Below are positions 1 to 23,617 of a DNA stretch of 23,617 bases, piece by piece. The stretch comes from a virus. The DNA is taken from positions 1 to 23,617 of IMG/VR virus record IMGVR_UViG_3300013103_000064; one strand, written 5' to 3'. The position numbers and the translations under genes were made by a program. The notes beneath the pieces were generated by a model. It worked only from the letters and a program-made list of their open reading frames with translations. It was not told where the DNA came from and did not search any database. Within the stretch, counting starts at the first letter, position 1. Each line of letters begins with the position of its first letter.

Positions 1-21
1 CATTAGAAGGAGGACAGTAAC

Positions 22-1869
22 ATGTTCGTAAATAAACCAAGTGTAGTAAAGTATATAGTTGCGGGTAACACGGTGTTCCCGTTTGAGTTTAAATTTTATA
101 ACAATACAGATATTAAAGTGTACTATGTACCACCTGGTGAAACGCCAGATGATGAGCAACATATCTTAGTATTAAACACTGATTACACAGTGACAAGTGA
201 GGCGTCAAAGATTGGTGGGTCAATAGATATTTCTGCACCACTTGTGGATGGTGGCCTGGTTACTGTAGCGAGAGTGTTACCTACCACTAGAACGATAGAC
301 TATGCAGACCGTGGTGCGTTTAAGGCGCAAACTATGGATGAGGACCAGAACTATCAGACGTATCTGTTACAGGATCAATTGTATTACTCTCAGTTCTTTC
401 TGCGTTCACCTATAGCTGGTGCGGGTAGCGAGATTAAATTCCCCCCACCGTTGGCAGACGCTTACCTTAAGTGGAATGGGGCTGGTGATAACTTAGAGAA
501 TGATACTGAGCCACCTGTATGGAGAGATGAAACTTTAGCATATAGAGATGAAGCTGGGGTTTTCGCACAAGCTTCTAGTGACTCTGCTGATGCTTCGGAA
601 GCTTCTCATCAAGCTACGATAGTAGATGGTGCTGAGCAAGTTGCGTTAGCTACCGAACAAGTGGGTCTAGCGACTGACCAGGTTGTCCTGGCTACTGAGC
701 AAGCTGATGAAATCAAAGCTGTTGGGGTAGTTAGTCCTGTTACATCTGTACCACTGCTACCAAACAATGAGACAGGTGTTCCTACTGTAAGTTATGACCC
801 AATTACTGGTCTCTTTTCTTATGGTATTCCTGTTGGTAAAACTGGTGAACCAGCTCAAGTCGTTACTCCAGTTGGTGGAGCTACTGTTGCTGAGTTAAAT
901 GCTTTAGTTGCCGACCCTGTTATTGGTGCTGGATATTGGATTACTGGTGCTTCTGGTACTGTTACTTATGGTTCACAGCCTACTGACGTTGTAGCAGAGG
1001 ATATGGTTATCTGGGTATCAAGTGGTTACTTCTACAATATAGGACAAATTGAGTCTGGAGATAGATGGGAACTGATTACAGGTGTAACTGTCAATGGTTA
1101 CGCTCCTGTTGATGGTGATGATTTACTTCCTACTACTGGTGGTACAATGAGTGGTGATTTAACTATAGGTGATGGAGTCTCTGGTAGGTCTCTTAAAATC
1201 AGAGCAATAAGTGTTGCTGATAATCCATATATCTCTCTACTAAATCAAGCAGGAGATAATTTATCTAATTTTCATTTTGACTTTATTTCTGGTGAGACTC
1301 AACTTAGGCATTATGTTGGGGGTTTACCAACTGCTATACTAGCTCTTGATGACACTAATAACGTATCAATAACAGCAACAATACCTGTTAATCCAAATCA
1401 TCTTACTCGAAAAGATTATGTAGATGCAGCTATCTTAGCACTTAACCCAGTTGGCTCAGTAGTTCTTAGAATGGACACTATTGACCCAGCAACTATCTAT
1501 GGTGGTACTTGGGGATTAATTACTGGAGATGCTTCGCTTAGTTTTGGTGATGGTACAGTTCAAGATGGATTAGTTGACTTGGGTGCTAACGAACCATCAG
1601 TGCCTCTACTTGAGCACACACATATCTTTGATGGCATTGAGATGAATGACCATGACCATGATTATATATACTTAGACAGACAAGCTGATGCCCAATCTGG
1701 GAGCGGTGCTGGTCAAGGTGTTAGTGCTGGTGGCAATACTACTGGAAGTACATTAAATGTATCAGCTGGCACTCCAGAGGGCACTAATCAACCAGCTGGG
1801 GATGTTGCTCCAACTCTTGATGTTAGGGGGAGCAGAATTAGTATTAATGTGTGGCAAAGATTAAGCTGA
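22..1869 (+). CDS. T7 gp17-type tail fibre protein
   Basis: This 615-residue protein is a receptor-binding tail fibre. Residues 1 to about 130 look like the T7 tail fibre N-terminal domain that anchors the fibre to the tail: an FPFEFKFYNNTDIKVYY-type stretch, then RTIDYADRGAF and a TMDEDQNYQTYLLQDQ segment. Residues about 205-231 hold heptads (EQVALAT, EQVGLAT, DQVVLAT) expected of a trimeric coiled coil. A beta-rich shaft with a TGGTMSGDLT motif follows. The C-terminal part (PVGSVVLRMD to the end) resembles fibre tip domains, with two HxH pairs (H532/H534 and H544/H546) that could bind metal. An AAGGAGG site precedes the ATG. It ends 13 bp before the convergent leftward operon and is probably the last gene of the structural block. 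The N-terminal assignment is firm; the tip specificity is unknown. Confidence 0.9.
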   Translation: MFVNKPSVVKYIVAGNTVFPFEFKFYNNTDIKVYYVPPGETPDDEQHILVLNTDYTVTSEASKIGGSIDISAPLVDGGLVTVARVLPTTRTIDYADRGAFKAQTMDEDQNYQTYLLQDQLYYSQFFLRSPIAGAGSEIKFPPPLADAYLKWNGAGDNLENDTEPPVWRDETLAYRDEAGVFAQASSDSADASEASHQATIVDGAEQVALATEQVGLATDQVVLATEQADEIKAVGVVSPVTSVPLLPNNETGVPTVSYDPITGLFSYGIPVGKTGEPAQVVTPVGGATVAELNALVADPVIGAGYWITGASGTVTYGSQPTDVVAEDMVIWVSSGYFYNIGQIESGDRWELITGVTVNGYAPVDGDDLLPTTGGTMSGDLTIGDGVSGRSLKIRAISVADNPYISLLNQAGDNLSNFHFDFISGETQLRHYVGGLPTAILALDDTNNVSITATIPVNPNHLTRKDYVDAAILALNPVGSVVLRMDTIDPATIYGGTWGLITGDASLSFGDGTVQDGLVDLGANEPSVPLLEHTHIFDGIEMNDHDHDYIYLDRQADAQSGSGAGQGVSAGGNTTGSTLNVSAGTPEGTNQPAGDVAPTLDVRGSRISINVWQRLS

Positions 1870-1877
1870 TAGTGGAA

Positions 1878-1891
1878 GGGTCTTATGACCC
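1878..1891. terminator. Weak hairpin at the convergent gene ends
   Basis: GGGTC-TTAT-GACCC forms a 5-bp stem just beyond the tail fibre stop, inside the last codons of the convergent leftward gene. There is no clear T-run on either side, so a terminator role rests only on its position between converging transcripts. Confidence 0.25.
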
Positions 1892-2152
1892 CTCTGTATT
1901 AGCTGTCTTCTCAGACTTACTAGCTCTCATGGTAGCGTTAGGCTTCATCTTCTCGATACGATACCCAAACTTCTCACATATAATAGCAAGCGACCCAGAC
2001 TCTGGCATACCAGCCGTTGTCTTGATGTCAGTTACTAGATGTATACATGCGTTGATTAGATTCACTGCACTCACTGGACCACTAAAGTCTGTGCGCGTCA
2101 ATGTCTCACCCATAGTTACAATCACCTTACTAGGCTTTATTTTCTTACTCAT
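1883..2152 (-). CDS. Small protein of unknown function, last gene of the leftward operon
   Basis: An 89-residue protein that I do not recognise. An excellent AGGAGGG site lies 5 nt before the ATG, which decides the strand over an antisense frame covering the same bases. The N-terminus is basic (MSKKIKPSK) and is followed by a V/T-rich stretch (KVIVTMGETLTRTD) and a predicted helix (SAVNLINACIHLVTDI). The C-terminus is Lys/Glu/Ser-rich and probably flexible. One copy of the dispersed palindrome separates it from the upstream VRR-NUC gene. No membrane segment or catalytic motif is visible. Confidence 0.75.
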   Translation of the reverse strand: MSKKIKPSKVIVTMGETLTRTDFSGPVSAVNLINACIHLVTDIKTTAGMPESGSLAIICEKFGYRIEKMKPNATMRASKSEKTANTEGS

Positions 2153-2171
2153 TAGGTCCCTCCTGGAACTG

Positions 2172-2188
2172 TGACCGTCGAGCGGTCA
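2172..2188. repeat. Dispersed palindrome, copy 1
   Basis: TGACCGTCGAGCGGTCA: 7-nt arms with one T/G wobble and a 3-nt centre. It lies between the VRR-NUC stop and the ribosome binding site of the 89-residue gene. It is one of six copies in the window. Confidence 0.8.
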
Positions 2189-2200
2189 ATATTAGGAGGC

Positions 2201-2569
2201 TCATAGGAGCCCCTCAGACGTCTTAAACCTATATACCCTACCCTTGGTATGCCTTGAACTACGTTCGTGGCCTGTACCCCTATAGGATTGAGTCTCCTGG
2301 AGGATATACTCTACTTGTTTCCAGTCCCACACCACTCCGACTATACATCCAGCCTTTTTAAGGTGTTTGTGACGGAGTTTCTGGATTGGCGACGGCTCAT
2401 CCTTAGATGTGCGCTTAACCTCGAACCAATACGATATACCCTTGAGTATAAAGTGGATGTCGGGGATGCCTGTGGGACTGGGTGGATGTTTGTATACAAA
2501 GCCCTTCTTATACTGGGCCTTGAGTTTAGTTATTATCTCAGACTGTATGGCCGACTCAAGTCTACTCAT
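2201..2569 (-). CDS. VRR-NUC domain nuclease
   Basis: This 122-residue protein matches the VRR-NUC branch of the PD-(D/E)xK nuclease fold, common in phage replication modules. The N-terminus (MSRLESAIQSEIITKLK) has the family's starting helix. It is followed by the catalytic GIPDIHF (about residues 34-40), the WFEVKR strand with the E-x-K pair, and an IQKLRHKHLKKAG helix carrying the conserved Gln. Its ATG overlaps the end of the helicase gene by 8 nt (TATGAGTAG), so the two are translationally coupled. VRR-NUC domains cut branched DNA in other systems, and here it probably partners the SF2 helicase; that role is inferred. The last 25 or so residues are basic and not part of the core. They overlap a 24-bp stretch with a near-copy upstream of the GIY-YIG gene. 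Confidence 0.88.
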   Translation of the reverse strand: MSRLESAIQSEIITKLKAQYKKGFVYKHPPSPTGIPDIHFILKGISYWFEVKRTSKDEPSPIQKLRHKHLKKAGCIVGVVWDWKQVEYILQETQSYRGTGHERSSRHTKGRVYRFKTSEGLL

Positions 2570-3740
2570 ACCATCGCCTTGTGAACTTCTCTTTACCAGT
2601 GGCTACGTCATACACATGTTGGTCGATGTCTCCAGCGATTAAGAAGTGTACTGTGATTGGGTCCTTACGGTTTATGTTCATCTGCCTAGCACGAACTTGA
2701 ATGTAGGTGCTTGAGGCAAATGGATGACTGTAAATAACCATGTCCTTGAAGTGGGAGTAATCGACGCCCTCACTATTACGTGTTGTGCTTCCTGTGTGAG
2801 GAAAAATACTTTTGATATACTCTTGCTCAGCCTTAAAGTAGGCGAGGATGATAGTTGTCTTAGGATTAAAGTTACGCTTAATGTATTCGACCTTTGGGTT
2901 CTCTTTGAAACTGTATACCTTTTCTTCCTCATCCTTAATAAACCCGCCCGATACTTGTCGGAGCTTCTGGGACATCTTCGCTGGGGTATCACCGAGGAAT
3001 AAGCGTGAACCCTTCTCAACGTACAACTTTTTCTTAAGCTTCTTAATAAATTCCGTCTGCTGTTTAGGGAGTGTAACCCGATGCAGTTTGTCAACCGCTT
3101 CATGGACGTGACCCCCTTCGGCTCTTGTGATACTGACAACATACTTATTTACTTCCTTAAAAATCTTCTTATCTTTCATGCGGTCATACTTAGGTACGTC
3201 GAACCCGTTAATCTTTATCTTGTAAGGATGACCATACTCAGCGAACCACCTATTAAACTGCCAATCCAGCCTGACCTCTTGAAACCGTTTCCAGGGACTC
3301 CATGAGCTCAGTGAAAGCGTCGGATATAAGTTCGCGTAAGTCTCTGGCGTTAAGGTGCCCGAGCTGAAAACGATGTGAGAGTTCGTGGTAACGTGCTTCA
3401 AATCTTTCCAGAGCTGAGACATCTTCGGGTACCCTCCTATCCATCGGTGACTCTCGTCTAGGACCACTAGGTCGTAAGGCTCTGATGATGGCGTCAAGTT
3501 CTTTACTTGATGGTAGTTCGTCAACGTCACCTTCAACCCCAAAGACAATACCGCTTTCGTTATGTCCGATAAGGCTGACTTTTGTGTTACCACCAATACG
3601 TTTTTGTAATGCTTCGATAACATCAAGAAACTTATCGTCTTCCCCGACCTCGGTTGACCCGAGAGTATCGCTAGCTTGTGCTTCTTTAACTTTTTTAGTA
3701 GCTTCTTTGTGGCCCGTACCTGGTGTGGTTGAGGTGTCAT
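2562..3740 (-). CDS. SF2 (DEAD/DEAH-like) DNA helicase
   Basis: A 392-residue phage-type superfamily 2 helicase. Motif I is SGQPRSGKT (27-35), motif Ia VVTQKSA (50-56), motif II LDESH (94-98) and motif III SSGT (126-129). The second RecA-like domain follows, with TTIILAYFKAEQEYIKSIF and a motif VI-like YIQVRARQMNINR. The ATG has GGAG 8 nt upstream. Helicases of this type usually sit beside VRR-NUC genes in podovirus replication modules, as here. Residues 1-162, including motifs I-III, are encoded in DNA that is also open in the 263-codon frame starting upstream. The enzyme probably unwinds or remodels replication and recombination intermediates. Confidence 0.9.
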   Translation of the reverse strand: MTPQPHQVRATKKLLKKLKKHKLAILSGQPRSGKTISFLMLSKHYKNVLVVTQKSALSDITKAVLSLGLKVTLTNYHQVKNLTPSSEPYDLVVLDESHRWIGGYPKMSQLWKDLKHVTTNSHIVFSSGTLTPETYANLYPTLSLSSWSPWKRFQEVRLDWQFNRWFAEYGHPYKIKINGFDVPKYDRMKDKKIFKEVNKYVVSITRAEGGHVHEAVDKLHRVTLPKQQTEFIKKLKKKLYVEKGSRLFLGDTPAKMSQKLRQVSGGFIKDEEEKVYSFKENPKVEYIKRNFNPKTTIILAYFKAEQEYIKSIFPHTGSTTRNSEGVDYSHFKDMVIYSHPFASSTYIQVRARQMNINRKDPITVHFLIAGDIDQHVYDVATGKEKFTRRWYE

Positions 3741-4044
3741 ATTGGTATCTCCGTTTTCTATCCATTAGTTGTTGACCTATTGTGTTGAGGTCTGTACACG
3801 CTTGACACTTGCAAGCATACTCATGCGACTCACAAACATTATACAAATCTTCGTTGATGTCTACTGCATGTTTGGTACCAGCACCTAGGTTAACTTTACG
3901 CTCAGTCTCTGACCGCTCGGCGGTCAACTTGATGTCCTCACGAAACTCATCCAGCTCAGCCTGTGTTGGTGCGTGTGCTCTATCTTTATCGTGTGCTCTG
4001 GCCTCGTCTAAGGCCTTTTGTATTAAATCAAATTGTGCTTCCAT
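3253..4044 (-). CDS. Unknown protein overlapping the helicase gene in another frame
   Basis: A 263-codon frame whose ATG follows the previous stop at once (TAACATG). Its first ~101 codons are the only open frame between the 55-residue gene and the helicase, so at least this part is probably translated. They encode a charged helical region and a Cys cluster (C71, C78, C80, C83; C-x6-C-x-C-x2-C) that might bind zinc. The frame then stays open for 488 nt inside the helicase gene. That part is not low-complexity and looks protein-like, with amphipathic stretches such as FLDVIEALQKRI and ARDLRELISDAFTELMESLE. A copy of the dispersed palindrome is inside it, coding LTAERS. I recognise no family. 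The 5' part is likely real; the overlapping 3' part is uncertain. Confidence 0.6.
   Translation of the reverse strand: MEAQFDLIQKALDEARAHDKDRAHAPTQAELDEFREDIKLTAERSETERKVNLGAGTKHAVDINEDLYNVCESHEYACKCQACTDLNTIGQQLMDRKRRYQYDTSTTPGTGHKEATKKVKEAQASDTLGSTEVGEDDKFLDVIEALQKRIGGNTKVSLIGHNESGIVFGVEGDVDELPSSKELDAIIRALRPSGPRRESPMDRRVPEDVSALERFEARYHELSHRFQLGHLNARDLRELISDAFTELMESLETVSRGQAGLAV
3910..3926. repeat. Dispersed palindrome, copy 2
   Basis: TGACCGCTCGGCGGTCA: perfect 7-nt arms around TCG. This is the only copy fully inside a coding sequence (the 263-codon frame, about codons 40-45). Confidence 0.8.
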
Positions 4045-4045
4045 G

Positions 4046-4213
4046 TTAGTCCTTTTTTACAAATTGCTTTGATAGTTTGTCGAATTGTTCGTTTGTCATT
4101 GATAACTTAATTCCTTCGCCAGATGCCAGGGTTAACACCTCGGCACGCTTTATATCCGTAGCAGTGAGTATGATGTAACACTCCCCAGCAACAATACTTT
4201 TTGACATTGTCAT
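4046..4213 (-). CDS. Small protein of unknown function (55 aa)
   Basis: A 55-residue frame beginning MTMSKSIVAGECYIILTATD and ending KLSKQFVKKD. A GGAG site lies 8 nt upstream, overlapping the exonuclease stop. Its stop is 1 nt before the next ATG. It fills the gap between the exonuclease and the 263-codon gene exactly, the packing expected of a real gene. A beta-alpha-beta arrangement is suggested by the hydrophobic YIILTATD strand and the later EQFDKLSKQF helix. I do not recognise a family. Confidence 0.7.
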   Translation of the reverse strand: MTMSKSIVAGECYIILTATDIKRAEVLTLASGEGIKLSMTNEQFDKLSKQFVKKD

Positions 4214-4216
4214 CTG

Positions 4217-4975
4217 TTATTCTCCAAACAGTTTTAGTCCACCCTTCGGCGTCCATTGTTCCATCGAAGTTAATCGACGTGTCAGTATTGCATCTTCCTC
4301 AGTCATTCCCGCTACTTTGTATGCTTTGAGTACACCCTCCCAGTTGTGACCCTGGCTCACGAGTATGTTCTCAGCGGTTTTAATACCTACCATAGGCATA
4401 CCCTTGATGTTATCGTCACGGTCACCAGCGAGGTACTGTAACAGGTTGAAGTGATGCGCGTCCTCTTTACTTGTGCGTACCCAGTGCTTACGTGTGTAGT
4501 AGCAGTCGAACCAGATACCAGGTACCCCTTTGAGTAGGTCCTTATCTCCAGAGAACCCTATCGCACCCTTACGTACATAGTACGCGACAACATCATCGGC
4601 CTCGACGTTCTGCTTAGGTGAGAACTTCTTACGGGCCCACTTGCGTAGCTTCTTGAACTGCTCGCTCATCGGTCGGCCCTTGCGGTTACCTTTGTAGTCG
4701 GGGTAGATGTCGTAACGAAAGTTACTTTTATCTCCGATGACAATCATCGTTTCGCCAGTGGTCCACTTGTATGAGATGCTCTCCACCTGGGCTAGCTTCT
4801 CATACTCTTCGACCACGGCCATGAACTTAGCCTTAAGCTTCTTGAGCTCAGCCTTTCCGTCTGTTACCTTGAGACTCGTACCACCTAGTGACGGCGTGAA
4901 CGCCTGTGAAGGGTCGCTCGCTACCGCATACAAAATATGGTCCGCATCTATACAAATTAGTTTCTTTTTTCCCAT
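4217..4975 (-). CDS. 5'-3' exonuclease / flap endonuclease (FEN/PIN fold)
   Basis: A 252-residue nuclease of the FEN family, the group that includes T7 gp6, T4 RNase H and the DNA polymerase I 5'-nuclease domain. Metal-binding acidic residues are in place: ICIDAD (D10, D12), EADDVV (125-130), SGDKDLL (142-148) and GDRDDN (184-189). The NFRYDIYPDYKGNRKGRP segment (85-102) is the arch/substrate region. GMPMVGIKTAENIL is the helix-3-turn-helix DNA-binding motif. It should remove RNA primers and 5' flaps during phage replication. GGAG lies 9 nt before the ATG. The gene sits downstream of the split polymerase in the same operon. Confidence 0.95.
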   Translation of the reverse strand: MGKKKLICIDADHILYAVASDPSQAFTPSLGGTSLKVTDGKAELKKLKAKFMAVVEEYEKLAQVESISYKWTTGETMIVIGDKSNFRYDIYPDYKGNRKGRPMSEQFKKLRKWARKKFSPKQNVEADDVVAYYVRKGAIGFSGDKDLLKGVPGIWFDCYYTRKHWVRTSKEDAHHFNLLQYLAGDRDDNIKGMPMVGIKTAENILVSQGHNWEGVLKAYKVAGMTEEDAILTRRLTSMEQWTPKGGLKLFGE

Positions 4976-5061
4976 GTCATCATGCTCCAGTTTAATAAAA
5001 ATATTGTCTTTCTCAGAGCCTTACGCTCCACCTTATCTCGACTCTCAAATAACCTAGTCAT
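4957..5061 (-). CDS. Possible 34-aa leader-like peptide overlapping the exonuclease start
   Basis: An ATG overlapping the stop of the 77-residue gene (TATGACTAG) opens a 34-codon frame (MTRLFESRDKVERKALRKTI to WEKRN) that ends inside the first codons of the exonuclease. It fills an otherwise empty 78-nt gap and could couple translation of the two genes. The ribosome binding site is poor and the product is short and basic, so this may be only a chance frame. Confidence 0.3.
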   Translation of the reverse strand: MTRLFESRDKVERKALRKTIFLLNWSMMTWEKRN

Positions 5062-5287
5062 ACTTTTTGTTCTTCTTGAGATACTTTAGGATGACCTTGC
5101 GGTCCTTCTCCTGGTGCACGTATGGAACGCTACCAAATATCTCACAGATGATACGTAGATGAGCTGGCTTAGGCTTGATGCCACACTGTGATACCCAAGC
5201 ACCGACCGAGCTGTATATCATAAACTCACCAGGCGTCTTAACATACTTATTTTTTAGCTTTTTTCTTAGTTGCTTGTAAGGTTTCAT
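5054..5287 (-). CDS. Small basic protein of unknown function (77 aa)
   Basis: A 77-residue lysine-rich protein with AGGAGG 8 nt before the ATG. The start overlaps the last 41 nt of the polymerase C-terminal gene. It begins MKPYKQLRKKLKNKYVKTPG, has a central region with SSVGAWVSQCGIKPKPAHLR, and ends in KKNKKYD. The charge suggests nucleic-acid contact, and its place between the polymerase and the exonuclease suggests a replication accessory role; both are inferences. No known domain was recognised. Confidence 0.75.
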   Translation of the reverse strand: MKPYKQLRKKLKNKYVKTPGEFMIYSSVGAWVSQCGIKPKPAHLRIICEIFGSVPYVHQEKDRKVILKYLKKNKKYD

Positions 5288-6107
5288 ACGTTGTACCTCC
5301 TAGTAAATCATACTGGCGTATAGCGTACGTTATGTACCACTCATAATCCAGGTCACACGGTATCACTTCGGGTAGGTCCAGCATAGGTGCGCAGTCATCC
5401 GTTAGCGGTACCTTGTTATGGTTCCCTGTAGCGTTTGGCTTCACGTAGTGCATCGACTTACCGCTTTTGTTATAGTACCAGCGAACCACTTTACCGATAG
5501 GCTTGTCATCATAGGTCGCACCACCGCGAACCACTCTAGCTGAGGCAAACTGAGCAACGTCTTTACACTTGCGTATTGTCTTCTCTATTGGAGTGGCATT
5601 TTCTATGAAGTCACGCACTGCGGTATAACAGATTGGTACTGCTGGGTTCTTCTTGAGTATAGGCATGTCCTCGATGCGCTTGTAAGCACCCTTAGACTTA
5701 ACGTGGTCGCTATACTTAGCTACGTAGTTGTTGACGTCACGAGCATGTAATGATACGTACTCATCGTTCTCCATTGTGTAGCCTGTTATCTTCTCCCACT
5801 TCTTGATTATCTTGAGTGCTTCTTTAACCTTCTTTCGAGGGCAGTAATATTCAACACCATCTGTGTTAGCTGATACGACTGGGATGTTCGCCATCTCAAG
5901 CTTCTCAATGAGCATGAGTAGTGCGAGCTGACCCGTAAACGTCACGGCCAGTAGTAGGTCTGGAGCGTACAGTTTAGAATACTTTGAGCCGAACTTTCCG
6001 AAACTTCCATTTATCGAGATTTTTTTACTCTCAGCATCTCCTAAACTACTGTACATTAACGCTTTGTATTTTTTAATATCAGCTTCTATATCTGCCCGTT
6101 TTCTCAT
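5247..6107 (-). CDS. Family-B-like DNA polymerase, C-terminal half (split gene)
   Basis: The C-terminal half of a phage DNA polymerase (286 aa from the chosen start). Motif B is KKISINGSFGKFGSKYSKLY (28-47) in the fingers. Motif C is SANTDGVEYY (79-88) in the palm, with Asn-Thr-Asp in place of the usual Asp-Thr-Asp of family B, as I recall for this podovirus polymerase group. NNYVAKY (126-132) resembles the KxY motif, and the rest is the thumb. I start at the ATG of MRKRADIEAD because GGGAGGA lies 9 nt upstream; a longer frame to 6164 would begin inside the HNH gene with no good site. Exonuclease and motif A are missing here and lie in the 6575-7654 gene. The two products must associate, as known for split T4-type polymerases. 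Confidence 0.9.
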   Translation of the reverse strand: MRKRADIEADIKKYKALMYSSLGDAESKKISINGSFGKFGSKYSKLYAPDLLLAVTFTGQLALLMLIEKLEMANIPVVSANTDGVEYYCPRKKVKEALKIIKKWEKITGYTMENDEYVSLHARDVNNYVAKYSDHVKSKGAYKRIEDMPILKKNPAVPICYTAVRDFIENATPIEKTIRKCKDVAQFASARVVRGGATYDDKPIGKVVRWYYNKSGKSMHYVKPNATGNHNKVPLTDDCAPMLDLPEVIPCDLDYEWYITYAIRQYDLLGGTTYETLQATKKKAKK

Positions 6108-6597
6108 CTCGTTTAGTCCTCCCTGTGTTCTTTTTCTTTTTGAGTCCTGACTTCCAAACGGCAACCGCTTCTTCTAGTGTATACGTTTCCCCTAGATAGG
6201 TTCTAACGCCGTTAATCTGTTTACGTACTGTGAATCTACCTTTCGTATCGCTGAATGATATACCACTGACCCCCGTGGTGTTTGTCTTGTATATACGCTT
6301 GTTATTATTATTCTCTTTACGAGTTACCCATTCACAGTTTGATGGCTTGTAACCTTTGTTGTTATTAATACGTTCTAATGTGAGTTTCTTATGGGGTTTT
6401 AATCCCATGTCTAATGCAAATCTCTCAAAGGATTCACGCCATTTTCTACATACTTTAATACCCCGCCCACCGTAATCACGATATTGGTCACTGTCTGGGT
6501 TGTAACATCTATCTCGTAGGTTAACCCATGTGTTATATAACGGGTGCTTACGACATTGATAACCATGGATAAGCTTATTTCGCTTGTGATAGTTCAT
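6079..6597 (-). CDS. HNH homing-type endonuclease with AP2 domain, inserted in the DNA polymerase
   Basis: A 172-residue protein of the common phage HNH group. HPLYNTWVNLRDRCYNP, YRDYGGRGIKVCRKWR and LTLERINNNKGYKPSNCEW (about 18-90) form the HNH region. GVSGISFSDTKGRFTV to YTLEEAVAVW (109-148) is an AP2-like DNA-binding domain. The tail is Lys/Arg-rich. It has its own start (AAGGAG 8 nt upstream). Its ends overlap the polymerase N-terminal gene by 23 nt and the C-terminal gene by 29 nt. There is no room for an intron core outside the coding sequence, so it looks free-standing. Such enzymes cut uninterrupted alleles of the target gene and spread by repair; the likely target is polymerase DNA between motifs A and B. 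Confidence 0.92.
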   Translation of the reverse strand: MNYHKRNKLIHGYQCRKHPLYNTWVNLRDRCYNPDSDQYRDYGGRGIKVCRKWRESFERFALDMGLKPHKKLTLERINNNKGYKPSNCEWVTRKENNNNKRIYKTNTTGVSGISFSDTKGRFTVRKQINGVRTYLGETYTLEEAVAVWKSGLKKKKNTGRTKRDEKTGRYRS

Positions 6598-7654
6598 GCT
6601 CTAACTCCTTGATTTTAGAAGCGTATTTTTTACCGTCGCTCTTGTTTTGCAAACGGCTCTCTACGATGTGATTATACACCGACAGAAAGGCTTTAGTAAG
6701 TTGAGGTGGGTATAGTTCTGAGTTGATGATTATACGTGGGTAGAACGATGCCACATCGGCGTTACGCATGACGTTCTTTTTGTCACTGATAACTGTGATG
6801 CTTGACTCCATAGAGTGAAGGCCACCCAGTCCCACCTGGAACTGAGCTTCGCCTAATCTTATGACCGTGTTCTTAAGCCAGTCTGGATTGACAGGTTTCC
6901 CATTAGCTGGGTTAACCTCGAACGGGTCAGCCTCCAGGTTCTTAACCAGGCGCTTGAGCTCTGGGCTTTTGAACTTCACAAAGTCTGGGGCCTGGTAGGT
7001 TACCGAACTCGGCACCTTACCTTTGGACCCACCGCCTAACTCAGATATAATAACAGCCTCAGCTACTTGCGCATCCGATTTACTTCTGAGGTCCAGCTCG
7101 TATTGTTTGCTCATACGCTCACGTAACTTGATGGACGGTTCAATCTTACGATACAGGTCCCAGGTTAAGATGAGGTCGTTGCTACAATATTTCTTAAGCT
7201 CCTTCATCTCAGCCTTAGTGACCTTCTTATCCCAGTCTACAGGTGTATCCCATAGCTTCTGAGAGAACAGTCTGGATCCGTATATCTTTAGGCCAGCGTT
7301 CGGGTCTGGAGCTGGTTCCTTGAGGTCGATGTGGTCGCACCAACTCAGCTCCTTAATGTCTCCTCTGTACATCTTCCAATGGGGTGTGTTACTCACGATG
7401 ATAGCTTGAGACATCGTATACAATTCGAGACATGTTCGACCAGCTAAAGCACCCGCCGTTATAGGGAAGTCATAACGCACCCCGTTAAATGTGATGATAG
7501 TATCCTTAGCAAGTAGGCTACGGAGCTCCAGGGCGTCCGAACTACTCAAGGGGATATGCTTACCCTTCATCTCTATTGTTTGGACCTCACCAGCCTCTGA
7601 CATGAACGCAAACAGGGTGTAGTTTTTAAGTACCTCTATGTCATATGTCTTCAT
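6575..7654 (-). CDS. Family-B-like DNA polymerase, N-terminal half (exonuclease + motif A)
   Basis: A 359-residue protein holding the 3'-5' proofreading exonuclease and the start of the palm. Exo I is YDIEVLKN (D5, E7), Exo II ITFNGVRYDFP (54-64) and Exo III KKYCSNDL (154-161). The family's DHIDLKEPAP and LKIYGSRLFSQKLWDTPVDW motifs are present, and motif A is DVASFYPRI (300-308) with its catalytic Asp. It stops after an added KIKELEHELSQAK tail, before motif B. Motifs B and C are in the separate 5247-6107 gene, beyond an HNH gene. The full enzyme resembles polymerases of podoviruses such as the F116 and Bcep groups, as far as motifs show. The ATG is 1 nt after the stop of the 47-residue gene. 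Confidence 0.93.
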   Translation of the reverse strand: MKTYDIEVLKNYTLFAFMSEAGEVQTIEMKGKHIPLSSSDALELRSLLAKDTIITFNGVRYDFPITAGALAGRTCLELYTMSQAIIVSNTPHWKMYRGDIKELSWCDHIDLKEPAPDPNAGLKIYGSRLFSQKLWDTPVDWDKKVTKAEMKELKKYCSNDLILTWDLYRKIEPSIKLRERMSKQYELDLRSKSDAQVAEAVIISELGGGSKGKVPSSVTYQAPDFVKFKSPELKRLVKNLEADPFEVNPANGKPVNPDWLKNTVIRLGEAQFQVGLGGLHSMESSITVISDKKNVMRNADVASFYPRIIINSELYPPQLTKAFLSVYNHIVESRLQNKSDGKKYASKIKELEHELSQAK

Positions 7655-7655
7655 G

Positions 7656-7799
7656 TTACATACCCTGTGATTTAAGCCAATCGCTAGCCTTGCGCATTAG
7701 TGTTGACCGCTTCTTGTTTTTCATAAACGGTATATCGCTAATGTAGAAGTACCACATCTTAGCCTCTTCGTTCCATCGTATCATATATTCATCGTGCAT
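7656..7799 (-). CDS. Small protein of unknown function (47 aa)
   Basis: A 47-residue frame beginning MHDEYMIRWNEEAKMWYFYI and ending DWLKSQGM. A GAGGAG site lies 7 nt upstream inside the previous small gene, and the stop is 1 nt before the polymerase start (TAACATG). Tight packing on both sides supports translation. It is rich in aromatic residues (WN, MWYFYI, DW) with a basic middle (MKNKKRSTLMRK), and no transmembrane segment is evident. Function unknown. Confidence 0.7.
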   Translation of the reverse strand: MHDEYMIRWNEEAKMWYFYISDIPFMKNKKRSTLMRKASDWLKSQGM

Positions 7800-7929
7800 T
7801 TCCCATCTCCTCAATTAAGTTGTTTATTCTATCATCCAGGTCTGTTAGTATCCAAAATACCACACCAAAAAGTGTGAATGATATGAACGCAAACGCGACC
7901 ACATATGGAAGTACATTAAAATCAATCAC
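7789..7929 (-). CDS. Small single-span membrane protein (46 aa, GTG start)
   Basis: A GTG start with GGGGGA 8 nt upstream opens a 46-residue frame that overlaps both neighbours slightly. The product has one strongly hydrophobic stretch (VLPYVVAFAFISFTLFGVVF, about residues 6-25), then WILTDLDDRINNLIEEMGNAR, a charged amphipathic helix. This is a typical single-pass inner membrane topology. The previous gene also encodes a tiny membrane protein, so the two may work as a pair. Function unknown; a holin is unlikely because there is no endolysin nearby and the operon is a replication one. Confidence 0.6.
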   Translation of the reverse strand: MIDFNVLPYVVAFAFISFTLFGVVFWILTDLDDRINNLIEEMGNAR

Positions 7930-8029
7930 GGGGCATGTCCCCCATTGTAGTGAGTGCTAAAAATACTAATAAGGCTACCACAAATACAAGTAATATGTAC
8001 AGTAATACTTCTATAAAATTATCCTTCAT
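7922..8029 (-). CDS. Small single-span membrane peptide (35 aa)
   Basis: The ATG overlaps the stop of the upstream 68-residue gene (ATGA). The 35-residue product is almost entirely a hydrophobic helix (FIEVLLYILLVFVVALLVFL, residues 5-24) between a short charged N-terminus (MKDN) and a polar tail ending MPRD. Its 3' end overlaps the GTG of the next membrane gene by 8 nt. Codons in all three frames fit a chain of small overlapping genes and no other frame covers this region. Function unknown. Confidence 0.6.
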   Translation of the reverse strand: MKDNFIEVLLYILLVFVVALLVFLALTTMGDMPRD

Positions 8030-8232
8030 TCCATTTCTCCCATGTGTTCATGCCAACGTATGGCCTTGAGTAGTGCTGAGATTTTGTCAGCCTCTTCTTT
8101 ACTGCGTGTGTACGTTGAGTTATCAAGTATCAAATCTAAGTTTTCTTTGAGTAGTTCAACGCGTCGTGCGATTATGTCTGCGGGAAATTCTGGTACATCG
8201 TCGGTACCGAATAAGTATTTGTTATTGTGCAT
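8026..8232 (-). CDS. Small protein of unknown function (68 aa)
   Basis: A 68-residue protein with a strong AGGAGG site 5 nt before the ATG. It begins MHNNKYLFGTDDVPEFPADI and continues with two predicted helices: ARRVELLKENLDLILDN and SKEEADKISALLKAIRWHEH. An all-helical, mildly acidic protein with no catalytic motif. It lies downstream of the SSB-like gene, separated from it by one copy of the dispersed palindrome. An antisense frame over the same bases lacks a comparable start signal. Confidence 0.75.
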   Translation of the reverse strand: MHNNKYLFGTDDVPEFPADIIARRVELLKENLDLILDNSTYTRSKEEADKISALLKAIRWHEHMGEME

Positions 8233-8261
8233 ATAGTCCTCCTATTGTAGACACGATAATA

Positions 8262-8278
8262 TGACCGCCGAGCGGTCA
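8262..8278. repeat. Dispersed palindrome, copy 3
   Basis: TGACCGCCGAGCGGTCA: perfect 7-nt arms around CGA, between the SSB-like gene and the 68-residue gene of the leftward operon. Confidence 0.85.
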
Positions 8279-8296
8279 CACTACGAAGCTACAAGC

Positions 8297-8311
8297 AGTC
8301 TCTGTGAGACT
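8297..8311 (-). other. Stem-loop at the SSB-like gene stop
   Basis: On the transcribed strand AGTCTC-ACA-GAGACT makes a 6-bp stem. It begins 4 nt after an A AAA AAG heptamer (8316-8322) and overlaps the stop codon. It could be a frameshift stimulator or a simple 3' hairpin. No T-run follows, so it is not a standard terminator. Confidence 0.4.
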
Positions 8312-8864
8312 ACTTCTTTTTTTTCTTCTTGTCTTTCTTATCTTCTTTAGCCTTCTTCTTAGACGTGCCATCCTGGGACAGCTTCTTACCCTTAAGCGTC
8401 GTTGGAGTTGACCCACCTTCAAACGGTACCAGGTCCAGGAGTTGAACAGCTAGAAGGGCACGACCTACGTTCTCTTTTTTCTTGTCACCCTTCTTAGTCA
8501 TAAACGTATTGAACTCAACAGTAACCTTTGAACCAGCACCGATGATACCAAAGTCTTTCATTGTAAAGTTATCACCCTCACCGACGATGTAGTCCAGGCC
8601 ATGAGATGGATTATCTGGGTCAGCATCACAGCTTAACCATAGGAACTTTTTACCAGTTTCCTCATCCTCATCACACCAGTCTTCCAGCGACTGCATAGGT
8701 GCCTTACGTGTACCAGTGTTACCCTTATCCCATGTTTTACCACGTAGCTTCTCAACCTCTTTGAGTTGCTTCTTATCTACGTATACACCGATTAAATATT
8801 TACCGTTGTCGTTACCTTCACCTGTAATCTGCGCGAACGCTACTTTTGCATTATTGATAACCAT
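8310..8864 (-). CDS. Single-stranded DNA-binding protein-like, with lysine-rich tail
   Basis: A 184-residue protein resembling phage SSB-type proteins with an OB fold. The clearest part is IGAGSKVTVEFNTF followed by NVGRALLAVQLLDLVPFEGG (about 108-152), a pattern shared by several podovirus SSBs. The N-terminal half contains strands MVINNAKVAFAQI and GKYLIGVYVD. Unlike T7 gp2.5 and bacterial SSB, which end in acidic tails, this one ends in a strongly basic tail (KKKAKEDKKDKKKKKK). The ATG overlaps the upstream stop (TAATG), coupling it to the 161-residue gene. Its place before the polymerase genes fits a replication role. The codons at the end contain a possible -1 slippery heptamer. Confidence 0.65.
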   Translation of the reverse strand: MVINNAKVAFAQITGEGNDNGKYLIGVYVDKKQLKEVEKLRGKTWDKGNTGTRKAPMQSLEDWCDEDEETGKKFLWLSCDADPDNPSHGLDYIVGEGDNFTMKDFGIIGAGSKVTVEFNTFMTKKGDKKKENVGRALLAVQLLDLVPFEGGSTPTTLKGKKLSQDGTSKKKAKEDKKDKKKKKK

Positions 8865-9349
8865 TATTTACTCGCTTTTTTGAGAATCTTTTTAGCTTTC
8901 TTGAAGTCTGGGTGGCTCTCATTATCCCCGATTAACTTCTTAGCTTTTTTCAGTTTACCTAAATGTACCAGGTTCTTAATCTCATCTTTCAGATTAAACT
9001 CTGGAGTCACTTCCGCTGGACTCTCTGAGTCTTGCGCTTCAACCACCTCTGGTGCCTCAGTCTCACCTGTTAAGCTATTACCCCAGTTGAGTAACGCTTG
9101 TGTATAGTCACGCTTAAGCGCAACAGTTACAGCTTGAGTCTTGTTAACTTTTTCGATTGAGAATATCTCGATGTCATCGCAGTTCACGTTCCACAGTTTG
9201 TCACCGTTGAAGTTGTAAGCGACACCATCTTTAACTTGAGCCACACATAGTTTAAGCTCATCAATTTTCTTAGGTGCGTTAAGCATCCCACTCATAGCTA
9301 CAGTAGCTACATTTATAGCCAGTAATTCGGCTCTAATATTTTTTGACAT
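8864..9349 (-). CDS. Unknown protein with acidic linker and basic C-terminus
   Basis: 161 residues from the chosen ATG (MSKNIRAELLAINVATVAMS), which has AAGGAA 5 nt upstream; an extension to a TTG at 9442 has no good site and runs through hairpins. Residues 1 to about 100 look like a compact folded domain. A Glu/Pro-rich linker (ETEAPEVVEAQDSESPAEVT) follows, then a basic helical C-terminus (LVHLGKLKKAKKLIGDNE to KKAKKILKKASK). The gene overlaps the SSB-like gene by 1 nt, so the two are co-translated. Architecture and context suggest a DNA-binding or annealing partner in replication, which is only an inference; I do not recognise the family. Confidence 0.7.
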   Translation of the reverse strand: MSKNIRAELLAINVATVAMSGMLNAPKKIDELKLCVAQVKDGVAYNFNGDKLWNVNCDDIEIFSIEKVNKTQAVTVALKRDYTQALLNWGNSLTGETEAPEVVEAQDSESPAEVTPEFNLKDEIKNLVHLGKLKKAKKLIGDNESHPDFKKAKKILKKASK

Positions 9350-9373
9350 TGTATTTCCTTGGATTGGTTTGGC

Positions 9374-9516
9374 GTGTGTTAACGCACAGTCCAGCGCCCC
9401 TATCAAATAGGAAGTGTTGGGCGCTGTGTGTACGTTACACAAAGAATGACTGGTCAGTAGTGACCAGGGATTGGTTGGCTATGAAACAACCGCACCATGG
9501 AAGGCCTCGTAAGGCC
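9374..9516. promoter_or_regulatory. Cluster of inverted repeats in a 180-bp intergenic gap
   Basis: The gap between the HTH gene and the 161-residue gene holds four inverted repeats: a near-palindrome GTGTGTTAACGCAC (9374-9387); CAGCGCCC/GGGCGCTG (9392-9399 with 9419-9426) enclosing CCTAT-CAA-ATAGG; CTGGTCA-GTAG-TGACCAG (9450-9467); and GGCCT-CGTA-AGGCC (9503-9516). Near-identical direct repeats GGATTGGTTTGGC (9361-9373) and GGATTGGTTGGC (9468-9479) flank the first ones. No gene fits here. It could be an operator array, an RNA leader or an origin. Confidence 0.5.
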
Positions 9517-9529
9517 CTCTAGGTACAGT

Positions 9530-10327
9530 CTAGCTGTTAACGTATTCCGTAAGTGTAGCTAGTGTATCTTTACTCATTGACGATGGGTCAACGATTACTT
9601 TTTTAAGAACTGATTTTTTAATACCTAGTTCATCAGCTTGCTCACCTACATCCTCAGTGCCTGTATACTCTAATGCCTCAGCTAAGATACTCTCTGGAGT
9701 TGCTTCTACGTCCTCGCCAGACGCTTCGATGATTTCATCTATCTCATCCTCAACTGGTGGAGTATAGTTAGCGATGTTGTCTTGAGCAGTTGCTAGGTCC
9801 GCTGAGTTGTTGATGATTTCAATAAGCTCTTTGGCCCATGTTCTGTCATCTTCTGGCTCAGCGTTACCGTCCTCATCAACTTCAACGTCGATAACAACTT
9901 CTTTAGCTGGTAGTGCACCATCTTCTAGTGCTTTATCGAAAGCTTCCTCATCATCAATCTTAGTTAACTGGATTAACTCTTTTTGAGTGAAGTTCTCAAG
10001 CTGGTCAGTAAACTCTGGGTTAAGCATACGCGGGTCTTTTGCGATTGTACAGTATGTGTTTAATGCTGTACGTTTAACACCTAGTAACTCAGATGCAACT
10101 CTCATTGATACCTCAGTGATAGCGATAAACTCGTTAATCTCTTTACCCTGTTCTAACCATAGGCTAACCAGTGACTTACCAACTTTGATAATTCTTTTCT
10201 CACGACCCTTAACATCTTTGATTAAGTGTGCTTCAACTGAGTCTTTTTCAAACTTTGTTTTACCTGTGATTTTGATTGCTACTGGAGCCTTTGGCTCAAC
10301 TACTGTGTTTTCGATTTTCTTAGACAT
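9530..10327 (-). CDS. HTH DNA-binding protein, acidic C-terminal region
   Basis: A 265-residue protein with AAGGAG 5 nt before the ATG. Residues about 40-110 look like a DNA-binding domain: a KGREKRIIKVGKSLVSLWLE helix region, then ITEVSMRVASELLGVKRTALNTY, a good helix-turn-helix pattern (ASELLGVKRTALNTY). The rest is very acidic with repeated Asp/Glu (VIDVEVDEDGNAEPEDDR) and ends in an ADELGIKKSVLKKVIV segment. The N-terminal half recalls ParB-like HTH regions, but I cannot assign a family. Inverted repeats lie both upstream and downstream of the gene, so it may regulate its own operon or act at an origin. Confidence 0.7.
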   Translation of the reverse strand: MSKKIENTVVEPKAPVAIKITGKTKFEKDSVEAHLIKDVKGREKRIIKVGKSLVSLWLEQGKEINEFIAITEVSMRVASELLGVKRTALNTYCTIAKDPRMLNPEFTDQLENFTQKELIQLTKIDDEEAFDKALEDGALPAKEVVIDVEVDEDGNAEPEDDRTWAKELIEIINNSADLATAQDNIANYTPPVEDEIDEIIEASGEDVEATPESILAEALEYTGTEDVGEQADELGIKKSVLKKVIVDPSSMSKDTLATLTEYVNS

Positions 10328-10355
10328 AATGTCTCCTTGTTTTCAGACACTCTTT

Positions 10356-10438
10356 GAGCGTTTTGCGGTGGTCCTTAAACGCTCTCGATGAGAGGTCTTG
10401 ACTGCCGTTATTCTATCTGAATGTTTCTTAATAGAAAC
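10356..10438. promoter_or_regulatory. Inverted repeats upstream of the HTH gene
   Basis: Three inverted repeats fill the gap before the HTH gene: GAGCGTTT/AAACGCTC (10356-10363 with 10377-10384), CTCTC-GAT-GAGAG (10382-10394) and GTTTCT-TAAT-AGAAAC (10423-10438), the last touching the stop of the preceding gene. No T-run follows any of them, so autoregulatory operator or RNA structure is more likely than termination. Confidence 0.4.
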
Positions 10439-10618
10439 TTACTTATTGCCTGTAAATAGTGTTGGTTCATAATCGGGTTGCATGTACATAATCACATACT
10501 TTGCGTATGTAGTTAATACGAACTCACCGTGGAACTTGAATTGGTCTAAGTCAGCTTTGACAGCCTTCTCATACGCCTTCGTGAACCCTTCCAGGTCCTT
10601 ATCTGTTATCTCTATCAT
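10439..10618 (-). CDS. Small protein of unknown function (59 aa)
   Basis: 59 residues starting at MIEITDKDLEGFTKAYEKAV. This ATG is chosen because AGGAGG lies 7 nt upstream; an ATG 27 nt further upstream would place that site inside the gene. It has an N-terminal helix (LEGFTKAYEKAVKADLDQF) and an aromatic C-terminal half (FVLTTYAKYVIMYMQPDYEP). No known domain. An AT-rich hairpin directly follows its stop. Confidence 0.7.
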   Translation of the reverse strand: MIEITDKDLEGFTKAYEKAVKADLDQFKFHGEFVLTTYAKYVIMYMQPDYEPTLFTGNK

Positions 10619-10648
10619 AGCGTTACCTCCTATTAGTAAACACATCCG

Positions 10649-10672
10649 TACCCACTAGCCATAATGGGTACA
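10649..10672. promoter_or_regulatory. Inverted repeat GTACCC...GGGTAC
   Basis: 6-nt perfect arms 12 nt apart in the 170-bp gap between two small leftward genes, about 30 nt upstream of the next ATG. Possible operator or leader hairpin; nothing more can be said. Confidence 0.3.
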
Positions 10673-10722
10673 GTCTATTCACTCATCTATAATGTTAAAT
10701 TAAATAAAAAGGAGAAGTTTCC

Positions 10723-10742
10723 AGCTCGTACTAGGTACGGCT
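10723..10742 (-). terminator. Possible attenuator hairpin in the leftward operon
   Basis: On the transcribed strand AGCCGTAC-CTA-GTACGAGCT can form an 8-bp stem with one bulged A. A T-rich run (CTTTTTATTTAATTT) begins about 15 nt downstream, further than in a standard intrinsic terminator. It lies in the gap between the 46- and 59-residue genes and might reduce read-through. Confidence 0.25.
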
Positions 10743-10788
10743 CGGGACTTGCTTAACGTAATCAGTCCCCTTGACGTTCAACTACTTG

Positions 10789-10929
10789 TTACCTGTGTTG
10801 TTTTCTAAAGTTTTGGCTGAACCACTTGAACTCAGCGTTACTCATTTTTCTCATAGTGTTAATTTTCATACGCTCGATAGCGAACCCCGCTAGCATAAGG
10901 CCAGCGATAAATAAAGTTAATCCTAACAT
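10789..10929 (-). CDS. Small membrane-anchored protein (46 aa)
   Basis: Its ATG is 1 nt after the stop of the upstream 73-residue gene (TAACATG), with GAGG inside that gene's last codons. The 46-residue product starts with a hydrophobic helix (MLGLTLFIAGLMLAGFAIER) and continues with a basic tail (MRKMSNAEFKWFSQNFRKQH). This looks like a single-pass inner membrane protein with a positively charged cytoplasmic part. Early small membrane proteins in phages often target host functions, but nothing in the sequence says which. Confidence 0.6.
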   Translation of the reverse strand: MLGLTLFIAGLMLAGFAIERMKINTMRKMSNAEFKWFSQNFRKQHR

Positions 10930-10930
10930 G

Positions 10931-11152
10931 TTATTGAACCCCTCTTACGTTGTTTTGTAACCTAGTAGTTGTTACACTATATTTCGCTTCGTTGAAGTAA
11001 ATCTGACCACCACCGTGACCCGACCACATTCCGATTAATGTAACGTATGAGTATAGGTTATAATCACCGTCATCGTTAATCACGCCACTTGATGATGGCA
11101 ACTTAAATTCTTTTCTCTCAGCCACGTATTGTGGTATGTCTGCATTTTTCAT
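10931..11152 (-). CDS. First gene of the leftward operon, unknown (73 aa)
   Basis: A 73-residue protein with AAGGAT 7 nt before the ATG. It begins MKNADIPQYVAERKEFKLPS and has a glycine-rich centre (GMWSGHGGGQIYFNEAKYSV), compatible with a small beta-fold. As the first gene after the divergent control region it should be expressed early. One copy of the dispersed palindrome lies 20 nt upstream, in its presumed leader. No family recognised. Confidence 0.7.
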   Translation of the reverse strand: MKNADIPQYVAERKEFKLPSSSGVINDDGDYNLYSYVTLIGMWSGHGGGQIYFNEAKYSVTTTRLQNNVRGVQ

Positions 11153-11172
11153 AGTCTAAATCCTTGTGCAAC

Positions 11173-11189
11173 TGACCGTCCAGCGGTCG
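11173..11189. repeat. Dispersed palindrome, copy 4 (most divergent)
   Basis: TGACCGTCCAGCGGTCG: same design as the others with T/G at position 7 and a changed last base. It lies just upstream of the first gene of the leftward operon. Confidence 0.7.
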
Positions 11190-11393
11190 GCTCCTTTAAA
11201 GATTTATATCGTGTACACTTGAACCGTTGACCTCTGTGCTTCCGCTGGTCTAACTGTGTCCGCAACTCCCTAAACTGGAGTTTTGTAATTGGTGTAAAAC
11301 TTTAAATGAACTCATCGGGTCGTTAATGAACCGATAAGAGCAGTTTACAGGAATAATTCTTAATCCCTGCTTAAGTGGTTAATAACTTCTTAC

Positions 11394-11422
11394 TTGCCAT
11401 TTAATAACTATTCAGCTATAAT
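11394..11422 (+). promoter_or_regulatory. Sigma70-type promoter, rightward early operon
   Basis: TTGCCA (11394-11399), exactly 17 bp, TATAAT (11417-11422): a near-consensus host promoter. Transcription should start near 11429, giving a short leader before the AAGGAG of the RHH gene. Confidence 0.85.
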
Positions 11423-11451
11423 GCGTTCTATATAAAATAAGGAGTCACGAG

Positions 11452-11616
11452 ATGGGACTAATAGATAAAGTAGACAAGACGGATAAAGTAGATAAGACCT
11501 CGGTCTTAATGGATAGCGATGTTCACACACAACTTAAAATCATACAAAATGAATTTGAATTAAAGAGCATTAGTTCGGCAATACGATTAGTGTTAAAGCA
11601 GAGAGGTGTTAAATAA
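11452..11616 (+). CDS. Small ribbon-helix-helix-like regulator (54 aa)
   Basis: A 54-residue protein directly behind a consensus promoter, with AAGGAG 7 nt before the ATG and a TAATG overlap with the next gene. The N-terminus has a repeat (KVDKTDKVDKT). The rest (SVLMDSDVHTQLKIIQNEFE, then LKSISSAIRLVLKQRG) has the strand-helix-turn-helix spacing of the CopG/Arc ribbon-helix-helix group, with SIS at the start of helix B. Such proteins bind palindromic operators as dimers or tetramers. It may control the divergent region and could bind the inverted repeats there; that is inference. The family call rests on pattern only. Confidence 0.65.
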   Translation: MGLIDKVDKTDKVDKTSVLMDSDVHTQLKIIQNEFELKSISSAIRLVLKQRGVK

Positions 11617-12353
11617 TGAAAAAACTTAATGAAACTAAATTGGCGAACGGTATGACAGTGTTACACGCTAAGCATGGTAAAGAAGGCATATACGTGGGTA
11701 AGCATGAAGTGATGATGAGATACGAAACTTCTGATACAACCGTAAGTTCTATTATATCCGATACTATAAAAGCAGTACCTAGCTTATCAGATGAGTTCAT
11801 AGATTACAAAGGGACCACAGTGATGACAGAGAAGGGGTTTTTTATGATTGCGAGTAAGCTATACCATAAGGACGCGGTGAAGCTCACAGAATTTATGTAT
11901 GATGGATTTAGAACTATTGTGAAGTCTTTGAACCCTAAGCGATACGATAAGCAAGACCCTAAATTCCTAGATATGTATAAAGAAGCTCGTGATAGGGAGT
12001 TGGCATTGACTAAGAAAATCTATAAAATGAAACCTAATCACAAGTTAGTTAAAGCGATTTCTAAGTCCAATACATCGATATTGATGGGTGATTGGTGCGC
12101 GTTATTGCAAAAGAAAAATGAAAGGATTAGTGTACCCATATTAGGTGAGGCACTACGAGATTTAAATTATATATATAAGAGCACAGACAGAGCCGTGCCT
12201 ATGCAGTGGGTTAAGGATGAGTGCTGGTTAGAGAGTAAGCTTGACCCGAACTCTACTGGTGGTAAATATTACGGTTTATATGTGAGTGTGAAAGGCATGA
12301 AAGCCTTAAACAAAGATGTCCTGAAATGGGTCAAAAATAATTATGGGAGTTAA
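11616..12353 (+). CDS. Antirepressor-like (Rha/KilA-type) regulatory protein, tentative
   Basis: A 245-residue protein with GAGAGG 9 nt before its ATG, which overlaps the stop of the RHH gene. The region around residues 40-95 (VSSIISDTIKAVPS, FIDYKGTTVMTEKGFFMIAS, AVKLTEFMYDGF) has the layout of Rha/antirepressor N-terminal domains: a short helix, then a strand with Tyr and Gly, then xTxxGFxxxA and a helix ending in F. The C-terminal part (LGEALRDLNYIYKSTDRAVPMQW to YVSVKGMKALNKDVLKWV) resembles a KilAC-like winged domain. Context beside a small RHH protein and a divergent promoter fits a regulator. The match is by pattern and could be wrong. Confidence 0.4.
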   Translation: MKKLNETKLANGMTVLHAKHGKEGIYVGKHEVMMRYETSDTTVSSIISDTIKAVPSLSDEFIDYKGTTVMTEKGFFMIASKLYHKDAVKLTEFMYDGFRTIVKSLNPKRYDKQDPKFLDMYKEARDRELALTKKIYKMKPNHKLVKAISKSNTSILMGDWCALLQKKNERISVPILGEALRDLNYIYKSTDRAVPMQWVKDECWLESKLDPNSTGGKYYGLYVSVKGMKALNKDVLKWVKNNYGS

Positions 12354-12356
12354 TAG

Positions 12357-14318
12357 ATGTATAAACTTAGTGCTAGTAATAGTAAAAACGGTGCCAAAGG
12401 TTATTACAAAGACTTTGAACCTGTAGAAATTAAGAACCTAAAAGAATTAGGTAAACTAATGACCACACATTCACTGACACCACAGCTCTTCGGTAAAAAG
12501 AAGACTGCTACCAGAAACGGCGAAAAGTGTAATTATAGAAAAGCCATTGATAACATCAAGGGTCACGGTCAAGTTGTATTTTTTGACATAGACAATAAGG
12601 TAAAATTATTTGACGAAACTGGTAAGATGGTTGACGAACGATGTAGCCCTACCCCAGTAACACAGAAACAAATTGAAGATAGATTTAAAGAGTTAGGTTG
12701 GGGCTGTGTCATAACACCGTCTAGGTCGTCAACACCTGAATGGCCAAAGTTTCACATCGGGGCGCTAACGGTTAAGATAGTCCCATCGCATGAAAAGTAC
12801 AAAGAGCAGTATATCATATTAGAGATGAAATTAAAGTTAGATATTGATGTTGTTATGCGCTCATCTGTGCAGAACATGACGCCGTGTTTAGGATGTAAAG
12901 TATTGAGTATTGTTGAAGGTAAAAATATCCCTATGCACAGACTCAGTTTTGAAGAGTTACGCGGTGATACTAGACTGACGAAAGCTAGTGTAAGTGTGTA
13001 CGATAAGAAAAAACATAACCTACATCTTGAGGGTGGTGAAGAGGAGTCAGTATCTAAAAAAGCCATCATCAAGTTAGCTGAGGCTGAGGACGGCAAAACG
13101 TTGAGATGTGGATGTCACAATAGCCAGTCTCACGGTAACAATGACAGCGGTGCAATTTGTCAAGTTAACCCCGATAAGTCGGTTCATTATTATTGCGCTG
13201 GCTGTGATGAGACAATATGGTTACGAGGTGCTGAGTCAGAGCTAGTGTTACGAGGCGGTAAGAAGTTGAAGCCTACGAAGGTTGAGCCTACAATAAAGAA
13301 AAAAGTTGCCAATGCTGGTTGGGAGAAGGTGTTCAATGACTCATCTTTAACCAAAGCAAAACGCCAGGCTAGACGTGACCAAACATTCATAAGCATGTTC
13401 GGTAGTGAGATGGTAACGATACTATTCGGTACAGCAGGTTCGTTCAAAACTACAATACTTGCATACGAAGCGATTGAGGCTCTTAAAGTGGAACCTAAGC
13501 TTAGGGTATTCCTTTGGTCGTTTGATGCTACTCACAGCCACGAGAACGCTATCAGTGACCTAGCTGAGCGTAGCGGTGTTTCGGATAGGTTCAAGTTATG
13601 GGACAGCCCAACTACTGATGACTATAACGAGCTAGTGGATGGGGTGCTTGAAGATGAGGCGGATATGAAAGACACACTGTTTATCATCGATACATATAAG
13701 CACGTTACAGCTAATATCAATAATAAGCAAGATAACTTAATAGCATTAAGTCGCATGAAGAGATTAAGTAAATTAGGTTGTACAGTGGTTGCACTAGCTC
13801 ACACTAACAAAGATAAAGACCAGAACAGTGGTACTGCTGAGGTTGAGCAAGATGCAGACGCATTAGTCAAAATCGAAGCTATTGAGAGTATTGACGGTTC
13901 AACTGTTACGATACGTAAGTTCGGACGTGTGAGATATGATTTTGCTGACCGCTCATACATGGTTAAGAAGCCTACAAATGGGAACGGATACTATGACATC
14001 ATGGAGAATATCGAGCGCCTTGATGATGTGGTTAACATTGAGTCAACTACTAAAAAAGCTAAACAACGTGAAGGTCGTGAGGAACGCATTAAAATATTAC
14101 TCAATATCATGGTGGGTGGTGCCGTAACTCGTAAGGAAATATTAGAGGAGTTGCATGCTAGGAGTGATGCGGGCGTGATGTCACTAACTACGAATAACGC
14201 GGATAAGTACCTGAACGAGCATGATGGTGAGTTGTGGACGATGACCCAGGACAGCTCTAATCACAATGCCAAGAGCTACGAGGTCACTGCTTGGGCTAAA
14301 GTGGCATATAAGATTTAG
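12357..14318 (+). CDS. Primase-helicase (AEP/PrimPol-like primase fused to RecA-like helicase)
   Basis: A 653-residue replication protein. The N-terminal part resembles an archaeo-eukaryotic primase: VVFFDIDN with the D-x-D pair (D77, D79) and SRSSTPEWPKFH (122-133) with the conserved His. A zinc-binding region follows (C251, C253, C268, C280, C283). The C-terminal part is a RecA/RepA-like ATPase: Walker A GTAGSFKTT (358-366), Walker B LFIIDT (441-446) and VVALAHTNKDKD (477-488). The last ~90 residues look like a winged helix. It should prime and unwind DNA at the fork, replacing a T7 gp4-type protein. It starts 3 nt after the antirepressor-like gene stops, and a G-run/C-run region follows it. 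Confidence 0.88.
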   Translation: MYKLSASNSKNGAKGYYKDFEPVEIKNLKELGKLMTTHSLTPQLFGKKKTATRNGEKCNYRKAIDNIKGHGQVVFFDIDNKVKLFDETGKMVDERCSPTPVTQKQIEDRFKELGWGCVITPSRSSTPEWPKFHIGALTVKIVPSHEKYKEQYIILEMKLKLDIDVVMRSSVQNMTPCLGCKVLSIVEGKNIPMHRLSFEELRGDTRLTKASVSVYDKKKHNLHLEGGEEESVSKKAIIKLAEAEDGKTLRCGCHNSQSHGNNDSGAICQVNPDKSVHYYCAGCDETIWLRGAESELVLRGGKKLKPTKVEPTIKKKVANAGWEKVFNDSSLTKAKRQARRDQTFISMFGSEMVTILFGTAGSFKTTILAYEAIEALKVEPKLRVFLWSFDATHSHENAISDLAERSGVSDRFKLWDSPTTDDYNELVDGVLEDEADMKDTLFIIDTYKHVTANINNKQDNLIALSRMKRLSKLGCTVVALAHTNKDKDQNSGTAEVEQDADALVKIEAIESIDGSTVTIRKFGRVRYDFADRSYMVKKPTNGNGYYDIMENIERLDDVVNIESTTKKAKQREGREERIKILLNIMVGGAVTRKEILEELHARSDAGVMSLTTNNADKYLNEHDGELWTMTQDSSNHNAKSYEVTAWAKVAYKI

Positions 14319-14319
14319 T

Positions 14320-14428
14320 GTTCCCCCCTATGTTTCGGGGGGGCACATTAGGGGGGACAACGGGGGAAACGGCTAGTAGGTTCCCCCCACACAAATCCCC
14401 TTGAGACAGTAGTTTCCCCCCTTTCCCC
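14320..14428. repeat. G-run/C-run region with inverted and direct repeats
   Basis: Right after the primase-helicase stop there are three C-runs in related contexts (GTTCCCCCC at 14320-14328, GTTCCCCCC at 14380-14388, GTTTCCCCCC at 14412-14421) and G-runs of 7, 6 and 5 at 14337-14343, 14351-14356 and 14362-14366. GGGGGAAAC (14362-14370) is the exact complement of GTTTCCCCC (14412-14420). The + strand G-runs fit a G-quadruplex pattern with loops of 1, 7 and 5 nt. Candidate origin, terminator or protein-binding array; no gene fits here. Confidence 0.6.
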
Positions 14429-14440
14429 TCTATACCTACC

Positions 14441-14460
14441 CCTCGTGCGTACGCGTGAGG
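14441..14460. repeat. Hairpin centred on GCGTACGC
   Basis: CCTC-GT-GCGTACGC-GT-GAGG: the perfect 8-nt palindrome GCGTACGC flanked by CCTC/GAGG arms. In RNA the GT pairs would be G-U wobbles. It lies between the G/C-run region and the terminase promoter. Function unknown. Confidence 0.4.
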
Positions 14461-14540
14461 CCTTAGTAGCTAGGAAACGCTTAGTTCCAGGAGGGGCTTA
14501 GTTGCTGATGTGGCCCTGGTGATGCTCTTAATTATACTTA

Positions 14541-14549
14541 TGATATAAT
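14541..14549 (+). promoter_or_regulatory. Extended -10 promoter before the terminase genes
   Basis: TGATATAAT is an extended -10 element (TGn-TATAAT) about 30 bp before the small terminase ATG. No good -35 is present at 16-18 bp, as is usual for extended -10 promoters. Confidence 0.65.
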
Positions 14550-14581
14550 GCGACCTATGATACCAACATAGGAGGAACATC

Positions 14582-15010
14582 ATGGCTAAGAAACTAAAAC
14601 CCCAACATGAGCGCTTCTGCCAGCTCGTTGCCAAAGGTGGCATGACGTTAGCAGAAGCTTACACGGCTTGTGGCTATGCGCCAAAGAAAGCTAAGGACCA
14701 GGCTAGTCGCTTGCATCGTCGAGATAAGATACAAGAGCGCATCGCGGTTCTACAGCATAAGCACGCCCAAGTTACAACAACAGACGCCGAGTGGATACGC
14801 GACCAGCTCAAGATGGTTATTGCTAAAAGTGGTACCCATGAGGAGATAATGGTCAAGGGCCCAGATGGGGAGATGATAAGCACGGGTGAGTTCAAGTACG
14901 ACGCCCCTGGTGTTAACAAGGCCCTGGATACGCTGAACCGCATGAACGGTGGCTACGAGAAGGACAACACCCAGAAGTCGGGCAACATCAAGGTAAAGAT
15001 GGAGTTCTAG
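14582..15010 (+). CDS. Terminase small subunit
   Basis: A 142-residue DNA-recognition subunit of the packaging motor. The N-terminal helix-turn-helix region (LKPQHERFCQLVAKGGMTLAEAYTACGYAPKKA then ASRLHRRDKIQERIAVLQ) is the usual small-terminase pattern for recognising the packaging site. The C-terminal half is probably the oligomerisation and large-subunit contact region. AGGAGG lies 6 nt before the ATG, and an extended -10 promoter is just upstream. It is separated from the large subunit by a GIY-YIG-like gene. Codon use from here through the large terminase is clearly richer in G/C at third positions than in the later tail-protein genes. Confidence 0.88.
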   Translation: MAKKLKPQHERFCQLVAKGGMTLAEAYTACGYAPKKAKDQASRLHRRDKIQERIAVLQHKHAQVTTTDAEWIRDQLKMVIAKSGTHEEIMVKGPDGEMISTGEFKYDAPGVNKALDTLNRMNGGYEKDNTQKSGNIKVKMEF

Positions 15011-15018
15011 GAGCAACG

Positions 15019-15078
15019 CAAGGGGTTCACCCTTGTCTAGGTATGGGGTAGGGGTCGTTCGTGGCTTGTACCCCCATA
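15019..15078. repeat. Two inverted repeats between terS and the GIY-YIG gene
   Basis: CAAGGG-GTTCA-CCCTTG (15019-15035) is a perfect 6-bp stem, and TATGGGG (15042-15048) pairs with CCCCATA (15072-15078). They fill the 90-nt gap before the GIY-YIG gene. The second overlaps a 24-bp stretch (15056-15079) that is 22/24 identical to 2262-2285 in the VRR-NUC gene. Confidence 0.5.
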
Positions 15079-15100
15079 GAAATGATGCTGAGGAGGTATT

Positions 15101-15445
15101 ATGAGAGAGTGTTTCATTGAAGATGTGGGTCATCTGTACGTTATTGCTGATGGGAAGTACGGTAGCCCCTGGATTAAGGTTGGTCGTTCAACAAGACCCG
15201 CGAAGAGGCTCGTTGAGTATAACTCGTCGTTCCCTGAGGATAGACTAGAGTTCGCGCACCTATCGTGTGAGCTGTATAACTTGAGCGAGTGTGAGGCTAT
15301 GCTTATCGCTGGACTCAAGGACCTTAGGTCAGTCACGTTTGCTGAGGGTCGTAGAGAGTGGGTCAAACACCGCTATAGTAAAAGTGCGATGGTCGCTACC
15401 GTGAAGGGTATCATCGACACGTTGGAGAAGACTTATGCCCACTGA
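15101..15445 (+). CDS. GIY-YIG-type nuclease (T5orf172-like) between the terminase subunits
   Basis: A 114-residue protein with AGGAGG 5 nt before the ATG. GHLYVIADG (10-18) stands for the GIY strand, WIKVGRSTRPAKRLVEYN (24-41) for the YIG strand with its conserved Lys-Gly-Arg and following Arg, LSECEAMLIAGL (61-72) carries the catalytic-type Glu, and GRREWV (83-88) matches the T5orf172/MUG113 subgroup end motif. It is therefore a probable GIY-YIG nuclease without extra DNA-binding domains. Its last codons overlap the large terminase start by 11 nt. It may be a homing-type enzyme or a packaging-linked nuclease; HNH proteins next to terminases are known to assist packaging in other phages. Confidence 0.75.
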   Translation: MRECFIEDVGHLYVIADGKYGSPWIKVGRSTRPAKRLVEYNSSFPEDRLEFAHLSCELYNLSECEAMLIAGLKDLRSVTFAEGRREWVKHRYSKSAMVATVKGIIDTLEKTYAH

Positions 15446-16871
15446 CAAAGAGATACACTACAAGGCACCCGCCACATTAAGCAAGTTTCACCATGACACA
15501 TCACTGGTACGAACCATACTCGGACCCATAGGGAGCGGTAAGTCGGTTGGATGCTGTGCTGAGATAGTACGCATGGCCCAGGTGCAGAACCCTAACCCCG
15601 ATGGGATACGATACACGCGGTTCGCAATCATACGTAACACCATCAAAGAGCTTAAGGATACGACCATCAAGACGTGGCTCGACTGGTACGGTGACCTGGG
15701 TGAGATGCGATGGACCGACCTCAACTTCCACCTACGCTTTGGTGACGTGGACTGCGAGATACTGTTCCGTGGTATGGACCGACCCGACCAGGTGAAGAGT
15801 CTGCTATCACTGGAGCTAACAGGTGCCTTCATCAACGAGGCCAAAGAGATACAGCCAGAGATTATACAGGCGGTCATCTCAAGGCTCGGACGTTACCCAG
15901 CACGTAAGGATGGCGTGGGGTGCACATACCCTAGCCTCATCATGGATAGCAACTTTCCGAGTGAGGACAGCTTCATATACACGATGTTCGAGGAGCTCAA
16001 GCCCCAGGGGTGGAAGCTATGGAAGCAACCTGGAGGACTGAGCCCACTGGCCGAGAATACCCAGAACCTACCCGAGACATACTACACGACCCAGATGAGC
16101 GGTAAGGAAGAGAACTGGCTACGTGTCTATCGTGACGCGCAGTATGGGTTCGTGATGGATGGTAAGGCCGTGTGGCCCGAGTACCTGGAGTCGACGCACT
16201 TATACGAAGGTGAGTGGAAGCCCAACATCAACAGACCTATACTCATCGGGATGGACTTTGGACGTACGCCTGTGGCCGTGTTAGCGCAGAAGGATATACT
16301 CGGTCGCTGGATGGTCTTCGATGAGCTCCAGTGCTGGGACATGGGGGCTGAGCAGTTCGGTAAGTTGCTGTATGATAAGCTAGTGACTGAGTACCCAGGG
16401 TTCAAGGTTAAGGGGTGGGGTGACCCAGCGGGTGATGACCGTACCCAGGTCGATGACCGTACGCCGATACAGATGATTAACAAGGCGGGCGTGAAGCTTG
16501 TACCAGGGCCGACCCAGGACCCATTCGTGCGTATCGAGTCAGTGCGTGCACCACTCATGCGGATGTACGACGGTAAGCCAGCGTTCCAACTCACGCCTAA
16601 GTGTAAGACGTTACGTAAGGCCCTGGGTGGCGGGTATCAATACAAACGGATGCAAGTGGCGGGTCAAGCTCGCTACAGTGAGAAGCCCGATAAGAACGAA
16701 TACTCTCACGTGTCCGATGCGTGTCAGTATCTGATGACGGGTGGTGGTGAGGCTACAGGCCTGGTGCGCACCCCTAACAGTGAGTTCAACAGGATGGCAG
16801 AACAGGTCCAGACTAAGTTCGACCCGAGAGGTGGTGACGATGACTGGAGCCCGTACGATAGTGACCGCTGA
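15435..16871 (+). CDS. Terminase large subunit
   Basis: The 478-residue packaging motor ATPase and nuclease. Walker A is GPIGSGKS (30-37), and the Walker B/catalytic Glu region is GAFINEAKEI (130-139). The RNase H-like nuclease domain has MDFGRT (D274), GDPAGDD (329-335) and SHVSDACQYL (D428), the three acidic positions that bind metal. The C-terminus is acidic (FDPRGGDDDWSPYDSDR). GGAG lies 8 nt before the ATG, which is inside the end of the GIY-YIG gene. The TGA stop is the 3-nt centre of dispersed palindrome copy 5. It should translocate DNA through the portal encoded at 21430-23031. Confidence 0.95.
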   Translation: MPTDKEIHYKAPATLSKFHHDTSLVRTILGPIGSGKSVGCCAEIVRMAQVQNPNPDGIRYTRFAIIRNTIKELKDTTIKTWLDWYGDLGEMRWTDLNFHLRFGDVDCEILFRGMDRPDQVKSLLSLELTGAFINEAKEIQPEIIQAVISRLGRYPARKDGVGCTYPSLIMDSNFPSEDSFIYTMFEELKPQGWKLWKQPGGLSPLAENTQNLPETYYTTQMSGKEENWLRVYRDAQYGFVMDGKAVWPEYLESTHLYEGEWKPNINRPILIGMDFGRTPVAVLAQKDILGRWMVFDELQCWDMGAEQFGKLLYDKLVTEYPGFKVKGWGDPAGDDRTQVDDRTPIQMINKAGVKLVPGPTQDPFVRIESVRAPLMRMYDGKPAFQLTPKCKTLRKALGGGYQYKRMQVAGQARYSEKPDKNEYSHVSDACQYLMTGGGEATGLVRTPNSEFNRMAEQVQTKFDPRGGDDDWSPYDSDR

Positions 16872-16878
16872 GCGGTCA
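16862..16878. repeat. Dispersed palindrome, copy 5
   Basis: TGACCGCTGAGCGGTCA: perfect 7-nt arms. The TGA at its centre is the stop codon of the large terminase, and a promoter follows 35 bp later. Confidence 0.85.
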
Positions 16879-16912
16879 GTCAGTAGCTTACATCCCGCTC
16901 TTAGGAGCAGTG

Positions 16913-16921
16913 TGGTATAAT
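16913..16921 (+). promoter_or_regulatory. Extended -10 promoter for the virion-protein operon
   Basis: TGGTATAAT (TGn-TATAAT) lies between palindrome copy 5 and the ATG at 16951. No -35 at standard spacing. It has the same design as the terminase promoter. Confidence 0.6.
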
Positions 16922-16950
16922 TACGAAGTAATTTTGATTAAGGAGATACA

Positions 16951-17181
16951 ATGGGATTGTTTTTCAATCGTAACGAACCAGACTACAGTGCACAACGAAC
17001 ACAGGGTAAAGCCCTAGTGGATAGAGCTAAAGGTAGAGCCCAAGATGATGAGGATGAGTATAGTGCTCTCAAGGCCAAACAACAGGCCGATACGGAGGCG
17101 TTAAAGAGACGCTCAACAACTATGAGTGGCGGTGGTAGAACTGGCCTCATGTACGGTGGTAACGCCAAGGGAGTAGCGTAA
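16951..17181 (+). CDS. Small virion-associated protein, tentative
   Basis: A 76-residue protein with AAGGAG 5 nt before the ATG and a TAATG overlap with the next gene. It is charged and helical for residues 10-55 (ALVDRAKGRAQDDEDEYSAL) and ends in a Gly-rich, basic stretch (STTMSGGGRTGLMYGGNAKG). T7-type phages carry small proteins with comparable Ser/Gly-rich ends (such as gp7.3), thought to ride in the virion. That comparison is by style only, so the call is tentative. Confidence 0.6.
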   Translation: MGLFFNRNEPDYSAQRTQGKALVDRAKGRAQDDEDEYSALKAKQQADTEALKRRSTTMSGGGRTGLMYGGNAKGVA

Positions 17182-17576
17182 TGAGTAAAGCGCAGATGAC
17201 GAAGCTAGCTGAGAACATCTTAGCACGTCGTAAGAACAGTAACTTTAGAGCTGATACAACAGAGCCAGCGGTACCTAGTGCAGTAGCTCAGTATGACGAA
17301 GAGACTGCACGTATACAAGCACGTCGTGGTGTCAGGGCTGAGGCTAAGGCGATTGTTGATGCACCAGTGGATGACTTTGGTGTTGATGCACCAGTAGATG
17401 AGCATGATGATGCTGAGGTCCCTGGTGCAGTGATACCAGCGCCTATTCAGTACCATGAGATGACTAAACAAGACTTGCGCATCGAGTGTGACAAGTTAGG
17501 TATCGACTACAAGAAGAAAGATACTAATGAGAAACTTATAAACAAACTAACAGGGGGCCAAGATGGCAACGCTTAA
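17181..17576 (+). CDS. Protein with C-terminal HeH/SAP-like domain
   Basis: 131 residues, with AGGGAG before the ATG. The N-terminal half is helical and basic (MSKAQMTKLAENILARRKNS). The middle is Asp/Val/Pro-rich and includes DAPVDDFGVDAPVDEHDDAE, a short internal repeat of DAPVD. The C-terminus (MTKQDLRIECDKLGIDYKKK then TNEKLINKLTGG) fits the HeH/LEM- or SAP-like helix-extended loop-helix fold that binds DNA in Rho N-terminal and phage structural proteins. It may contact DNA in the head; this is inferred. It overlaps the next gene by 14 nt. Confidence 0.65.
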   Translation: MSKAQMTKLAENILARRKNSNFRADTTEPAVPSAVAQYDEETARIQARRGVRAEAKAIVDAPVDDFGVDAPVDEHDDAEVPGAVIPAPIQYHEMTKQDLRIECDKLGIDYKKKDTNEKLINKLTGGQDGNA

Positions 17577-17793
17577 TAATCCGATATTTCCAATACACAA
17601 TGAGACTTTCGTAGGTACTGCAACAGATGTAGTTCCTGGTAACTATGGTGCGTTGCACTGTGAGGAACCTGGTACAGTAACAGTTACGACGCCAAACGGC
17701 TCAAGTAAAGTATTACTGGTGTCTGGTGGTGATGATATTAACGTGGCGGGTTGCTTAGCTGTAACATCCACTGCGAGAGTTTGGATAAGCTAG
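17563..17793 (+). CDS. Small beta-rich structural protein, unknown
   Basis: A 76-residue protein with AGGGGG before the ATG. It has alternating strands (ETFVGTATDVV, GTVTVTTPNGSSKVLLVSG, CLAVTSTARVWIS), compatible with a small beta-barrel or head decoration-like fold. It lies in the virion-protein operon and its stop touches the ATG of the next gene. No specific family recognised. Confidence 0.65.
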   Translation: MATLNNPIFPIHNETFVGTATDVVPGNYGALHCEEPGTVTVTTPNGSSKVLLVSGGDDINVAGCLAVTSTARVWIS

Positions 17794-18345
17794 ATGCTGT
17801 CTATGTTTAGCCTGGGAGGGGGTGCTGGCGGTGCGTCACGCCCCTTCAACGGTGGATTGTTTGTCAATGGTGGCTTTGAAGACGGTATAGCTAGTTGGAA
17901 ACTCTATCCTACTAATGGTAGCTGGACTGCTACTCCTGGTGAAGATACTGCTGAGAATATTCCGAACACTGTTGGTACACACTTCTATCAAGATTTTACC
18001 TTAGTGGCTGGTGAGTCGTACATGCTTAGTGCTGACCAGATTAGTGGAGATGGTACAGTCACATACTGTATCAACACTGCTGATAGTGGCATAGCCATAG
18101 CTGATGGTCCGACTGTCTTTGTTGGTACGTCTGCTCCAGAGAGTATAGGTGTGACTATGAGTATTGCTGGTACAACTCCAGCGGTTGTAGATAATTTACG
18201 CCTTATGCGCATACCAGACCCAGTGGTAGACTTTACAGCTACACCAGACCCACTCTTAATTGAGTATGTGCCTATCGTTAATGGAGTGACGTATGAGGGT
18301 TCTATGGTCGAATATAACAATGAGGTGGTCACTTATGTTCCCTAG
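17794..18345 (+). CDS. CBM-like beta-sandwich protein, probable virion adhesin
   Basis: 183 residues; the ATG directly follows the previous stop (TAGATG), and the ribosome site is weak, so translation is probably coupled. After a Gly-rich start, FVNGGFEDGIASWKLYPTN is the typical opening of carbohydrate-binding-module-like jelly rolls, and DNLRLMRI resembles their last strand. The C-terminal part (VDFTATPDPLLIEYVPIVNG) is a second beta region. It may bind host or environmental glycans. The gene ends in EVVTYVP, encoded by the first of three repeated gene junctions, which overlaps the next start. Confidence 0.6.
   Translation: MLSMFSLGGGAGGASRPFNGGLFVNGGFEDGIASWKLYPTNGSWTATPGEDTAENIPNTVGTHFYQDFTLVAGESYMLSADQISGDGTVTYCINTADSGIAIADGPTVFVGTSAPESIGVTMSIAGTTPAVVDNLRLMRIPDPVVDFTATPDPLLIEYVPIVNGVTYEGSMVEYNNEVVTYVP
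18322..18337 (+). repeat. Repeated gene junction, copy 1
   Basis: GAGGTGGTCACTTATG: codes EVVTY at the end of one gene while providing the ribosome site and ATG of the next. Related to copies at 18488 and 18660. Confidence 0.6.
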
Positions 18346-18514
18346 CCTCTCTTATAGGAGTCGTGAAAGCTTTCTCCACAGACCATCCGTTTTTGAATCT
18401 TTAAGCAAGAGTATGTGGTTTAATCTCAAGGAGTTCAGCCCATTGGCTGATGTTAAACGTATATCCATTGTATGTAATAACTTAAGAGAGGTAGTGACTT
18501 ATGATAACAACTAA
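18335..18514 (+). CDS. Small protein of unknown function (59 aa)
   Basis: 59 residues starting at MFPSLSYRSRESFLHRPSVF; this ATG has GAGGTGG 6 nt upstream, better than an ATG 42 nt earlier. The product is basic and mixed (WFNLKEFSPLADVKRISIVC) and ends EVVTYDNN. It starts within repeated junction copy 1 and ends within copy 2, so the gene is bounded by related sequences. No family recognised; it may be an inserted or duplicated cassette. Confidence 0.5.
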   Translation: MFPSLSYRSRESFLHRPSVFESLSKSMWFNLKEFSPLADVKRISIVCNNLREVVTYDNN

Positions 18515-18515
18515 T
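18488..18515 (+). repeat. Repeated gene junction, copy 2
   Basis: GAGGTAGTGACTTATG followed by ATAACAACTAAT. It codes EVVTYDNN-stop in one frame and MITTN in the next. Its last 17 bases (18499-18515) are identical to 18671-18687. Confidence 0.75.
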
Positions 18516-18686
18516 GAAACATTGACTGTTCACTTAGAGAGAGGTTATGAAGATATTAAACTTCTCAAAGAGATAGAGAGTCTTATAGGTTCAACTTGTA
18601 ATTTACAAAATGCCGAGAAGTATCCAATGCTCACGCAATTAAAGCAAAAGCTAAAAAGTGAGGTATCAGTTTATGATAACAACTAA
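18501..18686 (+). CDS. Small helical protein of unknown function (61 aa)
   Basis: 61 residues starting MITTNETLTVHLERGYEDIK, with GAGAGG about 9 nt upstream. It is mostly helical with Lys/Glu/Leu (LLKEIESLIG, YPMLTQLKQKLKSEV) and ends EVSVYDNN. Start and end both lie in copies of the repeated junction. Its first nine residues match those of the next protein (MITTN-x-TLT), although the rest differs, which suggests new sequence inserted between duplicated boundaries. Function unknown. Confidence 0.55.
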   Translation: MITTNETLTVHLERGYEDIKLLKEIESLIGSTCNLQNAEKYPMLTQLKQKLKSEVSVYDNN

Positions 18687-18687
18687 T
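18660..18687 (+). repeat. Repeated gene junction, copy 3
   Basis: GAGGTATCAGTTTATG followed by ATAACAACTAAT; codes EVSVYDNN-stop and the next MITTN. It shares its last 17 bases exactly with copy 2. Confidence 0.75.
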
Positions 18688-19023
18688 TTAACATTAACCA
18701 ATGGAGCGACTTCGGAAACTCCAGTAATAGTAACAGGTATAACATTTGAGGTCGATAGCAAACTCTCTGTTAATCCAGCCACTACATTTCCATTCACTGT
18801 TGCAATAGATTCATCTGTTGTGGTAGGTATAGACTTTGATGAGGCTATTAACACTGGTGACTATACTGAAAACTTAACTGTCAATACTCTTGGTGGTAGA
18901 CATGACATAGTTCATTCTGTTACTATTGATGATTCGACAGCTGGAGCTAATGTTCTAATAAGCACGACAGGCAATAGGCTTGTGAGCAATACAGGTAATC
19001 CAATTACCTCAACAGGAGAATAA
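18673..19023 (+). CDS. Beta-rich adhesin or structural protein (116 aa)
   Basis: 116 residues from MITTNLTLTNGATSETPVIV. This ATG is preceded by a GAGGT site and is parallel to the start of the previous gene; an ATG 15 nt earlier is less well placed. The protein is Thr/Val/Asn-rich with alternating strands (ITFEVDSKLSV, FTVAIDSSVVVGIDF, YTENLTVNTLGG), like an Ig-like or fibre beta-domain, and a Ser/Thr/Gly-rich tail. It lies directly before the tailspike gene (1-nt gap) and may be a partner or accessory virion protein. Confidence 0.6.
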   Translation: MITTNLTLTNGATSETPVIVTGITFEVDSKLSVNPATTFPFTVAIDSSVVVGIDFDEAINTGDYTENLTVNTLGGRHDIVHSVTIDDSTAGANVLISTTGNRLVSNTGNPITSTGE

Positions 19024-19024
19024 A

Positions 19025-20632
19025 ATGGCAGATTTAGATAGTGGTTTAACAGATAGTGAGTTAGTTCAGGCAGTGCAAACAACAGCACATCAAAGGATTA
19101 AAAGAGGTACAGATTATCTCGTTGCTGATGGAGTGACTGATGATACAGTTGCCTTACAAGCTTTATTAAGCATGGGTGGGAACATTGACCTAAGAGGCAT
19201 GGATATTGCAATCGCTAGCAACATTTTGATAGTCGCTAATGTTGACACTAGAGTACAAGCAGAGGGAGGTAGGATTAAGAAGGCTGGTGCTACTAGAGTT
19301 AGAAATCTAATTGAGATAGACCATACCGTTAGCTCGTTTAGTATGTTTGGTGGAGAGATAGATGGTAGTGATACTGCTAACGTTGGGATACAAGTCTCTT
19401 GTGACCATGCGTTCAATGGTTGTCATATTCACAACTTCTCCACTGTGGTTGCCGACAATACCTCTTGCATTGGTATAAAACCATATAGGTGGACAGAGGC
19501 TGCTGTTATGAATGACTCTTTTCATTCTGTTGTTGAGAATTGTCACATACATGACATATATGGCGAGACTAATAACACGTTGGCTGACGAGCAAGGTTCG
19601 TCAAGAGCTATTAGAGCCAGTATGTCTTATCAACAGCATGGGTCAACATTTTCATATAGAAATAACCACATACATGATATTTATGGTGAAGAGGGTGATG
19701 GTATTGAAGCTACCTACTCAGATGGCAGTGCTGATGATGTTCCAACCAAGCAGGCGAGAGTAGATGCTAGTGATTCAACATTGGTCATTACTGGGAATAG
19801 AATATATGATTGTACTAGACGTGCTCTTAAAATCAAGATGATTCACATGACAGTCTCAGACAATCCCATGTTACAACTTTATACGGCTGGTGACCCAGAA
19901 GAAGCAGAGGGAACAACTGCCGCAGTGGTGGCATGTTGGTCAAATGTGACTGATGTCATAATGCAAAAGGTAGTGTTGACTAATAACAATATAATAAACA
20001 ACCTCAATGCTTTGACTGCTCCACTTAGTGTTATGAATGTTAAAGAGGTGGTGATAGCTAATAATCCGAGCATTAAAAACACAACAGCTCAACAGAAGAC
20101 AGCAATACTCCTTGGTGGTACAGTAAACGATGTAAGCATTTACGATAATGAACTAGAGGGTGATGGTGCTGTTTCATGGGATTCAGATTGTATCATCGGG
20201 AAGTGTAACTTTATAAACAATAGGGTTAAACTTCGTTCTGATTTATTCACAACACCAGCCTTTATTGATGGGGCAACAGGCACTTGTGATTCATTCGTAG
20301 TAGATGGAAATGTCCTTTATGCTGGCATGGATAACACTGAGGCTCTTCTAAATGTGAGATATGCTGGAGTGCATGATTTCTTTGGTGAGTTTATTGCATC
20401 AAACAATAAATTCCTACGGGATGCTGGAGGCATAAGCCCTTGTATACTTGCTAAGTTCTATGTTTTATATGAGAATGTTGTGGCTGGAGAAGAGTATAAA
20501 TTCCTTAATAATTATTCAAATGGTGATGGTTCAGATATGTTTTTTGTTTATACTGGAGCCGATGCTACTGCAACAGTTAGATTTGGTAATGTTAAAAACA
20601 GTGCTGAGTCAGACGCATTGTCTGACCAATGA
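19025..20632 (+). CDS. Tailspike-like right-handed beta-helix protein (pectate-lyase fold)
   Basis: 535 residues, with AGGAG 5 nt before the ATG. The segment DYLVADGVTDDTVALQALLS, then GGNIDLRGMDIAIASNI, is the classic entry into phage beta-helix tailspikes and pectate-lyase-like depolymerases. Repeated coils with N-N-x-I-x-D/N steps follow (CHIHDIYGE, NNHIHDIYGEEGDGIEATYS, ITGNRIYDCTRRALKI, NNNIINNLNA). Asp/Glu in the groove-like stretches could be catalytic, but no site can be fixed. It has no T7-type anchor domain, so how it attaches is unknown. It probably binds or cleaves host surface polysaccharide. Its stop overlaps the lipoprotein start. Confidence 0.8.
   Translation: MADLDSGLTDSELVQAVQTTAHQRIKRGTDYLVADGVTDDTVALQALLSMGGNIDLRGMDIAIASNILIVANVDTRVQAEGGRIKKAGATRVRNLIEIDHTVSSFSMFGGEIDGSDTANVGIQVSCDHAFNGCHIHNFSTVVADNTSCIGIKPYRWTEAAVMNDSFHSVVENCHIHDIYGETNNTLADEQGSSRAIRASMSYQQHGSTFSYRNNHIHDIYGEEGDGIEATYSDGSADDVPTKQARVDASDSTLVITGNRIYDCTRRALKIKMIHMTVSDNPMLQLYTAGDPEEAEGTTAAVVACWSNVTDVIMQKVVLTNNNIINNLNALTAPLSVMNVKEVVIANNPSIKNTTAQQKTAILLGGTVNDVSIYDNELEGDGAVSWDSDCIIGKCNFINNRVKLRSDLFTTPAFIDGATGTCDSFVVDGNVLYAGMDNTEALLNVRYAGVHDFFGEFIASNNKFLRDAGGISPCILAKFYVLYENVVAGEEYKFLNNYSNGDGSDMFFVYTGADATATVRFGNVKNSAESDALSDQ
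20608..20626 (+). other. Hairpin over the tailspike 3' end
   Basis: GTCAGAC-GCATT-GTCTGAC, perfect 7-bp arms, ending 2 nt before the lipoprotein ATG. It could mask the ribosome site of that gene. No T-run follows. Confidence 0.45.
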
Positions 20633-20775
20633 TTAAAGTAATAGTGGTTGCATTGTCAGCTACACTCTTCATTGGGTGTAGCGTAAGGGTTCTTAATTTT
20701 GATGACAGCTCAACTAATGAGCCAACAATTAATTTCGACAGAACTGTAGACAATGCAGTGGTTGAGAATAACTAA
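20629..20775 (+). CDS. Small phage lipoprotein (48 aa)
   Basis: A 48-residue frame whose ATG overlaps the tailspike stop (ATGA). It has a short basic N-terminus (MIK), a hydrophobic segment (VIVVALSATLFIG) and a Cys at residue 17 (LFIGC), a fair lipobox for signal peptidase II. The mature peptide would be about 32 residues, polar and acidic (VLNFDDSSTNEP to VVENN), with no Asp at +2, so outer membrane sorting is possible. It is not proline-rich, so Rz1 is unlikely. Its place next to a receptor-binding gene recalls T5 Llp, a lipoprotein that masks the receptor after infection; this role is inference. Confidence 0.65.
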   Translation: MIKVIVVALSATLFIGCSVRVLNFDDSSTNEPTINFDRTVDNAVVENN

Positions 20776-20792
20776 TATGAAAGGAGAACTAG

Positions 20793-21185
20793 ATGGAATT
20801 ATATGATGTACTTGACGCTAATGAAATAGATGGTCAAGGTAAAGACGTAGACATTCTTGCAGTAGAATCAGATACAACTTGGACCTCGGCGATGAGCCAT
20901 CCAGCTCAAGAGTTACCAGAGGGGAATTATAACTTTTTGATTACTTGGCAAACCCTTGCAAGCACAAAGAATAACACTTTTTTTTACAGAGTAAATGGTT
21001 CAATAACTTTGCCAGCGATAGACTACTTCGTAGCAACTAACTCGGGTAGGACTCAACATGCTTACGGTTTTAACCTCAGTTGGGAAGGTGGTCTATTTAA
21101 TTTAGACATAGAGTTTGCAAGAGACGATGCTACGTTTGATTTAATGGCAGAGTTTTGTGAATTTAGTATAACAAGAAGGAGTTAA
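20793..21185 (+). CDS. Beta-rich virion or accessory protein (130 aa)
   Basis: 130 residues with AAGGAG 7 nt before the ATG. A short N-terminal helix (MELYDVLDANEIDGQG) is followed by a jelly-roll-like series of strands (YNFLITWQTLAST, NTFFYRVNGSITLPAIDYFV, YGFNLSWEGGLFNLDIEFAR). This resembles small phage receptor- or decoration-type beta-sandwiches, but no family is recognised. The N-terminus is loosely like that of the next protein (MAELRDILEKNDF), so both might bind the same partner. It lies between the tailspike/lipoprotein pair and the portal. Confidence 0.65.
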   Translation: MELYDVLDANEIDGQGKDVDILAVESDTTWTSAMSHPAQELPEGNYNFLITWQTLASTKNNTFFYRVNGSITLPAIDYFVATNSGRTQHAYGFNLSWEGGLFNLDIEFARDDATFDLMAEFCEFSITRRS

Positions 21186-21186
21186 G

Positions 21187-21429
21187 ATGGCTGAGTTAAG
21201 GGATATACTAGAGAAGAATGACTTTAGTGTTCACATGTATAGCTCTCAAAGTTTCGGGACTAACGCAAGTAGAATAGAGATTGAGGACACACTAAGAGAA
21301 AACGGGTATAATGTACCTCTAGCTAATAGTGTGAGTTTCACTATCACTGACGATAACGATAAGAGTTTTGTGGTTTCGTTTGTACAGGAAACTAACAGCT
21401 ACTTAGTGATAAAGCCAAAGGTTGTTTAG
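21187..21429 (+). CDS. Small protein of unknown function (80 aa)
   Basis: 80 residues with AAGGAG 5 nt before the ATG, 1 nt after the previous stop. The N-terminus (MAELRDILEKNDFSVHMYSS) has a short helix like that of the preceding protein. The middle has an IEIEDTLRENGYNV helix, and the C-terminus is two or three strands (VSFTITDDNDKSFVVSFVQE, SYLVIKPKVV). Its stop is directly followed by the portal ATG (TAGATG), so it is likely co-translated with portal. Confidence 0.65.
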   Translation: MAELRDILEKNDFSVHMYSSQSFGTNASRIEIEDTLRENGYNVPLANSVSFTITDDNDKSFVVSFVQETNSYLVIKPKVV

Positions 21430-23031
21430 ATGGACGATAGATTAAAAGAGATTGAGCAACGGCTCAAGAAGGCGCGGGCTGATCGCTCCCAGTATGACAA
21501 TTACATAGACACTGCGTTCCGCTACTCTATACCTCAGCGTCGTATTTACCTGGAGGCTCAGAATAAAATGAAGCCTAATCCAGAGTTGTACGATTCAACT
21601 GCGGTGGTAGGGACTCAACGGTTCGCTACAAAGCTTCAATCAATGCTGGTGCCAACGGCCCAGACCTGGATGAAGTTCGAGAACGGCTCAGACATCCCAG
21701 ATGGTGACGAGGCTGATTCGCGTCAACTCCAGTTAGATAAGGATACTGAGACATTCTTTGATGAGCTTAAACACTCTAACTTTGATACACAAGTAGCTGA
21801 GTCTTTTCAGGACCTGGCAGTTACGACAGGTGCCATCCTAATTAACCCAGCTCCAATAGGGTCACACTCAGCGGTAGTGTTCAAGGCAGTGCCTATTAAC
21901 GAACTCTATGTTGAGGTGCCATCTAGTGGGGCTATTACAACAGCGTGGCGTGAGTATACTATTCGTGTTGCTGACATTGAGTCAACGTACCCAGGTGCTA
22001 AGCTCAATGAGAAGTATGAGCGAGAGGTGGCGAAAGACCCTAATGCAACATGTAAGGTAACTGAGTCGGTGATATTTAGGATTAAAGAGAACCAGTATGA
22101 CGTTGATATATGTGACATGAAGACGGACTATTTCTTTCGCCAGACGGTTGAGGAAACTTCACCATGGGTTATCTTTCGTGAGAACGTGGTTCCAGGTGCA
22201 TCTTTAGGGTTCGGCCGTATACTTCGTGTACTTCCAGACATTAAGATGGTGAATAAGATTAAAGAGCTAGTTGTTAAGGGTGGTAGCATCGCTGTGAGCG
22301 GTACTTTCACTGCACATGATGATGGAGTCCTTAATCCGTATAACGTGCGTTTAAGAGCGGGTGGTGTGATTCCTGTGAACTCTAATGACGCGCGTAACCC
22401 GAGTATCGCCAGACTGGATACCCCAACTAACTTTGACTGGGCCACAATAGAGATTCAAGCTCTCCAGGCTACTATCAACGACGTACTACTATCGAACCCA
22501 TATGGGTCTATAGAGCAGACGCCTGTTAGAAGTGCGACTGAGATTGCATCTCGTAACAGAGAGCTGTTCGACTCAGTGTCGAGTTCGTTCGGTCGTATGC
22601 AAGTAGAGTTCGTAGCTCCAACGATTAAGCGTGTGTTAGCAGTCTTACAGAAGGCTGGACGTATTCGTGAAGACCTGGTACTGGATGGAAGAGATGTCTC
22701 TTTTAACTTCATATCACCGTTAACACGTTTACAACAATCGGCGGATATAGAGAACGTACTTGAGTGGTTATCAATAGTTGGTACTATGGGTGAAGAAGTA
22801 ACTCAGCTCACAGTTAAGATTGAAGATGTGCCACGTTGGTTAGCTGAACAGTATAGTGTGCCACAGGAGCTCGTTAGGACGCAGTCTGAGGCTCAAAGTG
22901 CTGGTAAGGTAGCCCAAGACCAGGCTATGCCTCCAATAGGCCCTGACGGTCAGCCTTTGGCTGGTGGTATGGTACCTAGTGAGACACCTGGTGTTGCATC
23001 TCCTGGCGGGCTTGACCCGATGTTTGGATGA
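21430..23031 (+). CDS. T7-type head-tail connector (portal) protein
   Basis: A 533-residue portal protein of the T7 gp8 family. The N-terminus (RLKKARADRSQYDNYIDTAF and RYSIPQR), the YDSTAVVGTQRFATKLQSML segment (about 56-75) and LVPTAQTWMKFE are characteristic, as are the later NPYGSIEQTPVRSATEIASR and RMQVEFVAPTIKRVLAVLQK. Length matches the family. It forms the dodecameric ring at one head vertex through which DNA enters, and it docks the large terminase. The C-terminus is Pro/Gly-rich (PPIGPDGQPLAGGMVPSETP). It has no obvious AGGAGG; AAAGG 10 nt upstream and the adjacent stop suggest coupling. It overlaps the next start (ATGA). Confidence 0.95.
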   Translation: MDDRLKEIEQRLKKARADRSQYDNYIDTAFRYSIPQRRIYLEAQNKMKPNPELYDSTAVVGTQRFATKLQSMLVPTAQTWMKFENGSDIPDGDEADSRQLQLDKDTETFFDELKHSNFDTQVAESFQDLAVTTGAILINPAPIGSHSAVVFKAVPINELYVEVPSSGAITTAWREYTIRVADIESTYPGAKLNEKYEREVAKDPNATCKVTESVIFRIKENQYDVDICDMKTDYFFRQTVEETSPWVIFRENVVPGASLGFGRILRVLPDIKMVNKIKELVVKGGSIAVSGTFTAHDDGVLNPYNVRLRAGGVIPVNSNDARNPSIARLDTPTNFDWATIEIQALQATINDVLLSNPYGSIEQTPVRSATEIASRNRELFDSVSSSFGRMQVEFVAPTIKRVLAVLQKAGRIREDLVLDGRDVSFNFISPLTRLQQSADIENVLEWLSIVGTMGEEVTQLTVKIEDVPRWLAEQYSVPQELVRTQSEAQSAGKVAQDQAMPPIGPDGQPLAGGMVPSETPGVASPGGLDPMFG

Positions 23032-23333
23032 GTGGAGCTGAAAACTTTGCAGACTTAGCCGAGATGGCTGAGGATGAGCAACAACTTGACACAGAAACAC
23101 AACTACAGAAGGACCTGGCTGGAAAGCTCAGTATAGATAAGATTTTCCTGGACGTACAACGTACGACCGCGGGAAAGATAATGTTTGACTATCTGCGTGA
23201 CAAGTTCGTGGAGATAGAGATTATACAATCGGGTGACACTGTAGCTGAGGCGTGGGAACGTCAAGGTAAAGCTAACCTGGTGACAATGATGGAGAGAGCT
23301 GTTAACGATGCGCTCAACCCACCAAAACTGTGA
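23028..23333 (+). CDS. Small acidic/helical protein between portal and scaffold
   Basis: 101 residues with an ATGA overlap with the portal gene, so translation is coupled; no independent ribosome site is strong. It is acidic at the N-terminus (FADLAEMAEDEQQLDTETQL) and helical throughout (KIMFDYLRDKFVEIEII, VTMMERAVNDAL). Many T7-type phages with this order have a small unknown gene between portal and scaffold. Its TGA stop is the first three bases of palindrome copy 6. Confidence 0.7.
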   Translation: MSGAENFADLAEMAEDEQQLDTETQLQKDLAGKLSIDKIFLDVQRTTAGKIMFDYLRDKFVEIEIIQSGDTVAEAWERQGKANLVTMMERAVNDALNPPKL

Positions 23334-23347
23334 CCGCTCAGCGGTCA
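23331..23347. repeat. Dispersed palindrome, copy 6
   Basis: TGACCGCTCAGCGGTCA: perfect 7-nt arms around TCA. Its first three bases are the stop of the 101-residue gene. It lies 46 nt before the scaffold gene ATG. Confidence 0.85.
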
Positions 23348-23392
23348 TCGTCCAAGTGACGTTAAGCAACCCCATAACCCGAAAGGATAATT

Positions 23393-23617
23393 ATGTTTAA
23401 GTTTATTATGATGATGCTAAGTGTATCAATGATGTTTGTAGATGGCGGTGACGCTGGTGGTGGAGCTGGTGGTGGAGCTGGTGGTGGAGCTGGTGGCGAA
23501 GCTGGTGGCGAAGCTGGTGGCGAAGCTGGTGGCGAAGCTGGTGGCGAAGCTGGTGGCGAAGCTGGTGGCGAAGCTCCTAGTGCAGAGTCGATGATTCTAG
23601 GTAAGTTCAAAGACCAG
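23393..23617 (+). CDS. Capsid scaffolding (assembly) protein, N-terminal part only
   Basis: The first 75 codons of a gene running out of the window. AAAGGA lies about 6 nt before the ATG. Residues 1-16 are hydrophobic and Met-rich (MFKFIMMMLSVSMMFV), followed by 10 tetrapeptide repeats: three GGGA and seven GGEA (residues 22-61). Then PSAESMILGKFKDQ resembles the conserved start of T7-type scaffold proteins (LGKFK-x-x-x-x-L-x-x-AY). Place after portal and presumably before the major capsid gene agrees. The long flexible repeat and the hydrophobic start are unusual for a scaffold protein. A later start at MMFVDGG is possible but has no good ribosome site. Confidence 0.65.
   Translation, partial: MFKFIMMMLSVSMMFVDGGDAGGGAGGGAGGGAGGEAGGEAGGEAGGEAGGEAGGEAGGEAPSAESMILGKFKDQ
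23456..23575 (+). repeat. Ten 12-bp tandem repeats coding GGGA/GGEA
   Basis: Ten in-frame units: three of GGTGGTGGAGCT, then seven of GGTGGCGAAGCT. The two types differ by a few bases, which suggests block expansion by slippage or unequal recombination. Confidence 0.95.

Follow-up and report, generated by a model that had tools for sequence, protein, structure and literature searches.

A viral family-B DNA polymerase gene divided at the fingers hairpin by a probable homing endonuclease gene, and the recurrence of this break among its relatives

Divided replication genes and their closest described examples

Replication genes that are interrupted by the gene for an endonuclease have been described before. 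The closest cases are the DNA polymerases of T4-like phages, which a first-pass annotation of the locus reported here had already named as its nearest precedent. In Aeromonas phage 25, a seg endonuclease gene lies between the 43A and 43B cistrons, whose products co-purify with polymerase activity (PMC2988022). Phage 44RR2.8t also makes its family-B polymerase as two proteins, with 43A ending past the fingers helix that carries the R-x3-K element and 43B starting before motif B. In phage Aeh1, the free-standing HNH gene MobE separates nrdA-a from nrdA-b without an intron, and the resulting halves form a functional enzyme (PMC2988022). The PolB gene of the Pseudomonas jumbo phage MIJ3 is similarly divided into two parts by an HNH gene, which in this instance is flanked by intein blocks (PMC6892783). 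In the OM43 phages MEP401 and MEP402 and their relatives, a small unknown ORF splits the polymerase gene recurrently within the group (PMC10580990). Among cellular enzymes, the family-B polymerase PolB of Methanothermobacter thermautotrophicus is naturally encoded by two genes (Kelman et al. 1999, cited in PMC3984812). Finally, reassembly of protein fragments through terminal extensions has been proposed for the split Cox2 of algae and alveolates (PMC5374615).

The locus described here resides in a stretch of viral DNA of 23,617 nucleotides (IMG/VR record IMGVR_UViG_3300013103_000064, positions 1 to 23,617; hereafter the window). Like 44RR2.8t, it appears to encode a family-B phage polymerase as two proteins, gp43A and gp43B in the case of 44RR2.8t, and the break falls at the corresponding place. 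However, the shared place of the break does not extend to the polymerase family, since both halves in the window fall in PHROG 1252 and the T4 gp43 family is absent among the matches listed for them. Moreover, the two pieces of the 44RR2.8t gene are separated by a short untranslated spacer without an endonuclease, whereas here the gap is taken up by endonuclease frames, which often extend into the halves. The PHROG 1252 alleles also differ from T4-like 43A/43B in that HNH and GIY-YIG genes occupy one site and near-identical intact alleles are known. The Aeh1 system parallels the window in that an HNH gene splits an essential gene of nucleotide metabolism, but the gene is that of a ribonucleotide reductase with a single described insertion, and recurring helical arms are not described in the account consulted. 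MIJ3 shares with the window an HNH gene between two PolB parts, but none of the intein blocks that flank the MIJ3 gene would fit in the window. The OM43 phages are alike, by description, in their recurrent split, but their inserted ORF is without a known homologue.

The present case is well supported. As an endonuclease-split replication gene it belongs to a known kind of arrangement, and what is unusual is its repetition, the common break point and the helical arms that move together with the endonuclease. In the open-access literature searched, we found no description of this polymerase family, of two endonuclease families at one fingertip site, or of arms moving with an endonuclease. Our main reading, to which we assign a probability of about 0.82, is that the locus carries a free-standing homing-endonuclease cassette and that, with no splicing involved, an antiparallel helical clamp brings the two pieces of the polymerase back together.

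Organization of the locus and position of the break

The HNH gene resides exactly between the two polymerase halves (Table 1). Read from the sequence, it overlaps the N half by 23 nt and the C half by 29 nt, so that the coordinates, frames and overlaps in the first-pass annotation are exact. A purine-rich stretch is found upstream of all three genes, in line with the separate ribosome sites noted there. The open frame of the C half extends upstream of its ATG at 6107 to a TTG at 6164. An accompanying suggestion, that a GAG-ATG microhomology at both ends marks the original insertion, had to be abandoned because both ATGs are start codons (of the HNH gene and the C half) and the motif is not common to other split alleles.

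Table 1. Features of the split polymerase locus, in coordinates of the window
Feature	Position	Strand	Basis
Polymerase N half (exonuclease domain, palm motif A, first fingers helix), 359 aa	6575..7654	-	phrog_1252 match; invariant residues present
HNH endonuclease gene, 172 aa, probable free-standing homing endonuclease	6079..6597	-	phrog_374 match; location of relatives
Polymerase C half (motifs B and C, remaining palm, thumb), 286 aa from ATG at 6107	5247..6107	-	phrog_1252 match
Motif A, DVASFYP, within N half	6737..6757	-	alignment, invariant columns
Motif B, KISINGSFGKFG, within C half	5988..6023	-	
Motif C, NTDG, within C half	5856..5867	-	
N-side arm, SDGKKYASKIKELEHEL, 3' of fingers R334-x3-K338 pair	6590..6640	-	counterpart is helix 326-361 of L058 model
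C-side arm, MRKRADIEADIKKYKALMYSSLGDAESK, 28 codons, ahead of motif-B lysine	6024..6107	-	
AGGG, weak ribosome-binding-like site of N half, 8 nt upstream	7663..7666	-	
AGGAG, ribosome-binding-like site of HNH gene, 7 nt upstream, within N-half codons	6605..6609	-	
GGGAGG, ribosome-binding-like site of C half, 10 nt upstream, within HNH codons	6118..6123	-	

The N half matches the PHROG 1252 profile 'DNA polymerase' (E=1.1e-81) over profile positions 56-404, and the C half matches the same profile (E=2.3e-79) over positions 398-650. Because these spans adjoin, the two halves represent consecutive parts of one family-B polymerase with nothing lost between them. The complementary matches bear out the earlier view of a family-B polymerase split in two, and the C-half profile matches family-B structures. 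The exonuclease motifs, motifs A, B and C, and the fingers R-x3-K and K-x3-N elements occur in consecutive order, and the alignment places the exonuclease motifs and motif A in the N half and motifs B and C in the C half, as first proposed. Alignment to unsplit homologues, which had been suggested as a check for missing residues, revealed none: the window halves retain 61 of the 62 positions that are invariant among 50 intact relatives, with a Tyr to Phe substitution as the sole departure.

In family-B polymerases, R-x3-K and motif B sit on two antiparallel fingers helices. The hairpin that these helices form is broken at its tip, between the R-x3-K helix and the motif-B helix; the earlier placement of the split between motifs A and B, in a charged helical stretch, was correct. 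Conservation in the N half ends with R334-x3-K338, and in the C half it begins with the motif B sequence KISINGS. Past its conserved fingers lysine, the N half runs on for approximately 21 residues, and its partner starts 28 residues ahead of motif B. An AlphaFold model of the unbroken long-arm relative L058 contains fingers helices at residues 326-361 and 366-399 joined by a four-residue turn (mean pLDDT 93.4), and it resembles KOD polymerase (E=1.5e-17) and other family-B polymerases. By comparison, the corresponding helices in the model of the intact short-linker relative L207 span residues 324-341 and 345-361. When 28 residues are counted back from the motif-B lysine, the start of the C half in the window corresponds to residue 362 of L058, at the turn. 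The arms display a heptad bias, which is weakest in the window among the arms compared. Most likely, the arms lengthen both fingers helices and the halves meet via an antiparallel helical clamp at the fingertip, a reading that draws on the model of the unbroken long-arm relative and on purifying selection on the halves of split relatives. It is likewise most likely, on the same grounds, that the two-chain form would work as a DNA polymerase.

The middle gene matches the HNH endonuclease family phrog_374 (E=3.6e-46) as well as phrog_3377 and phrog_8790, and homologues are present in INPHARED; its product has no HNH match in Pfam or NCBIfam. The original HNH-AP2 label is retained for its HNH part, and AP2 enters only via relatives, through weak PF00847 matches in L037 and L357. 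Position 89 of the window protein is E, which is rare (1 of 80 relatives), and by this residue the gene could be an inactive copy. Decay was also considered from N78, but this was ruled out because N is present in 22 of the 80 relatives.

Several other features of the window were recorded. Beside the polymerase, at positions 2201-4975 on the minus strand, are genes for a VRR-NUC-like endonuclease, a DEAD-type helicase and a 5'-3' exonuclease, which partly resemble those of Vibrio phage LP.1. A small gene with a T5orf172 domain (GIY-YIG-like; PF10544, E=1e-5) is located between the small and large terminase genes (15101-15445, plus strand); nucleases of the T5orf172 type have been investigated as homing endonucleases that phages carry close to essential genes (PMC10448857). 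Near the contig end, at 23453-23575, the 12-nt tandem repeat GCTGGTGGCGAA occurs in ten copies. The portal matches a podovirus-type head-tail adaptor family. This T7-like portal match (phrog_332) agrees with the podovirus label initially given to the virus, but the classified named phages with this polymerase, among those examined, are siphovirus-like (Queuovirinae, Casjensviridae).

Recurrence, insertion polymorphism and selection among relatives

Profile searches of IMG/VR and GTDB genomes yielded 261 distinct relatives with both anchors present. Profiles were needed for this purpose, as single-protein scans of IMG/VR with either half gave no matches. In this survey, which was picked by similarity to three split alleles and does not give unbiased frequencies, six of the 261 relatives are split at this hairpin and nearly all others are intact. 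The R-to-K spacing is exactly 48 nt in 212 of the 261, that is, without the N-side arm. Split alleles L037, L149 and L203 carry HNH genes that are 44-45% identical to that of the window, and L033, L154 and L180 carry GIY-YIG genes. When the endonucleases themselves were used for profile searches, the three best IMG/VR matches to HNH (L357, L358 and L037) were all inside this polymerase break, as were all 19 best matches to GIY-YIG. Three of these 19 are already-known loci, and clustering at 97% DNA identity sorts the remaining 16 into five groups.

Including the window, there are 14 distinct split alleles, six with HNH genes and eight with GIY-YIG genes. The first-pass annotation had given the split as one not known in a podovirus polymerase of this type; within this family it is not unusual, since 13 further distinct alleles have their break at this hairpin, five of them with related HNH genes and eight with unrelated GIY-YIG genes. 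In 12 of the 12 split alleles measured, a set that leaves out L444 and L446, the initiating Met of the C half lies 27-28 residues ahead of the motif-B lysine, and the break is flanked by helical arms that most intact relatives do not have.

Among isolates, a spread sample of 60 of the 708 records with such a polymerase contained no match span big enough for an endonuclease gene. The polymerases of PSV3 and cm3 are annotated in two pieces and were rejected as candidates, since no endonuclease gene lies between the pieces. Aeromonas phage phiWae15 (L437:3375-4106), the top-listed isolate match for HNH, was also rejected: its HNH gene is directly upstream of a polymerase and not inside a PHROG 1252 polymerase, and that polymerase resembles family A in sequence and shows no motif-B pattern of the family-B kind.

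Breaks at other places were also encountered. In L175 (3965-6121), a long-arm relative that is intact at the fingertip, the polymerase frame is broken just past the conserved sequence DVNNYIAV and is followed by a GIY-YIG gene, and this break is a candidate second insertion site in the same polymerase. A more distant polymerase, represented by L461 (1225-4220) and also by L462, L463 and L465, has its catalytic motif A (DWDVS / AYYPAIII) interrupted by a GIY-YIG gene, and approximately 200 nt of extra sequence precede that gene; no Rfam intron match was found in L461 at E<=1. Two related intact polymerases, L073 and L281, have fingertip linkers of 204-219 nt that are unlike simple coiled arms and are possibly remnants of past insertion.

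Four split alleles have close intact counterparts: L203 and L207 (94.9% protein identity), L154 and L201 (95.3%), L180 and L215 (96.6%), and L033 and L041 (86.7%). In every pair, the intact partner has the 48-nt linker and neither arms nor endonuclease, and therefore the endonuclease and arms move together. This amends the earlier description of the insertion as the endonuclease gene alone: where a relative can be matched with a near-identical intact allele, the inserted unit is the endonuclease plus its flanking helical arms. Between split and intact partners, DNA identity stays high until about 60-150 nt left of the R codon, drops near the junction and has mostly recovered within approximately 30 nt right of the motif-B lysine; most of the drop lies in roughly 60-120 nt left and 30 nt right of the site, as expected from co-conversion during homing. 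For an HNH allele related to that of the window, presence and absence are documented by the first pair (L203 versus L207). Because the best intact relative of the window, L014, reaches only 52%, the insertion event in the window itself is inferred from these relatives. On a FastTree phylogeny of polymerase bodies, with linkers excluded, parsimony gave seven state changes for seven split rows, a count on a quick tree that does not distinguish gain from loss.

An alternative order of events is that the long arms came first, as part of a permissive long-linker polymerase, and that endonucleases later settled at the loop with the arms outside the mobile unit. Intact long-arm linkers do occur without an endonuclease (L058, L256, L263, L337 and L352). 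However, the armless intact partners in the four pairs indicate that the arms arrived there with the endonuclease. Moreover, the GC content of the L033 arms (23%) follows that of the insert (29%) and not that of the host gene (47-58% in the polymerase bodies). We consider an arms-first origin unlikely as a general account, but both orders can apply at different times, with arms that were ancestral somewhere and later co-transferred.

A further alternative is that the insertion inactivated the gene and that the polymerase is being lost while the phage uses another one, and the record, a 23.6-kb fragment of the genome, leaves some room for this. The catalytic residues and the 61 of 62 invariant residues noted above are nevertheless intact in the window, and the split alleles found repeatedly across the family retain both halves. 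In addition, the four split/intact pairs have dN/dS values of 0.04-0.14 for both the N and the C half. A comparison of one split allele with another gave 0.137 (N half) and 0.085 (C half), and the comparison of their intact partners gave 0.113 and 0.118. These low values for both halves indicate that the split genes are maintained in the four relatives, the window itself being without a close relative. Taken together, these points make loss of the polymerase very unlikely.

Splicing and a proposed cassette mechanism

The halves could also be joined by RNA splicing if the insert were a group I intron, and HNH-bearing group I introns do occur in phage polymerase genes (PMC3428280; references in PMC10580990). 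In the window, however, the HNH frame fills the insert and overlaps both polymerase frames, which leaves no non-coding room for an intron core. Each measured C half has its own start codon at the fixed distance from motif B given above, which also argues against an intron. Searches with Rfam models gave no match at E<=10 within positions 5900-6750 of the window and no match at E<=1 in L203, L440 and L359. As a control for this E-value mode, the T4 td intron was found at E=2.5e-8 in a 2-kb stretch. The Rfam gathering threshold misses both T4 td and nrdB, and negatives at that level carry no weight. A spliced intron is thus highly improbable. The halves might instead be joined by a split intein whose two parts are separated by an endonuclease gene, as proposed for MIJ3 PolB, where the gene order is identical (PolB part, HNH, PolB part) and intein blocks are present (PMC6892783). 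This is barely credible here, because intact long-arm relatives appear from their sequences to fill the stretches that adjoin the break in the two halves with polymerase helix and so leave no space for intein domains.

The preferred reading, reassembly of the two pieces without splicing, can be set out as a series of predicted steps. The endonuclease would cut uninterrupted alleles at the fingertip codons. Repair off the interrupted allele would then copy in the endonuclease gene together with the flanking helical arms, and the corresponding insertion polymorphism is seen in relatives. The sequence signals suggest that two polymerase proteins would thereafter be made, probably on a single mRNA. 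The C half would use a start codon and ribosome site of its own, which lie within the final part of the endonuclease gene. The two proteins are predicted to rejoin through the fingertip helical clamp to form a two-subunit polymerase, and neither an intron nor an intein would be required.

A broader interpretation, whose chances we place slightly short of even, is that a mobile cassette composed of an endonuclease and two half-hairpin helices provides a third harmless home for such genes, besides introns and inteins. Such a cassette would convert one-chain fingers to a two-chain coiled clamp, HNH and GIY-YIG endonucleases would share the arm-bearing site, and intact long-arm polymerases might be relics or resistant alleles.

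The family offers a repeated natural experiment: 14 distinct alleles of a replicative polymerase are broken at one hairpin, and near-identical unbroken alleles can be set beside them. The persistence of an endonuclease in an essential gene without the help of a self-splicing element thereby becomes open to direct test, and the split alleles are a source of two-piece polymerases that already carry natural helical arms for docking.
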